Shown: piece after piece, positions 1-64,000 of the stretch
Position numbering within the stretch: position 1 is the stretch's first letter
How the letters are laid out: every line of letters begins with the position of its first letter
NCBI GenBank assembly: GCA_947504205.1
Contig: CANNGL010000001.1
Span: 868,001-932,000, forward strand
DNA from: an uncultured Litoreibacter sp.
GTDB lineage: Bacteria > Pseudomonadota > Alphaproteobacteria > Rhodobacterales > Rhodobacteraceae
Reading direction: 5' to 3'
Length of the DNA: 64,000 nt
The notes under the pieces: model-generated
The model's input: only the letters and a program-made list of their open reading frames with translations
Databases searched by the model: none
What the model was told of the DNA's origin: nothing
Made by a program: the position numbers and the translations under genes

Positions 1-163
1 CGGAAGACGGATCGAGCTCTGACGGGCCCAGACCAAGATAGGTCAATACCGCCAAGACAGGACCAAGGAGCACCAGCCCGAAGGTACTGATGGTTTGAAC
101 ACGCCTCTGCTTACGCAGCTGATTCAGCCTGTCCCAGCTCCCTGCTTTCGCCGGGGATTTCAT
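1..163 (-). CDS. ntrY: NtrY nitrogen-regulation sensor kinase, N-terminal fragment
   Basis: Only the first 54 residues are inside the window; the gene continues past position 1. The visible part has a basic cytoplasmic start and one hydrophobic segment at about residues 24-45, as expected for the first membrane helix of NtrY, the membrane histidine kinase that pairs with NtrX. The start ATG (161-163) has a purine-rich AGAAAG upstream. It lies 84 bp downstream of ntrC on the same strand, the usual ntrB-ntrC-ntrY-ntrX order of alphaproteobacteria. No kinase domain is visible, so the call rests on position plus the N-terminal membrane segment. Confidence 0.8.
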   Translation of the reverse strand, partial: MKSPAKAGSWDRLNQLRKQRRVQTISTFGLVLLGPVLAVLTYLGLGPSELDPSS

Positions 164-247
164 CTGCTTTCTACCGCCTTGCCACTTGTTTTTGATGTGA
201 TCTCTGAACGTAGATGACGCCCATTTGCCACGGTGACTGTTGCCACT

Positions 248-1615
248 TTACATCAATTTGCGGCGGCGTGTCACGTGAATATCGAGATCCGTGACTTTCT
301 TTCTCAACGTATTGCGGTTTATGCCGAGCAGATCGGCACATTTCGCCTGATTGCCACCGGTCGCTTCCAGAGCAATTTCTATAAGGGGCAGCTCTATTTC
401 ACGCAGCACGCGCTGATAGAGACCCGGGGGCGGCAGCACACCACCATGCAGGTCGAAATAGCGTCGCAGATGCTTGGCAACGGATGCGGACAGCTTTTCA
501 GTGTCCCCACCTCCCATCAAAGGCTCTATCTCAGGCTGATTGCCCAGAACCTGTTCGACATCGGGGCGACCGATTTCCTCTTCGGGGGCCGTGACGATCA
601 ACCGGCGAATGGTGTTTTCAAGCTGGCGGACATTGCCCGGCCAGCTATAGGCGCGGATCATTTCCTGCGCATCTTTCGAGAACCGACGCATCGGCGCCCC
701 TTCCCGTTCCGCGCGCAGCAGAAAATGGTCGGTCAAAAGCGAGATGTCTTCGACCCTTTCGCGCAGGGACGGCACAGCAATCGTCACACCAGACAGCCGG
801 TAGAAAAGGTCCTGCCGGAACAGTCCACTTTCCATCTTCTCCATCAGGTCCTGTTGCGAGGTTGCCATGATGCGGGGGGCATCATCGGTGAAACTATCGA
901 GCATCCGCACGATACGCGCCTGTGCGTCGTCATTGAGGTCGCTGACCTCATCAAACAGGATCGACCCACCCCGCGCGCGGCTGAGCATCGTCGCGGGTCC
1001 GTCTATATCGGCCAGATCGGAGGGGCTTGCCGTAACGAAAGGTAGGTTGCGCCGATCAGAAAAGTCATGGATTGCCTTCGCGATCAAGCTCTTCCCCGTT
1101 CCGCTTTCGCCATAGATCATCACTGTGAGGTCCGTGTTCATCACACGGGCCACCAGACGGTAAAGCGACTGCATTGCGGCAGTCCGCCCGACAAGTGGCA
1201 ACTCGTCGCCGCCATCCTGCTCGACCTCGCTTGGCGCAGGCGTGCGCACGCGCTTGCGGTCCAGTGCGCGCGACGCCCGTTTCATCAGGTCGGGCAGATC
1301 AAATGGCTTCGGCAGATAATCGTAGGCATCGGCTTCGGTCGCCTGAATGGCCGTCATGATTGTATTTTGCGCGGAGATGATAATGACCGGCAGATTGGGC
1401 CTGATCCCGGTGATCGTCGGCAGCGCTTCAAGGCCATTGCCATCAGGCATGACCACGTCGGAGATCACCAGATCGCCTTTGCCTTCATCCACCCACCGCA
1501 TGAGCGTCGTCAAAGATGAGGTGGCGTGCACTTTGCAGCCCGCGCGGGTCAAAGCCTGCGTCAGAACTGTTCGGATTGTGCGATCGTCATCGGCGACGAG
1601 GACTGTTCCGTCCAT
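248..1615 (-). CDS. ntrC: NtrC nitrogen-regulation response regulator, Rhodobacter type (no GAFTGA)
   Basis: 455 residues. An N-terminal receiver domain (about 1-120, phosphoacceptor D53 in [10 protein letters not shown]) is followed by an AAA+ domain with Walker A GESGTGKS (169-176) and Walker [10 protein letters not shown] (216-224), then a C-terminal Fis-type helix-turn-helix ([20 protein letters not shown]). The GAFTGA loop of sigma-54 activators is missing: the stretch between Walker A and Walker B is shortened and reads [18 protein letters not shown]. Such a deletion is known from Rhodobacter capsulatus NtrC, which activates sigma-70 promoters. It is expected to be phosphorylated by the NtrB encoded 18 bp upstream and to control ammonium-responsive genes such as amtB. 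Confidence 0.95.
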
Positions 1616-1633
1616 ATTAACCTCCGGATTGGG

Positions 1634-2710
1634 TCATTCCGCGTCCTCCTTCGAGGCCACGGGAAGAGAAATGCGAAACACTGTGCGCCCAGGTACGCTG
1701 TCGACAGCAATCCAGCCGTCATGTTCCGCGATGATTTTTGAAACGAGGGCCAGGCCGAGACCGGTGCCGTTCTCCTTGCCGGAGACAAACGGTTCGAACG
1801 CGTCGCTTTCGAGTTCTGGTGGCAGTCCCGGACCGTCATCTTGGATCTCGATCTGCAACGGCACAGCGCGGCGTGACCCGTCGGGGCGTTGCACTCTTAG
1901 AGACAGTTCATAAAATGTACGCACCTTGATGTTTCCACCTGACTTATCAGCAGCTTCTGCGGCGTTCTTCAGAAGGTTCTGGAACACTTGCAGCAACTGG
2001 TCGCTGTCAGCGAAGGTGGGCGGCAGCGACGGATCATAGGTCTCGCGTATGGTCATGTGAGCGGCAAAGCCGACGGCTGCGGACTTTTGCGCCCGGTCCA
2101 GCACATCATGAATGTTCACGGCGCGCCTTTGTGGTGGGCGCAAATTGCCAAATTGTTCGACCTGTTCGAGCAGCTTCACCACGCGGCGCGTCTCGGCCAC
2201 GATCAGATCAGTCAATTCGATGTCGTCGCCGGACAGGTTCATCGACAAAAGCTGTGCCGCCCCGGTGATACCAGCCAACGGGTTCTTGATTTCATGGGCC
2301 AGCATCTCAGCCATGCCGATGGCCGATTTTGCGGCCGATTTCGTTTGCATCGCCCGCCCCATCTTTTCGGCCAGTTCGCGCGGCTCCATCAGGATCAGCA
2401 CGTATCCGTCGCGGTCGACCAGTGTGGAGAGTTGCACGTTACAATGCACAGGCGGGCGATCCCCGGTGCCCACATCGACATTGTTCACGAACAAAGCCGA
2501 ATCTGAGCGGCGCACGCGGGTCACCGCATCATCTAGCGCGGCATCCACATGAAGTTTGTCCCAGACTGGCGCGCCGCGCAGGGATTTTGCCGAGGCATTG
2601 AGGAAGGTCTCGCCCGTCGGATTGACCTCGGCAATGGCGTTGTTTTGGTCGATGACCAGCGCCGGGATTGGAAGCGATGTCCAAAGCGTTTCAAAGAATG
2701 GGGCGGTCAT
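1634..2710 (-). CDS. ntrB: NtrB nitrogen-regulation histidine kinase
   Basis: 358 residues with no membrane segments. A PAS-like sensor region (about 1-110) is followed by a HisKA domain with H139 in AHEIKNPLAGITGAAQLL and an HATPase domain with DDGPGL and GTGLGLAL. NtrB phosphorylates or dephosphorylates NtrC according to PII protein status. The start overlaps the dusB stop by 4 bp (ATGA-type coupling) and ntrC follows 18 bp downstream, so dusB-ntrB-ntrC is one operon. Length and domain order are normal for the family. Confidence 0.95.
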   Translation of the reverse strand: MTAPFFETLWTSLPIPALVIDQNNAIAEVNPTGETFLNASAKSLRGAPVWDKLHVDAALDDAVTRVRRSDSALFVNNVDVGTGDRPPVHCNVQLSTLVDRDGYVLILMEPRELAEKMGRAMQTKSAAKSAIGMAEMLAHEIKNPLAGITGAAQLLSMNLSGDDIELTDLIVAETRRVVKLLEQVEQFGNLRPPQRRAVNIHDVLDRAQKSAAVGFAAHMTIRETYDPSLPPTFADSDQLLQVFQNLLKNAAEAADKSGGNIKVRTFYELSLRVQRPDGSRRAVPLQIEIQDDGPGLPPELESDAFEPFVSGKENGTGLGLALVSKIIAEHDGWIAVDSVPGRTVFRISLPVASKEDAE

Positions 2711-3690
2711 GCAGCCACGGCCTCTGGATCAAGCAGGGCTGAGGGAAGCCGCCGGAGCACGTCGACGGGGTCGCGGCTGGTCAGGATTGACTTGCGCTGT
2801 GCTACGCAGGTGCCTGCCCCGTCCATGTACCAGCCCAGATGTTTGCGCGCCACGCGTCCACCCAGCTCTGTGCCGTAAAAGCCCAGCATGGCCTCGTAAT
2901 GTGCGCAGACCATATCGCTCCGCGCCTGACCCGTCGGAATATCCGGTTGAGGCTGACCGGCGATGTTTGCGGCAAGTTGCGACAGTATCCACGGCTTTCC
3001 CTGCGCGCCACGACCGACCATCACGCCGTCGGCCCCGGAGGCCTTGAGCGCCGTTTGTGCAGTGGTGCAGTCCACGATATCACCGTTGGCAATGACCGGA
3101 ATACTCACCGCATCCTTGATCCGCGCGATGGCGACCCAGTCCGCCCGGCCCTTGTAAAACTGACATCGGGTGCGGCCGTGGATCGTGATCAGGGAAACGC
3201 CTGCATCTTCGGCACGTTTGGCCAAGTCCGGCGCGTTTAGCAGGGCATCATCCCAGCCAAGCCGCGTCTTCAATGTGACGGGGATGCGAACGGCACCAAC
3301 CACGGCCTCGATCAGGCCCACGGCATGATCAAGGTCGCGCAACAGGGCGGAGCCGGAATATCCGTTGACCACCTTTTTGGCCGGGCATCCCATGTTGATA
3401 TCTACAATCGCGGCACCGTTGGCTTCGACCTGTCGGGCGGCCTCCGCCATCCAGTAGGCGTCACGACCGGCCAGTTGAACCGCAGTGTTGGCTTTATCGA
3501 AGCCCAGTTCTGCGCGTTCGCGCACGCCCGGCTTGGCTTGCACCATTTCCTGACTGGCCACCATTTCAGAGACAACCAGCCCGGCGCCAAAAGACGCCAC
3601 CAGATCCCGAAAGGGCAAATCCGTGATCCCGGCCAGAGGTGCGAGGAACACCGGAGGGTCAATCTGCTTATCTGCAAGCTGAATAGTCAA
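2707..3690 (-). CDS. dusB: tRNA-dihydrouridine synthase DusB (NifR3)
   Basis: Flavoenzyme that reduces uridines in tRNA D-loops. Visible motifs are the N-terminal APLAGITDLPFRDL, the active-site stretch NMGCPAKKV with the catalytic Cys, and HGRTRCQFYKG. It is the first gene of the ntrB-ntrC operon, the position that gave the family its old name nifR3. I chose a TTG start (3688-3690) because AAGGA lies 8 nt upstream and the protein then begins LTIQLADKQIDPP. An in-frame ATG at 3744 would add 18 residues (MPFPLDRPSSVGCTRIRH) that do not resemble the family. The Shine-Dalgarno region lies inside one copy of the 17-bp element described at 3692. Confidence 0.9.
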   Translation of the reverse strand: MTIQLADKQIDPPVFLAPLAGITDLPFRDLVASFGAGLVVSEMVASQEMVQAKPGVRERAELGFDKANTAVQLAGRDAYWMAEAARQVEANGAAIVDINMGCPAKKVVNGYSGSALLRDLDHAVGLIEAVVGAVRIPVTLKTRLGWDDALLNAPDLAKRAEDAGVSLITIHGRTRCQFYKGRADWVAIARIKDAVSIPVIANGDIVDCTTAQTALKASGADGVMVGRGAQGKPWILSQLAANIAGQPQPDIPTGQARSDMVCAHYEAMLGFYGTELGGRVARKHLGWYMDGAGTCVAQRKSILTSRDPVDVLRRLPSALLDPEAVAA

Positions 3691-3691
3691 A

Positions 3692-3708
3692 TGCCTAATC
3701 CTTGTGCA
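3692..3708. promoter_or_regulatory. Putative NtrC-type 17-bp site, copy 1 (upstream of dusB-ntrBC)
   Basis: TGCCTAATCCTTGTGCA, a TGC-N11-GCA element. It is identical at 15 of 17 positions to the copy at 3781 and shares TGCCT plus the terminal GCA with two copies before amtB. The 17-bp span matches the enteric NtrC site architecture (TGC near one end, GCA at the other). It overlaps the Shine-Dalgarno sequence of dusB. The assignment to NtrC is inferred from recurrence beside nitrogen genes. Confidence 0.5.
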
Positions 3709-3780
3709 CCCCACTGAGCTAGGGCGGTCCAAGGGAAAAGGCAATAATTTCGGGGCCGCCGCGACCTGCGCGACACGATT

Positions 3781-3797
3781 TGCCTAATTTTTGTGCA
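3781..3797. promoter_or_regulatory. Putative NtrC-type 17-bp site, copy 2 (dusB/ispDF gap)
   Basis: TGCCTAATTTTTGTGCA, the second copy of the TGC-N11-GCA element, 89 bp from copy 1. It lies in the divergent region between dusB-ntrBC and ispDF, 50 bp before the ispDF start. As a tandem partner of copy 1 it could serve the ntr operon. A role on ispDF cannot be excluded. Confidence 0.5.
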
Positions 3798-3847
3798 TCA
3801 CCTCCTGCCCCATTGCCAGTCCTGCGAGCGGCTTTTAAGCAGTTCCC

Positions 3848-5002
3848 ATGAATAAGCCTGCTTTCAGACGTGTTGCAGTTGTTGTCGTGGCTGCTGGCAA
3901 AGGCCTGCGGGCGGGTGGCGAGGTTCCCAAGCAGTTTCAGAAGATCGGGCGCTTTTCAGTGGCAGAATGGACGTTGCGCGCTTTTGCGTCGCATCCTGCT
4001 GTTTATGAGTTGATCCTTGTGGCCCCGGCGGACGGGTCGGTGCCAGCGACGCCAGAGGCGGTTGGACATCAGTTCAGTGTCGTGCCCGGTGGCGAGACGC
4101 GCGATGCGTCGGTCAAGGCAGGTCTGGCGGCGGTGCCGGACACGTGCACCCATGTCCTGATCCACGATGGCGCGCGGGCGTGTGTGTCAAACGCTGTCAT
4201 CACCCGCGTGATCGACGCGCTGGAGACATCAGATGGGGCAGCACCTGGCCTGGCAGTGACGGATGCGCTCTGGCGCGGGACGGATGGCCTCGTTTCGGGC
4301 GTACAGGGTCGCGACGACCTTTTTCGCGCGCAGACACCGCAAGGCTTCGCCCTACGCGCCATCAAAGCAGCTCATGACGCGTTCTCAGGGGCAGCGGCGG
4401 ATGATGTCGAGGTGGCACGCGCTGCGGGGATTGAGGTTGCGATCGTTGATGGTGAGGCGCAGAACCTCAAGATCACCGGTCCAGAAGACTTCGCGAAGGC
4501 TGCACAGATTTTGGAGGCGCCAATGGATATTCGCACGGGCAACGGGTTTGACGTGCATCGCTTCGGTCCGGGGGATCATGTGATGCTCTGCGGTCTTGCG
4601 ATCCCCCATGACAGAGGGCTTCAGGGCCACTCCGACGCGGATGTGGGGCTGCATACGATCACCGATGCAATCTACGGGGCGCTGGCCGAGGGCGATATCG
4701 GCCAGCATTTTCCGCCCACCGATCCGCAATGGAAAGGAATGGCCAGCCATGTGTTCCTTGAACATGCGCGCGATCTGGCCAAAACGCGCGGCTTCACGAT
4801 CACCCATGTGGATTGCACCCTGATCTGCGAACATCCGAAGATCGGACCACATACGTTAGAAATGCGCGATAAGCTTTCTGAATATCTCGATATTTCGAGT
4901 GACCGGATTAGCGTGAAGGCAACGACATCCGAACGACTTGGTTTCACGGGTCGTGGCGAGGGTATTGCCTGTCTTGCGACAGTCACCCTGTTGAAATCAT
5001 GA
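3848..5002 (+). CDS. ispDF: Bifunctional IspDF (MEP cytidylyltransferase / MECDP synthase)
   Basis: 384 residues joining two steps of the MEP isoprenoid pathway. The IspD half (about 1-225) has the nucleotide-binding loop [16 protein letters not shown] and catalyses transfer of CMP to MEP. The IspF half (from about 227) begins [19 protein letters not shown], with the D-x-H metal ligands, and ends with [14 protein letters not shown]. The fusion is typical of many alphaproteobacteria. The stop overlaps the pgpA start (ATGA), indicating translational coupling. It is divergent from dusB. Confidence 0.97.
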
Positions 5003-5487
5003 CGGCGGCGCAGATCATCGGGACCGTCTTTTATGTCGGGTATCTCAAGCCCGCGTCGGGGACATGGGGCTCTCTTGCAGCGATTCCGCTGGCCTGGTTC
5101 GTCTGGTTGATCGGGGGGCCGGTGCTGCTGGCCGTGGCCACCGCAGCGGCGTTCTTTGCGGGAAGTTGGGCCACACGGCAGATCATTGCAACGGGCGACA
5201 ATCACGATCCATCCGAGGTCGTCATCGACGAATTGGTAGGACAGTGGATTGCGCTGCTGCCGGTCGGCATTGGTGCCGCAGTCATGAACGCCTCGTTCTG
5301 GGCGCTCTGGCCCGGCGTGCTGACGGCCTTTGTCGCCTTTCGACTCTTTGACATATGGAAGCCCGGACCGATTGGCTGGGCGGATCGCAGGGGCGATGCG
5401 CTTGGCGTCATGCTCGACGACGTAATTGCGGGCCTTTTTGCGGCTGTGATCGTTTTGATCGGCGCGAGGTTGGCCCATGGCGGCTGA
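4999..5487 (+). CDS. pgpA: Phosphatidylglycerophosphatase A
   Basis: 162 residues with several membrane helices. The N-terminal [17 protein letters not shown], the acidic segment [14 protein letters not shown] and the C-terminal [13 protein letters not shown] are the conserved blocks of PgpA, which removes phosphate from phosphatidylglycerophosphate to give phosphatidylglycerol in the inner membrane. It is coupled to ispDF by an ATGA overlap and overlaps the downstream pncC by 11 bp, so the three genes form one operon. Confidence 0.95.
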
Positions 5488-5938
5488 GGATCTTCTCAAG
5501 GCGGCCCGCGCCAAAGGTATCATGATCAGCACAGCCGAAAGCTGTACCGGTGGGCTGATCGCTGGCGCTTTGACGGCAGTGCCCGGCAGTTCTGATGTAT
5601 TCGACCGGGGTTTCGTCACCTATTCGAACAGTGCCAAGGAAGAGATGCTGGGGATCAACCCGGAAACTCTGGAAACCTATGGCGCAGTTTCAGAGGAGAT
5701 CGCCGCCGAGATGGCGGATGGCGCATTGGCCAGATCCAAGGCCCAGATCACGGTTTCGGTAACGGGTATCGCAGGGCCCGGCGGCTCGGAGCATAAGCCG
5801 GAGGGTCGGGTCTGCTTTGGCGTCGCACTTGTGGGCGGGACGAAAACAGAGACGGTGGAATTTGGCGCGATCGGACGGGACGCCGTGAGGCAGGCCACAG
5901 TCGATCACGCGCTGGCTCTGCTTGCGTCCAACATCTGA
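5477..5938 (+). CDS. pncC: Nicotinamide-nucleotide amidohydrolase (CinA C-terminal domain, PncC)
   Basis: 153 residues equal to the stand-alone CinA C-terminal domain. Motifs: STAESCTGGLIAGALTAVPGSS near the N-terminus, FVTYSNSAKEEMLG and VTGIAGPGG. PncC converts nicotinamide mononucleotide to nicotinate mononucleotide in NAD salvage. There is no N-terminal MoaB-like domain, so this is the short form. It is the last gene of the ispDF-pgpA-pncC operon. Confidence 0.93.
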   Translation: MAAEDLLKAARAKGIMISTAESCTGGLIAGALTAVPGSSDVFDRGFVTYSNSAKEEMLGINPETLETYGAVSEEIAAEMADGALARSKAQITVSVTGIAGPGGSEHKPEGRVCFGVALVGGTKTETVEFGAIGRDAVRQATVDHALALLASNI

Positions 5939-5966
5939 TCAATCGGCGATCACATCCAGCATTTCC

Positions 5967-5983
5967 TGCCTATTTCTTTAGCA
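5967..5983. promoter_or_regulatory. Putative NtrC-type 17-bp site, amtB distal copy
   Basis: TGCCTATTTCTTTAGCA, a TGC-N11-GCA element in the 158-bp gap before amtB. It shares TGCCT and the terminal GCA with the copies at 3692 and 3781. Its start is 130 bp upstream of the amtB start codon, a reasonable distance for an upstream activator. Confidence 0.5.
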
Positions 5984-6023
5984 TTGCGAAAACTGCGCGA
6001 TTAATGAGCGCTATATTTTGCAC

Positions 6024-6040
6024 TGCCTCTTTTCCAAGCA
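6024..6040. promoter_or_regulatory. Putative NtrC-type 17-bp site, amtB proximal copy
   Basis: TGCCTCTTTTCCAAGCA, the second TGC-N11-GCA element before amtB, 57 bp downstream of the first. It is more diverged in the spacer than the other three copies. The tandem arrangement resembles the paired sites reported for NtrC-activated promoters in Rhodobacter capsulatus. Confidence 0.45.
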
Positions 6041-6096
6041 CTCAGGCGCAGTAGACCAACCCCAACGCTAAAAAACGAATTGGGGGGACACCTGAT

Positions 6097-7278
6097 ATGA
6101 ATGGAGCGGATACCGCTTGGATTATCGTCGCAACAGCGCTTGTGTTGTTCATGACATTGCCGGGTCTGGCATTGTTTTACGGAGGGTTGGTGCGCGCAAG
6201 AAACGTGCTCAGCGTGTTCATGCAGTGCTTTGCCATCGCCTGCCTGATGAGTGTGCTCTGGTTGGCCGCCGGGTATTCCATCGCCTTTGGGGATGGCAAT
6301 GCCTATTGGGGCGGTCTTGGCAAAGCGTTTCTGAACGGTGTTACCGAAGACAGCCTGTCAGGCAGCTTGCCCGAAGTTTTGTTTTTCGCCTTTCAAATGA
6401 CCTTCGCAATCATCACCCCTGCCCTGATCGTGGGCGCCTATGTCGAGCGGATCAGCTTTGGCTTCGTGATGACCTTTTCCGGCCTGTGGATGTTGATCTG
6501 CTATGCGCCTGTCGCTCACTGGATCTGGGGCGGTGGCCTTCTGGCGGGTGGCGATGATGCGCTGTTTGCTGAAGGCGTGAACGATTTTGCAGGCGGCATC
6601 GTCGTGCACCAAACCGCCGGTCTGGCCGCTTTGGTTGTTGCCATCTTCCTTGGCCAGAGAAGCGACAAATCCAAACCACCGCACAACCCCGGTATGGTGA
6701 TGATCGGGGCCGCGATGCTTTGGGTCGGCTGGTTCGGCTTCAACGGCGGCTCTGAATTGGCCGCCAATGGCTCCGCTGCCATGGCCCTGACCGTCACCCA
6801 TATCTCTGCCGCGACGGCATCTCTGTCCTGGGCGTTTTGGGAGCGGATCAAGCATGGCAAATCCTCCCTCGTGGGTCTCGTGACGGGAACCATTGCCGGA
6901 CTTGCCTCCATCACTCCGGCCTCTGGCTCGGTCGGCCCGGTTGAGGCGCTGATTATCGGAGGTGTCGCCGGCATCCTGTGTCAGGAGATGTGCCGGATCG
7001 TCAAAGGCGCAATGAATATCGACGATACGCTCGATGTTTTCGCCGTGCACGGTGTTGGCGGGATGTTCGGGATCATCATGCTTGCGGTCTTTGGCCACGC
7101 GGATTGGGTGGCACAGCTGGGTGGCCTCGCCGTGGTCGGTATCTGGACGGTCGTCATAACGACACTCATCGTCTTCGTCGTCAAAGCGATCTTCCCGATC
7201 CGGGTTGGTCAGGAGGATGAGTATACCGGCCTCGACCTCAGCTCTCACGGAGAACGGGCCTACGATATCACGTCCTGA
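6097..7278 (+). CDS. amtB: Ammonium transporter AmtB
   Basis: 393 residues with about eleven membrane helices. Conserved pieces are PGLALFYGGLVRARNVLS near the N-terminus, the pore histidines in DFAGGIVVHQTAGLAALV and DVFAVHGVGGMFG, and WVGWFGFNGGSELAANGSA. No long signal peptide is present. A strong GGGGGG Shine-Dalgarno precedes the ATG. Unlike many proteobacteria, no glnK gene lies next to it. A Rho-independent terminator follows at 7302. Two TGC-N11-GCA elements upstream suggest NtrC control. Confidence 0.97.
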   Translation: MNGADTAWIIVATALVLFMTLPGLALFYGGLVRARNVLSVFMQCFAIACLMSVLWLAAGYSIAFGDGNAYWGGLGKAFLNGVTEDSLSGSLPEVLFFAFQMTFAIITPALIVGAYVERISFGFVMTFSGLWMLICYAPVAHWIWGGGLLAGGDDALFAEGVNDFAGGIVVHQTAGLAALVVAIFLGQRSDKSKPPHNPGMVMIGAAMLWVGWFGFNGGSELAANGSAAMALTVTHISAATASLSWAFWERIKHGKSSLVGLVTGTIAGLASITPASGSVGPVEALIIGGVAGILCQEMCRIVKGAMNIDDTLDVFAVHGVGGMFGIIMLAVFGHADWVAQLGGLAVVGIWTVVITTLIVFVVKAIFPIRVGQEDEYTGLDLSSHGERAYDITS

Positions 7279-7301
7279 TAAGAAGAACTCTCCCTGAAAC
7301 T

Positions 7302-7331
7302 GGGCGCCTTTCGGGGCGCCCCTTTTATTTT
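7302..7331 (+). terminator. Rho-independent terminator after amtB
   Basis: Perfect 7-bp stem GGGCGCC / GGCGCCC with a 6-nt loop, followed by CTTTTATTTT. It lies 24 bp after the amtB stop, just before the end of the convergent gene at 7335. Confidence 0.9.
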
Positions 7332-7334
7332 GAA

Positions 7335-9665
7335 TTACTGAGGCCGGTTAGCGATCGCGCGCGCCAGCGATACAGCCTGTTCTGTCGGGGTGTTAGCGCG
7401 TGCGAATTCAACCTTATCAGCCGAGAGCGCATCTGCCAGCATCTGAATATTCACGACGTCTGTTTTGGTGAGACCGGAACGACTTTTACTGCCCTTCAGG
7501 GCGGTCAGCTCTAGAATATCTGCCCGGGAATGATGGAACCCGAACAGACGCAGATTATAGCGATAAAGACCGCCAAGCGTGGCCAGCAGGAACAAAAGCA
7601 AGATCGCCTGGGGTGCCCGTTCAAGAAGCGTGTTCAGCCACGGTGCCTCATTCTGTCCGGTGAGCTTCTCATAGGCCGTAAGGCATCCTTGAACAAACTC
7701 CCCATCCGTGGGCTGGCTCGCTCCGTTGCTGTCAGCAAGAGACTGTTCGCGGCACACTCTGAGGAACGGAACGAAGTCACGAACCGCGCTTCTTTCGCCG
7801 CTTCCCAGAGAATTATAGAACTCCAACAGCCCTTCGGCCCGGGTGCGCGCGTCAATAAGATACTGGCGCTGATCGCGGATGGTTTTCAGGGAGTTAATGA
7901 TCGACAAGACCGTAGGATGATTGCGATAGGGTGCCATTTCTTCGCTGTCGAGGAATGAAAGCAAGGCGTCATCACCGTCGAAGGATGTGTTTGGCGAGGT
8001 GGGAAAGGCTATTGCGGCGAGGCTTTTTGCGAACAGATCATCCACAACAAAGAATTGTCGATCTGCGACCATCTCGAACTTGCCGTCGTCGCGGCGATAG
8101 AGTGAGGAAATGCGGTCGGGACCGGGTGTCGGAACGATTATTTCACTCCAACCCTTCTTGAAGTCGTCGGACACATACATAGTGGAGGCGGAGTTAACGA
8201 TGGTGAAGCCGTCCCTAGTTGACACACTTCCAGAGGTTGGAACCCCCTCGCCGAGATCAGTGACAAATTCCTGTAAGGCCGAGTCATAGCGCCGTAGGAG
8301 GTTCCCGTTCTGCGCGAAGACTGTGCCTACAGAATCGACAAAGACTCGTGGGGTCGTCACTTCTGCCTCAAGTTCTTGCTCCCAAAGCCGCAAGTCATCT
8401 GAAGCAAAGACACCGGCCGGTCCTGCGGCAAAGAACTTTCGCGCCTCGGCTGTGCCCGTTTCGATTAAGGATCGCACCGCGGTTCTTGACTGGGCATCGT
8501 CGTCGGTCAAGGCTGCCTTTTCGATCACCTTTCCCAGCGTAGACCAATCCTCAGCCCCGGGTTCGAGCGAAAATACCGAGCCCTGATTACTCAGAGCTAT
8601 CAGCCTTTGATCACTGATCTTCAGCGTACGCGCAATTAGTTCGGGCCGCCCGTCTTCAGCCTCCGGTCTGGGCAAGCGCAGCAACGGGAGTTCCCGAAAA
8701 ACTGGTTCTGTTCCGCGGATATCCAATTCAGTCAATTGGTAAATTGACGAAAGTTCCCCCGCACCTTGTTGCCGCACACGTTTTCTAGAAACAAAGCGCC
8801 CAGGGCCGATTGGCGTTGCGTTGGTATAGTCTGTGAGCGATTCAAGACCACTTTGACCTAGACGCAACAAACGTAGTGGCCCACCTCCAAAGGTAGTCCG
8901 GATCAGGGCCTTGTCACGATAAGGCAAGATCACCACTCTACTTGCTCGCGCTAACCCAGTAAATCGTGCTCCTGCCGGGAATTGTAACTTCTCAATTTCG
9001 GCTATTTCGCTGTCGAGCTGAACAAGATGTATCGGAGTGCTTACATCTTCACCGGCCCGGATCGCCGCTTGGATCGACAATGGACTGAGGCTACCCCCTA
9101 TGTTCGGGGAACCAACCAGCGCTACGATTTTATCGCCAAGCGGTGTCGCGCTGGTAACATTTGCTGCATCGAGGCTGGTGAAGCGATCGGTCCATCCAAG
9201 GCTTTCGGATAACTGAAAGATATCGCCAGATCGGGATATGGTCAGAAGGTCGCCATCGTCATTCTTTTCAATCGAAATCGGGACCTGATTTTCGGGAAGG
9301 TCAAGCGCGCGAGCCGCAAGCGCAAACCGTTCGACCAGAGAATTCCGCAGATCATTACGCTGCCGGTCCAGCTCTGCCAGCTGTGTTTCATTATATGCGA
9401 GCGTGTCTTCTTGCGCCTGCCGTCCACCATCGGCAAGCGACTGAATGATCGGCAGAAGCAGGTAGTATAATATCCCAGCGATCACCACAAAATTGAGCGC
9501 CCAGAAAAACTGATTGGCGCGGCGTCCCGCGACATCGGCGCGATGACGCAACTGGCGAATAACACCGCCTATGCGACCTGCGGGCACCTCCCACTGCGCT
9601 TCCAAGGCCTTGGACTGAAGCTCTGCCGACAGATCAGCGGATCCCGGCATATCTGAATTCGTCAA
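7335..9665 (-). CDS. Large two-helix membrane protein of unknown function
   Basis: 776 residues; I do not recognise the family. Visible layout: a short cytoplasmic N-terminus, helix 1 at about 52-76, a charged heptad-like segment (about 85-115) suggesting a coiled coil, a long domain of about 570 residues rich in short beta-like strands, helix 2 at about 684-702, and a cytoplasmic tail of about 74 residues. The long middle part would be periplasmic and reads like a propeller-type repeat protein (recurring patterns such as KIVALVGSPNIGG and QRLIALSNQGSVFSLEPG), but I cannot assign a named repeat. Flanking genes do not suggest a pathway. Its coding sequence looks less GC-rich than neighbours and it stands alone between convergent and divergent genes, so horizontal acquisition is possible. 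Confidence 0.85.
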   Translation of the reverse strand: MTNSDMPGSADLSAELQSKALEAQWEVPAGRIGGVIRQLRHRADVAGRRANQFFWALNFVVIAGILYYLLLPIIQSLADGGRQAQEDTLAYNETQLAELDRQRNDLRNSLVERFALAARALDLPENQVPISIEKNDDGDLLTISRSGDIFQLSESLGWTDRFTSLDAANVTSATPLGDKIVALVGSPNIGGSLSPLSIQAAIRAGEDVSTPIHLVQLDSEIAEIEKLQFPAGARFTGLARASRVVILPYRDKALIRTTFGGGPLRLLRLGQSGLESLTDYTNATPIGPGRFVSRKRVRQQGAGELSSIYQLTELDIRGTEPVFRELPLLRLPRPEAEDGRPELIARTLKISDQRLIALSNQGSVFSLEPGAEDWSTLGKVIEKAALTDDDAQSRTAVRSLIETGTAEARKFFAAGPAGVFASDDLRLWEQELEAEVTTPRVFVDSVGTVFAQNGNLLRRYDSALQEFVTDLGEGVPTSGSVSTRDGFTIVNSASTMYVSDDFKKGWSEIIVPTPGPDRISSLYRRDDGKFEMVADRQFFVVDDLFAKSLAAIAFPTSPNTSFDGDDALLSFLDSEEMAPYRNHPTVLSIINSLKTIRDQRQYLIDARTRAEGLLEFYNSLGSGERSAVRDFVPFLRVCREQSLADSNGASQPTDGEFVQGCLTAYEKLTGQNEAPWLNTLLERAPQAILLLFLLATLGGLYRYNLRLFGFHHSRADILELTALKGSKSRSGLTKTDVVNIQMLADALSADKVEFARANTPTEQAVSLARAIANRPQ

Positions 9666-9844
9666 CTCAATTCACCAAAATAAAAATGTGGTAAAACAAT
9701 AGGAAACCGAACTTCACTGTGTCAATCACTCGATTTTTGACTGTTTACCCTTGCAAAAGCGCCCGCAGTCGCCATTTATGTAAATGTGATTAACATTCAC
9801 ATTCGAGCAAACAGCAATAATGCAGCTATTTAAGGAGTACATGA

Positions 9845-10240
9845 ATGACCACCGTCGCTTCCCCAAGAACCTCATGGTTCGGCCGTGCCGAGATGTGGCT
9901 TGATGATCGTGGTAAAGGCGCGTGGATCGCGGCCATGGTTTTGAGCTTTATTTTCTTCTGGCCTGTCGGGCTCGCCCTTCTCGCCTATATGATCTGGAGC
10001 AAACGCATGTTTTCTAAATCCTGCGCCACGCGGCGCACCTTCGCCCCTGCCCATGGGTTCAAGTCATCCGGCAACACTGCCTTTGACACCTATAAAGCGG
10101 ACATGTTGAAGCGTTTGGAAGACGAGCAGCATGCGTTCGAAGAATTTCTTGATCGTCTGCGCAAGGCGAAAGACAAATCCGAGTTCGACCAGTTCATGGA
10201 CGAACGCGCGACTGCGGCAAAAGACGTCGACGACGCTTAA
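9845..10240 (+). CDS. DUF2852 membrane protein
   Basis: 131 residues. One strongly hydrophobic segment (about 30-52, WIAAMVLSFIFFWPVGLALLAYMIWSKRMF) followed by a charged C-terminal half predicted to be helical (DEQHAFEEFLDRLRKAKDKSEFDQFM). This matches the DUF2852 family, small alphaproteobacterial proteins of unknown function. An overlapping ATG at 9841 is in another frame; AAGGAG lies 7 nt before that ATG and 11 nt before the chosen start. Confidence 0.85.
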   Translation: MTTVASPRTSWFGRAEMWLDDRGKGAWIAAMVLSFIFFWPVGLALLAYMIWSKRMFSKSCATRRTFAPAHGFKSSGNTAFDTYKADMLKRLEDEQHAFEEFLDRLRKAKDKSEFDQFMDERATAAKDVDDA

Positions 10241-10316
10241 GTCGAAACATCTGAAACAAGGGTTGGGGATGTGGTGTCCCCTGCCCTGATCCCAATGATA
10301 CGGAAAAGCCCAACCC

Positions 10317-10763
10317 ATGACCGATACGAGTTTCTCAATGCTACCTGATCCCGCACGACAGCCCGAATTTTATGACGGCGTGCCGACAAAGCGCCTGCTG
10401 GCGTGGTGTGTGGATATGCTGCTGATTTTCGCAGCCTCGGCTTTGGTCGCGACCTTGCCCCTCTTTATCGGTTGGTTCTTTTTCCCTGCGATTGTTCTGA
10501 CCATCAGCCTGATCTACCGGATCGGTACAATCGCAAGCCGGTCAGCCACCCCAGGCATGCGTTTGTTTAACATTGAGTTAAGAAACCGCGAGGGCCAGCA
10601 TCTTGATGGCAGCGAGGCCGCACTTCACACTATCGCCTATCTGATCGCGAGCGCCTTTTTCATCCCGCAATTGGTCTCGATTGGCCTTATGCTTCTGGGT
10701 GATCGCGGACAAGGTCTGCACGACCTGCTGACAGGTGTGGTTGCGCTGAACAGATCAGCCTGA
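10317..10763 (+). CDS. RDD family membrane protein
   Basis: 148 residues with three hydrophobic segments. The N-terminal motif RLLAWCVDMLLIF, and the downstream RSATPGMRLFNIELRNREG, are typical of RDD proteins (named for conserved Arg and Asp residues). The family is a membrane domain of poorly defined function, in some cases linked to ion transport. It follows the DUF2852 gene by 76 bp on the same strand. Confidence 0.9.
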   Translation: MTDTSFSMLPDPARQPEFYDGVPTKRLLAWCVDMLLIFAASALVATLPLFIGWFFFPAIVLTISLIYRIGTIASRSATPGMRLFNIELRNREGQHLDGSEAALHTIAYLIASAFFIPQLVSIGLMLLGDRGQGLHDLLTGVVALNRSA

Positions 10764-10852
10764 TCCGGCTTTGTGCCACGGTTACAAAAATCATTGTGAG
10801 GGAGGGAAAGCAGCGTTAGGTTAAGGCGTAGCTTGCAACAGGCAGCCTTTCG

Positions 10853-11680
10853 ATGCGGCATACCCTTCCGATAGCCCCGCAGTTTTATGTGACGGCACCA
10901 CAGCCCTGCCCGTATCTTGACGGACGCAGGGAGCGGAAGCTGTTTACCGCGTTGCAGGGAGAGCACGCCTCTACACTCAACAACACGCTAAGCAAGCAGG
11001 GTTTCCGGAGATCGCAGAACGTTTTGTATCGCCCGTCCTGTGCTGAGTGTTCTGCCTGTTTGTCCGCTCGTATCCGGGTTGAGGATTTCACGGCGTCCAA
11101 AAGTCAGAAACGGACAATGAAGCGCAACGCTGCGCTGGAGCGCGAAGCAACCAGCCCCTGGGCCACGGAAGACCAGTACGAATTGTTCCGCAGGTATCTT
11201 GATCAGCGCCATGCCGATGGTGGTATGGCCGACATGGATATCTTCGAATTTGCCGCGATGATTGAAGAAACCCCGGTCAAGAGCCGGGTGATTGAATATT
11301 GGGACCGTACGGATGATGACAATCCGGAGCTACTGGCAACCTGTTTGACGGACGTACTCGATGATGGGCTGTCGATGGTCTACAGCTTCTATGCGCCTGA
11401 CCGTCCGCGTCAGAGCCTCGGCACTTATATCATTCTTGATCATATCCGCATCGCGCGGGATGCGGGCCTGCCCTATGTCTATCTGGGCTATTGGGTGCCC
11501 GGATCGCCCAAGATGGGATACAAGGCCGGGTTTTCCGCGCTTGAAGTGTTCCGGGGCGCTGAATGGCAGGATCTCGGAGCGATTGACGACTATTCCGCCG
11601 ACACGCATCCGCTTTCGGTTGATCCGATTGCCGAGCAAGTTGCGCGCATCAGCCTGCCCGACACCCAAGGCACAGACTGA
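10853..11680 (+). CDS. bpt: Aspartate/glutamate leucyltransferase Bpt
   Basis: 275 residues, the usual size. Conserved N-terminal cysteines are in [15 protein letters not shown] and [16 protein letters not shown]; the C-terminal GNAT-like part has [20 protein letters not shown]. Bpt transfers leucine from Leu-tRNA to proteins with N-terminal Asp or Glu, marking them for ClpS/ClpAP degradation by the N-end rule. The following VOC gene starts immediately after the stop. Confidence 0.95.
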
Positions 11681-12061
11681 GTGCATCTTCACGCCGTAAG
11701 TCTGCTGGTTCCCGACTACGATGCCGGGATCGCATTCTACGTGACCAAGCTGGGTTTTGATCTGGTCACAGATATCCGGCTTAGCGAAACCAAACGCTGG
11801 GTTCTGGTCGGCCCGCCCGGTGGCCAGACCAATCTGTTACTGGCCAAGGCGGATGGTGCGGATCAGAGTGCTGCGGTCGGCAATCAAACCGGTGGGCGCG
11901 TCGGCTTTTTCCTGCATTCCGATGATTTTGCAGCTGATCACAAGCGCCTTGTTGCGGCAGGTGTCATGTTCGAAGAAGAGCCACGACATGAGACCTATGG
12001 CCATGTCGCCGTCTTTCGCGATCCGTTTGGCAATCGCTGGGACTTACTGCAACTCACCTGA
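11681..12061 (+). CDS. VOC (glyoxalase-like) family protein
   Basis: 126 residues beginning with a GTG directly after the bpt stop. It has the beta-alpha-beta-beta-beta layout of the vicinal oxygen chelate fold: HLHAVSLLVPDYDAGIAFYVTKLGF at the N-terminus and GHVAVFRDPFGNRWDLLQ at the C-terminus. The retained metal-ligand candidates are the N-terminal His and a Glu in the middle part. The substrate cannot be told from sequence; candidates are glyoxalase, dioxygenase or antibiotic-binding proteins. Confidence 0.85.
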   Translation: MHLHAVSLLVPDYDAGIAFYVTKLGFDLVTDIRLSETKRWVLVGPPGGQTNLLLAKADGADQSAAVGNQTGGRVGFFLHSDDFAADHKRLVAAGVMFEEEPRHETYGHVAVFRDPFGNRWDLLQLT

Positions 12062-12073
12062 CCAAAACGACAA

Positions 12074-12094
12074 CAGGGGCCTGAGCGGCCCCTG
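12074..12094. terminator. Hairpin between convergent VOC and TRAP genes
   Basis: Stem CAGGGGCC / GGCCCCTG with a 5-nt loop (TGAGC), placed between two converging genes. Neither side has a strong T run (the minus side reads TTGTCGTTTTG), so it is at best a weak bidirectional terminator. Confidence 0.55.
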
Positions 12095-12117
12095 CGTCAG
12101 AGTTTGTCCGGCCCCGA

Positions 12118-14472
12118 TCAATGGCTGAGCAGGTTTGGAACAATCGTGACCACCTGCGGGAATAGCGCAAGCAGGACAAGCCCCACGACCTGAATGCCCA
12201 CGAACGGAATGATCCCGCGATAGATATGCCCGGTGGTCACCTCTTTCGGGGCGACCCCCCTGAGATAGAAGAGCGCAAATCCAAAGGGCGGTGTCAGGAA
12301 TGATGTCTGCAGGTTTACCGCGATCATGATCGTCACCCATTTGGGGTCCATCGTGCCGCCATAGATCACGGGGCCCACGATGGGGATCACGATGTAGATG
12401 ATCTCCAGGAAGTCCAGAACGAAGCCCAGAATGAAGAGCACCAGCATCACGATGATGAAGACTTTGAACTCGCTGTCGAAGCTTTTGAGGAACTGCTGGA
12501 TGTAGTGCTCTCCGCCAAAAGAGATCACCACGAGGTTCAGCAGCTGCGAGCCGATGAGAATGGTAAATACCATGCTCGTGACTTTGGCTGTCTCCCGCAC
12601 CACAGGGCTGAGAACGCCGCGTGAATAGAGCACCCAGCACCCGTAGAGAATGCCGAACATTGCGTAGAGATAGGCCGCTTGCGCGAACAGATAGGCGATC
12701 CATGTCTCGGTCGTCACACCGCTGACAGAAACACGCAGATCGAAGTTCACGCCCAAGAGGATCATGATGATGATGGCGAAGGTGCCGTAGATGATGATCT
12801 TGCCGGACAGGCCGTCATCCTTCAGCTTTCTGTAGGCTGCCAGCATGATCGCCCCACCTGCGCCGAGCGCAGCGGCAGGCGTCGGGTTGGTGATACCTCC
12901 CAGAATGGAGCCAAGCACCGCGACAATCAGAACCAAGGGCGGGAAGACCACGCGCAACAGTTCGTTCTTGCCAAGCAGCTTGGCGGCCGCCGTACATCCA
13001 TAGAGGGCCATCGCAAACGGTATGGCCATCAAGAGCAGCGTAGTTCCCGGACTGGTCACTGGTGTCACCAGAAGCGTGTCCACCAGCAGGCCCAGGATCA
13101 CACCAGCAAAACCGATAAGCAGTGGCGTCGGGTTGGCCGAGGGCGATACACCGCGCGCAGTTGTCATGATCAGCGTCAGGAACAGCAGGCCGATGCCAAT
13201 GCCAGTGCCGATCGGCGCCGCGCTGGCAATCTTTGCCTCGACGGCTGCGGCACGCTCTTCTTCCGTCAGTTTGACGCTTTCCGCCACGCCGCCTGCATCA
13301 TCAATCGCGCTTTGCTGCGCCAAGGCCGCATCCCAAGCCTCCTGGCCGTGCAACTCGATCATCGCGCCTGCGCATTCGTCGCTGACATTTGTTCTGAGCG
13401 AGGCGGTCTGCCCGGCATCCGTGAAGCTGTCCACGACGACGTTTTGCGAACCGATCACATTGACCTGCATGAGCAGGATCAATCCGACGATCAACCCAAC
13501 CGGAACAAACAGGAACCAGGTCAGGGCGTCGCCTTTGGTGATGACTTCGGAATTGGTTGCGCCCAGTTCAACGGCGGGAGCTTTGGACGGGTTCAGCAAC
13601 GCATAGCCAAAGGCATAAAGCGCATAGAGCGCAGCGAGTAGGATACCCGGCAGCAAGGCCGCCTGAAACAAGGTGCCCACAGACACAACGGCGGGCTCGC
13701 CCAGATAGGTCAACGCGTCTGAACACCCGACCGACTGCGCGCGGCTTTCCTGCGCGGCGGAATACAGATCGCCTGCAAGTGTGCCGAGCAACACGATCAC
13801 GATTGAGGGTGGAATAATCTGGCCCAAGGTTCCGGACGCGGCGATAACACCTGTCGCCAATTCGGGCGAGTAGTTGTTCCGGAGCATCGTGGGAAGCGAG
13901 AGCAGCCCCATGGTGACAACAGTGGCACCAACGATGCCGGTGGAGGCCGCAAGAAACGCACCCACAACGACAACCGACACAGCCAAACCGCCCGGCAAAG
14001 GACCGAAGACGCGTGCCATTGTGGTGAGCAGGTCGTTCGCGATCTTGGAGCGCTCAAGCGTGATGCCCATCAGAACGAACATCAAAACCGCAAGCAGCGT
14101 TTCAATGGATTGCCCGGCCAGAACGCGCTCGTTCATCCGGTTCACGATGAAGGAGACGTTGCGATCAAGGGCTGTTTCCCAGCCCGATGGGAAGACCGGC
14201 TCCCCTATTCGCGGAAGGTCGGGATTTCGGAAGACGGAGATATTCTCCGGTTTCAGTCCTTCTGCGATCAGGGCCGCGTATTCCGCACTTCCCGTGTCGA
14301 TCGCTTGGTGAATGAGAAGCCCTGCACTATCGAGACCCGCAATGATCCCGAAAGAGATTACGGCCGAGCCGCCAATCGCGAAGGCAACCGGAAAGCCCGA
14401 CAGGATCCCGCCAAACAGGCAGAGAAAAACAATGATCAGGCCAATTTCGACGCCATCAAGTCCAAATAACAT
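12118..14472 (-). CDS. TRAP transporter large permease (DctM), extended form
   Basis: 784 residues, far longer than the roughly 430 of a classic DctM. The N-terminus (IVFLCLFGGILSGFPVAFAIGG) and later blocks such as GIVGATVVTMGLLSLPTMLRNNYSPELATGVIAASGTLGQIIPPS are DctM family signatures. Extra soluble segments occur at about 55-105 and in the middle (around NVVVDSFTDAGQTASLRTN to about residue 430), followed by more membrane helices. It forms the channel part of the TRAP system with DctQ and DctP upstream. Such long forms are known among transporters of the TakPQM/mannitol-chloroaromatic type. The substrate is unknown; a 2-oxo or hydroxy acid is plausible. Confidence 0.92.
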   Translation of the reverse strand: MLFGLDGVEIGLIIVFLCLFGGILSGFPVAFAIGGSAVISFGIIAGLDSAGLLIHQAIDTGSAEYAALIAEGLKPENISVFRNPDLPRIGEPVFPSGWETALDRNVSFIVNRMNERVLAGQSIETLLAVLMFVLMGITLERSKIANDLLTTMARVFGPLPGGLAVSVVVVGAFLAASTGIVGATVVTMGLLSLPTMLRNNYSPELATGVIAASGTLGQIIPPSIVIVLLGTLAGDLYSAAQESRAQSVGCSDALTYLGEPAVVSVGTLFQAALLPGILLAALYALYAFGYALLNPSKAPAVELGATNSEVITKGDALTWFLFVPVGLIVGLILLMQVNVIGSQNVVVDSFTDAGQTASLRTNVSDECAGAMIELHGQEAWDAALAQQSAIDDAGGVAESVKLTEEERAAAVEAKIASAAPIGTGIGIGLLFLTLIMTTARGVSPSANPTPLLIGFAGVILGLLVDTLLVTPVTSPGTTLLLMAIPFAMALYGCTAAAKLLGKNELLRVVFPPLVLIVAVLGSILGGITNPTPAAALGAGGAIMLAAYRKLKDDGLSGKIIIYGTFAIIIMILLGVNFDLRVSVSGVTTETWIAYLFAQAAYLYAMFGILYGCWVLYSRGVLSPVVRETAKVTSMVFTILIGSQLLNLVVISFGGEHYIQQFLKSFDSEFKVFIIVMLVLFILGFVLDFLEIIYIVIPIVGPVIYGGTMDPKWVTIMIAVNLQTSFLTPPFGFALFYLRGVAPKEVTTGHIYRGIIPFVGIQVVGLVLLALFPQVVTIVPNLLSH

Positions 14473-14484
14473 CTGCTCTGCCCC

Positions 14485-15399
14485 TTAGTGGATTTCTGCA
14501 ACAAGCTCGGCGTCTTCGTCGCCCAGACTGTCTTTGTCGAGATACTTGCCCTCACTCTCGGGCCCTTCTTTCCATTCGAGGTAGGAGCGGAAGAAAAACG
14601 CGATGGCCTGCAGAAACACCATACCTGTGAAGGCGACGAGCAGGATCTTGAAGAGGAAGTAGGCATCGAACCCGTTTGGCGAGAAGCCGATTGTTTCGAC
14701 ATTCCAGCGCACGGCTTTGGATTTCAGCATCAGCCGGTCCAGCGTGTCCGAGGCCGATGGTTTCGGCACAACAAGGTGACGCCACATGAAGTACCAGCCA
14801 TACATCCATGTCAGGATCGCTGCGGGCATCATGAAGACGAGCGCGCCAAACATATCGATCACTTTCTTGGTGCGATATTTGACGGCGGAATAAACCAGAT
14901 CGACGCGAACATGGCTGCCTTGCACAAATGTGTAGGTACAGCAGAGCGTTACGACCAATGCGTTATAGAGCTTCAGCTCTTCGGACCACCACGAGACGTC
15001 GCGCACGAACGGTGTGCCGAACCCCATGGCGATATCCGCGCGTGCGAAGATACGCTGAATAAAGACAATGACGATTTGCTGCAGGACCATAAGCAGGCCG
15101 GCCCAGGCAAAGAGGCGTCCGACATTGTTGGCGATGCCTTCGAGGAAGCGGACGGCCAACCACATGAAAGAGTTGCGCCAGAAACCGATGGCTGCGACGA
15201 CCAGAAAAATTGTGAAAACAACGAAGAAAAATTCAACCGAGCCGCCGAAATAGATGAAACGCATCAACGCTTCCTTGTCTTCGACGGCATTGCCCCAGCT
15301 GAGCCAATCGAGCCAAAGCCCGGGATGGGTCAGAGCATAAAAGAAGTTGATAAAAGCTTGCGCTATATTGGTGAAAAACCAGCCAATTGCGTCCAGCAT
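14485..15399 (-). CDS. TRAP transporter small permease (DctQ)
   Basis: 304 residues with several membrane helices (for example FFFVVFTIFLVVAAIGFW and ALVFMMPAAILTWMYGWYFMW). It is larger than the usual 160-200 residue DctQ, with an amphipathic N-terminal extension (LDWLSWGNAVEDKEALMRF) and a charged C-terminus. Position between the binding protein and the large permease, 12 bp before the latter, fixes its role as the small membrane subunit. Similar extended DctQ proteins occur with TakP-type systems. Confidence 0.88.
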   Translation of the reverse strand: MLDAIGWFFTNIAQAFINFFYALTHPGLWLDWLSWGNAVEDKEALMRFIYFGGSVEFFFVVFTIFLVVAAIGFWRNSFMWLAVRFLEGIANNVGRLFAWAGLLMVLQQIVIVFIQRIFARADIAMGFGTPFVRDVSWWSEELKLYNALVVTLCCTYTFVQGSHVRVDLVYSAVKYRTKKVIDMFGALVFMMPAAILTWMYGWYFMWRHLVVPKPSASDTLDRLMLKSKAVRWNVETIGFSPNGFDAYFLFKILLVAFTGMVFLQAIAFFFRSYLEWKEGPESEGKYLDKDSLGDEDAELVAEIH

Positions 15400-15511
15400 G
15401 GTCGATGCCCCCGATGGTCTTGGTCAGCGGTTCGGGCCGCCAACGGATTGCCCACCCCCTCTATGAAGTCAGAGGGGGTGGTACATTGATTTGGGTCAAT
15501 AAACCTGAGGC

Positions 15512-16597
15512 TTAGCCGGTCACGCGGTCGCGCTGACTGCGGTAGGTGCCTTCTGATTTCACCAGCCAATCAGACGAAGCTGCCATGGAGGCTTCGTAAG
15601 AGGCCCGCAGACGATCATAGATGTCGTCGCCGGCATATTGGCCTTTCACGTCGACAGCTGCGGCGCCCATTGCGTCCCAAACGCTGTCAGGGAATTCCAG
15701 AACCTTAACGCCACCTGCTTGCAGACGCTGCAGAGCGGAACCGTTGTTGTTGAGGAATTGTGCAAGGTTCCACTGGTGGCATTCGCCTGCTGCGATCTCG
15801 ATGATCTTCTGGTGCGCAGGTGACAGGCTTTCGAACACTTCACGGTTGGTCGCAAGCGACAGACCCGCGCCTGGCTCGTGCATACCGGCTGTGTAGTAGA
15901 ACTTGGTGATTTCCTGGAAACCGGCTTTTTCGTCGGCCCAAGGACCGATCCACTCGGTTCCGTCAATCGCGCCCGATGCGAGGGCTTGATACACTTCAGC
16001 ACCTGGCAGGTTCTGAACGGAAGCACCCATGGCACCGATCACCTGACCACCTAGGCCTGGCATACGGAACTTCAGACCGTTGAAGTCTTCCGGACCTGCA
16101 ATCTCTTTGGCGAACCAACCGCCAGCTTGAGCGCCTGTGTTACCCGCGAGGAAGGATTTCAGACCGAAGATCTGACCCAGCTCGTCGTGGAAGGCCGCGC
16201 CTTCACCGTGGTAGTACCAGTTCACCAGCTCTTGAGCGGTCATGCCGAATGGCACGGAGGTGAAGAAGGCGTAACCAGGATGCTGGTTGATGAAGTAGTA
16301 GTCAGCGGCGTGATACATATCAGCCTGACCGGAGGTCACAGCGTCAAAGACTTCGAACGCGCCAACAAGCTCACCGGCAGCCTTGATTTCGACGGTCAGG
16401 TTGCCGTCGGACATGGCGTTGATGGAATCTGCTGCACGCTGAGCGGCATCAAACACACCTGCCAGACCGCGACCCCATGAGGTCACCATCGTCAGGGTCC
16501 GCTTGCCCTGCGCGTAAGCCGGAGCGGCCAGCGCGGTTGTTGCTGCAGCGGCTGTCCCGCCAAGTGCCGTATTTTTTAGAAATGAACGACGATCCAT
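15512..16597 (-). CDS. TRAP transporter solute-binding protein, TakP-like
   Basis: 361 residues with a twin-arginine signal (MDRRSFLKNTALGG, then an Ala-rich segment ending near APAYAQG). The mature part has DctP-family blocks such as YHAADYYFINQHPGYAFFTSVPFGM and FRMPGLGGQVIGAMGASVQNLP. The Trp/Gln-rich pattern and length resemble TakP, the 2-oxoacid binding protein of Rhodobacter sphaeroides, and the mannitol/chloroaromatic subgroup; substrate assignment is inferred. The Shine-Dalgarno is strong (GGGAGGAG). It is the first gene of the operon DctP-DctQ-DctM and is divergent from a Cache histidine kinase. Confidence 0.92.
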   Translation of the reverse strand: MDRRSFLKNTALGGTAAAATTALAAPAYAQGKRTLTMVTSWGRGLAGVFDAAQRAADSINAMSDGNLTVEIKAAGELVGAFEVFDAVTSGQADMYHAADYYFINQHPGYAFFTSVPFGMTAQELVNWYYHGEGAAFHDELGQIFGLKSFLAGNTGAQAGGWFAKEIAGPEDFNGLKFRMPGLGGQVIGAMGASVQNLPGAEVYQALASGAIDGTEWIGPWADEKAGFQEITKFYYTAGMHEPGAGLSLATNREVFESLSPAHQKIIEIAAGECHQWNLAQFLNNNGSALQRLQAGGVKVLEFPDSVWDAMGAAAVDVKGQYAGDDIYDRLRASYEASMAASSDWLVKSEGTYRSQRDRVTG

Positions 16598-16702
16598 TAA
16601 GGTCTCCTCCCAATATAGTCATCCCCTCACTGCGCTCCCCGCAGCCAGACGACGGATCGTTATAGGTGCGCGGACCATAGCGAGGCCTTAGGGGGAGTCA
16701 AA

Positions 16703-16718
16703 TACCCACGACCGGGTA
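16703..16718. promoter_or_regulatory. Inverted repeat in the TRAP/histidine kinase divergent promoter region
   Basis: TACCC-N6-GGGTA, a perfect 5-bp inverted repeat, lies in the 264-bp gap between the divergent dctP and kinase genes. LuxR/NarL-type regulators often bind TAC...GTA-like arms, so the regulator encoded at 18295 is a candidate binder. No second copy was found in the gap, which keeps this tentative. Confidence 0.35.
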
Positions 16719-16861
16719 GATAGGCGCCGAAATCAGCCCGAAAACGGGGTTTCTTGAGGTTTGGCGGCCTCTGGACGCACTTTTAATTGGGCGAGTTCGA
16801 CACGGTGCTTTATCAAACCCTACGATTCGCAAAGGCGAAACACTTGGGTTAAAACGGCCCC

Positions 16862-18295
16862 ATGCGCGGGTTGTGGACAAGATTTCGCTCGGTATTCCAA
16901 CTGAGTTATGGACAGAAGATTTTTCTTCTGACAACCGTTCCGTTGATCCTTGCCGTGGCCGCGATTTCACTGGTGGTTGCCAATCAGTCGCGCCAGCTTT
17001 CGGAGACCGAAATCCGCGAACTTGAAACGCAACTTCTGGAAGCCAAGAAAGAAGAACTGAAGAACTATATCGCGCTTGCACGCACGGCGATCGGAGCCAT
17101 CTACGGCAATGCCGCGCCAGATGATGAGGAGGCCAAGCTGGAGGTGTCGCAGATTTTGAGCGGCATGATCTATGGACAGGACGGGTTCTTCTTCGTCTAT
17201 GATTATGACGGCACCAATCTTGTCAGCCCGCGGCAGACCTTTCTGATCGGCAAGAACTGGATTGGCCTGAGCGACATCAATGGCGTGCCGGTTGTCGATG
17301 AGATCATCCGCATCGCACGATCCGGCGGGGGCTATCATAATTTTGACTGGCCCAAACCGTCGACGCGGGAGACAGCGCGGATCGTCGTCTACACAACCGC
17401 CCTGCCCGACTGGAAATGGGCCATTGGGACCGGTGTCTATATTGATGACGTGCTGAAAACCGTGGCGTCTGCGCGCGAAAAGACCGAGGCCCGGATACGG
17501 GAGACGTTCCTGATGATCGTGATGATCACCATCGGCGCACTACTATCGGTAACGGTCTTTGGTCTGCTTTTGAACCTGCGCGAGCGCAGATTGGCCGATG
17601 GCAAGTTGCAGGCGCTGACCGAACGCATTCTGGACACGCAAGAGGAAGAGCGCGGCCGCGTGGCGCGCGAGTTGCACGATTCCATCTCACAGATCCTGGT
17701 GGGCATTCGCTATACGCTGGAACTGGCCCGCCGTCGGGTTGCCAGCGGTGACGAGCGGGCCAAGGACAACCTCGACAAGGGGATTGATGGGCTGCAAGGC
17801 GCGATTGCCGAGGTCCGCCGTATCTCTGCCGATCTCAGACCCGGTGTACTGGATGATCTGGGCCTTGGTCCGGCGCTGAAGGCGCTTGTCGAAGAGTTCA
17901 GCCAGCGCACCGGCATCAAGGCAGATTTTGAAACAGTCGTCTTCCGCAACCGGCTGGACAAGGATGCCAAGATCGCGCTCTACCGCGTGGCACAGGAAGC
18001 GCTGACAAATATCGAGCGCCATGCCGAGGCCAGCCGCGTGGCCATCGAAGTGTCCGGCCACCGTCAGGGCGCGACCATGCGCATTCAGGATGATGGCAAA
18101 GGCATTGCCCCACAGGCGCGCAATCGCGGCGGGCTGGGACTGCGCAACATGCAGGAGCGCATGGACCAGCTGCGCGGCAGCCTGCGCGTGCTCAGCTCGG
18201 AGGATGGAACAGTGATTGAAGCTTCCGTCCCGCTCAGCCATATGCTGCCCCCCGAAGCGCGCGGCAAACCCACCAACCCCAGAAAGACGGCGTGA
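16862..18295 (+). CDS. Membrane histidine kinase with Cache sensor, NarL-type (HisKA_3)
   Basis: 477 residues. Helix 1 at about 20-40, a periplasmic single-Cache-type domain (about 45-212, with YGQDGFFFVYDYDGTNLVSP and GKNWIGLSDINGVPV), helix 2 at about 215-238, then HisKA_3 with H272 in GRVARELHDSISQ and an HATPase domain ending GGLGLRNMQERM. Cache domains of this subtype often bind small carboxylates. The gene is divergent from the TRAP operon and overlaps its response regulator, so it most likely senses the transported substrate and controls the transporter. Confidence 0.93.
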   Translation: MRGLWTRFRSVFQLSYGQKIFLLTTVPLILAVAAISLVVANQSRQLSETEIRELETQLLEAKKEELKNYIALARTAIGAIYGNAAPDDEEAKLEVSQILSGMIYGQDGFFFVYDYDGTNLVSPRQTFLIGKNWIGLSDINGVPVVDEIIRIARSGGGYHNFDWPKPSTRETARIVVYTTALPDWKWAIGTGVYIDDVLKTVASAREKTEARIRETFLMIVMITIGALLSVTVFGLLLNLRERRLADGKLQALTERILDTQEEERGRVARELHDSISQILVGIRYTLELARRRVASGDERAKDNLDKGIDGLQGAIAEVRRISADLRPGVLDDLGLGPALKALVEEFSQRTGIKADFETVVFRNRLDKDAKIALYRVAQEALTNIERHAEASRVAIEVSGHRQGATMRIQDDGKGIAPQARNRGGLGLRNMQERMDQLRGSLRVLSSEDGTVIEASVPLSHMLPPEARGKPTNPRKTA

Positions 18296-18945
18296 TGGAT
18301 GCAACTTCCCCAATTCGGCTTATCATTGCAGACGACCATCCCATGGTTGTCGATGGGATCGAGGCGATCCTAGAGACCTACGACGATATCGATGTGGTGG
18401 CGACACTGGCCAACGGTCAGGAGGTCATTGATCAGGTCGACGCGCTGAAACCTGATGTCATCCTGATGGACCTCAACATGCCGCAACTTGGCGGGCTACC
18501 AGCGACAGAGATATTGCTGGAGCGTCAGCCTGATCTCAAGATCCTGATCCTGTCGATGCACGACGCACCGGAATATGTTTCGACGGCGATGAGCTACGGA
18601 GCTGCGGGTTATATCCTCAAAGACGTGCCGACGGAGGATATCTACACTGCGATCCGCGATGTCATGGCGGGCAAAACATATTTGTGCCGGGGAGCTTCTG
18701 CCTCTCTGGCGCCGAAAACCGCTGATGGCCGGGAACCGCTGACAGCACGCGAGCAAACGATCCTTCTGGAACTGGCGCAGGGCAAATCGAACAAGCAGGT
18801 GGCGCTTGATCTGGATATCTCGGTGCATACCGTTGAAACCCACCGCAAGAATATCAAGCGGAAGCTAGGCATCAACTCGACTGCAGGGCTGACCCGCTAT
18901 GCGCTTGAGCATGGGGTGCTGCAAGGCACCGGTGTCGCGATCTGA
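18295..18945 (+). CDS. LuxR/NarL-family response regulator
   Basis: 216 residues from ATG (18295-18297), which overlaps the kinase stop as TGATG; a GTG one codon earlier is an alternative start. Receiver domain with DD in IIADDHPMVV and phosphoacceptor Asp in DVILMDLNMP, then a LuxR-type helix-turn-helix (LTAREQTILLELAQGKSNKQVALDLDISVHTVETHRKNI). It is the cognate partner of the Cache kinase and probable regulator of the TRAP genes. Confidence 0.94.
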   Translation: MDATSPIRLIIADDHPMVVDGIEAILETYDDIDVVATLANGQEVIDQVDALKPDVILMDLNMPQLGGLPATEILLERQPDLKILILSMHDAPEYVSTAMSYGAAGYILKDVPTEDIYTAIRDVMAGKTYLCRGASASLAPKTADGREPLTAREQTILLELAQGKSNKQVALDLDISVHTVETHRKNIKRKLGINSTAGLTRYALEHGVLQGTGVAI

Positions 18946-18958
18946 AGTTTCGGCAGGG

Positions 18959-19030
18959 TTGCGCTTTGCTGCGCAAATCGCCCGGGCGGGGGAGGCGCTG
19001 CCTCCCCCGCACCCCGTCCGGGATATTTCA
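18959..19030. repeat. GC-rich double-hairpin intergenic repeat ending in GGGATATTTC
   Basis: Two adjacent hairpins between convergent genes: TTGCGC / GCGCAA (18959-18976), then a 9-bp stem GGGGGAGGC / GCCTCCCCC with a 3-nt loop (18988-19008), followed by CCGTCCGGGATATTTC. The pattern of a G-run/C-run hairpin followed by GGATATTT is one I recall as a common dispersed intergenic element in Rhodobacterales, probably a bidirectional transcription terminator. Copy number in this genome cannot be seen from one window. Confidence 0.6.
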
Positions 19031-19043
19031 GAACATGGGAAGA

Positions 19044-19403
19044 TCAGATCGCGAGGCGCCAGGTCTTCGCCTCCACCGGCAGGTAGGCTTCGATCGCGGC
19101 AGTGGCGATGACATGGGTTTGGCCATTGGCTGCGTCTTCGACATTCAGGCCGCCAACCACGCCAGTGACGCTTGCGTTGCCGCGTGGCAATTCTTGTTCG
19201 AGGGCTGCGATGTCAAGCTTTTCCGGCTCCTGCACGGCGATGGTGACACGTACCTCCATATCGCTGTGATCAAGGCCGAGGCTTTTGAAGAGGACGATCG
19301 AGGAATGGTGCAGCGCATCCTGAATGGCGCGTTTGGCTGCTTTTGTGTAATCCATCCCATAGAGGTCGTTGCCGGTGCCCATTTCGAGAATAATGCGCTT
19401 CAT
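19044..19403 (-). CDS. Lin0512 family protein (second of a tandem pair)
   Basis: 119 residues. It begins KRIILEMGTGNDLYGMDYTKAAKRAIQDALHHSSI and ends with THVIATAAIEAYLP, the pattern of Lin0512 proteins, small ring-forming proteins of uncertain role. It overlaps the upstream paralogue by 4 bp (ATGA), so the two are probably co-translated subunits. It resembles the partner in layout (same MGTG near the start, same basic helix, same Ala-rich end) but is clearly diverged from it. Confidence 0.85.
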   Translation of the reverse strand: MKRIILEMGTGNDLYGMDYTKAAKRAIQDALHHSSIVLFKSLGLDHSDMEVRVTIAVQEPEKLDIAALEQELPRGNASVTGVVGGLNVEDAANGQTHVIATAAIEAYLPVEAKTWRLAI

Positions 19404-19750
19404 GCTGCGGGCTCCATATCAAAGTAGACGACGACCGCAGCATTTGCGATCAGGGTTGCGCCCTGCCCGTCTGGTTTTGGGATATCCAGCCCGCCCTGGG
19501 TGATCGAGATTGTGGGCTGTCCATAGGGAAAGATGCCCAGCAGCGGAGCCACATCCACGGCGTCGGGTTGCTGGACGCCGATCTCCACCTCGATCTGCAT
19601 GGCCTCCTTGGGAAACTCGAAAGCTTCGGCCAGACTGAGCGAGTTGTGCCACAATGCGTCGCGGATCGCGCGCTCCGCTGCGCGGGTATAGTCGCCTTGC
19701 CTGATCGAGGTGCCCATCCCGAATTGCGTTACCATTCGTGTCTTAGCCAT
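19400..19750 (-). CDS. Lin0512 family protein (first of a tandem pair)
   Basis: 116 residues starting MAKTRMVTQFGMGTSIRQGDY. The chosen ATG (19748-19750) has GAGG 6 nt upstream; an earlier in-frame ATG at 19786 would add 12 residues with no family match. The pattern TRAAERAIRDALWHNSLSL and the C-terminal ATLIANAAVVVYFDM match the neighbour. Pairs of Lin0512 genes suggest a hetero-oligomer; no reaction is established that I can name with confidence. Confidence 0.85.
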   Translation of the reverse strand: MAKTRMVTQFGMGTSIRQGDYTRAAERAIRDALWHNSLSLAEAFEFPKEAMQIEVEIGVQQPDAVDVAPLLGIFPYGQPTISITQGGLDIPKPDGQGATLIANAAVVVYFDMEPAA

Positions 19751-19965
19751 ATCCGCCTCTCTACCGTTACGGGTGCCATGGGCCACACTGCCGCGCCGAA
19801 GGCAAGGTCACGGGTGGCCATGCGCCGTCGATTTGCCGTGCCGTCTTCATGCAAAACACCGCGATTTTTACGAAATCAGGATTTCTATGTCGCCAATCGT
19901 GACATTTAGGTAATTAAAATACCCAAAAAAGCACCCTGAGGACAGATTATTCAGGGGTTTGGCTG

Positions 19966-19994
19966 TTGACGCTCTGGAATCGCAGCACTAGTGT
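19966..19994 (+). promoter_or_regulatory. Sigma-70-type promoter of the ilvI leader
   Basis: TTGACG and TAGTGT separated by 17 bp. The predicted start near 20001 is about 24 nt before the leader peptide. It is preceded by GGCTG, giving a GCTGTTGAC block also seen at 43926-43940 and 56412-56421. Confidence 0.6.
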
Positions 19995-20023
19995 CTCGGC
20001 ACTTGCGAAGGAGTTTCAAGGTC

Positions 20024-20071
20024 ATGGCAGAGATTGTCATCCTAGTGAGAGACGGGTGCATGGGTCGGTGA
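20024..20071 (+). CDS. Ile/Val/Leu-rich leader peptide of ilvI
   Basis: A 15-residue peptide MAEIVILVRDGCMGR with five consecutive branched-chain codons (att gtc atc cta gtg, 20033-20047). AAGGAG lies 10 nt before the ATG. It is the sensor of the attenuator: ribosome stalling at these codons during Ile/Val/Leu shortage would leave the segment 20054-20063 free to form the antiterminator. The stop (20069-20071) lies inside the small hairpin 20064-20077. Confidence 0.85.
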   Translation: MAEIVILVRDGCMGR

Positions 20072-20125
20072 ACCGACAGCCATAAGGTAAACCATGCGCC
20101 CCGGTCACAACGATCGGGGCTTTTT
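20054..20125 (+). promoter_or_regulatory. Transcription attenuator of ilvI
   Basis: Mutually exclusive structures can be read directly. The antiterminator pairs GGGTGCATGG (20054-20063) with CCATGCGCCC (20092-20101), 10 bp with one G-U, enclosing the small hairpin GTCGG / CCGAC (20064-20077). The terminator pairs GCCCCGGTC (20098-20106) with GATCGGGGC (20112-20120), 9 bp with one G-U, followed by TTTTT (20121-20125). The two share 20098-20101. A ribosome that reaches the leader stop would mask the first antiterminator arm and favour termination. Ribosome-mediated attenuation of ilv genes is known in proteobacteria. Confidence 0.88.
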
Positions 20126-20157
20126 CGTAGGCGGTGACAGATAAAGGAGCACACGAC

Positions 20158-21915
20158 ATGTCACGTCAGATAAGCGGCGCAGAAATGGTAGTACAAGCCT
20201 TGATAGATCAAGGTGTGGACACGGTCTTTGGCTATCCCGGTGGCGCTGTGCTTCCGATCTATGATGAGATTTTCCAGCAGGAAAAGATCAACCATATTCT
20301 CGTGCGCCACGAACAAGGCGCAACCCATGCGGCAGAGGGCTATGCACGCGCCACCGGAAAACCCGGTGTTGTGCTTGTGACCTCAGGCCCCGGGGCCACC
20401 AATGCGGTGACCGGCATGACCGATGCACTGATGGATTCGATCCCAATGATCGTTCTGACCGGACAGGTGCCGACATTCATGATCGGCACGGATGCTTTTC
20501 AGGAAGCCGACACCGTGGGCATCACGCGCCCCTGTACGAAACACAACTGGCTGGTGAAGGACACAGATCATCTGGCCAATGTCATCCACGAGGCCTTCCA
20601 CGTCGCCACCAACGGACGGCCCGGGCCGGTTTTGGTTGATATCCCGAAGGATGTGCAGTTCGCCAAGGGCACCTATGTGCCACCGAAGAAAGCGGATGTC
20701 GGGCATTATCAGCCGAAGGTCAAAGGCGATATCGAGGCGATCACCGAGCTGGTGCAACTGATGGAAACGGCGCAGCGTCCGGTTTTCTATACCGGTGGCG
20801 GCGTGATCAATTCCGGCGACAGCGCCACACAATTGCTGCGCGAACTGGCTGAGGCGACGAACTTTCCTGTAACCTCAACGCTGATGGGTCTTGGGGCTTA
20901 CCCGGCCTCCGGTGCGCAATGGCTGGGCATGCTGGGAATGCATGGGCTGTACGAAGCCAATCTGGCGATGCATGATTGTGATCTGATGATCAATATCGGC
21001 GCGCGTTTTGACGACCGGATTACCGGGCGCATCGATGCTTTCAGCCCCAAATCGAAGAAGGCGCATATCGATATCGATCCCTCCTCGATCAACAAGGTGA
21101 TCCATGTGGACATCCCGATCATCGGAGATGTGGCCCATGTGCTGGAGGACCTGTTGCGGGTGTGGAAGTCGCGCGGCCGCAAGACCCACAAGGAGGGTCT
21201 GGCCAAATGGTGGAAGCAGATTGAAGGATGGCGAGCGAAAGACTGTCTGTCCTACAAGAATTCCGACAAGATCATCAAACCTCAATTCGCGTTGCAGCGG
21301 TTGGAGCATCTGACCAAGGATCATCCGCGGCGCTACATCACGACCGAGGTGGGCCAGCACCAGATGTGGGCGGCCCAGTATCTGAACTTTGAAGACCCGA
21401 ACCGGTGGATGACCTCCGGCGGGCTTGGCACAATGGGATACGGCTTCCCGGCCTCGATCGGCGTTCAAATCGCCCATCCTGACGCCTTGGTGATCAATGT
21501 GGCGGGCGAGGCCTCGTGGTTGATGAATATGCAGGAGATGGGCACGGCGGCACAATATCAGCTGCCCGTGAAGCAATTCATCCTGAACAACGAACGGCTG
21601 GGCATGGTGCGCCAATGGCAGCAACTGCTGCATGGCAACCGCTATTCTCATTCCTGGTCAGAAGCGCTTCCTGATTTTGTGAAACTTGCCGAGGCATTTG
21701 GCGCCAAGGGCATTATCTGTCAGGACCCATCCGATCTGGATGATGCGATCATGGAGATGATCAATCATGATGGTCCGGTGGTCTTCGATTGCATGGTCGA
21801 AAAGCATGAGAACTGCTTCCCGATGATCCCATCTGGCGCCCCTCATAACGAGATGCTTATGGGCGATGACAAGGCCGATGATGCGATTGGTGCTGAAGGC
21901 GGCGTTCTGGTCTGA
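20158..21915 (+). CDS. ilvI: Acetolactate synthase large (catalytic) subunit
   Basis: 585 residues. Thiamine diphosphate enzyme for the first common step of valine, leucine and isoleucine synthesis. Motifs: VDTVFGYPGGAVLPIYDEI with the catalytic Glu later in RHEQGATHAAEGYARATG, GPGATNAVTGMTDAL, and the C-terminal ThDP motif near GVQIAHPDALVINVAGEASWLMN, where the usual GDGS has become GEAS. The start at 20158 has AAGGAG 10 nt upstream; an in-frame ATG at 20134 would overlap the attenuator tail and lacks a Shine-Dalgarno. The regulatory subunit ilvH is not next to it but at 24212. Confidence 0.95.
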   Translation: MSRQISGAEMVVQALIDQGVDTVFGYPGGAVLPIYDEIFQQEKINHILVRHEQGATHAAEGYARATGKPGVVLVTSGPGATNAVTGMTDALMDSIPMIVLTGQVPTFMIGTDAFQEADTVGITRPCTKHNWLVKDTDHLANVIHEAFHVATNGRPGPVLVDIPKDVQFAKGTYVPPKKADVGHYQPKVKGDIEAITELVQLMETAQRPVFYTGGGVINSGDSATQLLRELAEATNFPVTSTLMGLGAYPASGAQWLGMLGMHGLYEANLAMHDCDLMINIGARFDDRITGRIDAFSPKSKKAHIDIDPSSINKVIHVDIPIIGDVAHVLEDLLRVWKSRGRKTHKEGLAKWWKQIEGWRAKDCLSYKNSDKIIKPQFALQRLEHLTKDHPRRYITTEVGQHQMWAAQYLNFEDPNRWMTSGGLGTMGYGFPASIGVQIAHPDALVINVAGEASWLMNMQEMGTAAQYQLPVKQFILNNERLGMVRQWQQLLHGNRYSHSWSEALPDFVKLAEAFGAKGIICQDPSDLDDAIMEMINHDGPVVFDCMVEKHENCFPMIPSGAPHNEMLMGDDKADDAIGAEGGVLV

Positions 21916-21931
21916 TCTGTAGAGGCAGGTT

Positions 21932-21952
21932 GCCCGGCTCTTATGGCCGGGC
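21932..21952. terminator. Hairpin after ilvI, overlapping the end of the hybrid kinase gene
   Basis: Stem GCCCGGC / GCCGGGC with a 7-nt loop, 16 bp after the ilvI stop and extending into the last codons of the convergent kinase gene. It lacks a clear T run, so terminator function is uncertain. Confidence 0.45.
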
Positions 21953-24046
21953 GGCTCGTCTGTCCGCGCAGCAGAGGTCTTCGAGGTCAATCTCTATCTC
22001 GGGGTCACTGAATAATTGTTCCGACAAACAGGCAATAAGAGTTGCGAGCCGCACCGGTTTGGTAAGAAATCCGTTCATCCCTGCTGCGATACATTTCGAG
22101 CGGTCGGCTTCAAAGGCGTTGCCCGTCAGAGCCACGATGGCGCAAGGCTTGCGGCCCATATCCAACTCTGAACAGCGAATGATCTCTGTAGCTTCAAGGC
22201 CGGTCATTTCCGGCATCGAGAGATCCATCAGAACAAGATCATACGCCATTTTGGCGACGGCTTCACAGGCGGCCTGACCCTCGGCGACAGTATCAAGGTA
22301 CACGCCGGTCGCCCCCAGCATCTTGCGCACCACAAGCTGATTGGTTTGGTTGTCTTCGGCCAACAGGATTTTGAATTCCGACAGGTCAGGTATTTCAAGA
22401 TCAGAACGATCCGGGGTTGGTTGTTCCCGATTGACGGCCAGCAAAGGCAAATCCACCGTAAAGCAGGAACCGGTTGAGGCTTTGGAGGAGACATTGATCG
22501 TGCCGCCCATGCCCTCTGCGAGTTGCCTCGTGATTGCCAAGCCGAGGCCCGTGCCTTCGAATTCGCGTTGCCAACCATTATCGACCTGTCGAAAAACCTC
22601 GAAAATGGTGTCGATGCTGCTGGCGGGAATGCCAATGCCGGTATCTGAAACCAGAATTTCAAGCCTGCCCGCGCCGGTCTTGCGAAGCAACAAGCTGACC
22701 TTTCCCGCCTCCGTAAACTTGATCGCGTTGCCGACAAGATTGGTCAATATCTGACGCAGCCGAAGCTTGTCGCCGATAATGGCGCTTGGCAGTGTCTCGT
22801 CCCAGCCCAGCTCGAAAGTGAGGCCCTTTGCCTCCGCCATCGGCGTCATCATCCGCGACATGTCCTGTGCGAGTTCGTGTAGCCCGAACGGCACACGTTC
22901 GAGGTTCATGTGTCCTGCCTCAATCTTGGAGAAGTCGAGAATATCGCTGATCAAATCCGTCAGCGAAACGGCAGAGTTTCGGATCGTCTCGACAAATTCG
23001 GCCTGCTCCGGGCTGAGTGCCGTTTGCATCAGCAGGTCCGTCATTCCGATGATGCCATTCATCGGCGTTCTGATTTCATGGCTCATCGAGGCAAGGAAGT
23101 TTGACTTCGCGTGGTTGGCGTGACGTTCCGCGTCGCGTGCGCGCTCAAGCTCCGCATTGCGCTGATCAAGCTCCGTGACATCATTATGCATGATGATCAG
23201 CCCGCCAGCCGAGCGGCGTGTTACCCGCGCGAAATATGATCGCTCCAAGGAGGGTATGCGCATCAGAACCGCGTCACCCTTCATCAATCTGTGTTCCAGA
23301 TCATTCAGATCGTCGCCATCGACGGCGTCACCTCGCTCCGTCAGCAGGGCAATCAGGTCCTCCAGCCGTTGTCCGGGAAAAACATCACCCTGCTCTAACC
23401 CAAACAATTTTCTGTAGCCTTCATTCACCATCAGGATGCGTTTGTCCGGATCGAGAAGGTTGTCGCCATCGGTGACCAACAGACCCTCGCTCATCTCATC
23501 GAGAACCTCGGTCAACAGGCGGTTCGCCTCCTCCACCTCCTCATTACGGCGCAAAAGTTCCAGTTCCAGTGCGTCGGCGCGGGCGCGGATTTGATCAACG
23601 AGGCTTGCATCACGCTCCGCATGGTTGACCGCACGTGTCAGGTTGAACGTCAGACCACGCAGGCCAAGGTACGTACCGTCACTGGCATGGCGTGGCATCC
23701 CGCTGGTCATCAGCACAGCATGCTGGCCCGGAGCCACCTCTTTTTCGAAACAGAAATTTGCGTAGCGTTCCCGCGCGGACAGGACTGCGAGATGTTTCTG
23801 AAACCTTGGACCGGCAAAGCTGAGATCCCGCGTGCCGCCCATCATTGGCACGCCGATACGCTCCGCCGGGTTCAGGCCCAGATGTCTTTCCAACCCCTGA
23901 CTGACAAAGCTGAAGCGGTGATCTGGGTCAGATTCCCAGAAATACATTGGCAGGTCTTCAACAAGCGGCAGCCACGCCGATAGACCGCGATCTGGCTCCG
24001 ACAGGTGACCGGCATCGCTGCGCAGGGGGTCCAGCAGGTCCTTCAA
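21941..24046 (-). CDS. Cytoplasmic hybrid histidine kinase (PAS-PAS-HisKA-HATPase-REC)
   Basis: 701 residues with no membrane helix. PAS domain 1 at about 25-140, a coiled-coil linker (about 142-185), PAS domain 2 (about 185-295), HisKA with H323 in FLASMSHEIRTPMNG, an HATPase domain with GIGIP and GTGLGLAITRQL, and a C-terminal receiver (about 559-675) with D608 in DLVLMDLSMPEMTG. No output domain, so a separate phosphotransfer protein or regulator must receive the signal. It lies antisense between ilvI and ilvH, an unusual position; nothing in it suggests a role in amino acid synthesis. Confidence 0.93.
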   Translation of the reverse strand: MKDLLDPLRSDAGHLSEPDRGLSAWLPLVEDLPMYFWESDPDHRFSFVSQGLERHLGLNPAERIGVPMMGGTRDLSFAGPRFQKHLAVLSARERYANFCFEKEVAPGQHAVLMTSGMPRHASDGTYLGLRGLTFNLTRAVNHAERDASLVDQIRARADALELELLRRNEEVEEANRLLTEVLDEMSEGLLVTDGDNLLDPDKRILMVNEGYRKLFGLEQGDVFPGQRLEDLIALLTERGDAVDGDDLNDLEHRLMKGDAVLMRIPSLERSYFARVTRRSAGGLIIMHNDVTELDQRNAELERARDAERHANHAKSNFLASMSHEIRTPMNGIIGMTDLLMQTALSPEQAEFVETIRNSAVSLTDLISDILDFSKIEAGHMNLERVPFGLHELAQDMSRMMTPMAEAKGLTFELGWDETLPSAIIGDKLRLRQILTNLVGNAIKFTEAGKVSLLLRKTGAGRLEILVSDTGIGIPASSIDTIFEVFRQVDNGWQREFEGTGLGLAITRQLAEGMGGTINVSSKASTGSCFTVDLPLLAVNREQPTPDRSDLEIPDLSEFKILLAEDNQTNQLVVRKMLGATGVYLDTVAEGQAACEAVAKMAYDLVLMDLSMPEMTGLEATEIIRCSELDMGRKPCAIVALTGNAFEADRSKCIAAGMNGFLTKPVRLATLIACLSEQLFSDPEIEIDLEDLCCADRRAARP

Positions 24047-24156
24047 GGCGACATACGCTCCATAATCTTGCCTTAGCAGCCACGGGTTAACGAATGTTTT
24101 CCGCTACCTGATGATGGCATCTTGCTCTAATCGTGCCGCTGAGTAGCGTGTTGTGC

Positions 24157-24185
24157 TTGTCACCTGCCCCGACACCTTGCTAAAT
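24157..24185 (+). promoter_or_regulatory. Sigma-70-type promoter of ilvH
   Basis: TTGTCA and CTAAAT separated by 17 bp, with the predicted start about 20 nt before the ilvH ATG. The short leader leaves no room for an attenuator, so ilvH probably is not controlled in the same way as ilvI. Confidence 0.5.
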
Positions 24186-24211
24186 GCCTGCAACACTTTG
24201 AAAGGCAAGAC

Positions 24212-24772
24212 ATGTCCCCGCTCAAAATCAAAAAAGGCACGTCACGCAAATCGGCCTATGATCTCAAGGATCCCAATGCCGATATCATCGAAACCCATAC
24301 GCTTGCGGTTGTCGTAGACAACGAGGCGGGTGTGCTGGCGCGCGTCATCGGGCTGTTTTCCGGGCGCGGGTATAACATTGAAAGTCTGACGGTGGCTGAG
24401 GTTGACCACGAGGGTCACCGGTCCCGCATTACGGTTGTCACCACCGGAACGCCTGCCGTGATCGCTCAGATCAAAGCGCAGCTTGGCAGGATGGTTCCTG
24501 TTTATGACGTGCATGATCTAACGGAAGAAGGACAAAGCGTCGAACGGGAACTGGCGCTCTTCAAGGTCGCAGGCACAGGCGAGAAACGCATCGAAGCGAT
24601 CAGACTGGCCGAGATATTCCGGGCCAATGTCGTGGATTCGACGCTGGAGAGCTTTGTTTTTGAAATGACAGGCACGTCCGAGAAGATTGATGCCTTTGCA
24701 GAGCTCATGCGCCCATTGGGACTGGAAGAGGTTGCCAGAACGGGCGTTGCGGCGCTTGCACGCGGCCTCTGA
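24212..24772 (+). CDS. ilvH: Acetolactate synthase small (regulatory) subunit
   Basis: 186 residues. An N-terminal ACT domain (ETHTLAVVVDNEAGVLARVIGLFSGRGYNIESLTVAEVD) that binds valine, then the C-terminal ALS_ss domain (RELALFKVAGTGEKRIEAIRLAEIFRANVVD). The ~25-residue N-terminal extension rich in Lys is common in alphaproteobacteria. It activates the IlvI catalytic subunit and gives it feedback sensitivity. It is separated from ilvI by a 2.1-kb antisense kinase gene. Confidence 0.95.
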   Translation: MSPLKIKKGTSRKSAYDLKDPNADIIETHTLAVVVDNEAGVLARVIGLFSGRGYNIESLTVAEVDHEGHRSRITVVTTGTPAVIAQIKAQLGRMVPVYDVHDLTEEGQSVERELALFKVAGTGEKRIEAIRLAEIFRANVVDSTLESFVFEMTGTSEKIDAFAELMRPLGLEEVARTGVAALARGL

Positions 24773-24786
24773 CAGCCGGAAAACTG

Positions 24787-24835
24787 GCGCCCCCACCCTG
24801 CCCGAGGTAGATCAGACTTGATCGAGTGGGGGCGC
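24787..24835. other. Long-armed inverted repeat after ilvH
   Basis: Perfect 10-bp arms GCGCCCCCAC (24787-24796) and GTGGGGGCGC (24826-24835) with a 29-nt loop that can itself pair (ATCA / TGAT). It lies between the converging ilvH and EF-hand genes. No T run follows on either strand, so it may be a structured 3' end or RNA stabiliser rather than a classic terminator. Confidence 0.6.
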
Positions 24836-24883
24836 AGCTGCTCGTAAGCTCCATGTCAGGAAAATTACGAACTGTGGGGAGGA

Positions 24884-25117
24884 TTATGCCTCGGGGATAA
24901 GGCCGCCCTCTTCAGCGGCGGTCATTTCTTCTGCGTCGACCACGCCGTCACCATTGGTGTCGATGGCACCAAATCCATCTTCGGTCAGGGTCGGATAAAC
25001 CGCCAGCATTTCGGTGAAGGACACAACGCCATCACCATCTGTATCAACGTCAGCCATAGCTGCAAAAGCAGCCGTACCAAGGGCGCTCAGGCCAAGTGCA
25101 ATAACAAAAGTCTTCAT
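24884..25117 (-). CDS. Small secreted EF-hand protein
   Basis: 77 residues with a signal peptide (MKTFVIALGLSALGTAAFA) and two EF-hand calcium loops, DVDTDGDGVVSF and DTNGDGVVDAEE. The mature protein is about 57 residues and very acidic. Similar small periplasmic EF-hand proteins are common in alphaproteobacteria and may buffer calcium, but no function is established. A purine-rich AAGGAG lies upstream of the ATG. Confidence 0.9.
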   Translation of the reverse strand: MKTFVIALGLSALGTAAFAAMADVDTDGDGVVSFTEMLAVYPTLTEDGFGAIDTNGDGVVDAEEMTAAEEGGLIPEA

Positions 25118-25153
25118 AGCTCGATCTCCTTAAGATCAGTTATGGTTTAGTCG

Positions 25154-25177
25154 AGCGTGCCTCGTTGCACGTCTCGA
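25154..25177. other. Inverted repeat between the EF-hand and Rieske genes
   Basis: CGTGC-CTCGTT-GCACG with outer arms TCGAG / CTCGA, interrupted by one bulged T. It lies in the 351-bp gap (25118-25468) between divergent genes, which otherwise holds nothing I can support as a gene or promoter. It could be an operator or a folded 5' leader. The rest of the gap is unremarkable non-coding sequence. Confidence 0.35.
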
Positions 25178-25468
25178 GAAGACAGATGGTGCACCCCATG
25201 CGAAAGGTCATCACCCGTCGACGAATTGGCAAAATTTCTGCTGGCGCTTGCCGATTTCGCATCGCTCACACGGCGAGGGATTGCTGATTTTTCGGCCGAT
25301 TTGCAGTCTGGCAAAAATTATCTCAGCCGCGATCTCGATTTGGGCGAAAATGCACTCAGGCGGCCTGTCGGCGGTCGCAGTGAGAAAAACAATGTCGCAG
25401 TGATACAAGTCATGACGCCTCGCCAGTGCCAAAATTGAGGCAAGGACACACTCAGACAAGGTGCTGCC

Positions 25469-26617
25469 ATGCCCACAGACCTCTCCACCGTGTTGCGCCC
25501 GGTTTCAAAGGCCAATGGGCTTCCCAATGAACACTATGTTGATGACACCGTTTTCGCCGAGGAACGCGACGCAATCCTGTTTGGCACGTGGGCCGGGCTG
25601 GCTGTCGCGGCTGACGTGCCGGAGCCGGGAGATGCCAAACCGATCGAATTTTTGGGGCTGCCGCTGCTTCTGATCCGCGACAAGGACGGCGCTGTACGGG
25701 TTTTCCAGAACACCTGCCGGCATCGCGGCATGATTCTGGTCGACGCGCCTCGCAAGATCGAAGGGGCTATTCGCTGCCCTTATCATTCGTGGTGCTATTC
25801 GACGAAGGGCAAGCTGGTCGCAACGCCACATGTCGGCGGCCCGGGTATGAACACCCATGACGATATGGATCGCGATACGCTTGGTCTCATCGAGATCCGA
25901 AGCCATATCTGGCGCGACGTAATTTTCGTGAACATCTCTGGCACCGAAGCCCCGTTTGAAAACGTTCATGCCGATCTGATCGACAGATGGTCCGAATTTG
26001 ATGGCCCGCTCTATCACGGCGGCGCTGACTCGAAGTTCGAGCTTGCGGTGAATACCAATTACAAGCTCGCGGTCGAAAACTATTGCGAAAGCTATCACCT
26101 GCCTTGGGTGCATCCCGGCTTGAACAGCTATTCCCGGCTAGAAGATCACTACAATATCGAAGAACCCGGCAAGTTCTCGGGCCAAGGCACTTTGGTTTAC
26201 CGTCAGCTGAAGGGCGATGACGGACAGGTCTTTCCGGACTTTCCGAACTTGCGTGATTTCTGGGATGAAGGCGCCGAATACATCTCGGCCTATCCCAATG
26301 TTCTGCTCGGCGCGCAGCGGGATCACGCCTTCGCCATCGTGTTGGAGCCGAAATCAACGCAGGAGACGGTCGAGCACATTCATCTCTACTATGCCCAACC
26401 CGAGGTCGACGCCGCGATGCGCGCCAAGAACACCGAACAGTGGAAACAGGTTTTCGAGGAAGACATCTTCGTCGTTGAAGGTATGCAGCGTGGCCGTCAT
26501 GGACCGGGCTTCGACGGGGGGCGTTTCTCGCCTGCGATGGATGGACCGACCCACTGCTTTCACGCATGGGTGGCAGAGCGGGTGGTGAAACATCGCCAGC
26601 AACTGGCGGCTGAGTGA
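25469..26617 (+). CDS. Rieske-type aromatic ring-hydroxylating oxygenase, alpha subunit family
   Basis: 382 residues. The Rieske [2Fe-2S] site is C83-x-H85 and C103-x2-H106 (CRHRGMIL ... CPYHSW). The C-terminal mononuclear iron region has ENYCESYHLPWVHPGL, with the two expected His ligands. Substrate is unknown; proteins of this kind include demethylases and choline/glycine betaine-type monooxygenases. No ferredoxin reductase gene is beside it. A small gene of unknown role overlaps its stop. Confidence 0.88.
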   Translation: MPTDLSTVLRPVSKANGLPNEHYVDDTVFAEERDAILFGTWAGLAVAADVPEPGDAKPIEFLGLPLLLIRDKDGAVRVFQNTCRHRGMILVDAPRKIEGAIRCPYHSWCYSTKGKLVATPHVGGPGMNTHDDMDRDTLGLIEIRSHIWRDVIFVNISGTEAPFENVHADLIDRWSEFDGPLYHGGADSKFELAVNTNYKLAVENYCESYHLPWVHPGLNSYSRLEDHYNIEEPGKFSGQGTLVYRQLKGDDGQVFPDFPNLRDFWDEGAEYISAYPNVLLGAQRDHAFAIVLEPKSTQETVEHIHLYYAQPEVDAAMRAKNTEQWKQVFEEDIFVVEGMQRGRHGPGFDGGRFSPAMDGPTHCFHAWVAERVVKHRQQLAAE

Positions 26618-26823
26618 AAGACCTCGATGCGCGTTTGCTGGCCGCCCATGCCGCCGGGGACACCCCCGCCCTGATTTCGCTATATGTCGAAGCGAGCGAA
26701 ACGGCAGTAGAGCCGACTGCAAAGGCCTTCTATCTCACCCATGCCTATGTCTTCGCGCTGGAAGCCGGAGATCCTGCCGCGCACGATCTGAAAACCAAGT
26801 TGAGCGAAATGGGCCGCCTTTAG
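26614..26823 (+). CDS. Small protein of unknown function downstream of the Rieske oxygenase
   Basis: 69 residues from a GTG that overlaps the upstream stop (GTGA), which suggests translational coupling. Sequence is helical and Ala/Leu-rich (LDARLLAAHAAGDTPALISLYVEASE, then AFYLTHAYVFALEAGD) with the look of a single tetratricopeptide-like helical pair. I recognise no named family. The tight coupling implies it acts with the oxygenase. Confidence 0.65.
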   Translation: MKDLDARLLAAHAAGDTPALISLYVEASETAVEPTAKAFYLTHAYVFALEAGDPAAHDLKTKLSEMGRL

Positions 26824-27191
26824 GACGCCTGCGTCTCTAACAATCGTGTCACAAGGGCCTGAACCTTGCCCGGATGCGCAGGCTTGGCCACACGCTCGAT
26901 GTGATTATATTTGTCCGGCAGCATGTCACCGCTGCCATACCCGGTGAGAAACGCATAAGGCACGCCCTTTGCAGTGAGTTCAGCGGCGACAGGCTCGCTC
27001 GTTTGATCATTGCCCAGATTGATATCGAGGATGGCGACGTCCGGTGGCTCGACCGCAATCTGAGCCAAGGCCTGCTCGGCAGAGCTGAACGGTCCCAGAA
27101 CCGTGTACCCTTGCTGCTCGACATATTCGGCCACCTCGATCGCCAGGAGCAATTGATCGTCAAGAAACAGGATTGACTGTGATGTCGTCAT
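26820..27191 (-). CDS. Single-domain response regulator
   Basis: 123 residues consisting of a receiver domain only: ILFLDDQLLLAIEVAEYVE with the acidic pair, phosphoacceptor Asp in DVAILDINLGNDQTS, and the conserved Lys in RVAKPAHPG. No output domain. It overlaps by 4 bp the end of the HWE kinase gene upstream, so they form a two-gene operon; it is likely the phosphorylation target of that kinase. REC-only partners of HWE kinases often work through a further protein. Confidence 0.9.
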   Translation of the reverse strand: MTTSQSILFLDDQLLLAIEVAEYVEQQGYTVLGPFSSAEQALAQIAVEPPDVAILDINLGNDQTSEPVAAELTAKGVPYAFLTGYGSGDMLPDKYNHIERVAKPAHPGKVQALVTRLLETQAS

Positions 27192-28225
27192 GATAGGTTC
27201 TCCTGTATTTGCGGATAGCGCAGCCGGAACACCGCACCCTCTCCTTCATTTTCGTATGACACCTGCCCGTCGAACTCCGGCGCCAGAACCCGGCGCAGAA
27301 GCAGGCTGCCAAAGCCCGAGCTCGAAAACTCTGCTGGCCCCGTTGGGCCCCCCGTCTCAGTCCACACGACACTGATCTGAGCGTCCTCACACGCGGTCTC
27401 GATCTGAACACAACCCTGCGGGACGCTGAGCGCGCCGTGTTTCAACGCGTTTGTCGCAAGCTCGTGCAGCGCCAAAGAGAATGTGAGCACGCGATGTTCT
27501 GGTATGATCGGATCGTACCTCCCGGAAAGCTGTAATCGCGTGTCATCTCCCAGCAACCCTTTGAACGTGTCTTTCGCCAGCGTGGACAGCGGCACCTCCC
27601 GCCAATCGTTATGCCTTAAAATGTCGTGGGATTTGGCCAGCGCCTCAATCCGGGCATCGAGGGCATCTGCATAAGTATCAAAGTCGGAATGCCCGCGCCG
27701 CGACAGCTTCACAACGGCCAGCACCGTCGCGAGCGTGTTCTTCACGCGGTGACGCAGTTCCAGCGTCAACATCTCGTTGCGCAGTTCGGCTTCCTTGCGA
27801 CTGGTGATATCCTGAACCGTACCGATCAGGCGAACCGGAACCCCATCCTTGAAGCTGCAATCCGCTTCCGCCTTCACCCAGAGAGTTTTGTCGCTGCCAC
27901 GCGGCTGCAGACGGTATTCCATATTCATATGACCCGACCCGTTCGGATCAAGCACCGCTTCCGTCGCTTCGTTGTGAAGGGCGCGGTCGTCGGGATGCAC
28001 CTGTGCGATGACGGTCTCGTAGGTGATGTTTTCGCCAGCCGGGACATTCCACATGGCGCGCACCCTTTCATCCCAAAACGCGCGACCGGTGGCGGGCTCG
28101 AACTCGAAGACCCCGATCATGGCTGCATCGAGTGCAGCCGCGACACGGCGCAAGTTATCGTCTTCGATTTCCAAAATTTCCGGCACGGAAAGGCGTGACT
28201 TGGGCGACATCAATAGGTTTCTCAA
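27188..28225 (-). CDS. PAS-domain HWE-family histidine kinase
   Basis: 345 residues, soluble. A PAS domain with PAC segment (about 25-150, ending VPVRLIGTVQDITSRKEAE), the H-box LRHRVKNTLATVLAVV (HWE/HisKA_2 type) and an ATPase domain with HELATNALKHGALS and SGFGSLLLRRVL. An ATG six codons later (28210) is an alternative start. HWE kinases are common in alphaproteobacteria and include light and stress sensors; this PAS domain lacks the photoactive Cys motif GxNCRFLQ of LOV domains, so it is not a LOV protein. Confidence 0.9.
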   Translation of the reverse strand: MRNLLMSPKSRLSVPEILEIEDDNLRRVAAALDAAMIGVFEFEPATGRAFWDERVRAMWNVPAGENITYETVIAQVHPDDRALHNEATEAVLDPNGSGHMNMEYRLQPRGSDKTLWVKAEADCSFKDGVPVRLIGTVQDITSRKEAELRNEMLTLELRHRVKNTLATVLAVVKLSRRGHSDFDTYADALDARIEALAKSHDILRHNDWREVPLSTLAKDTFKGLLGDDTRLQLSGRYDPIIPEHRVLTFSLALHELATNALKHGALSVPQGCVQIETACEDAQISVVWTETGGPTGPAEFSSSGFGSLLLRRVLAPEFDGQVSYENEGEGAVFRLRYPQIQENLS

Positions 28226-28325
28226 AATACTGTTTCACAATGCTAAGCTGACGATACTCTTAATCAAGACAAAAGCCACCCAGACCCCGGAAGGCTCGGC
28301 AGGACTGCACAAATCTATCGCTTGG

Positions 28326-28354
28326 AAAGAAAAAAGGGTGGCACAAGGCCACCC
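28326..28354 (-). terminator. Rho-independent terminator of the nrdJ operon
   Basis: On the minus strand a perfect stem GGGTGGC / GCCACCC (28336-28354) with a 5-nt loop is followed by TTTTTTCTT. It lies just after the small gene that follows nrdJ and before the HWE kinase gene, so it separates the two operons. Confidence 0.85.
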
Positions 28355-28450
28355 CTAGTTTAGCTGATCAGGCTCATCGTTAGTACCGCCCGGTATTCTG
28401 CCTGCGGCCTGATCCGCGTCAGGGGCGAACGCATCCGCCCCAGGACCTCT

Positions 28451-28828
28451 TCAATTCACTGGTGCAACGACGCTCTCACGCAGAAGCACAATTATTCCCT
28501 CATTCGTCACCGCACCGCCCTGTTTGAGCTCGTCGATCACGTGTATTTCGTCGAATTCCTCGCCGCTATCGGCGTAGAAGAAGAACCTTTTCTGGCCCTC
28601 CCGAAACTCTTCCAACATCTCAGCCGGCAGGGGCACTTCCCCGATATGGCTGTACTTCCTCATCGTCCTTTCGGGCCTGAGCATGGCCCCGGCGCGCACA
28701 GATTTGCCCGCGCCGGACACCACGCGCCCCATAACAAGCTCCAGAACCTCGTTGTGGTCGCTGGACGCAACGAGGGCTGCATGTGTCCCCGTCGCGCGCC
28801 GTAAGTTATGGAGCTCAGCTACACCCAC
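28451..28828 (-). CDS. Conserved-looking protein of unknown function downstream of nrdJ
   Basis: 125 residues from a GTG that overlaps the last 14 bp of nrdJ; an internal start at the [15 protein letters not shown] segment is also possible. No signal peptide or membrane helix. Composition and codon pattern look coding (charged, with [27 protein letters not shown]). I recognise no named family. Its tight link to nrdJ suggests co-expression with the ribonucleotide reductase. A terminator follows at 28326. Confidence 0.55.
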
Positions 28829-31800
28829 TCGTACCCCCGCAGGTGTTGCACTTCATGCAGGTGCCGTTGCGCACCAATGTGTAGTTGCCGCATTCGCCAC
28901 AAGGATCACCCTCGTAGCCTTGCATCTTGGCCTTGTCGCGCGCCGACATCTCGACCTTGCCGACGCTGAGCGCTGTGGTTGCTGCAGCCTGTGCTTCTGG
29001 CACGAGTGTTTGCAGAGCAACGACCGGATCGGCGGATGTGTCAAAGGCCACGGCCCCTGCTGCCAGACCACCTTGCAACACCTGCAGCTCTTGCGGAACG
29101 CGCTTGCGCAGATATCCGGTCGAGCTGATTTGTTTCAGCACTTCCAAAGACTTGGAGGCCGCAGTTTCCGAAATATCATCGACATTACCAAGGCCATCTG
29201 CCTCGCCACCGCCAAGATCATCGAAGGCCGCGCCTTCCGGTTTCACATGGGCCAGGTCGGTGCGATCAAGATAGGACACGGCCAATTCGCGGAAGATATA
29301 GTCGAGGATTGACGTCGCATTCTTGATGCTGTCGTTGCCCTGAACCATGCCGGCCGGCTCGAACTTGGTGAAGGTGAACGCGTCCACGAACTCCTCAAGT
29401 GGCACACCGTATTGAAGGCCAACTGAGACTGCGATGGCAAAGTTGTTCATCATCGCCCGGAAGCCAGCGCCTTCCTTGTGCATGTCGATGAAAATCTCGC
29501 CCAAGTTGCCGTCTTCGTATTCACCGGTGCGCAAGTAGACCTTGTGACCGCCGACGATGGCCTTTTGAGTGTAGCCTTTGCGGCGCTCGGGCATCTTCTC
29601 GCGATGCGATTTGACGATCTCCTTGACGACCACCTTCTCGATGATCTTTTCCGCCAGTACCTGGGCTTTTTCCATCGTGTTGCCGCTCTCAAGCACTTCG
29701 GCTGCGTCGTCGTCATCTTCGACCAGTGCCGCCGCCAGTGGCTGAGACAGTTTCGAGCCGTCGCGATAAAGTGCGTTGGCCTTCACCCCGAGGGACCAGG
29801 ACAATTCGTAAGCCTTCTGGCAATCTTCGATGGTTGCATCATTGGGCATGTTGATCGTCTTGGAGATCGCACCGGAGATGAAGCTTTGCGCTGCTGCCAT
29901 CATGTAGATGTGGCTGTCGACCGACAGGAAGCGCTTGCCCTTCTTGCCGCATGGGTTGGCACAGTCAAAGACGCTGTAATGCTCTTCCTTGAGGAACGGT
30001 GCGCCTTCCAGCGTCATTGTTCCGCAGACATGGTCATTGGCCGCGTCGATCTGGTCTTTCTTGAAGCCCAGATGCTTGAGCATGTCGAAGGTTGGATCGT
30101 TCAGTTTCGCCGCCGGGATGCCCAGCGTGCCGGTGCAGAATTCTTCGCCCAATGTCCATTGATTGAAGACAAAGCGAATATCGAAGGCTGATGGCAATGC
30201 CGCCTCGACTTTCGCCAGTTCCGCCTCGCCGAACCCGTGCCCGATCAGGGATGTGTGATTGATCCCCGGCGCGTTGCCCAGCGTCGCATGGCCGACAGCA
30301 TAGGAGACGATTTCTTCCACCTGGGAGGATGTGTAGCCCAACGTCTCCAGTGCCGCCGGGACGGAGCGGTTGATGATCTTGAAATAACCGCCCCCTGCCA
30401 GCTTTTTGAACTTCACGAGCGCGAAATCTGGTTCGATCCCGGTCGTGTCGCAGTCCATCACCAGACCGATCGTGCCTGTTGGCGCGATAACGGTCGCTTG
30501 TGCGTTGCGGTAGCCGTGCTTTTCGCCCAGCTCCAAGGCTTCATCCCAAGCAGCCTTCGACAGGCTGACCAGGTTTTGATCGGGGCAGGATGCGTGATCC
30601 AGCGCCAGAGGTTTCACGTCGAGGCCTTCATAGCCCTCGTCGTTGCCATAGGCCGCGTTGCGGTGATTGCGGATCACCCGCAGCATATGGTTTGCGTTCT
30701 TTTCATAGCCGGGGAAAGGCCCAAGCTCTTTGGCAATCTCGGCGGATGTGGCGTAGGAGACGCCAGTCATCAGCGCGGTCAAAGCACCGCCCATGGCGCG
30801 GCCTTCGGCGCTGTCATAGCCGTAGCCCATATTCATCAGCAGACCGCCGATATTAGCGTAGCCCAGACCCAAGGTGCGGAAGTCATAGGAGCGCTGTGCA
30901 ATCGCCGGTGACGGGAATTGCGCCATCATGACGGAGATTTCGAGCGTCAGCGTCCAGAGTTTCGTGGCGTGCATGTACAGTTCGGCGTCGAACAAACCGT
31001 TCTTGTAGAATGTCAGCAGGTTCATCGAGGCTAGATTGCAGGCCGTATCATCGAGGAACATGTATTCCGAGCACGGGTTGGAGCCGCGGATTTGCCCATC
31101 TTCGGGGCATGTGTGCCACGCGTTGACCGTGTCGTGGTACTGGATGCCGGGATCGGCGCAGGCCCAGGCGGCGTGACCCACCTGCTCCCACAGATCGCGC
31201 GCCTTGACGGTTTTATGCGTCTTGCCCGTGGTGCGTGAGATCAAATCCCAATCTGCATCGGCTTCAACTGCCTTAAGGAAGGCATCCGTGACACGGATCG
31301 AGTTGTTCGAGTTTTGGCCTGAGACAGAGTTATAGGCTTCGCTGTCCCAGTCTGTGTCATAGGTCGGGAACTCGATGCTGTCGTATCCCTGACGTGCATA
31401 GTCCAACACGCGTTTGACATAAGTCTCTGGGATGGCGACCTTTTTCGCCGCCCGGATGGCATCTTTGAGTTTCGGGTTGGACTTGGGGTCCACCGCATCT
31501 TCTTCTTTACCGTCCCAGGCTTTGATTGCTGCGAAGATATCGTTGAGATGCGCCTCGTGCATCTTTGAGCCCGCGACGATGGACGCCACTTTCTGCTCTT
31601 CCAACACCTTCCAATTGATGAACTCTTCGATATCGGGGTGATCCGCATCGACGATGACCATCTTGGCTGCTCGACGGGTTGTCCCGCCTGATTTGATCGC
31701 TCCCGCTGCGCGGTCGCCGATCTTGAGGAAGCCCATAAGGCCGGAGGACTTGCCGCCACCCGAAAGAGGTTCCCCATCTGCGCGAAGTGAGCTGAAGTTC

Positions 31801-32498
31801 GTGCCTGTACCAGACCCGTACTTGAACAGCCGTGCTTCGCGCACCCACAGGTCCATGATCCCACCATCATTCACCAGATCATCGCTGACCGACTGAATGA
31901 AGCAGGCATGAGGCTGCGGATGCTCATATGACGAAGATGACTTCGTCAGTTTTCCTGTTTTGTAATCAACATAGTGGTGGCCCTGCGCCGGACCGTCGAT
32001 GCCATAGGCCCAGTGCAGGCCCGTGTTAAACCATTGCGGAGAGTTCGGAGCGGCCATCTGTTTGGCCAGCATCACGCGCATCTCGTCGTAATAAGCTTGA
32101 GCGTCAGCTTCGGTGGAGAAATAGCCACCTTTCCAGCCCCAATAGCACCACGCACCCGCCAAACGGTCAAACACCTGTTTGGAGGAGGTTTCGCCGCCAA
32201 AGCGCTGATCTTCCGGTAATTTCTTCAGCGCAGCTTCGTCAGGGACGGAGCGCCACAGAAATTCAGGAACACCTTTTTCCTTAACTGTCTTCAGACGCGC
32301 GGGAACGCCTGCCTTGCGGAAATACTTCTGAGCGATGACGTCCGATGCGACCTGGCTCCAACTTGCAGGAACCTCCACTTCATCCAGCTTGAACACGATT
32401 GTGCCATCAGGATTCCGAATTTCAGAAACGGTTTTGGTAAACTCAAGTGCAGCGTAGGCGTCCTGTCCCGCCTCGGTCAGTTTACGGTCGATTTTCAT
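28815..32498 (-). CDS. nrdJ: Adenosylcobalamin-dependent (class II) ribonucleotide reductase
   Basis: 1227 residues, normal for the long proteobacterial NrdJ. It reduces ribonucleotides to deoxyribonucleotides using vitamin B12. Visible blocks are the substrate-site [20 protein letters not shown] with the active cysteine, [22 protein letters not shown], and the C-terminal Cys-rich tail [20 protein letters not shown]. The start has GAGGG upstream. The 620-bp region before it (32499-33119) holds no gene. There is no visible cobalamin riboswitch. The presence of NrdJ means the cell depends on B12 synthesis or uptake. Confidence 0.96.
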
Positions 32499-33119
32499 CT
32501 ATCATCCCTCTGCGCGCCCGCTGGCGCTGATTAATATGAAGGCCTGCCTCCGCGGGCCGTTATTGTTCTTAAGACAAGAGTTCCGGTTGCTGCCCAGCAC
32601 GAGCCGCATCGACGTTTTAAAACGCTCACGTAATTCGGTAAGCCCCTGTCCCTATGCCGGGTTACACTAAATGTTGTTGTGTTTGCTCCGGCCAGCACAA
32701 GTTGACGTATGTGCCCCTAGCCGGTCAACGGGAATTTGTAAGAAATTTGTAAAATTTTCACTTGCATTTTTGTCAGGGGAAATTCTGACCGCCAGCAACC
32801 TGCGACGGATCCGAGAATGGCGCCTTTCGGTCAGAAATTTTCTAACCAACTTACAGGCAGTTAGTGAACAACGCTCCGAAACGGGTTCAAGCGAGTCTCA
32901 GAATCATGTGTTCATCGGGATCGTTTTCGAAATGCGCAGGCTTACACCATATATGTGGGGTTTAGGTCGCACATACCACGATATCTGGCATCGTTTAAGT
33001 AGATGTTAAGCTTTGCTGGATGTGACGCGCCCGAATGGTACCGCGGTCCTGTGGATAAGTCGCGATGAGATTCGAATCTCAGATCGTTGGTCATCTCTAC
33101 ATTTGGAGAGTTTATCGGA
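32499..33119. other. Long non-coding region between nrdJ and tRNA-Pro
   Basis: 621 bp without a supportable gene. It contains several symmetrical elements: the 12-bp palindrome CGTTTTAAAACG (32613-32624), GCACA-N10-TGTGC (32695-32714), a CtrA-like TTAA-N7-TTAA (32995-33009), a consensus DnaA box TGTGGATAA (33050-33058) and a perfect 16-bp palindrome TGAGATTCGAATCTCA (33066-33081). A degenerate NrdR-like box may occur at 32664-32679, but I am not convinced by it. The region is probably the regulatory zone of nrdJ plus the tRNA 3' trailer. Confidence 0.5.
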
Positions 33120-33196
33120 TGGTCGGGGCGAGAAGATTCGAACTTCCGACCCCCTGTACCCAAAACAGGTGCGCTACCAGGCTGCGCCACGCCCCG
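33120..33196 (-). tRNA. tRNA-Pro (anticodon TGG)
   Basis: 77 nt including an encoded CCA. Acceptor stem CGGGGCG / CGCCCCG, anticodon loop TTTGGGT with TGG, and T-arm with GTTCGAAT are all present. The 7-bp acceptor pairs perfectly. Confidence 0.97.
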
Positions 33197-33255
33197 TCCA
33201 TCCGTGTTGCGTCTCTACCTATCTCTGGATGATTTGAAAAGAGATAAATCGCGTT

Positions 33256-33744
33256 TTACGCATCGTCACAGGCCCAAACTGCAATCGCCTGATCAATTGC
33301 CGGATGTCGCAACTGATCGCCGGCTTTCAAACCAAGCTTTTTGGACAAACCACCATTGATCTCGAGTACAGCAATGCGCCCCTCCCCACCAGAAATCGGC
33401 GTCTCATCAAGCGGGACGGCGGAGTGATGTATGTGACCGATGCTGCCATCGGGATTAACAAACAGCATATCCAGAGGGATCAGTGTATTGCGCATCCAGA
33501 ACGATAGTGGTCCCGGTTTGTCATAGACAAAGAGCATTCCATCGCTGCGCGGGAGGCTGTCGCGGTTCATCAAACCCACCGCACGTTCCTGCGGATCATC
33601 TGCAATCTCGACACTGAAGTCAGCCTGGCCAAACTCGCCACGCAAAGACACACGGTCCGGCGCACAAGACGCTAAAGCCGCCCCAGTCAGGGCGGCCCAG
33701 AGAATAATCGATGTCACGATTGGCTTAGTCGTCGTGTACCGCAT
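33256..33744 (-). CDS. DUF192 family exported protein
   Basis: About 162 residues from the ATG at 33744, with a signal peptide ([19 protein letters not shown]). The body has the DUF192 motif [20 protein letters not shown] and [15 protein letters not shown]. Members are small periplasmic or secreted proteins of unknown function. The start lies inside the last codons of the upstream double cold-shock gene, so the two are coupled. A longer frame begins at 33795 but adds a basic stretch that does not fit the family. Confidence 0.88.
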
Positions 33745-34297
33745 TGTCCCAGGAATGTATCTCCGCGGCCATCTTGCCGCGCTCACCATCAACAACTTTT
33801 ACGGCGATCGCCTCGCCCGTTTGTAGATCGGCCAAGCCGAACCGGCGCAGCACTTCGATATGCAGGAACACGTCTTCAGAGCTTCCGAACTCGTTTGCGA
33901 ATCCAAACCCCTTGGCCTTGTCGAACCACTTGACACGCGCTGCGCTCATTGTCGCGGTCTCGGCGGCTTCGACATCTATTCCATAGAGCGACTTCGCTTC
34001 TGCATCTTCAGGAGGGGAAAGGCTGAGAATTTCGACGGCCTGCAAGCCACGCTCGGTGCGCTGAACACGCAGCTCGATCCCGCTGCTATCCGCAACGGAC
34101 CCTTGGCCAAAATTCCTCAAAACGTTCGCATGCAAAAGAATATCGGGGCCACCGCTGTCGGAAACAACGAACCCAAAGCCTTTACCGGCATCGAACCACT
34201 TCACGTGGCCGACCACATATTCTGTTGTGTCAGCCACTTCCAAATTTTCCGTCATCCAAGCTGCGTTGAATTTTTCAACGCCTCCAAGCCTGCCCAT
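33725..34297 (-). CDS. Protein with two cold-shock domains
   Basis: 190 residues with two cold-shock domains: GHVKWFDAGKGFGFV at about 29-43 and ARVKWFDKAKGFGFA at about 119-133, joined by a linker. Each carries the RNP1 (KGFGF) signature of single-stranded nucleic acid binding, and the first has lost the aromatic of RNP2 (DILLHAN instead of DVFVH). The true start may be the ATG at 34255 (MTENLEVAD). Double-CSD proteins are common in alphaproteobacteria and probably act as RNA chaperones. Confidence 0.9.
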   Translation of the reverse strand: MGRLGGVEKFNAAWMTENLEVADTTEYVVGHVKWFDAGKGFGFVVSDSGGPDILLHANVLRNFGQGSVADSSGIELRVQRTERGLQAVEILSLSPPEDAEAKSLYGIDVEAAETATMSAARVKWFDKAKGFGFANEFGSSEDVFLHIEVLRRFGLADLQTGEAIAVKVVDGERGKMAAEIHSWDNAVHDD

Positions 34298-34399
34298 GAA
34301 GTCTTCCCAACATACTTTTCATTGGGTTACACTTTCCCATGGATTTATTGTAAAAAATAGGTAAGGCATTCCTGCCCTTGGCGGAATCCTGCCAAAAAC

Positions 34400-35005
34400 C
34401 TACGGATTCAGTCTCTCAATCTCCCAGTCTGTTGCGCCTTCGCCGCGGGTCCAGCGAAAACGGTCGTGTAGTCTGAAGTCTCCATCCGCCCAGAACTCAA
34501 TCTCGACAGGGTGAATACGAAACCCGCCCCAGAATGGCGGACGTTCAGGATCTGTGCCTTTTTGTGCGGTTATCTTGGCCACTTTTGCCATCAAACTTGC
34601 GCGTGATTTCAAGGGTCGGGATTGATCCGAAGCCCATGCACCAAGCCTGCTTTTGAGCGATCTTGATTTGTAGTAGTCGTCCGCTTGAGGCCCCTCCTCA
34701 CGGGTGACTGTACCACGAACGCGAATTTGCCGCCGAAGCGACTTCCAGTGCATCACAAAGGCGGCCTTGCCACTTGCATCCAGTTCGGACGCCTTCACAC
34801 CCTCGTAGTTTGTATAGAAAACGAAGGCGTCGTCCTCGACATCCTTGAGCAGAACCATACGCACATTCGGCATACCGGACGCGTCAACGCTCGCCAAAGC
34901 GATTGCGTTGGGGTCATTGGGTTCGGCCACGTCTGCTTCGGCCATCCAGGAGCGGATGATTGCAAACGGGTCGTCGCCCGCGAATTTTCCGGTTCTGTCG
35001 CTCAT
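34400..35005 (-). CDS. pdxH: Pyridoxamine 5'-phosphate oxidase
   Basis: 201 residues, normal length. FMN-dependent enzyme that makes pyridoxal 5'-phosphate. Motifs are [37 protein letters not shown] at the N-terminal half, [11 protein letters not shown], and the C-terminal [23 protein letters not shown]. It is monocistronic and divergent from fabI. It supplies cofactor for aminotransferases such as the one at 37222. Confidence 0.96.
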
Positions 35006-35178
35006 TTTCCCACCTGATCGGCTCGTCCCAGCCGGAGGCCCGCGTTAGAGACACGAATATCTTTTGACAAGTCTTGACGTAACGTTATACCGCGTCTCTT
35101 CGCATTTGTCCCGATGCTTGAAGCGCTCTGAGGTTTCGCCTAAACCCGTCTGAAACAATCGTGGGTTTGAGGGACGCA

Positions 35179-35985
35179 ATGTCAAACAATTTGATGGCCG
35201 GTAAGCGCGGATTGATCATGGGTGTGGCCAATGACAAATCGATAGCATGGGGCATCGCGAAGGTTTGTTCAGAGCAAGGTGCCGAAATAGCCTTTTCATA
35301 TCAAGGAGATGCACTGCTCAAGCGCGTCGGACCCCTAGCCGAAAGTATAGGGTCCAAACATGTGCTGCCCTGTGACGTTTCGGACCCAGCATCGATAGAT
35401 TCACTCTTCGAGACATTGAAGGCCGATTGGGGCTCGCTTGACTTTGTGGTTCACGCGATTGGATTTTCCGACAAAAACGAGCTGCGCGGGCGATATGTTG
35501 ATACCAGCCCGGACAATTTCCGCATGTCGATGGATATTTCTGTCTACTCGTTCACGGCGGTTGCGCAACGCGCTGAAAAAATGATGCCGGACGGCGGGTC
35601 ACTTTTGACCCTGACCTATTACGGCGCCGAAAAGGTAATGCCGCATTATAACGTCATGGGTGTGGCAAAAGCTGCGCTCGAGGCGTCGGTCAAATACATG
35701 GCCGAAGATCTGGGCAAACAGGCCATTCGTGTGAATGCTATTTCGGCGGGAACGATCAAGACCCTGGCCGCGTCAGGTATCGGTGACTTCCGCTACATTA
35801 TGAAATGGAACGAATACAACTCACCGTTGCGCCGGACCGTCACGCAAGAGGAGGTCGGCAAATCAGCCCTCTACCTTCTGTCTGATCTGGGCTCGGCTGT
35901 TACGGGCGAAGTTCTTCACGTCGATGCGGGCTACCACGTTGTCGGTATGAAAGCGGTCGACGCGCCGGATATCGAAAAATCATGA
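35179..35985 (+). CDS. fabI: Enoyl-[acyl-carrier-protein] reductase (NADH) FabI
   Basis: 268 residues from ATG (35179) with GAGGGAC upstream; a GTG six codons earlier is an alternative. Short-chain dehydrogenase fold with GVANDKSIAWGIA as the nucleotide-binding segment, YYGAEKVMPHYNVMGVAKAALE as the Tyr-x6-Lys catalytic region, and the FabI-specific INAISAGTIKTLAASG-like stretch (VNAISAGTIKTLAASGI). It reduces the enoyl chain in fatty acid elongation. The LysE-type gene starts within its stop. Confidence 0.96.
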   Translation: MSNNLMAGKRGLIMGVANDKSIAWGIAKVCSEQGAEIAFSYQGDALLKRVGPLAESIGSKHVLPCDVSDPASIDSLFETLKADWGSLDFVVHAIGFSDKNELRGRYVDTSPDNFRMSMDISVYSFTAVAQRAEKMMPDGGSLLTLTYYGAEKVMPHYNVMGVAKAALEASVKYMAEDLGKQAIRVNAISAGTIKTLAASGIGDFRYIMKWNEYNSPLRRTVTQEEVGKSALYLLSDLGSAVTGEVLHVDAGYHVVGMKAVDAPDIEKS

Positions 35986-36602
35986 CGCTGACGGCGCTTC
36001 TCACGCTGATGGGCCTGCAGCTGCTGATCGCAGTCAGCCCGGGTCCCGCCGGTGTTTTGACGATCAAGACCGCCGCCTCGGATGGCGGTCGGGCGGGTGT
36101 TGCGCTTTCGGTTGGTCTGGCGCTTGCCATTGTGATCTGGGCGACCGCTGCCTTGGCGGGGCTTTCCCTGCTGTTCGAAGTTGCTCCTTTTCTTCAAACC
36201 TCACTTCGTCTGATTGGCGCAGTCTTCTTAATCTGGATCGGCTATTCGTTGTGGCGGCACGCGCCCGAACCAATGCCCGATGTTTCCGTGGCGGACGCCC
36301 GGAGCCTTGCCTCACTGATCAAACTTGGGCTTTGGACCAATCTCGCCAACCCCAAGGCGTTGGCCTATTTTGCCGCTGTATTCACCGGGATCATGCCGGC
36401 CGACGCCTCACTGGCCTGGGCTGTGCTGATCATCGTTATCATCTTTTGCATCGAGCTTTTGTGGTACTGCACCTTGGCTTTGGTGTTTTCCCGCCCTGCC
36501 CCTCGGAGAGCCTATGCCCGAGCAAAACGCTGGCTGGATCGTGTGTTCGGAGGGCTTGTGATGGCCTTGGGCGCGCGCATTGCTTACCCCGGAGGATCCT
36601 GA
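35982..36602 (+). CDS. LysE/RhtB family amino acid exporter
   Basis: 206 residues with about six membrane helices. The N-terminal [26 protein letters not shown] and the middle [17 protein letters not shown] are family signatures. Such proteins export amino acids or related metabolites; the substrate is not known here. Coupled to fabI by an ATGA overlap, and gpt follows with 1 bp between stop and start. Confidence 0.93.
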
Positions 36603-36603
36603 C

Positions 36604-37107
36604 ATGACTGACCGCCTGCCCCATGAAAAAGGCTTCCATATCAGTTGGGATCAAATCCATCGGGATGCGCGCGCGCTGGCGTGGCGGCTCGACGGGCACG
36701 GACCAGATGACGGCGGCTGGAAGGCTGTCGTAGCGATCACCCGTGGCGGCATGGCCCCTGCGATGATTGTTGCGCGAGAGCTGGACATCCGCACTGTCGA
36801 TACAATCTCGATCAAGTCCTATGACCACCAGTCACAATCCGAAGCCAAGGTTCTGAAACGGCCAGATGACGAGCTGATGGGCGATGGCACGGGTGTTCTG
36901 ATCATTGATGATCTGGTCGATAGCGGCAAAACCCTTGAAGTCGTTCGCGCGCAATATCCCAACGCCCATTTCGCCACGGTTTACGCCAAACCAAAAGGGC
37001 GCCCTCAGGTAGATACATTTATCACTGAGGTCAGTCAGGATACATGGATCTTTTTTCCGTGGGACATGGCGCTGCAATATGTCGAACCGTATCGCGGCAC
37101 GGATTGA
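36604..37107 (+). CDS. gpt: Xanthine-guanine phosphoribosyltransferase
   Basis: 167 residues. The PRPP-binding motif is [15 protein letters not shown]; the N-terminal [25 protein letters not shown] and C-terminal [19 protein letters not shown] match bacterial Gpt. Purine salvage enzyme. The ATG at 36604 has GGAGGA upstream. Last gene of fabI-lysE-gpt; a 114-bp gap precedes the aminotransferase. Confidence 0.95.
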
Positions 37108-37221
37108 CCTGCACCCGTCCAAGTTCCAGCCATTCTTTGCACCCTGACCCAGACCCCTGACCCTATTCCAGCCCGATCAGGCTTGATAGGATCGCAGCAT
37201 ACAACCTGACGAGCGTATCTC

Positions 37222-38406
37222 ATGACCAAACTCCTCAACCCGAACATGGCGGCGACCTTTCCTCCACCGGTGATGGAGGCCCGTCGCTGGATTGAAGGTG
37301 TGACTTTCCCGGCGGACAGGCCTCTGATCAACGTCAGCCAGGCGGCCCCGGTCGACCCGCCCCCGGAAGGTCTGCGTCAAGCCATGGCCGAGGCGGTTCT
37401 GGAAAATGACGCCGCACATCTTTATGGGCCCGTCTTGGGGCTGCCGGAATTGCGCGCGGAGGTCGCCAAACAGTTCAGCGCCGGATATGGCGGCAAGATC
37501 GCGGCGACACAGGTCGCGATCACCTCTGGCTGCAATCAGGCCTTCGCCTCGACGCTGGCGACGCTTGCAGCGGACGGAGATGAAGTCATCCTGCCAACCC
37601 CATGGTATTTCAACCATAAAATGTGGCTGGATATGGGAGGCGTTAAGACCGTCGCCTTACCTACAGGGGATACGTTGATCCCGTCGGCAGACAAAGCGGC
37701 TGATCTGATTACATCAAAGACTCGCGCTATCGTATTGGTTTCCCCAAACAATCCCGGTGGCGTGGAATATCCGGCAGAGACAATCTCGGCCTTCTATGAG
37801 CTGTGCCAGTCCAAGGGTATTGCGCTGATCATCGACGAGACCTATCGCGATTTCGACAGCAGAACTGGTGCGCCACATGATTTGCTGACACGTCCCGGCT
37901 GGGAAGACACGCTGATCCAGCTCTACTCCTTCTCGAAGGCCTACCGTCTGACAGGTCACCGGGTAGGTGCGATGATCGCCAGCGAGGCACGATTGGCGGA
38001 AGCCGAAAAGTTCCTCGACACGGTGGCCATCTGCCCCAATCAGGTCGGCCAGATTGCAGCACTCTGGGGGATGCAGAACCTTGGCAACTGGTTGGGAGAT
38101 CAGCGGGCCGAGATTCTGGATCGGCGCGCTGCAATCGAAAGTGGTTTCAAGGTGCTGGCCAAGCAAGGCTGGCAGCTTTTGGGCTGTGGGGCATATTTCG
38201 CCTATGTCACCCACCCGTTCGACATCCCTTCCGATGCGCTTGCCCAGAAGCTGGTTACCGAGGCCGGTATTCTATGCCTGCCTGGCACGATGTTTGTGCC
38301 AGAAAATGACCCCACCGGGGCACGGCAATTGCGCATCGCATTCGCCAATATCGACAGGGCTGGCATAGGTGTTTTATTTGAGCGTCTCGCCACTGTGAGC
38401 GTCTGA
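37222..38406 (+). CDS. Class I/II pyridoxal-phosphate aminotransferase
   Basis: 394 residues. The PLP lysine is K239 in YSFSKAYRLTGHRVG; other family blocks are AITSGCNQAFASTLATL, SPNNPGGVEYPAETI and IDETYRDF. The fold type I core is complete, and the C-terminal Arg for substrate carboxylate is in GARQLRIAFAN. Substrate not evident; members include aspartate and aromatic aminotransferases. Confidence 0.93.
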   Translation: MTKLLNPNMAATFPPPVMEARRWIEGVTFPADRPLINVSQAAPVDPPPEGLRQAMAEAVLENDAAHLYGPVLGLPELRAEVAKQFSAGYGGKIAATQVAITSGCNQAFASTLATLAADGDEVILPTPWYFNHKMWLDMGGVKTVALPTGDTLIPSADKAADLITSKTRAIVLVSPNNPGGVEYPAETISAFYELCQSKGIALIIDETYRDFDSRTGAPHDLLTRPGWEDTLIQLYSFSKAYRLTGHRVGAMIASEARLAEAEKFLDTVAICPNQVGQIAALWGMQNLGNWLGDQRAEILDRRAAIESGFKVLAKQGWQLLGCGAYFAYVTHPFDIPSDALAQKLVTEAGILCLPGTMFVPENDPTGARQLRIAFANIDRAGIGVLFERLATVSV

Positions 38407-38469
38407 GCCTTGCCCCCCGTCCGGGAACGGTTTACGACCCTTTGACGCGATCTTTCAGGGAAGAAAAAC

Positions 38470-40344
38470 ATGGCCTCTGCTGTAGGTAAAAAAACCTCAA
38501 AAGTCTTTGTGTGGATCATCCTGATCCTCTTGATCGCAGGCCTTGCCGGATTTGGTGTCGGCGGGCTGGGCGGCACAATCAGATCAATCGGCAATGTTGG
38601 AGACACAGAAATTTCCGTGGTCGATTATCAACGCGCGCTGCAAGCGCAGTTGAATGCCGAACAGCAACGTCAGCGCCGCCCGATTTCGTTCTCTGAAGCC
38701 ACGCAGAGCGGTCTCGATTTGCAAGTTCGCACCAATCTCGCGGCGACCGCTGCCCTGACCGAAGAAGTCCGCACCATCGGCCTGTCCGTAAGCGACGCCG
38801 AGGTGGCACGTGAGCTGCAATCAGTTCCAGCCTTCCAAGGTCCGTCCGGCGGGTTCGACCGCGAGGCCTATGAATTTGCACTGTCTCAGAATGGGCTCAG
38901 GGCCAAGGAATTTGAGGTTGAGTTGCGCCGCGCCTCTGCACGCCGCCTTTTACAACAGGCAATTACCGGTGGCATCACCTCGAACCCAACCCACAGCGCC
39001 ACGCTGCTGAACTTTCTGGCGGAGCGGCGCAGCTTTCGCTGGACCAATCTGGACGAAAGCCTGTTGGTGACACCAAATGCTGCACCAAGCGATGCCGATA
39101 TCAATAGGTTTTTCTCGGAAAACGAAGAGCAGTTCATGCGCCCCGAGACGCGCAACATTACCTACGCATGGCTGACGCCGGAGATGTTGCTGGAGCAGAT
39201 CGAGGTTGAGGAGGCTGACTTGCAAGCGCTTTATGACGAGCGGGCAGGTGAATACAGCCAACCCGAGCGTCGCTTGCTTGACCGGCTGAGCTTTCCTGAC
39301 GAAGCCGCCGCAACAGCCGCCAAAGCAGCCATCGAAGCGAATGAGCGGTCGTTTGAAAGCTACGTTCAAGAACGGGGTCTGACACTTGATGATGTCGATA
39401 TCGGCGACGCCTCTCGCGACGCGCTCGACAAGAACGTTGCTGATGCCGTGTTCGCGATGACAGAGCCCGGCATTGTCGGACCAATCCCGACCTCTCTCGG
39501 GCCCGCACTCTTCCGGATCAACGCCGTTCTGGAAGCCAGCGAAACGCCGTTTGAAGATGTTCGGGACGAATTGCTTGCCGAAACGACTGCCGATCGTGCG
39601 CAACGCGACATTCTGGACCGGATAACCGAGATCGACGATCTTTTGGCAGGCGGCGTCACACTGGAAGAGATCGTGGAAGAGACACCGATGGAACTTGGCC
39701 AGATCGGTTTCCACGCCGAACAAAACGAAGGGATCGCCGCATATCCTGTGTTCCGTCGCGAGGCCGAAGCGGCCAGCGTTGACGACTTCCCACAGGTTTT
39801 TGAGCTAAGCGATGGCGGCATTTTTGCAATGCGGCTCGATGAGATCGTGCCGCCCACCCTGCCCCCGCTGGCAGAAATTCGAAATCAGGTGATCGACGCC
39901 TGGGACGCGGCCGAGACAACACGACGTTTGAGCGAACTGGCCGAGACCCTTCAAGCTCAGATGACAAACGGCACGCCGATGGAAGCCTTGGGTCTGAGCC
40001 CTCGGACGGAGACGGATTTGAGCCGTTCTCAATTCATCGAAGATGCACCGTTCGGCCTGCTTTCAGAGGTGTTCGGAATGGAGGCAAACGAGGTTCGTGT
40101 TGTGCAATCACCGAATGCAGTCGCTCTGGTCGAGATGACCAACATCTCTCCGCCTGATATGGACTCTGAGCAAAACCAACAGCTTCTGAGCCGTCTTGAT
40201 GACCAAGCGAGCGCAACCTTTGCCGCCGATGTGTTCGAATTGTTCGGTGTGTCCACGCAAAACCGGCACGGGTTGCAACTTGATCAGACAGCGATCAACG
40301 CTGTGCATCAAGGCTTTGCGGTTGGCGGACACGGCGGAAACTAG
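38470..40344 (+). CDS. ppiD: Peptidyl-prolyl cis-trans isomerase, PpiD/SurA type
   Basis: 624 residues. One N-terminal membrane helix (about 12-34, VFVWIILILLIAGLAGFGVGG), then a SurA-like N-terminal chaperone region (VVDYQRALQAQLNAEQQRQ) and a parvulin-like domain in the middle (about 250-370) with little of the classic active-site motif left. PpiD is an inner-membrane periplasmic chaperone for outer membrane proteins. It is 5 bp upstream of trpE and the two are likely co-transcribed. Confidence 0.88.
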   Translation: MASAVGKKTSKVFVWIILILLIAGLAGFGVGGLGGTIRSIGNVGDTEISVVDYQRALQAQLNAEQQRQRRPISFSEATQSGLDLQVRTNLAATAALTEEVRTIGLSVSDAEVARELQSVPAFQGPSGGFDREAYEFALSQNGLRAKEFEVELRRASARRLLQQAITGGITSNPTHSATLLNFLAERRSFRWTNLDESLLVTPNAAPSDADINRFFSENEEQFMRPETRNITYAWLTPEMLLEQIEVEEADLQALYDERAGEYSQPERRLLDRLSFPDEAAATAAKAAIEANERSFESYVQERGLTLDDVDIGDASRDALDKNVADAVFAMTEPGIVGPIPTSLGPALFRINAVLEASETPFEDVRDELLAETTADRAQRDILDRITEIDDLLAGGVTLEEIVEETPMELGQIGFHAEQNEGIAAYPVFRREAEAASVDDFPQVFELSDGGIFAMRLDEIVPPTLPPLAEIRNQVIDAWDAAETTRRLSELAETLQAQMTNGTPMEALGLSPRTETDLSRSQFIEDAPFGLLSEVFGMEANEVRVVQSPNAVALVEMTNISPPDMDSEQNQQLLSRLDDQASATFAADVFELFGVSTQNRHGLQLDQTAINAVHQGFAVGGHGGN

Positions 40345-40349
40345 GCGCT

Positions 40350-41858
40350 ATGTCACTCTCACCCTCCTTTGACGCTTTCGCCTCGGCCTATGATGCCGGG
40401 GAAAACCAGTTGGTCTACACCCGGCTGGCGGCAGATCTGGATACGCCGGTCTCACTGATGCTGAAGCTGACGGGTGCGCAAACAGACAGTTTCGTGCTCG
40501 AATCCGTGACGGGCGGAGAGGTGCGCGGACGTTACTCCATCATCGGCATGAAGCCCGACCTGATCTGGCGCTGCAATGGAGACAGGTCCGAAATCAACCG
40601 GGCCGCACGGTATGACCGTGATGCGTTCGAGGCTTGCGAGAGCGATCCGCTGACGGCACTGCGAGAGGTGCTTGCAGAGAGCAAGATCAACATGCCCGCA
40701 GACCTTCCCGCCGCCTCGGCTGGATTGTTTGGATATCTGGGTTACGACATGATCCGGCTGGTCGAGCATTTGCCAAACATCAATGCCGATGTTCTGGGCG
40801 TGCCTGATGCTGTGATGACGCGGCCCTCCGTGGTTGTGGTGCTGGATGGCGTAAAAGGCGAAGTGATCGTCGTCAGCCCCGCTTGGGTCGGATCGGGTCT
40901 TTCCTCGAAAGCGGCCTTCGCTCAGGCCGCTGAACGGGTGATGGATGCCGTACGCGATCTGGAGCGCGCGCCGCCGGTGGATCGGCGCGATCTGGGTGAC
41001 ATCGTCGACGCGCCCGAGCCGGTTTCAAATTTCACCAAGGAGGCCTATTTCGAAGCTGTCGAGAAGGCCAAGGAATATATTCGCGCAGGCGATATCTTTC
41101 AGGTTGTCCCATCACAGCGCTGGACACAGGATTTCCCACTGCCGCCCTTCTCGCTTTATCGGGCGTTGCGACGGACCAATCCCTCCCCCTTCATGTTCTA
41201 CTTCAACATGGGGGGCTTCCAGATCATCGGCGCCAGCCCTGAAATTCTGGTGCGGGTATTCGGCAACGAAGTGACGATCCGCCCAATCGCGGGAACACGT
41301 CCACGAGGAGCCACGCCGGCCGAGGATATCGCGCTGGAAGAAGACCTGCTCGCCGATCCAAAGGAATGCGCGGAACATCTGATGCTGCTTGATCTCGGGC
41401 GCAACGACGTGGGGCGTGTGGCCAAGATCGGGACTGTCGAGCCGACAGATAAGTTCATCATCGAACGCTACAGTCACGTAATGCATATCGTCTCCAACGT
41501 AATTGGTGATCTGAGCGAGGAACACGACGCGTTGTCCGCATTGCTGGCGGGCCTGCCCGCCGGGACGGTTTCCGGTGCGCCGAAAGTCCGCGCGATGGAA
41601 ATCATTGACGAGCTGGAGCCCGAAAAGCGCGGCGTTTATGGCGGCGGCTGCGGGTATTTCTCTGCGGGTGGCGACATGGATATGTGTATCGCGTTGCGCA
41701 CCGCTGTGGTGAAGGACGAGAAGCTCTATATTCAGGCGGGCGGCGGCATCGTCTATGACAGCGATCCAGAGGCCGAGTATCAGGAAACGGTGAACAAGGC
41801 CAAGGCCATCCGCGCTGCGGCCAAAGAAGCCGGGATTTTCCTCAAGTCAGGCAACTGA
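40350..41858 (+). CDS. trpE: Anthranilate synthase component I
   Basis: 502 residues. Converts chorismate to anthranilate in tryptophan synthesis. The feedback site is in the N-terminal FVLESVTGGEVRGRYSIIG. The catalytic half has RPIAGTRPRGATPAEDIALEEDLLADPKE, LLDLGRNDVGRVAKIG and AGLPAGTVSGAPKVRAMEIIDELE. The start is 5 bp after the ppiD stop; no trp leader or attenuator is seen. trpG, trpD and trpC are not present in the window. Confidence 0.97.
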   Translation: MSLSPSFDAFASAYDAGENQLVYTRLAADLDTPVSLMLKLTGAQTDSFVLESVTGGEVRGRYSIIGMKPDLIWRCNGDRSEINRAARYDRDAFEACESDPLTALREVLAESKINMPADLPAASAGLFGYLGYDMIRLVEHLPNINADVLGVPDAVMTRPSVVVVLDGVKGEVIVVSPAWVGSGLSSKAAFAQAAERVMDAVRDLERAPPVDRRDLGDIVDAPEPVSNFTKEAYFEAVEKAKEYIRAGDIFQVVPSQRWTQDFPLPPFSLYRALRRTNPSPFMFYFNMGGFQIIGASPEILVRVFGNEVTIRPIAGTRPRGATPAEDIALEEDLLADPKECAEHLMLLDLGRNDVGRVAKIGTVEPTDKFIIERYSHVMHIVSNVIGDLSEEHDALSALLAGLPAGTVSGAPKVRAMEIIDELEPEKRGVYGGGCGYFSAGGDMDMCIALRTAVVKDEKLYIQAGGGIVYDSDPEAEYQETVNKAKAIRAAAKEAGIFLKSGN

Positions 41859-41956
41859 CCGCCGCGCCCCGAAATTGTGATCGTGCGGATGTTTTCGTTT
41901 TGGAAAATTCGAGGTAGGCCTGATCTTCATAAGAAAACTATCGATCAGGGTCGGTC

Positions 41957-42547
41957 ATGAACATTGTGTATAGGTTGTTTTCGGTCGTTCTGATCGGGGT
42001 CCTTCTGCAAGCCTGCACCGTGCAGGACGCAAGTGTCGGGAAAGCGCCTGCACAAAGCGATGTTCTGGCCCTGGCCGCCGAGATATCCGCGCTCGACCCC
42101 TCAATCGATCCCGCAGAAGCGCAACGCGCCGCACAGGTGACCTATGATCATACCCGCGCACTGGCCGTAGCCTATGAGATAACCGACCCACCCTTGATCC
42201 ACAACGCCAAGGTTAATCGCGGTACCAAACCACGCGGCCTGTGTTGGCACTGGGCCGAAGATATCGAGACACGTCTGAAGGCTGAGAATTTTCAGACTCT
42301 GTCTTTGCACCGGGCGATTGCCAATCACGACAAGCCTTTCCTGATTGAACACTCCACAACGATCATCAGTGCGCGTGGCAAGACAATGTTTGACGGGGTC
42401 GTGGTGGACCCGTGGCGCAAGGGCGGCGTATTGTTCTGGGCCAAGACCACAGAAGACACGCGCTACGACTGGACACCTCGCCAAGAGGTTTTCGACTGGA
42501 AACGCGCCCGCGGTACGCTGGTGACACGGGTGGTCAGCGCGCAATAG
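41957..42547 (+). CDS. Lipoprotein with a transglutaminase-like Cys-His-Asp pattern
   Basis: 196 residues. Signal peptide with lipobox (LLQAC, Cys about residue 20). Later segments [20 protein letters not shown] and [10 protein letters not shown] arrange a Cys, a His and an Asp in the order of the transglutaminase/cysteine peptidase triad. This is my inference from motif order; I do not recognise a named family. Outer- or inner-membrane anchored. Monocistronic between trpE and icd. Confidence 0.75.
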
Positions 42548-42641
42548 GCCAAACGGCATACAATCGTATACGGTCTTTCCCCTGCCCGGAGGTTGCGTTA
42601 TCACCCGGGCAAACGAATCCACCCATCCTCATGGAGGCCTC

Positions 42642-43850
42642 ATGTCCAAGATCAAAGTAGAAAACCCAATTGTCGAACTCGACGGCGATGAGATGACCCG
42701 CATCATCTGGGACTTCATCAAGAAAAAGCTGATCCTGCCTTATCTCGATGTGGACCTGCTCTACTATGACTTGGGCATGGAATCGCGCGATGAGACCAAC
42801 GACCAGATCACCATCGACGCGGCAGAGAAAATCAAGGAAATCGGCGTTGGCGTAAAATGCGCAACCATCACGCCAGACGAAGCCCGCGTGGAAGAGTTTG
42901 GTCTGAAAAAGATGTGGCGCTCACCCAACGGAACGATCCGCAACATCCTCGGCGGTGTGGTGTTCCGCGCACCGATTATCTGCAAGAACGTGCCGCGCCT
43001 TGTGCCGGGTTGGACTCAGCCCATCGTCATCGGCCGTCACGCTTATGGCGACCAATACCGCGCCACGGATATGAAGTTCCCAGGGCCCGGCAAACTCAGC
43101 ATGAAATTCGTCGGCGAAGATGGCACCGTGATGGAAGAAGAGGTATTCGATGCTCCCTCTTCCGGCGTCTATATGGGCATGTATAACCTCGACAAATCGA
43201 TCGAGGATTTCGCACGGGCCTCTTTGAACTACGGCCTTAGTCTTGGCTGGCCGGTATATCTGTCGACCAAGAACACGATCCTCAAGCAATATGACGGTCA
43301 GTTCATGCTGATCTTCCAACGCATCTTCGACGAGGAGTTCAAGGACAAGTTCGAGGCCGCAGGCATCACCTATGAGCACCGTCTGATCGATGACATGGTG
43401 GCCGCTGCAATGAAATGGTCCGGCGGCTTTGTCTGGGCTTGTAAGAACTACGATGGTGACGTGCAGTCTGACACGGTTGCGCAGGGCTTCGGCTCGCTTG
43501 GCCTCATGACGTCTCAGCTGATGACACCGGACGGAAAAATCGTTGAGGCCGAAGCGGCCCACGGCACAGTCACACGTCACTACCGTCAGCATCAGAAAGG
43601 CGAAGCGACGTCAACGAACTCCATCGCCTCGATCTATGCATGGACCGGGGGCCTGAAGCACCGCGCGAAACTGGACGGCAACGAGCAACTCAAGAACTTC
43701 GCGGAAACGCTGGAGAAGGTTATCGTGGATACAGTCGAAAGTGGCCACATGACCAAGGACCTCGCGCTTCTGGTTGGGCCTGATCAAAAGTGGCTAACCA
43801 CCGAAGGGTTCCTTGAGAAGATCGACGAAAACCTGAACAAAGCGATGTAA
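42642..43850 (+). CDS. icd: NADP-dependent isocitrate dehydrogenase
   Basis: 402 residues, the alphaproteobacterial (eukaryote-like) type. Motifs: [30 protein letters not shown]-like stretch ([14 protein letters not shown]), [13 protein letters not shown] and the C-terminal [14 protein letters not shown]. It performs the oxidative decarboxylation of isocitrate in the citric acid cycle. A strong Rho-independent terminator follows at 43862. Confidence 0.97.
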
Positions 43851-43861
43851 GCAAAATCAAT

Positions 43862-43892
43862 AAAGGCCCCTTTTCGAGGGGCCTTTATTTTT
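43862..43892 (+). terminator. Rho-independent terminator after icd
   Basis: Perfect stem AAAGGCCCC / GGGGCCTTT with a 7-nt loop, followed by ATTTTT. It is 11 bp after the icd stop, so icd transcripts should end here. Confidence 0.93.
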
Positions 43893-43999
43893 GAGACGAT
43901 CTTCTTAGCACTTTGGGACCAAGCTGTTGACATGAGACTAGCACCTGCCCTACCCGTTAGCCCATGAAACAAATGTGCGTATCAGTTGAAATGTATTAC

Positions 44000-44030
44000 C
44001 CGCAGCTCACATAGCTGCGGTTGTTTTGTT
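44000..44030 (+). terminator. Second terminator-type hairpin between icd and the tyrA-like gene
   Basis: Perfect 8-bp stem CCGCAGCT / AGCTGCGG with a 5-nt loop, followed by TTGTTTTGTT. Because icd already ends at 43892, this hairpin needs a transcript started in between, a small RNA or the leader of the tyrA-like gene. GCTGTTGACA (about 43925-43935) is a candidate -35 region, though its -10 is weak. A second hairpin CCGCTG / CAGCGG follows at 44040-44057. Confidence 0.65.
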
Positions 44031-44109
44031 GTGAAAAATCCGCTGCCCTGACAGCGGTCCCAATCAAAGAATGACCTCATGCCGGGCGGCACATCAGGAG
44101 GTCGTCGAG

Positions 44110-44874
44110 ATGACTAGCAAAATCGTGGAAGCACCCGCTAAGACGCTCGGGATCATCGGGTTTGGTGCGTTTGGCCAGTTGGTCGCGTCTCACTTGGCCG
44201 GCCACTTCACTATTTTCGCGTATGATCCTTCGCCGCAACATTACGATGTGGCGGCCAAGGCGGGTGTAGCGCGCAGCTCACTCCATGACGCCGCTCGTTG
44301 CGATGTCGTCGTAATCGCCGCCCCCGTCTCCAGGTTTGAAGAGGTTCTGACATCTGCCGGCACGGTTTGTCGCCCGGGCGCGCTGATTGTTGATGTGGGC
44401 TCTGTCAAAGTGCAACCTGCTGAACTCATGCACCGCCTTTTGCCGGATCATGTTGAGATCGTCGCTACGCACCCTTTGTTCGGCCCTCAAAGCGCACGCG
44501 ATGGTATTTGCAACCTGAAGATCGCGGTTTGTTCTATACGCGGGCAGCGCCACCTGCGGCTTGCAGCGTTCCTGCGAAAGTGCCTTGGGCTAGAAGTGAT
44601 CTTCACAACGCCCCACGACCACGACAAAGAGGCGGCTATGGTGCAAGGCCTGACCCATCTGATTGCCAAGGTACTGGCCAGCATGGGCCCTCTGCCGAGT
44701 CGTATGACGACGCGCAGCTTTGATCTGCTCGTCGAGTCCATTTCCATGGTTCAAAACGATGCGCCTGAGGTGTTTGAGGCCATTGAGAACGCAAACCCTT
44801 ATGCGGCCGATGTGCGCCGTCAGTTCTTTGAGTTGGCAAATGAGCTGAGTGGCCGGTTGGGCACCGACCCATGA
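44110..44874 (+). CDS. Prephenate/arogenate dehydrogenase family protein
   Basis: 254 residues from ATG (44110) with AGGAGG about 9 nt upstream; a frame from 44071 adds 13 unsupported residues. Rossmann GFGAFGQLVASHLAGH near the N-terminus, VIAAPVSRFEEVL, and VDVGSVKVQPAELMHRLLP, then THPLFGPQSARDG with the catalytic His. Members oxidise prephenate or arogenate in tyrosine synthesis. The gene stands alone, not with chorismate mutase; the role in tyrosine synthesis is inferred from family. Confidence 0.85.
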   Translation: MTSKIVEAPAKTLGIIGFGAFGQLVASHLAGHFTIFAYDPSPQHYDVAAKAGVARSSLHDAARCDVVVIAAPVSRFEEVLTSAGTVCRPGALIVDVGSVKVQPAELMHRLLPDHVEIVATHPLFGPQSARDGICNLKIAVCSIRGQRHLRLAAFLRKCLGLEVIFTTPHDHDKEAAMVQGLTHLIAKVLASMGPLPSRMTTRSFDLLVESISMVQNDAPEVFEAIENANPYAADVRRQFFELANELSGRLGTDP

Positions 44875-44943
44875 AAGAATATCTCTTTCCTTTTGCATCA
44901 ACCCCGCTGAGACTGCCCTGAAAATCAGCACGGAAAGACGCCC

Positions 44944-45279
44944 ATGCCTACCCATTACTTCTATCTGTTCTTCGCCGTAATTGCCGAGACTATCGGCACC
45001 TCCGCACTGAATGCCAGTCAGCAATTCACCAAATTCTGGCCTTCGGTCTTCGTGGTTATCGCCTATGCCATCTCGTTTTACCTTTTGGCGCTCACGCTGA
45101 AATACATGCCTGTTGGCATCATGTATGCGCTTTGGTCTGGCTTCGGTATTATCTGCATCGCGCTGATCGGTTGGCTCTATTTCGGCCAAAAACTTGATCT
45201 TGCCGCGGTGGCCGGTCTGGGGCTGATCATAGCGGGCATCGTTCTCATTCAGGTCTTCTCGAAAACGGCAGTACATTGA
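44944..45279 (+). CDS. Small multidrug resistance (SMR) family transporter
   Basis: 111 residues, four helices. The essential membrane Glu is in AVIAETIGTSALN (residue about 15). Family pattern continues with FWPSVFVVIAYAISFYLLALTLKYMPVGIMYALWSGFG. Exports cationic drugs or guanidinium-like compounds by proton exchange. The stop overlaps the TTG start of the next gene. Confidence 0.93.
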   Translation: MPTHYFYLFFAVIAETIGTSALNASQQFTKFWPSVFVVIAYAISFYLLALTLKYMPVGIMYALWSGFGIICIALIGWLYFGQKLDLAAVAGLGLIIAGIVLIQVFSKTAVH

Positions 45280-45875
45280 AGATCGCGGCGGTTCTTCTGG
45301 CTGCTGGCGCATCCTCCCGAATGGGCAGACGTGACAAACTGATGGAACCGGTGCGAGGCCGCCCGCTCCTGCAAGACCGGGTCCGAATGATGATGGACGC
45401 GCCGATTGATCTGACGATTGTTGTGCTGCCGCCTGACAAGCCCGAGCGTAACGCGGCTCTCGCTGAGCAAGACGTGCAATGCGTAGTCAACGACAAAGCC
45501 ACCAGCGGCATGGCGTCTTCAATCCAAATCGGCCTCGCCGCGGTTCCACATGATTGCCTTGGTGCGGTAATAATGCCTGCGGATATGCCTAATATAACGG
45601 CCGACCATATTGCCTTGATGATCGCGACCTTCGCAGAAAATCCCACCAAGCTGCTGCGGGCCGCCGGACCCGTCGGCAAAGCCAAAAGTCCCGCACTGAT
45701 CCCGCGCGATCTGTTTCCTGCCTTCGAGGCTTTGTCAGGGGATCAGGGCGGTCGCGCGCTGATGGCGCAATTCGCGGATCGCACTGAGGTTATCCCCCTT
45801 GATGGCACCGACCCCACGCTGGATCTCGACACGCCCGAGGACTGGGCGGCATGGCAGGCCTCGCAAACGCGTTGA
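45276..45875 (+). CDS. MobA-like NTP transferase (molybdenum cofactor type)
   Basis: 199 residues from TTG (45276) overlapping the SMR stop. The nucleotide-binding N-terminus is AAVLLAAGASSRMGRRDKLMEPVRGRPLL, followed by VIMPADMPNITADHI and the C-terminal LDLDTPEDWAAW. This fits MobA/MocA proteins, which attach GMP or CMP to molybdopterin, but related enzymes act on other sugars. No partner gene is adjacent. Confidence 0.85.
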   Translation: MKIAAVLLAAGASSRMGRRDKLMEPVRGRPLLQDRVRMMMDAPIDLTIVVLPPDKPERNAALAEQDVQCVVNDKATSGMASSIQIGLAAVPHDCLGAVIMPADMPNITADHIALMIATFAENPTKLLRAAGPVGKAKSPALIPRDLFPAFEALSGDQGGRALMAQFADRTEVIPLDGTDPTLDLDTPEDWAAWQASQTR

Positions 45876-45884
45876 CACAAAAAA

Positions 45885-45911
45885 CAAGGCCGCGCACGAA
45901 GCGCGGCCTTG
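45885..45911 (-). terminator. Rho-independent terminator of the RTX-Hint gene
   Basis: An 11-bp stem CAAGGCCGCGC / GCGCGGCCTTG with a 5-nt loop; on the minus strand it is followed by TTTTTTGTG. It serves the RTX-Hint gene ending at 45970, and may also stop the converging SMR/MobA transcripts. Confidence 0.88.
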
Positions 45912-45969
45912 TCTCACTTATTACCCAGTTCCCACCACTCACTAAACAGGTCGATAAGTGTGCTGCATT

Positions 45970-48921
45970 CTATTTGAAGAGCATCTTCGCCTCGTGCTTC
46001 TTCAAGGTCAGGCGCGCTGACGCATAGGCCTCACGCCCGCGCTTGCCCTGAAGTTCAGGGAAGAGTTCGAAAATCTCGTTGCGCTGTGCGTTGCCCAAAC
46101 CTTTCAGAGAATAGTCTCCGGGCTGGAAGCTTTCCGTCCAAGCGCCGTTCGACAACACAACCTCGTGGTTGGCAAACATGAAGTGGATATAGGTGATCCC
46201 CACCGATTGGATGGACAACACCCCTTCGCTCGGGTTGATCAGGTGCTTGGCTGAGACCAGCACTTCGTTGTCGTCGAAATACAGCGGCACGCGGTCGTTG
46301 TTGACCAGCATCCGATGGTTCGGGCTGACCAACATGTCGCGCTCTGGCAGGCCATTTCCGAGCGATCCCTGCCGGATCAGAACCGGTTGCAAATGCGGGT
46401 TATTGCGCAATACACGGCCATCCATGCGCTTGGCCCCAATCCAGCGGATTTCCTGAATGCCATTGTCACGGGTGATGACCTTGTCGCCCACTTCAAGATC
46501 CTCAACGAGCATCTCTCCACGTGGCGTCGCAATGGAGGTTCCAGGGGTAAAACAGGGCACTATGTTCTCAATTTCACTGAAGTTAAGGGTTCCGATGACG
46601 TTGCCGCCAACACCATCGAGGAATTCGACCGTTCCGGAGGTACTGTCTCCGTCCGCATCAAGGGTCTGGTTGACGATGCGCAATGGTCCGGCGCCGGTCA
46701 GATCAAGCGTGTCGACATCGATCCCATCGGTCGAGCCGTCGATCACATCTCCGATGCCGTCCTCTGCACTGGTAACAAAGAAGGTGTCCTGATCCGCGCC
46801 GCCGGTCATGGTATCGGATCCTTGACCACCGATCAGTGTGTCGTCGCCCGTCCCACCGCCGATCTCGTCATCATCAAAACCACCGTCCAGAAAGTCATTG
46901 CCTGCGTCACCGTTGAGCGTGTCGTCATCATCGGCACCGAACACGACGTCATCACCAGCACCCGCATTGACCAGATCCTGACCATTATTCGGGCGGAGAT
47001 CCGGGCTGAAACCACCCGTATCCTCATCAGTGATGTCGAGGTTGTCCGGGAAACCCAAATCCGGGTCGATCCCGGCATAGATGGTGTCATTGCCGTCGCC
47101 ACCATCAATCGTGTCAGAGCCTTCGCCCCCAACGATCCTGTCATCACCATCGCCGCCATCGATCTCGTCGGCATCAATGCCGCCATCGATGACGTCATTG
47201 CCGGTGCCCCCGCTGATTGTATCGGCATCATCGCCGGTGCTGATCGTATCATTGCCCGCGCCGCCAGAGACCAGATCGCGGTCATTCTCAGGATCATCAT
47301 CGGCGGGATACAGTCCGGGATAATCGATATCGGGTTGGGTCGCCTCCTCTGCCCCGGTCGTGATCAGATCGTCCCCGTCATTGCCCTCAACGACATCCTG
47401 ACCAAACCCGGCATCGATGGTGTCGGCACCCATACCGCCAACCAGCGTGTCATCACCAGCACCGCCATCAAGGCTATCGTCACCTTCTTCGCCATAAAGC
47501 TGGTCGTCGCCTTCGCCTCCGATCAACGTGTCGTTGCCCGGCGCGCCGTCATCCACCACGGGCACATCAAAGAAAACATCCGTGACATTGATGCCGGAAT
47601 TATCTGGCCCATTCTGGTCGTGGACAATCACAATCCGCGCAACGGGGCCAGCAATTGATACCAGCGTAGAATAATCCGGTGATGTATCGGCGGCATACCC
47701 GCCATTGCTGTCAATCGTGCCTGCCGTGGCATTCGTCGTGACTAAGCTGCCGCCCTCAAGGGCTACGTCTATTCGATTGCCATCAGCATCGAACGCTCTG
47801 ACACGAACGAACCCGTCGCCATCGACATCATTGATCCGGAAGGAGACGTTCTGCACCTCATCCGAGAAGTCGAGACGATACTTGGCAGACCCGGCATCAC
47901 CATTGGTAACCGAGTAGAGCGAGCTTTCGTCATTGATGCTTTCATCACCGGACTCGATGCCATCAATATTCTGGTCGTCGCTTTCAAATTCCGTGTCGGC
48001 AGAGCCGTTTTCACGCAGAATCCTGAAACTGACATCAACGCTGCCAGTGTTCTGGGTAAACCCGTCAAGGTCCTGACCATTGCCGACGCCTTGCTCTGAC
48101 CAGTTCAGACTTTCGCGGGTCATGGAGCCCGCGCCAGCGCCGCCATAGTTGCTGTCCCCGAACACGATGTCATTGCCATCGCCGCCTTCGACCACGTCAT
48201 TGCCGCTGCCGGCATAGATTTCATCATCCGCGTCACCAGCTTTGATGGTGTCGTCACCACCCAACGCGTCTACGATGTCATCATTGCCCTCTTCGCCGGG
48301 CAGGATCGCATCGAGATTGTCGATCTGATCGCCCTCCGGGTCACCGAGATAGCTGGTATCGATCAGCTCAGCCTCATTGGTGCCGTCGACCACGCCATCG
48401 CCAATCGGCGCTGCGCTGTCAGGCGTGCAATAGCAGAGGTTATCAATTGCGCCTGATCCCGTGAGGTTGACCTCCATCCGGGCCACGCCCTCGAAGGGCT
48501 CTCCTGTTGCGGGATCGGTCAACCAGACCGTGCCCTGACCGTTATTGCCAGTCACGGGAATATCGACAGTCCCAAGCAGGGCGCCGCTCTCGTCGAACAA
48601 GTTAACGCAGCCGCCAGCCTCTTCAATATCAAGCACGTTGAAATTGATGACTTCGCTGGGATCGGCAAAGTCGAATACAAAGGCTCCGCCCGACGCGTTG
48701 TCATCCGGGTCGCTGCTGTCTCCATCTTCCGACAGGATCAGAACATTGCCCAGATTGCCGGTCGCAAGGTCGCTGTCCCCTCCTGTTGGATGGGCGGTGT
48801 CGAACACCATGGGGGGCGTATGCGGATTAGTGGAACTTATCGTTACACCATCGGTGACAAACTGATCTTCGACGAACTCCCCAGCTCCAAGATCATTAAA
48901 CGTCAGCAGCACATTGGGCAT
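45970..48921 (-). CDS. Large secreted RTX-repeat protein with C-terminal Hint domain
   Basis: 983 residues. An N-terminal non-repeat domain (about 1-185, with clustered Cys in LCYC and CVNLF), then many glycine/aspartate-rich calcium repeats of the GGxGxD type (about 200-770, for example GGEGDDQLYGEEGDDSLDGG and GGDGDDRIVGGEGSD), and a Hint domain (790-983) opening CFTPGTSIATPRGEML with SPNHRMLV. RTX proteins are normally exported by type I secretion and Hint domains can self-cleave. No transporter genes are adjacent. Coupled self-processing after export is likely but inferred. The antisense strand of the repeats carries long open frames which are artefacts. Confidence 0.93.
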   Translation of the reverse strand: MPNVLLTFNDLGAGEFVEDQFVTDGVTISSTNPHTPPMVFDTAHPTGGDSDLATGNLGNVLILSEDGDSSDPDDNASGGAFVFDFADPSEVINFNVLDIEEAGGCVNLFDESGALLGTVDIPVTGNNGQGTVWLTDPATGEPFEGVARMEVNLTGSGAIDNLCYCTPDSAAPIGDGVVDGTNEAELIDTSYLGDPEGDQIDNLDAILPGEEGNDDIVDALGGDDTIKAGDADDEIYAGSGNDVVEGGDGNDIVFGDSNYGGAGAGSMTRESLNWSEQGVGNGQDLDGFTQNTGSVDVSFRILRENGSADTEFESDDQNIDGIESGDESINDESSLYSVTNGDAGSAKYRLDFSDEVQNVSFRINDVDGDGFVRVRAFDADGNRIDVALEGGSLVTTNATAGTIDSNGGYAADTSPDYSTLVSIAGPVARIVIVHDQNGPDNSGINVTDVFFDVPVVDDGAPGNDTLIGGEGDDQLYGEEGDDSLDGGAGDDTLVGGMGADTIDAGFGQDVVEGNDGDDLITTGAEEATQPDIDYPGLYPADDDPENDRDLVSGGAGNDTISTGDDADTISGGTGNDVIDGGIDADEIDGGDGDDRIVGGEGSDTIDGGDGNDTIYAGIDPDLGFPDNLDITDEDTGGFSPDLRPNNGQDLVNAGAGDDVVFGADDDDTLNGDAGNDFLDGGFDDDEIGGGTGDDTLIGGQGSDTMTGGADQDTFFVTSAEDGIGDVIDGSTDGIDVDTLDLTGAGPLRIVNQTLDADGDSTSGTVEFLDGVGGNVIGTLNFSEIENIVPCFTPGTSIATPRGEMLVEDLEVGDKVITRDNGIQEIRWIGAKRMDGRVLRNNPHLQPVLIRQGSLGNGLPERDMLVSPNHRMLVNNDRVPLYFDDNEVLVSAKHLINPSEGVLSIQSVGITYIHFMFANHEVVLSNGAWTESFQPGDYSLKGLGNAQRNEIFELFPELQGKRGREAYASARLTLKKHEAKMLFK

Positions 48922-49847
48922 CTACATCTCCAGAACCCCTCCGCGCCCGACCGATACTACGGTCTGGAGAGATCCAGCTTCCTACACACACGCTTGCACT
49001 TTCACCTCACGCCGTCTGGACCGTTTCTGATCATTGGCCACGACGTCGGCGCGATTTCAAATATGCAAACGACACACTAAACACAGTCCGTTCCCAAACC
49101 CATTGGCAGTGATGACACCAAAAATTGCGGGCGCTGAAAACTCGTGTGCCGATTAGTCCGGGAGATTGGGCAAAGCCTGAGTGAAGGCTGTATGAGACAA
49201 GCGGCTTGGTGTCCCAAGCGCGCTTAAACGTCACTCCCAATCCCGTATCAGCAGCAGATACGTTATCAAGCGACCGCCCCCATGGCCTATGTCGTCACCC
49301 CCAGATGGGCTTTTGCTAAGGTAGCCAATGGCTGAAATCACAGGAAGTAAAAAATGTGCTCCATCTCCAAAAAAATATGTGATCTTCAGGGCCTTGCGCC
49401 GCAAGAATTACTTGTGAAGATGGCTCTCCGTCTGAACGGCATCTAGAAGTTTCACAGCCCGCCGGTTACTTCACCGGCTCAGGTCGCGGCCCAACCACAG
49501 CGGTCTTTCTTCAATGAAATCAGATTTATGGCGCGTGTTCCCCATGTGGAAAAATTGGCAAAAATTGGGTCTCTACTTACCTCCCAATCTGCCCACCTAA
49601 ACCGCTCCAAAATCTGGGAGAAAAGTTTACCCAATCTGGGTTTGGAAAATTTAACCAAAAACTTCGTTTTTCGGTCGGCGAAAACAATGCGCGAAGAACA
49701 TACAAATTGTTGAGCAATTGACAGGCATTCTTGCCAAATTCGATTCGAAACGCCTCGATCTCAAATCTTCAATGGTGGAATCACTTACCCTGAGTGAGGT
49801 ACCATGAAACGCGATGCCTGCGCCGGTTCTGCGAAGAGAACGCGCGA
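48922..49847. other. Gene-poor 0.9-kb stretch before tRNA-Leu
   Basis: No supportable gene except a possible 30-residue frame at 49354. The stretch has locally A/T-rich segments (about 49520-49720) and several small inverted repeats: AAGCGGCTTGG / CCAAGCGCGCTT near 49199-49226 (one bulge), GCCGGT / ACCGGC (49461-49478) and ACCCA / TGGGT near 49630. I see no transposase remnant or integrase. The position beside a tRNA gene makes a decayed insertion possible, but no attachment repeat is visible. Confidence 0.5.
49354..49446 (+). CDS. Possible 30-residue small protein
   Basis: MCSISKKICDLQGLAPQEL and 11 more residues, with AGGAAG about 7 nt before the ATG. The sequence has two cysteines and a hydrophobic/basic end. 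No family is recognised, and a frame this short can occur by chance in a non-coding region. Listed only because the ribosome site is good. Confidence 0.2.
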   Translation: MCSISKKICDLQGLAPQELLVKMALRLNGI

Positions 49848-49932
49848 TGGTACCCGAGGCCGGACTCGAACCGGCAAGCCTTGCGGCGGGGGATTTTGAA
49901 TCCCCTGCGTCTACCAATTCCGCCACTCGGGC
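49848..49932 (-). tRNA. tRNA-Leu (anticodon CAA)
   Basis: 85 nt including encoded CCA. Acceptor GCCCGAG / CTCGGGT (one G-U), anticodon loop TTCAAAA with CAA, a long variable arm typical of class II tRNAs, and a T-arm GGTTCGAGTCC. Confidence 0.97.
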
Positions 49933-50100
49933 ACGAGAAAGCAGAAAACGTGGAATGTGTTTTTCTGCTGGCGCGAGAGTGGGCATACCCAAGCCCGACC
50001 AAGACGTCAATTCGCATAAATCCGTTGGAGCAAGTTTTTAGTAAACTGACCTCGGGTCTGGTGCGTATCTAATGTATAAAGGCAACGAGGGAGAGAGATC

Positions 50101-50625
50101 ATGACACGACTGCTTGTGCTCATCGGCGCGCTACTGACGGTGGCTTTGCCCCTTCACGCCTTCACATTCAAGAATATTGACGGCGGCCTTCATGACCTTG
50201 ATCAGTGGCGCGGCCAGCCTGTTCTGGTGGTCAACACCGCGTCGCAATGCGCCTTCACCCGCCAATACGATGAGTTACAGGCCCTGCAAGATCGCTACGG
50301 GCTGAACAAACTCGTCGTGCTGACGGTGCCAAGTGATGATTTCAATCAGGAACTGGCCACGGAGGATCAGGTCAAGGAATTCTGCGCGATCAATTTCAAT
50401 CTGACGCTGCCCATGACGGAGATCACATCAGTTCGAGGCCGCGACGCCCATCCCTTCTACGCATGGGTTCGCAAGACCTCCGGCTTCGAGCCGCGTTGGA
50501 ATTTCAACAAGGTTCTGTTGAATGCCGATGGCAAGGTACTTGCGACCTATGGCTCGAATGCAAAACCGCTCGGCCGCCAAATCACGCGCCAGATCGATAG
50601 AGCCATAAAGGATGCGGGCAGTTAA
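50101..50625 (+). CDS. Exported glutathione peroxidase family protein
   Basis: 174 residues with a signal peptide (LLVLIGALLTVALPLHA). The peroxidatic Cys is in NTASQCAFTRQYDELQALQ, and WNFNKVLLNADGKVLATYG completes the fold; the Gln and Trp of the catalytic triad are in place. It is a thiol peroxidase for hydroperoxides acting in the periplasm. Its stop overlaps that of the converging zinc peptidase by 4 bp. Confidence 0.92.
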   Translation: MTRLLVLIGALLTVALPLHAFTFKNIDGGLHDLDQWRGQPVLVVNTASQCAFTRQYDELQALQDRYGLNKLVVLTVPSDDFNQELATEDQVKEFCAINFNLTLPMTEITSVRGRDAHPFYAWVRKTSGFEPRWNFNKVLLNADGKVLATYGSNAKPLGRQITRQIDRAIKDAGS

Positions 50626-51482
50626 AGACGCGCCGCACTGAACGTGTCACAAGCCTGAATACGTGGATCTTTATAGCCGGTCGCGAACCAACGCTGCCTC
50701 TGCTCGGACGTGCCATGGGTAAACGTATGCGGGTTTGGCCGTCGCCCGGCATTGCGTTGCAGGGTATCGTCGCCAATCTGCTTTGCAGCGTTCACAGCTT
50801 CCTCGAGATCACCGTTCTCAAGGGACGCAAACCGGGCCTGCGCATAACGCGCCCAGAGGCCGGACAAACAATCCGCCTGCAATTCGATCCGCACAGAGAT
50901 TGCGTTGCTCTCGGCCTGACTGACCTGTCGACGGATGCGATTGGCCTGGGCCAGAATGCCAAGTTCGTTTTGAACGTGGTGAGCGATTTCATGAGCGACC
51001 ACATAGGCGGCGGCAAAATCGCCGCTAGCCCCAAGCTTGCGTGACATTGTCACGAAGAAATCCGTGTCGAGATAGGCCTTCTTGTCAACCGGGCAGTAGA
51101 ACGGACCGGAAGCACCGTTCGCCCCGCCACATGGGCTTTGTGTTGCATCCTTGAACAGAACCAGCGTTGCGGGATTGTATGTCTCGCCCACTTGCTCACG
51201 AAAGACTTCGGCCCAGACCTCTTCAGTATCAGCAAGAACCACAGAGACAAACTGACCCGCCTGTTTATCTGCTTCGGTGATCTCGACATTCTCGGAGCTC
51301 GTCACCTGACCACCCAAGGGCCCGTTGCCCTGCAACAAAGGTGTGACGTCAATTCCCAGAAAATACCCGATCACGAGGACCGCAACGAGACCAAGACCAC
51401 CTATGCCGCCAGCTTTTCCGACAGATCGCTGGCCGCGCCTGTCCTCGATATTGCGGCTTCCTCGGCGCCCTTTCCACTGCAT
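50622..51482 (-). CDS. Neutral zinc metallopeptidase family protein
   Basis: 286 residues from ATG (51482) with AGGA upstream; a longer frame from 51596 lacks support. A membrane helix at about 25-47 (VGKAGGIGGLGLVAVLVIGYFLG) anchors a periplasmic domain with the zinc motif VAHEIAHHVQNELG. The C-terminal PNPHTFTHGTSEQRQRWFATGYKD is the family signature of YpfJ-type putative metallopeptidases. Substrate unknown. Confidence 0.92.
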   Translation of the reverse strand: MQWKGRRGSRNIEDRRGQRSVGKAGGIGGLGLVAVLVIGYFLGIDVTPLLQGNGPLGGQVTSSENVEITEADKQAGQFVSVVLADTEEVWAEVFREQVGETYNPATLVLFKDATQSPCGGANGASGPFYCPVDKKAYLDTDFFVTMSRKLGASGDFAAAYVVAHEIAHHVQNELGILAQANRIRRQVSQAESNAISVRIELQADCLSGLWARYAQARFASLENGDLEEAVNAAKQIGDDTLQRNAGRRPNPHTFTHGTSEQRQRWFATGYKDPRIQACDTFSAARL

Positions 51483-51551
51483 GGTGTGATCCTCACTCTT
51501 GACCAGGGACAGGCCCCTGTGCTGCATACCATCAAAACGACGAGTGAGCAG

Positions 51552-52130
51552 ATGATCAAGCGACTTTATGACTGGACCATGGGTCTGGCCGAACATCGGT
51601 ACGCCCTTGCGGCGCTTGCAGTGGTATCATTTGCCGAAAGTTCCGTATTTCCCATTCCTCCCGACATCCTGATGATCCCGATGATCCTGGCCACACCCCA
51701 CCGGGCCTTTCTGATTGCCTTTGTGGCCTTGGCCTCCTCGGTTCTTGGTGGTCTGCTGGGGTATGCCATCGGCGCACTCGCCTTCGAGGGGATTGGCCAG
51801 CCAATTCTGGCAATGCTGGGCAAGGGCGAGGCCGCTTTGGAATTCAACACGCGCTTCAATGATCTTGGGTTCTGGCCAGTTCTGATCGCAGGCCTGACCC
51901 CGTTTCCGTATAAAGTCATCACAATCATGTCGGGTTGGACCGGGATGCCACTGGCCACATTCATCATAACCTCGATCGTGGCGCGGGGCCTGCGGTTCTT
52001 CATCCTTGCGGCACTCCTGTGGAAGTTCGGCGCGCCGATCAAAGGCTGGATTGAACGCCGCTTCGGATTGGCGACCATTCTTTTTGTCGCATTGCTTTTG
52101 GGCGGATTTGGGTTGATCCGCTTCTTATGA
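51552..52130 (+). CDS. YqaA/DedA-family (VTT) membrane protein
   Basis: 192 residues from ATG (51552); a long frame from 51138 is antisense to the peptidase gene and not used. Helices include ALAALAVVSFAESSVFPIPPDILMIPMILATP and LIAFVALASSVLGGLLGYAIGALAF, matching VTT-domain proteins linked to lipid scrambling or membrane stress. ATGA overlap with dsbB downstream. Confidence 0.88.
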   Translation: MIKRLYDWTMGLAEHRYALAALAVVSFAESSVFPIPPDILMIPMILATPHRAFLIAFVALASSVLGGLLGYAIGALAFEGIGQPILAMLGKGEAALEFNTRFNDLGFWPVLIAGLTPFPYKVITIMSGWTGMPLATFIITSIVARGLRFFILAALLWKFGAPIKGWIERRFGLATILFVALLLGGFGLIRFL

Positions 52131-52582
52131 CTGCGCAACGCATAGCTTTGGCTGCCGCCGCGGGTTCGGCTTTTCTTCTCGCCGGAGCCTTCCTCTTTCA
52201 GCAACTGGGATACGCCCCGTGCAAGATGTGCCTGTGGCAGCGCTGGCCCCATGCGATTGCGATTATGTGCGGCATCGCGATCCTGTTGATCCCTGCTCGC
52301 ATCCTGATGGCATTGGGCGCCGTGGCAACCGCTGTCACAGCGGGTCTTGGGATTTTCCACGTCGGCGTCGAGCAGAAATGGTGGGACGGCCCATCTGACT
52401 GCACGGGCAGCGGTTTGGGCTCGCTGTCTGGCGCTGATCTGCTATCGACTGACACGCTCGACAAGATCGTCATGTGTGACGAAATCGCCTGGTCTCTGAT
52501 GGGGATATCCATGCCCGGCTGGAACGCGATCTTTTCGCTCATTCTTTGCGCGATGTGGATCGCGGCGTTCAGACGCGCCTGA
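52127..52582 (+). CDS. Disulfide bond formation protein DsbB
   Basis: 151 residues, four helices. First redox pair in YAPCKMCLWQRWPHAIAI and a second pair of cysteines in the periplasmic loop (SDCTGSG and KIVMCDEIAW). It reoxidises DsbA by passing electrons to quinone. The start is coupled to the VTT protein by ATGA. The position suggests a small envelope-related operon. Confidence 0.92.
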   Translation: MTAQRIALAAAAGSAFLLAGAFLFQQLGYAPCKMCLWQRWPHAIAIMCGIAILLIPARILMALGAVATAVTAGLGIFHVGVEQKWWDGPSDCTGSGLGSLSGADLLSTDTLDKIVMCDEIAWSLMGISMPGWNAIFSLILCAMWIAAFRRA

Positions 52583-52596
52583 CCCTTGAACTGTTT

Positions 52597-53766
52597 CTAG
52601 GCCTCACGCGCGGGCTGCGCCGTTTCTACAAGACGTGCGAAGAATGACGCCCCGACAGGTGCCACATCATCATTGAAATTATAGGCTGAGTGGTGAAGTC
52701 CTGCACCCTCCCCCTGCCCCAGAAACAGGTAAGCGCCCGGTCGGCTTTCGAGCATATAGGCAAAATCCTCCGCGCCCATTTCGCGCCCGCGATCCGCATC
52801 GACCCGCGTCTCTCCAACAACCTGGCGCGCAACATTGGCGGCGAACGCTGTTGGCCCTTCATGGTTGACCGTCGCCGGATAACCCCGGTCATAGACCAGC
52901 CGCGCCTCCACATCGTAAGCCGCCGCATGGCCCGACACCAAGGCGTCTAGTCGCTGTTCGACCATATCCTGCACGTCCTTGTCGAACGTGCGGACCGTGC
53001 CGCAGATATATGCGTCGTCGGGGATGATGTTATCGGCGGTGCCAGTGTGAATTTGCGTGACCGAGACCACCACATCCTGGCGCCCGTCATGATTGCGGCT
53101 GACAATCGTTTGCACCCCTTGGGCAATGGCGACTGCGGCAATCACCGGATCCTTGGTGTCTTGTGGATAGGCTCCATGCCCGCCGACGCCTTTGATGAAT
53201 ATCTCAAACGTATCGACCGCGGCCATGATCGGGCCGGGTGTGGTGTAGAAGCTTCCTTCATCAGCGCCCGGCGTGTTGTGCAGCGCAAAGACCTCCGAGA
53301 TATCGAACCGGTCCATGATCCCTTCTTCGACCATAACACCCGCGCCGCCCCCACCTTCTTCGGCAGGCTGGAAGATCAGCGCCACACGACCGGCAAAGTT
53401 GCGTGTCTCCGCCAGATAGCGCGCAGCCCCCAACAGCATGGTTGTATGACCGTCATGACCGCAGGCATGCATCTTCCCCGGCGTTTCGGACGCATAATCC
53501 AGACCAGTGGTTTCGGTCATCGGCAGGGCATCCATGTCGGCCCGCAATCCGATAGTGGGTCCAGGGCCCCTGCCCTCGATAATCGCGACCACACCCGTCT
53601 GTGCAATCCCTTCGTGGATATCATCCACACCAAATTCCTTCAGACGTTCCACCACGTAACTGGCCGTCTTATGGCACTCAAACTGAAGTTCGGGATTGCG
53701 GTGCAACCAACGTCGCCAAGTCTTCATGTCATCCGCAAAATCGGCAATTCGGTTGATGACTGGCAT
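52597..53766 (-). CDS. M20 family amidohydrolase (hippurate hydrolase type)
   Basis: 389 residues from ATG (53766) with GAGGG about 9 nt upstream; longer starts at 53775 and 53826 lack a good ribosome site or overlap mazG. Zinc-binding motifs HACGHDGHTTMLLGAARYLA and FQPAEEGGGGAGVMVEEG, then GAEDFAYMLE. It hydrolyses N-acyl amino acids or similar amides in the cytoplasm; exact substrate unknown. Divergent from mazG. Confidence 0.92.
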   Translation of the reverse strand: MPVINRIADFADDMKTWRRWLHRNPELQFECHKTASYVVERLKEFGVDDIHEGIAQTGVVAIIEGRGPGPTIGLRADMDALPMTETTGLDYASETPGKMHACGHDGHTTMLLGAARYLAETRNFAGRVALIFQPAEEGGGGAGVMVEEGIMDRFDISEVFALHNTPGADEGSFYTTPGPIMAAVDTFEIFIKGVGGHGAYPQDTKDPVIAAVAIAQGVQTIVSRNHDGRQDVVVSVTQIHTGTADNIIPDDAYICGTVRTFDKDVQDMVEQRLDALVSGHAAAYDVEARLVYDRGYPATVNHEGPTAFAANVARQVVGETRVDADRGREMGAEDFAYMLESRPGAYLFLGQGEGAGLHHSAYNFNDDVAPVGASFFARLVETAQPAREA

Positions 53767-53825
53767 CTGTCTCATCCCTCTGGTTAGGTGCAGTTCAGAC
53801 CTTAGCCAAAAGCTGGAGCCGCGCA

Positions 53826-54635
53826 ATGACAGACCTCCACCAAGATGCCTCGCGTCCGATGGATCGCCTGCTGGAAATCATGCGACGACTGCGCGACCCG
53901 AAGTCAGGTTGCCCATGGGATATCGAGCAAAGCTTCGAGACGATCGCACCATATACGATCGAAGAGGCCTATGAGGTCGCAGACGCGATAGAGCGCGAAG
54001 ACTGGGCTGAGCTCGAAGGTGAGTTGGGTGATCTACTGCTGCAAACTGTGTATCACACCCAGATCGGCCAGGAGGCCGGGCATTTCGACTTTGCGTCCGT
54101 CGCGAACGCGATTTCCGACAAGATGGTGGCGCGACACCCTCATGTGTTTGGTGATGAGAACCGCAACAAATCAGCCGACCAGCAGACCGCGGATTGGGAA
54201 GCGATCAAGGCCGCGGAACGGGCGGGCAAACAGCAAAGCGGCACACTCGATGGTGTTGCACGAAACCTGCCTGCGCTCACAGGCGCGGTGAAACTGCAAA
54301 AGCGCGCGGCTCGCGTGGGGTTCGACTGGCCGTCTACAGATCAGGTGCTCGACAAGCTCGTTGAAGAAACCCGCGAATTGACCGAAGCGCGCGACACCCT
54401 CACTCAAACCGAAATCACCGAGGAATTTGGCGATCTTCTGTTTGTCATGGCCAATCTCGCGCGGCATCTGAAAGTAGACCCGGAGGAAGCGCTCCGCGCC
54501 GCCAACTCCAAATTCACGCGCCGCTTTCAACAGGTCGAGGCGAAGCTGGCCCAAACCGGCAAACATCCCACGCAAAGCACGCTGGAAGAGATGGACAGCC
54601 TGTGGGATACGGTCAAAGCCGAAGAACGGCAGTGA
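53826..54635 (+). CDS. mazG: Nucleoside triphosphate pyrophosphohydrolase MazG
   Basis: 269 residues with two MazG domains: GCPWDIEQSFETIAPYTIEEAYEVADAIE with ELGDLLLQTVYHTQIGQEAGHF, and a second with LVEETRELTEARDT and EFGDLLFVMANLARHL. It cleaves NTPs, including (p)ppGpp-related and damaged nucleotides, to NMPs. Divergent start 59 bp from the M20 gene. Confidence 0.94.
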   Translation: MTDLHQDASRPMDRLLEIMRRLRDPKSGCPWDIEQSFETIAPYTIEEAYEVADAIEREDWAELEGELGDLLLQTVYHTQIGQEAGHFDFASVANAISDKMVARHPHVFGDENRNKSADQQTADWEAIKAAERAGKQQSGTLDGVARNLPALTGAVKLQKRAARVGFDWPSTDQVLDKLVEETRELTEARDTLTQTEITEEFGDLLFVMANLARHLKVDPEEALRAANSKFTRRFQQVEAKLAQTGKHPTQSTLEEMDSLWDTVKAEERQ

Positions 54636-54656
54636 CCCGCGAACCATCAATGCCGC

Positions 54657-56222
54657 TCAGCGTCCTTTGAACAGCGACCCCAGGACGCCACGCACAATGG
54701 CAGTACCGGCCTTGGTTCCCAGCGAACGCATCATTGATTTCGCAAAGGCTTCACCAACGGAGTCGCCACGCCGCGAGCGGGTGCGCTTACGTGTGGATTT
54801 CGAAGTCGACCGTCCGACACGATTGCCCGAATATCGCCGCCCCGTCTGATACTCGCGCTCCCGCGCTTCCATCTCCTCCTCGCGGCGTTCGGCTTCCTCG
54901 GCCTCTTTCGCAGCCTTCTCCGCACGCGACTTGAGCATCTCGAAGGCGGATTCACGATCAAGGGTGGTGTCGTATTTCCCGGCCACGGGCGAGCTGTTCA
55001 GAGCGGCACGACGCTCGATCTGACCAATCGGCCCCAATTGCGATGATGGCGGTCGGATCAGCGTGCGCTCTACAACGCCGGGCATACCCTTCTTGATCAG
55101 AAACGACGTAACGGCCTCGCCCACGCCCACTTCCTTGATCGCATCCTCCACATCAAAACGCGGGTTCTCGCGATAGGTGTCAGCCGCGGCGCGCAGGTCC
55201 TTCTGGTCTTTGCGGGTAAACGCGCGAAGCGCATGTTGCACGCGGTTGCCAAGCTGGCCCAGAATATCTTCCGGAACATCTGCAGGGTTCTGTGTGATGA
55301 AATAGACCCCTACCCCTTTCGAGCGGATCAGGCGCGCCACCTGTTCAACCTTATCGACCAGAGCCTTCGGCGCATCCTCGAACAGCAAATGGGCCTCATC
55401 GAAGAAGAAGACAAATTTGGGTTTGTCCGGATCGCCCACTTCGGGAAGCATCTCGAACAGCTCAGAGAGCATCCATAACAGGAACGTGGCATAAAGACGT
55501 GGCGCCGACATCAGCTTGTCAGCCGCCAAAATATTGATTTGGCCCCGACCGTCCGCCCCGACGTGGAACATGTCTTCCAATTCCAGCGCTGGCTCTCCGA
55601 AGAACTGCGCGGCACCCTGATTTTCCAACACAAGCAACCGGCGCTGAATGGCCCCGATGGAGTTCGGTGACACAAAGCCATAGCGCAGTGCCAGCTCCTT
55701 GGCATGTTCACCAACAAACACCAGCAGGGACTGCAGGTCTTTCAGGTCGAGCAACGGCAAGGCTTCCTCATCGGCCACTCGGAACGCGATGTTGAGAATG
55801 CCTTCCTGCGCCTCTGACAATTCCAGCAGACGCGACAGAAGCAACGGCCCCATCTCCGATACGGTCGTGCGCACGGGGTGGCCCTGCTCGCCATAAAGAT
55901 CCCAGAACGTCACCGGAAACCCTTCATAGCTGTAATCGTCGAAACCAATTGTGCCGGCTCGCTCCATAAAGGGGCCGTGCAATTTATGACTTTCCGAACC
56001 AGCAACCGCGAGCCCAGAGAGATCCCCCTTCACGTCGGACATGAAAACCGGCACGCCCTGCTTGGAGAAGCTCTCGGCCAGAATTTGCAATGTGACCGTC
56101 TTCCCGGTTCCCGTTGCACCTGCAATCAGGCCATGGCGGTTCGCGTATTTCAGCGTGAGATACTGCTTCTCGGCATAGTTCTCACCGCCACCGCCTACAA
56201 AAATACCCGGATTGTCTGACAT
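54657..56222 (-). CDS. HerA-like ATPase (DUF853)
   Basis: 521 residues from ATG (56222) with AAGGGGA upstream; an upstream frame to 56360 crosses the hairpin region and is not used. Walker A is [15 protein letters not shown]; later [13 protein letters not shown] (Walker B) and [21 protein letters not shown]. The C-terminus is a charged coiled coil ([20 protein letters not shown]) and a basic tail. DUF853 proteins are putative hexameric ATPases, function unclear. Confidence 0.93.
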
Positions 56223-56263
56223 GCCTGTCCCCTTGGTCAAATCGTTCAGCGCACAATAAACTG

Positions 56264-56292
56264 TTAACCTCTTTGTGCCAGTCTCATCTAAT
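56264..56292 (+). promoter_or_regulatory. Promoter-like sequence of small RNA candidate 1
   Basis: TTAACC and TCTAAT separated by 17 bp. The -10 is close to consensus while the -35 is weak. Predicted start near 56299. It points away from the HerA-like gene, whose leader it overlaps on the opposite strand. Confidence 0.45.
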
Positions 56293-56298
56293 GTCGTT

Positions 56299-56371
56299 TG
56301 GTTGAATAGTGTGCCTGCGGCATGATTTCCTCCCTGTTGACTGGCCGTGTCTTTGGACACGGCCTTTTTTT
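56299..56371 (+). ncRNA. Small RNA candidate 1 with anti-Shine-Dalgarno-like segment
   Basis: About 73 nt ending in a strong Rho-independent terminator: stem GGCCGTGTC / GACACGGCC (9 bp, tetraloop TTTG) and seven Ts (56365-56371). No protein gene on this strand ends nearby (mazG stops 1.6 kb upstream), so the terminator needs its own transcript. Upstream of the stem is the unpaired TTTCCTCCCTG (56326-56336), able to pair with Shine-Dalgarno sequences, a feature of some Rhodobacter trans-acting small RNAs. Start site and expression are not shown. Confidence 0.5.
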
Positions 56372-56415
56372 CGGGTCAAAGCTGTTCAACTTTTGCAATT
56401 TCACCGGGAAAGCTG

Positions 56416-56444
56416 TTGACCGACACTATTTGATCGCCTAGCGT
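56416..56444 (+). promoter_or_regulatory. Promoter-like sequence of small RNA candidate 2
   Basis: TTGACC and TAGCGT separated by 17 bp, preceded by AGCTG as in the ilvI promoter. Predicted start near 56451. Could drive candidate 2 alone or read through to ialB. Confidence 0.5.
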
Positions 56445-56450
56445 CTCGGC

Positions 56451-56510
56451 ATAAGTCGGCCAGTCCGACGGGGAGAGAATTGAAAAGGGGTTGCTTCGGC
56501 GGCCCTTTTT
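56451..56510 (+). ncRNA. Small RNA candidate 2 or terminated ialB leader
   Basis: About 60 nt with hairpin GTCGG / CCGAC (near 56455-56469), a purine-rich middle (GGGGAGAGAATTGAAAAG), and a terminator stem GGGTTGC / GCGGCCC (56488-56505, two G-U, tetraloop TTCG) followed by TTTTT. It ends 114 bp before ialB. It could be an independent small RNA or a leader whose transcription is mostly terminated before ialB. Confidence 0.45.
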
Positions 56511-56623
56511 CTAATTTGGGCACCCTCTCGCACATGTTCGGCACGACTTGCATTTCCCGACTGACACGCCATTTCTGTCATGCTAAACCCGGCCAAAATT
56601 CGATTTAATCTCAACGAGGTCTT

Positions 56624-57262
56624 ATGTCTGATCTGCTGAAAACGCTTCTCGTCGTGTCGCTTGTAAGCGTCGCATCGCCAAGCTTTGCACAAACCACAAC
56701 CACGGACGGTGATACCACCACGGAGGCTGAGGCCGAGACTGACGCGCCAGAGCAGCGCGCCGATGGGCTTGAGACAGGCGCACCCGCAGGTCCGCAGGTC
56801 GGTGAAACCTACCGCGTCTCCGAGCATGGCGACTGGGAACTTCGCTGCATTAAAGCACCGGAAGGTCAGAAAGACCCCTGCCAGCTTTATCAGCTCTTGC
56901 GTGACCAGAACGGAAACTCCGTCGCTGAGATCAACCTGTTCAACCTGCCTGCTGACGACAAACTTGCCGGTGGCGCGACCGTTGTGACACCGCTTGAAAC
57001 GCTTCTGACCCGCAACGTAACCCTGTCGGTCGATGGCGGTCAGGCAAAAGTTTATCCGTTCACGTTCTGCACCGAAGTCGGATGTTTCGCCCGTGTCGGC
57101 TTCACCGCTGGCGACATCGCATCATTCAAGCGTGGCAAGTCCGCGAAAATTCAGATCGTTCCAGCACAAGCTCCGGATCAGACCGTCGATCTGACGATGT
57201 CGCTGAGCGGCTTCACCGCAGGGTTTGAAGCCGTGACAGAGGCCACCAAAGTCGCCGAATAA
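56624..57262 (+). CDS. Invasion-associated locus B (IalB) family protein
   Basis: 212 residues with a signal peptide (TLLVVSLVSVASPSFAQ), a Thr/Glu/Ala-rich low-complexity linker (about 24-55), then the IalB domain: HGDWELRCIKAPEGQKDPCQLYQLL with a Cys pair and FTFCTEVGCFARVGF with another. The family is a periplasmic protein first found in Bartonella; its role in free-living bacteria is unclear. A terminator follows at 57292. The 401-bp gap before it (56223-56623) holds the small RNA candidates. Confidence 0.92.
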   Translation: MSDLLKTLLVVSLVSVASPSFAQTTTTDGDTTTEAEAETDAPEQRADGLETGAPAGPQVGETYRVSEHGDWELRCIKAPEGQKDPCQLYQLLRDQNGNSVAEINLFNLPADDKLAGGATVVTPLETLLTRNVTLSVDGGQAKVYPFTFCTEVGCFARVGFTAGDIASFKRGKSAKIQIVPAQAPDQTVDLTMSLSGFTAGFEAVTEATKVAE

Positions 57263-57291
57263 TCTCGGATATCAACACCGGAATATGAATG

Positions 57292-57321
57292 GCCCCGTCG
57301 GAAACGCCGGGGCTTTTCTTT
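57292..57321 (+). terminator. Rho-independent terminator after ialB
   Basis: Stem GCCCCG / CGGGGC with an inner CG-gaaa-CG extension across one mismatch, followed by TTTTCTTT. It overlaps the end of the convergent gene at 57320. Confidence 0.85.
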
Positions 57322-57592
57322 AGCCTCTGTCAAGCCGTGCGCGTCGCCCCCCGCGTCGTTTGGCGTCAGGCGCAGTCGATAGCCCTTCGCGCAATGTCAG
57401 CGTCATGGGATGGTCGTCCGGCTCCGCACTGTAGCGGTCCAACAAAGTTGAAATCGACTGCTTGAGGTCCGGGCCTTGTGGCATCGACAAAGCCCAGTCG
57501 AGAAAGATCGACCGACATTCACCGGCGGTTATTCCGTCGATCCGATAGGCCTCCCGGATCAAACCCTTGGGATCAGTTGCATCACCCGTCAT
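57320..57592 (-). CDS. Small protein of unknown function upstream-paired with glnE
   Basis: 90 residues. Charged, likely helical (GECRSIFLDWALSMPQGPDLKQSISTLLDRY) with a basic C-terminal tail (KRRGGRRARLDRG). It follows glnE by 9 bp on the same strand and is probably co-transcribed with it. I recognise no named family; the tight link suggests a conserved neighbour in Rhodobacterales. Confidence 0.75.
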   Translation of the reverse strand: MTGDATDPKGLIREAYRIDGITAGECRSIFLDWALSMPQGPDLKQSISTLLDRYSAEPDDHPMTLTLREGLSTAPDAKRRGGRRARLDRG

Positions 57593-57601
57593 TTTAAACC
57601 T

Positions 57602-60430
57602 CTAACGATCGTGCTTTTCCGCAGCGCTATCACGCTCGGCGTCGTCACCAAGAGCCAAATTCACCAGTTTTTCAGCCTGTTCACGACATTCTGCCAGCCT
57701 CGCCTGCAAATCGCTCAGGCTTTCTGCCCCACAATCGCGCAGGATCATCGCCGCTCCCCCCAGCCCTAATTCCTCCGGCTCGACCGCGCGATCCGTGATC
57801 AGGCGTCCGGCCATCTGAAATCTCCAGAATAACTGGTGCGCCTTGCTCAACTGTGCGGCCTCTGCCTGCGCGACCCAACCCAACTCCGCCGCGCAATCCA
57901 GATTGGTCTTCACCGAATGAGAAGCGTTTCCCGCCACGACACATGCCGCTTGTGCCAGCAATTCGATATCTTTCTGCCCGCCAGGGCCTTCCTTGAAGTC
58001 CCACATCACAGCTTTGCGCCCAGCCTCAACCAGACGTGTCCGCATCTCCTGCGTTTCCTGCCTGACCTGATCTGGGGGATGGCCTGCGGCCAGAACGCGC
58101 CTCCGGATCGCCTCGATATCGGCCGCCAGATCATCTGCACCGGCCACCACTCGCGCGCGCGTCAGGGCGAGATGCTCCCAAACCCAGGCCTCGTTCATCT
58201 GATAGCTTTCGAACCCCGCCAGCCCCACGGCAACCGGACCTGCTCGACCAGAAGGTCGCAACCGCAGATCAACTTCGTAAAGCTTGCCTTCTGCTGTGGG
58301 GGCTGTCAGCGCGGTGACCATCATCTGGGTCAGTCGCGCGAAGTAAGAGACAGTCATCAGGGGGCGTGCCCCGTCAGAGACCTCAACCCCCTGCGCGTCA
58401 TAGATCATGATCAGGTCGAGGTCAGAGGCCGCATTCAAGGCGCCTGATCCGAGAGAGCCCATTGCCAGAATAGCAGCGCCCCTGCCCGGAGCCGCACCAT
58501 GTTTGGCTGCAAATTGCTTTGAAACACAGGGAAAGACCCCCCTGATCACGGCCTGTGCCAACTCGGCATATTGCGCGCCGGCAGTCTCAGGCTCGATCAG
58601 GCCGCGCAGATGATGCACCCCAACCCGGAAATGCCACTCCTTCTGCCAGCGGCGCGCCTCATCCAGCTGTGCCTCATAATCATCGAGCCTCGCCAAAATT
58701 GCCTGCAACTGCTCGACCAATCCATCCAGCCCCGGCCAGGGCGAAAAGAAATCCCCCCCGATCACCGCATCGAACACGCCCGCATTGCGAGACAGATACC
58801 CCGCCAGCGCCGGGGAGGTCGCACAAATATCTGCAATCAGGCGGGCCAGCTCCGGGTTGGCCTCGAACAGAGAGAACACCTGGACGCCAGCGGGCAGTCC
58901 CGACAGGAACCGTTCAAACTGCGAGATCGCCTCTTCCGGGTTGGCGGCCTTGTTCAACTCCGCAAGGATGTTCGGGAAAAGCCTGCGAAATATCTGTGTC
59001 GCACGATCGGACCTGAGTGCCGGGAAAGCCCCCCACCTCGCCAAGTAGCGCGAAACATCCTGCCCTTCTCCGTCCTGATCGTCGGGCGCAAAGAACGGCT
59101 CGGTCAGGCGCGCAACATCGCTCAGGCGCTGTGTCAGGGTGCCCTGCAACGCCTCGACATTCTCAACGCCCATCATATGAGCCAGCCGCTCGAACCCCTC
59201 CGGCGATTTCGGCAAGGCATGGGTCTGCGCATCCGCAATCATTTGCAGGCGATGCTCAACTTCCCGATGATCGCGATAGGCTTTGATCAGCGCCTCGCTG
59301 TGCTCTGTCTCAATCCAGCCCGCGGCCGTCAGGCGCTTCAGCCCCTCAACCGTGCCACGGACACGCAAACTGCGATCTCTGCCGCCCGCGATGATTTGCC
59401 GGGTCTGTGTGAAGAACTCTATCTCTCGAATACCACCGCGCCCCAGCTTCAGATCGCGCCCGGCCAGCGCATCCCCGTAGAGGCCTTTGTGCTCGCGAAT
59501 ACGCAGCCGCATGTCATGGGCATCTTGAATGGACGCAAAATCGAGATGCTTGCGCCAGATAAACGGATGCAAGCGGTTCAAAAACCGCTCACCCGCCGCG
59601 ACATCGCCCGCACAGGCCCGCGCCTTGATGAACGCCGCCCGTTCCCACGTGCGGCCAACGCTTTCATAGTAATTTTCCGCGGCCTCCATCGCGATACAGA
59701 CCGGCGTGACCGAGGCGTCCGGCCGCAACCTCAGATCGGTGCGAAAGACGTAACCTTCCGATGTGACATCCGACAGCAGGGCCATCAGCGCCCGCGTAAT
59801 CCGCACATAAGCGGCGCGCACATCTGAATACTGGTCCGGCATGAACCGGGTCTCGTCAAACAGACAGATCAAGTCGATATCGGAGGAATAGTTGAGCTCA
59901 CCCGCACCCATCTTGCCCATCGCCAAGATCACATACCCACCCGCATCGCGCAGATCATCTTCGCTCAGAAAGCCCAGCTTACCGCGATCATAGGCTTGCC
60001 GCATCAGCGCGCGCAGCCCGACATCACAGGCCGTATCCGCCAGATCCGTCAGCGCCTGCGTGACCGTCTCCAACGGCCAGACGCCACCCAGATCACAAAT
60101 GGCAGCGATCAGCGCCACCCGGCGCTTGGCCGCCCGCAGACTGTCTTTCAGGCCGTCGATCCCGTGGCCCTTAAGCTCCGACAGAACGCCCTCCAACGCC
60201 TGCTCGGGTGAGCTTTCCAGCGCAGAGCGCAGCCAGGCCTCCTCGCGCGCCAGCAATCCCGCCAGATAGGTCGAGCAACTGGCCGTCGCGGTCAGAAGGC
60301 GCTGTGTCGGTGCGGGCAAATCTGACCACTGTGCTGCGGCATCAGCCGCAATATCGTCTTGGTACGGCACAGGCCAACGCGTGATGCGATCAGAAAATTC
60401 CATACGCAAGGATGGGATCAGGCTGGCCAA
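57602..60430 (-). CDS. glnE: Bifunctional glutamine synthetase adenylyltransferase/deadenylase
   Basis: 942 residues, the usual GlnE length. Two nucleotidyltransferase-type halves: the first with MGAGELNYSSDIDLICLFDE and LGRGGIREIEFFTQ (deadenylation), the second with MGSLGSGALNAASDLDLIMIYD and LRLRPSGRAGPVAV (adenylylation). It modifies glutamine synthetase according to PII state, linking to the ntr genes elsewhere in this window. A TTG start at 60430 is used; an ATG nine codons later (60403) is possible. Confidence 0.94.
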   Translation of the reverse strand: MASLIPSLRMEFSDRITRWPVPYQDDIAADAAAQWSDLPAPTQRLLTATASCSTYLAGLLAREEAWLRSALESSPEQALEGVLSELKGHGIDGLKDSLRAAKRRVALIAAICDLGGVWPLETVTQALTDLADTACDVGLRALMRQAYDRGKLGFLSEDDLRDAGGYVILAMGKMGAGELNYSSDIDLICLFDETRFMPDQYSDVRAAYVRITRALMALLSDVTSEGYVFRTDLRLRPDASVTPVCIAMEAAENYYESVGRTWERAAFIKARACAGDVAAGERFLNRLHPFIWRKHLDFASIQDAHDMRLRIREHKGLYGDALAGRDLKLGRGGIREIEFFTQTRQIIAGGRDRSLRVRGTVEGLKRLTAAGWIETEHSEALIKAYRDHREVEHRLQMIADAQTHALPKSPEGFERLAHMMGVENVEALQGTLTQRLSDVARLTEPFFAPDDQDGEGQDVSRYLARWGAFPALRSDRATQIFRRLFPNILAELNKAANPEEAISQFERFLSGLPAGVQVFSLFEANPELARLIADICATSPALAGYLSRNAGVFDAVIGGDFFSPWPGLDGLVEQLQAILARLDDYEAQLDEARRWQKEWHFRVGVHHLRGLIEPETAGAQYAELAQAVIRGVFPCVSKQFAAKHGAAPGRGAAILAMGSLGSGALNAASDLDLIMIYDAQGVEVSDGARPLMTVSYFARLTQMMVTALTAPTAEGKLYEVDLRLRPSGRAGPVAVGLAGFESYQMNEAWVWEHLALTRARVVAGADDLAADIEAIRRRVLAAGHPPDQVRQETQEMRTRLVEAGRKAVMWDFKEGPGGQKDIELLAQAACVVAGNASHSVKTNLDCAAELGWVAQAEAAQLSKAHQLFWRFQMAGRLITDRAVEPEELGLGGAAMILRDCGAESLSDLQARLAECREQAEKLVNLALGDDAERDSAAEKHDR

Positions 60431-60480
60431 AAGGTCAACCAGCTCTTGCGCTTCGCTGCAGTGCTTGGCACTCCTAGCCG

Positions 60481-60951
60481 ATGAGCAAAAGTTTGAAACG
60501 AGTAAGCGCGGCGCTGGAAGCCGCAGGCTTCACACCTGAGATAATGGAAACCGGGGCGGATACACGCACCGCGCAGCAAGCGGCGGATGTTGCGGGCTGC
60601 CATCTCGATCAAATCGCGAAATCGATCATCTTCCGGGGAGAGACTTCCGGCACCGCCATTCTCTTTCTGACAGCCGGCGGAAATCGCGTTGATGATGCAA
60701 AGGCCAGCATTGTAGCGGGTGAGCCTTTGGGCAAAGCTGACGCATCGCTGATCCGGGCGCAGACGGGGTTCGCGATTGGTGGCGTTTCTCCGGTTGGCCA
60801 TCTGAATCCGATCCAAGCCTTTCTCGACCCGCGCCTGACCGAATTTGACGTGATATGGGCAGCCGCTGGCACGCCGCACCACATCTTCCCCATCGCCCCG
60901 CAGGCATTGACGGAATTGACGGGCGCGGAACCTGCCGACTTTATCGCTTAG
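60481..60951 (+). CDS. YbaK/ProXp-type aminoacyl-tRNA deacylase
   Basis: 156 residues. The pattern TRTAQQAADVAGCHLDQIAKSIIFRG, then GNRVDDAKASIVAGEPLGKADASLI and GFAIGGVSPVGHL is that of YbaK/EbsC editing domains, which hydrolyse mischarged Cys- or Ala-tRNA(Pro). Divergent from glnE and convergent with lpxB, with an 11-bp overlap of the 3' ends. Confidence 0.92.
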   Translation: MSKSLKRVSAALEAAGFTPEIMETGADTRTAQQAADVAGCHLDQIAKSIIFRGETSGTAILFLTAGGNRVDDAKASIVAGEPLGKADASLIRAQTGFAIGGVSPVGHLNPIQAFLDPRLTEFDVIWAAAGTPHHIFPIAPQALTELTGAEPADFIA

Positions 60952-62086
60952 CCAGAAAATCCAGCACGGAACGCGCAGCACGAAGGCCCGGGGCCTGTCC
61001 ACCGCGCCCAAGGCGGTCCATGGTCAGGCGTCCTGCCTCCAGTTGCGCCAGCCGGGCGGCGTCATCTGTCAATAGGCTGACCAGCGCCCCCGCAATTGCG
61101 TCCGGTTTGCAATCCGGCCCAAGAAATTCCGGGATCACCCGCGTATCTGTTACCACATTTACCAATGTCACCGTATCGATCAGGAATTTCCGCTTGGTGA
61201 TCTCGAAGGTCAGCCAGTTCATCTTGTAGGCGATCACCATCGGCGTCTGGGCTGCGGCCAACTCCAGCGACACCGTGCCCGACGCCGCTAGAGCCACATC
61301 AGCAGCGGCAAAGGCTGCGCGTTTTTCGGCATCACTGGTCGGTTCGAGAACCCTCACATCGACGGGCCACCGTTCTGCAACGTCGCGCACCATGCTGGCC
61401 ACAGCAGGTGCTGCCGGAACCAGAAATTTCGCATCAGGCAGGTCCTTCTGCACAGATGCAATAACCTGGCCGAAAATAGGCGCGAGCCGTCCAACCTCGC
61501 CCCGGCGCGAGCCCGGCAGGACAAGCACAACCGGTCCTTCACCCATCTCCGACCTGATTGCTTCCACTTGCTCTGCATCAGCCTCTGGCTGTCCTGCAAC
61601 CGGATGCCCCACGAAATCGCAACTCATCCCGGCCGCGCGCATCAAGGGCGGCTCAAATGGGAAAAGCGCCAGCACATGCTCGATCATCCGTGCCATCTTC
61701 TGCGCGCGATGCGGACGCCACGCCCAAACCGTAGGAGCCACATAATGAATGGTCGGAATATCGGCGCCTTCGCGCAGTTTCTTTGCCACCCGCAGGCAGA
61801 AATCGGGACTGTCGATAGTGATCAACGCCGCAGCTCCGGAGGCAATAATATCTTCTACCGTTTCATCACGACGCCGGAACAGCCCGCGAAGCTTTGGCAA
61901 GACCTCGGCCAGTCCCATGATCGACAATTCATCCATCGGAAATAGGCTTTTCAGCCCTTGTGCCTGCATCAAGGGACCGCCGACGCCCGTGAACTCGACA
62001 TCCGGTCGCTCGACCTTCAACCCTTTCATCAGTTCGGCGCCAAGCGCGTCACCCGACGGCTCGCCTGCAACCAGATAAAGCTTCAC
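60941..62086 (-). CDS. lpxB: Lipid-A-disaccharide synthase
   Basis: 381 residues. N-terminal LYLVAGEPSGDALGAELMKGLK, middle IHYVAPTVWAWRPHRAQKM, and LVLPGSRRGEVGRL are LpxB signatures. Joins UDP-diacylglucosamine and lipid X to form the lipid A disaccharide. It overlaps lpxI by 4 bp. Confidence 0.96.
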   Translation of the reverse strand: MKLYLVAGEPSGDALGAELMKGLKVERPDVEFTGVGGPLMQAQGLKSLFPMDELSIMGLAEVLPKLRGLFRRRDETVEDIIASGAAALITIDSPDFCLRVAKKLREGADIPTIHYVAPTVWAWRPHRAQKMARMIEHVLALFPFEPPLMRAAGMSCDFVGHPVAGQPEADAEQVEAIRSEMGEGPVVLVLPGSRRGEVGRLAPIFGQVIASVQKDLPDAKFLVPAAPAVASMVRDVAERWPVDVRVLEPTSDAEKRAAFAAADVALAASGTVSLELAAAQTPMVIAYKMNWLTFEITKRKFLIDTVTLVNVVTDTRVIPEFLGPDCKPDAIAGALVSLLTDDAARLAQLEAGRLTMDRLGRGGQAPGLRAARSVLDFLAKR

Positions 62087-63012
62087 TCTTTCACCCAGAA
62101 AAACAGGTCGTGCTGATCCGCCAGTTGGACGCAGGCGGCGTGATCAATCACCATGACAGATCCCGCTTCAATCACGATACCTTCCAATTGCACTTCGATG
62201 GCGCGTAAAAAAGTCTGCGGCCCGACGGTCGGCATATCCACCCGCCGATCCTGACCGGGCTTCGCAGCCTTGACCAACACACCTCCAGCGGGAAACTTCG
62301 GGTCGCGGCGCAACTCCCCAAACCGCGTCGCGTTGCCCGTCCCGGTCAAATAGTCCACCGCCAGCCCCAGCGGATCATCCCATGTGCTGTCGTTATTCAG
62401 CAATGCCGCTCCGGCGCCCTCAGAGGGAACCATCAGCGAGCGCATCATCCAATCCGTTCCACCCAAGGCTTCGACCGCCAAAGCCTGTCCGTGCGACACG
62501 ATGCAGGATTGGCCCAGATCAACGGCGCCCATCGCTCCGATAATATTGATCCCGCGTTCGGTATCTTTTTGCTGTTGTTCTGTGGCAGTGAGTTTGCCCT
62601 GAAACCCGGCTTTGGGCAGCAAATCCGGGACAAGTTCATGCGCCGCTACGGGTTTGATGCCCGTCTCCTCGAAGAAACTGAGAACCGCCCGCAACGCACC
62701 ATCGTCGCCCGATTGCAGCGCCCCCATCAGCCGCGGCACCAGTGGCATGGTGGCAGCATCAATGGCAGACGGGTCCACCTTCGGACGAGAGATCGCTCCC
62801 ACCAGACAAACCTCTGTCGTGCCATAGCTCTTGAGCTCTGCAATCAACGAGCCAAGTGTCTCGATGCGAAACTTGATCGCCGGACGGTCGCCGCGTGCCG
62901 TGCAGGGATATCCGTCCAATTCACAGATGCGAAACGCGCGCCCCTCGTTTTCGAGATGACGGATTACCAAACCGGGCAGCGCACCCTCTCCTGCGATCAG
63001 TGCAAGGCTCAT
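62083..63012 (-). CDS. lpxI: UDP-2,3-diacylglucosamine diphosphatase LpxI (DUF1009)
   Basis: 309 residues. N-terminal SLALIAGEGALPGLVIRHLE, GQSCIVSHGQALAVEALGGTD and the C-terminal GPQTFLRAIEVQLEGIVIEAGSVMVIDHAA match LpxI. It makes lipid X, replacing LpxH of enteric bacteria, as is usual in alphaproteobacteria. 4-bp gap to lpxA. Confidence 0.95.
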   Translation of the reverse strand: MSLALIAGEGALPGLVIRHLENEGRAFRICELDGYPCTARGDRPAIKFRIETLGSLIAELKSYGTTEVCLVGAISRPKVDPSAIDAATMPLVPRLMGALQSGDDGALRAVLSFFEETGIKPVAAHELVPDLLPKAGFQGKLTATEQQQKDTERGINIIGAMGAVDLGQSCIVSHGQALAVEALGGTDWMMRSLMVPSEGAGAALLNNDSTWDDPLGLAVDYLTGTGNATRFGELRRDPKFPAGGVLVKAAKPGQDRRVDMPTVGPQTFLRAIEVQLEGIVIEAGSVMVIDHAACVQLADQHDLFFWVKE

Positions 63013-63016
63013 CAGA

Positions 63017-63802
63017 CTATCTCGGCGTCAGGAACGACCGATCCGTGTCGCCCAGGATAAAGTCCACAACCTCTTGCACATAGGCGCTGTCTGTCTCCTC
63101 CGACAAGCGATGCGCACGATCCTGAAACGCCCCATCGCCCTGCCGCAGCATCTGATAGGCCGCGCGCAAGGCAGTGATATCAGCCCGCGCCACACCCGAG
63201 CGCTTGAGACCCACATAATTCAGCCCGTCCAACTCACCACGCGGGGACTGCACCAAGCCGTAGGGAATGACATCATTGGTCACCATCGTCACCGCGCCAA
63301 TAATTGCGCCACGCCCAATACGCACAAACTGATGGATGCCAGACAGACCACCAATGATGACCTTGTCCTCGATCACACAATGGCCCGCCAGTGCAGCCTG
63401 ATTGGCCATGATCACTTCATTTCCGACGATAGCATCATGGCCCACATGAGCACCCGTCATGAACAGACAGTCATCGCCCACTCGGGTCACACCTCCGCCC
63501 CCTGACGTGCCGGTGTTCATCGTCACACCCTCCCGGATGCGATTGCGACGACCGACCTCAAGGCGCGTCATCTCACCCTCGAATTTCAAATCCTGCGGAA
63601 TTTCCCCGATGACCGCAAACGGGAATATGACCGTCTCTTCGCCAATCTGCGTGTCACCAGTGACGACAGCATGTGATTTCAGCTCCACGCGATTTCCCAA
63701 AACGACATTCGGGCCGACCGTGCAGAACGGACCGATCTTCACGTCCTGGCCAAGCGTCGCCCCCTCTTCGATCACCGCTGACGGGTGGATGTCTTGCGCC
63801 AT
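63017..63802 (-). CDS. lpxA: UDP-N-acetylglucosamine acyltransferase
   Basis: 261 residues with left-handed beta-helix hexapeptide repeats (IHPSAVIEEGATLGQDVKIGPFCTVGPNVVLGNRVEL) and the catalytic His in AHVGHDAIVG. First step of lipid A synthesis. It follows fabZ by 6 bp, the typical fabZ-lpxA order. Confidence 0.96.
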   Translation of the reverse strand: MAQDIHPSAVIEEGATLGQDVKIGPFCTVGPNVVLGNRVELKSHAVVTGDTQIGEETVIFPFAVIGEIPQDLKFEGEMTRLEVGRRNRIREGVTMNTGTSGGGGVTRVGDDCLFMTGAHVGHDAIVGNEVIMANQAALAGHCVIEDKVIIGGLSGIHQFVRIGRGAIIGAVTMVTNDVIPYGLVQSPRGELDGLNYVGLKRSGVARADITALRAAYQMLRQGDGAFQDRAHRLSEETDSAYVQEVVDFILGDTDRSFLTPR

Positions 63803-63808
63803 TGCGCG

Positions 63809-64000
63809 CTACTCCTTCGGCATATCCATCATGGCGGTAAACTCTGCCTCGGCCGCCATTTCGCCATCGACCGAGCCCACGCCCTTAAACTTCCACACCT
63901 TACCACCGGGCTTGCCTCGAGTGACAGTCACATGAAGTTTCAAAACATCACCGGGACCAACCTTGCGCCGGAACTTACATCCATCAATCGCCATGAAATA
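63809..64000 (-). CDS. fabZ: (3R)-hydroxyacyl-ACP dehydratase FabZ, C-terminal fragment
   Basis: The gene enters the window from the right; its N-terminal part is outside. The visible end, about 64 residues, reads [18 protein letters not shown], then [33 protein letters not shown], the C-terminal pattern of FabZ. The catalytic His and Glu lie outside. It is upstream of lpxA in the usual fabZ-lpxA-lpxI-lpxB cluster. Confidence 0.93.

Follow-up and report, generated by a model that had tools for sequence, protein, structure and literature searches.

The acetolactate synthase gene ilvI of an uncultured Litoreibacter sp. is preceded by an element that is very probably a ribosome-mediated transcription attenuator of this gene, responsive to charged tRNA for valine, leucine and isoleucine. 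It unites a ribosome-binding site and leader ORF, a run of Ile/Leu/Val codons, a terminator and, with ilvI, a gene of the pathway concerned. A comparable element, in this case lacking the pathway gene, is found before genes for Bcr/CflA exporters; judged from their letters, the attenuators of ilvI and of the exporter clade appear to be of one lineage. The DNA analysed is a stretch of 64,000 nucleotides ("the window"), and the features therein are compiled in Table 1.

Table 1. Positions of the ilvI attenuator, its parts and the associated genes in the window
Feature	Position	Strand	Details
-35-like motif TTGACG	19966–19971	+	-10 region at about 19986–19994 weak in the window
P0 5' arm	20002–20013	+	contains the leader Shine-Dalgarno (SD) motif AAGGAG, 20008–20013; pairs with 20120–20131
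Leader ORF MAEIVILVRDGCMGR	20024–20071	+	15 codons; ATG at 20024, TGA at 20069–20071
Control codons Ile-Val-Ile-Leu-Val	20033–20047	+	codons 4–8 of the leader
P1 5' arm GGGTGCATGG (putative antiterminator arm)	20054–20063	+	within leader codons 11–14
P2 hairpin	20064–20077	+	stop codon in loop; 5 bp, loop UGAA in the window
P3 small hairpin inside P1	20079–20088	+	predicted in a single local fold
P1 3' arm CCATGCGCCC	20092–20101	+	pairs with GGGTGCATGG over 10 bp, one G-U; overlaps the terminator by 4 nt
Intrinsic terminator hairpin	20098–20120	+	GCCCCGGTC (20098–20106) with GATCGGGGC (20112–20120), 9 bp, one G-U
T run TTTTT	20121–20125	+	
P0 3' arm	20120–20131	+	comprises the final base of the terminator, the T run and the next 6 nt; whole only in RNA that reads through
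ilvI, acetolactate synthase 3 large subunit	20158–21915	+	start ATG at 20158; own SD AAAGGAG, 20143–20149
ilvN/ilvH, small-subunit gene	24212–24772	+	assigned by eye

A preliminary description of this DNA had claimed a 15-codon leader with five consecutive Ile/Val/Leu codons, which proved exact to the base, together with 10-bp arms, a 9-bp terminator, bases common to both (20098–20101, 4 nt) and a T run, the coordinates of which are likewise all exact. It had also held that the stop codon is placed such that a ribosome finishing the leader masks the first arm. Indeed, with this arm lying in codons 11–14, the footprint of a ribosome positioned at the stop codon would, given its size, extend over it. 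The leader AAGGAG is situated ten bases 5' of the ATG. A loose TTGAC-based pattern occurs upstream of the leader in 68 of the 76 ilvI rows described below, and a stricter promoter scan of the window region upstream of the leader called no promoter. The downstream gene is identified as IlvI by NF006581 (1140 bits versus a cut-off of 974).

Several computations compared the element with chance. The terminator is the only terminator-like site in 19750–20200 (shuffles average 0.5), and the folds are more stable than those of shuffled sequences, with z-values of -4.4 for 20001–20133, -4.3 for 20050–20125 and -3.4 for 20086–20125. A combination script, requiring a leader with five consecutive Ile/Leu/Val codons, a terminator and an 8-bp arm, returned a single site in the window, where one ORF offers three nested starts, and no match in 60 first-order Markov windows.

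The wider neighbourhood, viewed by eye, contains further genes. A histidine-kinase-like gene on the minus strand (21941–24046) is located between ilvI and the small-subunit gene ilvN/ilvH; among the relatives, ilvN was found on the locus, up to 1.2 kb past the end of ilvI, in 67/80 cases and a kinase match in 6/80. Upstream of the attenuator, two adjacent small ORFs of 119 and 128 amino acids (19044–19786, minus strand) resemble one another like a duplicated pair, and further upstream a histidine-kinase-like ORF (16862–18295) is followed by a LuxR-type response-regulator-like ORF (18292–18945), both on the plus strand.

For comparison, the best 80 loci from an IlvI scan of genome contigs were used, many of them from genera which we take to be Rhodobacterales, others from alphaproteobacterial or Rhodobacteraceae assemblies. 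The same design of leader, arm and terminator is present at 75 of these 80 loci, resulting in 76 rows with the window. The remaining five of the 81 loci (window included) were left out, namely L028, L061 and L017 with divergent versions of the ilvI element, L024, where the contig end falls inside the element, and L035, which has no attenuator before ilvI; apart from L024, the motif was missing in all of these. Thus, both the leader codons and the complementary arms, whose lack of conservation in relatives was to count against the preliminary description, were found conserved. The leader is 15 codons long in 73/76 rows; codons 4–8 are all Ile, Leu or Val in 64 and include at least four such codons in 75 rows, and the C-terminus reads RMGR in 69, CMGR in five, RMAR in one and RVGR in one. 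Translation of the leader is predicted from an SD-like motif, which precedes it in 70 of the 76 rows, and from the preserved reading frame and length.

Codon choice within these leaders is distinctive. CTA accounts for 49.5% of the leucine codons in ilvI leaders versus 1.5% in the ilvI genes, GTA for 50.5% versus 4.4% of the valine codons, and ATT for 52.7% versus 13.7% of the isoleucine codons. As stop codons, the leaders use TAA (63), TGA (13) and never TAG, while the ilvI genes themselves use TAA in 34, TGA in 35 and TAG in seven cases. The notion that the stop codon generally sits in a GNRA loop was rejected, since TAG is used in 6 of the 23 leaders before Bcr/CflA genes. That the region is the plain terminator of another transcript, with an accidental leader ORF, is conceivable insofar as genes on the opposite strand lie upstream and a transcript boundary could be located here; however, 76 rows agree in the length and frame of the leader, in its rare codons and in where it stops, making this explanation extremely improbable.

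Out of the 76 rows, 62 were picked as diverse, and from these an alignment of 57 rows was obtained, from which alone the covariance model R1 was built. R1 matched 263 of the 292 genomes of the order. When occurrence beyond alphaproteobacteria was looked for in a phylum sample, 24/398 genomes were matched, 23 of which belong to the window's own family and one is weak (E 4.7e-4). The searches of large samples were run with stricter filters, by which weak matches are lost; hence, absences in these samples are to be read as lower bounds on occurrence.

Absence and divergence of the attenuator were encountered also at ilvI itself. In genus g7, whose listed representatives in the order sample have no R1 match, the attenuator is absent from all three ilvI upstream regions inspected (L221, L222 and L224 in genomes G048, G022 and G006), which is a case of attenuator loss or replacement. 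Six divergent leaders (L219, L223, L225, L226, L028 and L017) have P1 and terminator non-overlapping in predicted folds, with a gap of 0–3 nt; the first five are written in other letters, but in each a hairpin is predicted immediately ahead of the terminator, at the end of the leader or close to it. In single-sequence folds, such distant leaders support the architecture in a manner that the near-invariant main group cannot. Four of them (L219, L223, L225 and L226), all from the window's family, combine quite different arm sequences with the same order of hairpin and terminator and are useful to trace the evolution of the switch. Among 17 ilvI genes outside this family, no copy of the element was seen; some of these genes have hairpins with T runs (e.g., L228 and L229), and the ilvI gene of G295 is accompanied by a leader with Ile/Val/Leu in it and by a hairpin devoid of a T run.

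The support for the individual helices differs. Six pairs of the terminator show two-sided changes, and none of 500 shuffles was as good. Of the P1 pairs, the eight from 33/79 to 40/72 are present in 55–57 of the 57 rows, with the outermost two of the window's ten pairs formed in only 12 and 34 of the 57 relatives; because P1 is almost invariant in the main group, covariation lends little support to its pairing, and in the Bcr set shuffles were about as good (120/500 on the covariation score). P2, with the consensus CCG-GUAA-CGG, is formed in 92% of cells and shows some covariation. For P0, covariation is modest: across 76 loci, pairing with the own partner amounts to -13.0 kcal/mol versus -11.7 kcal/mol with swapped partners (about 1.4 better; 0/10000 permutations), and for the flanks alone the own partner is favoured by 0.7 kcal/mol (31/20000 permutations), with the pairing being poor in many species.

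How P1 acts on the terminator is less obvious. In the local minimum-energy fold, a shortened P1 of the inner six pairs is found alongside the complete terminator, and this arrangement of full terminator and short P1 is favoured by 3.4 kcal/mol in the window and by a median of 1.5 kcal/mol over the 57 rows. Before the second arm of the terminator is made, full P1 dominates (0.985 for an outer pair). The preliminary description had proposed folding with and without masking of the first arm; the terminator base pair attained 0.977 with the arm free and 0.997 with the arm masked, so that the masking made little difference and the terminator is predicted to form either way, since only four bases are common in the window. 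In read-through RNA extending to the ilvI ATG, the SD region 20002–20013 pairs with 20120–20131, the terminator base drops to 0.115 and full P1 reaches 0.78.

In the trp, ilv, leu and his attenuators of E. coli, a leader ORF with control codons is combined with alternative hairpins and a terminator, and the antiterminator takes much of a terminator arm. The ilvI element differs in that mostly 2–4 nt are common and in that the arm lies inside the last codons of the leader. According to the script, the overlap of P1 and terminator in the 57 rows is 0 nt in four rows, 1 nt in one, 2 nt in 22, 3 nt in 28 and 4 nt in two, the zero being an artefact for at least L012 and L013, where a bulge breaks the run finder. 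The attenuation logic of the preliminary description consequently needs to be divided: ribosome-mediated attenuation of ilvI by Ile/Val/Leu has strong support from conservation, from the rarity of its control codons and from the gene context, whereas exclusion through shared bases sits poorly with an overlap of 2–3 nt in 50/57 rows and with the six divergent leaders, where there is none. Textbook exclusion by base sharing is, on these modelled structures, only weakly supported.

The same small or missing overlap, together with the coexistence of P1 and terminator in the folds, would suit a different role of P1, namely that of a pause or spacer hairpin beside the terminator, with the stalled ribosome altering RNA polymerase pausing or coupling and no sharing of bases being involved. 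We consider this rather unlikely, though worth bearing in mind, as pairs 33/79 and 34/78, in which the two helices overlap, persist in 55 and 56 of the 57 rows, and the dominance of full P1 ahead of the second terminator arm fits a kinetic antiterminator.

For the attenuator proposed here, few common bases and two helices that coexist at equilibrium imply a kinetic or steric mode of blocking at the polymerase. With a ribosome held up early in the control codons (from codon 4 to about codon 7), codons 11–14 would stay free and could pair with 20092–20101 to give P1 before the second arm of the terminator is made. P1 would hinder closure of the terminator base, kinetically or sterically, and starvation for valine, leucine or isoleucine would result in read-through. 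A ribosome at the stop codon, by contrast, would mask the arm and let the terminator form. Once the polymerase has passed, P0 may hide the leader ribosome site in the read-through mRNA.

The genome of the window contains two strong R1 copies, the second of which, on another contig, has the higher score (69.7 versus 64.7 bits). This second copy (E 1.4e-15) has the leader MIIDVVVSERCMVR and precedes a gene for a Bcr/CflA family efflux MFS transporter (TIGR00710, 226.5 bits; cut-off 200.9). Two R1 matches also occur in each of 13 further genomes of the order; the second of these lies before a Bcr/CflA gene in 11 and before neither gene in two. In a class sample, R1 matched 22 of 380 genomes from outside the window's family. 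The 11 strongest of these matches (L128–L138) all stand before Bcr/CflA genes; the 11 weakest (L139–L149) were by eye terminators or gene ends and were rejected as copies. A second model, R2, was built from 23 Bcr-type loci and matched 12 of the same 380 genomes, 11 at the Bcr loci of R1 and one at L190; this locus, like L172 and L173, encodes neither ilvI nor bcr, and all three were discarded. Although trained on Bcr copies, R2 also detects ilvI copies. Beyond 26 loci listed singly, a further 102 R1/R2 loci, repeats of one place included, comprise 89 ilvI, 12 bcr and one with neither gene, all 12 bcr loci being repeats of known ones. Outside the window's family, none of the class-sample matches of R1 or R2 was at ilvI among the loci checked, and no genome was identified as Caulobacter.

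A Bcr/CflA protein is encoded downstream at 23/23 Bcr-type loci, which are spread over 11 alphaproteobacterial families, including that of the window. A run of at least three Ile/Leu/Val codons was found by script in 14 of the 23 leaders and in 15 when L161 is read by eye (MKQIVIVVGRMRMGR); for L134 and L161 the script had chosen wrong starts. At least seven leaders (L136, L137, L138 and L167–L170) have no such run, which weakens the reading of valine as the signal; valine shortage or a general slowing of ribosomes by drugs are both possible. The element also occurs in Roseobacter denitrificans OCh 114, on the plasmid pTB1, which is typed as conjugative and on which the leader MTVKFVVVVSKRRMVR precedes RD1_RS19855 (L261, 1700–1960). 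Five records of conjugative plasmids, from Roseobacter, Phaeobacter and Leisingera, contain DNA similar to the attenuator-exporter region (the element itself was examined in pTB1).

The transporters concerned form a circumscribed group. When the transporter of the window's genome is compared with 11 genomes outside the family, the attenuator-bearing gene ranks first in each (383–519 bits), the next-best match in any of them reaching at most 226.5 bits. In a tree of 67 proteins, all 23 attenuator-bearing transporters fall into one group of 26 rows (support 98/89). Outside this group are 41 homologues devoid of the element, taken from the family of the window and from those 11 genomes; within it, the further three members are L278 and L280, with no match, and L264, with a weak one (E 0.086). 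The tree had been enlarged by 18 homologues from other genomes, because homologues devoid of the element had previously come from one family only; the support of the group thereby changed from 88/90 to 98/89. The near-identical L284 and the fragment L310 were left out, as were L263 and L265, whose genes are already represented by L171 and L168, respectively. Applied to the loci of 49 Bcr/CflA homologues, of which 30 come from the order and 19 from the 11 genomes outside the family, R2 matched only L262, L263 and L265, which are copies already in R2, and, weakly, L264; the idea of the element preceding every Bcr/CflA gene was, hence, rejected. On the homologues, a pattern script missed L263, found the arm pattern with no terminator in L275, and reported terminator-like sites with no leader of this kind in L264, L278, L283 and L284.

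The likeness of the two attenuators might have arisen independently from common needs, that is, a leader end, an arm and a GC-rich terminator. Pairing constrains the P1 arms, terminators resemble one another, and the 11 weakest of the 22 R1 matches outside the family (E 2e-5 to 9e-4) read as mere terminators. Yet the two share letters beyond what pairing needs, including the leader end R-C/R-M-x-R-stop, CGGTAACGG and CCATGCGCCCCCG, at similar spacing; the nine strongest matches outside the family have E-values of 3e-16 to 2e-9, and the strong matches checked precede two gene types only. We therefore regard an independent origin as improbable. The simplest reading is a single lineage, wider before the exporter and recruited to ilvI in Rhodobacterales, with the direction suggested by the range only. 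A same-lineage module before the Bcr/CflA group would make the ilvI copy one branch of a wider alphaproteobacterial attenuator lineage. In its full form, we give even chances to the proposal that one lineage serves two unrelated genes: its wider form would accompany one Bcr/CflA clade in at least 11 families and conjugative plasmids of the Roseobacter group, Rhodobacterales would have recruited it for ilvI, and stalling in the mostly Val-rich leader, upon shortage of valyl-tRNA or exposure to translation-slowing drugs, would switch on the pump.

A 2004 study by Vitreschak et al. reportedly predicts ilvIH attenuators in alphaproteobacteria, which would resemble that of the window in gene, predicted logic and comparative-genomic basis. 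We know of no drug response of the Bcr leaders. At the window element, no Rfam 15 family scored above its gathering threshold (best 12.8 bits, E 1.4, anti-hemB), and over 14 loci only a tRNA was matched. For Caulobacter crescentus, attenuation via the ilv leader of the acetolactate synthase operon is described with reference to Tarleton, Malakooti and Ely 1994 (PMC4117421). As far as can be taken from that account, ilvL-ilvBN/ilvIH has the same traits as the window element—an alphaproteobacterial acetolactate synthase operon, tandem Ile and Val leader codons, a terminator, and ribosome pausing that lets the polymerase through; the likeness is one of description, and the passage on Caulobacter mentions no sharing with an exporter gene (PMC4117421). 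For Sinorhizobium, an ilvIH cis-regulatory element is listed, citing Vitreschak et al. 2004 (PMC2573895). Attenuation of ilvI by valine, leucine and isoleucine, of the known kind seen in Caulobacter, is the best explanation of the window element. Ribosome-mediated attenuators are also described for antibiotic-resistance genes such as vmlR (PMC9226507, among others); like these, the Bcr/CflA copies apparently place a regulated leader before a resistance-type gene, whereas, unlike the vmlR type, 15/23 Bcr leaders keep a Val/Ile/Leu run. No report of an element shared by ilvI and an exporter was found in the literature searched, which is weak evidence as most subscription papers lay outside the search.

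Branched-chain amino acid attenuation of acetolactate synthase is already known. A closely similar RNA switch before an exporter clade would illustrate how attenuators pass from gene to gene and would point to the signal behind those transporters, perhaps also to the class of their substrates. It also lends itself to a compact test of the least amount of shared sequence with which an antiterminator can work.
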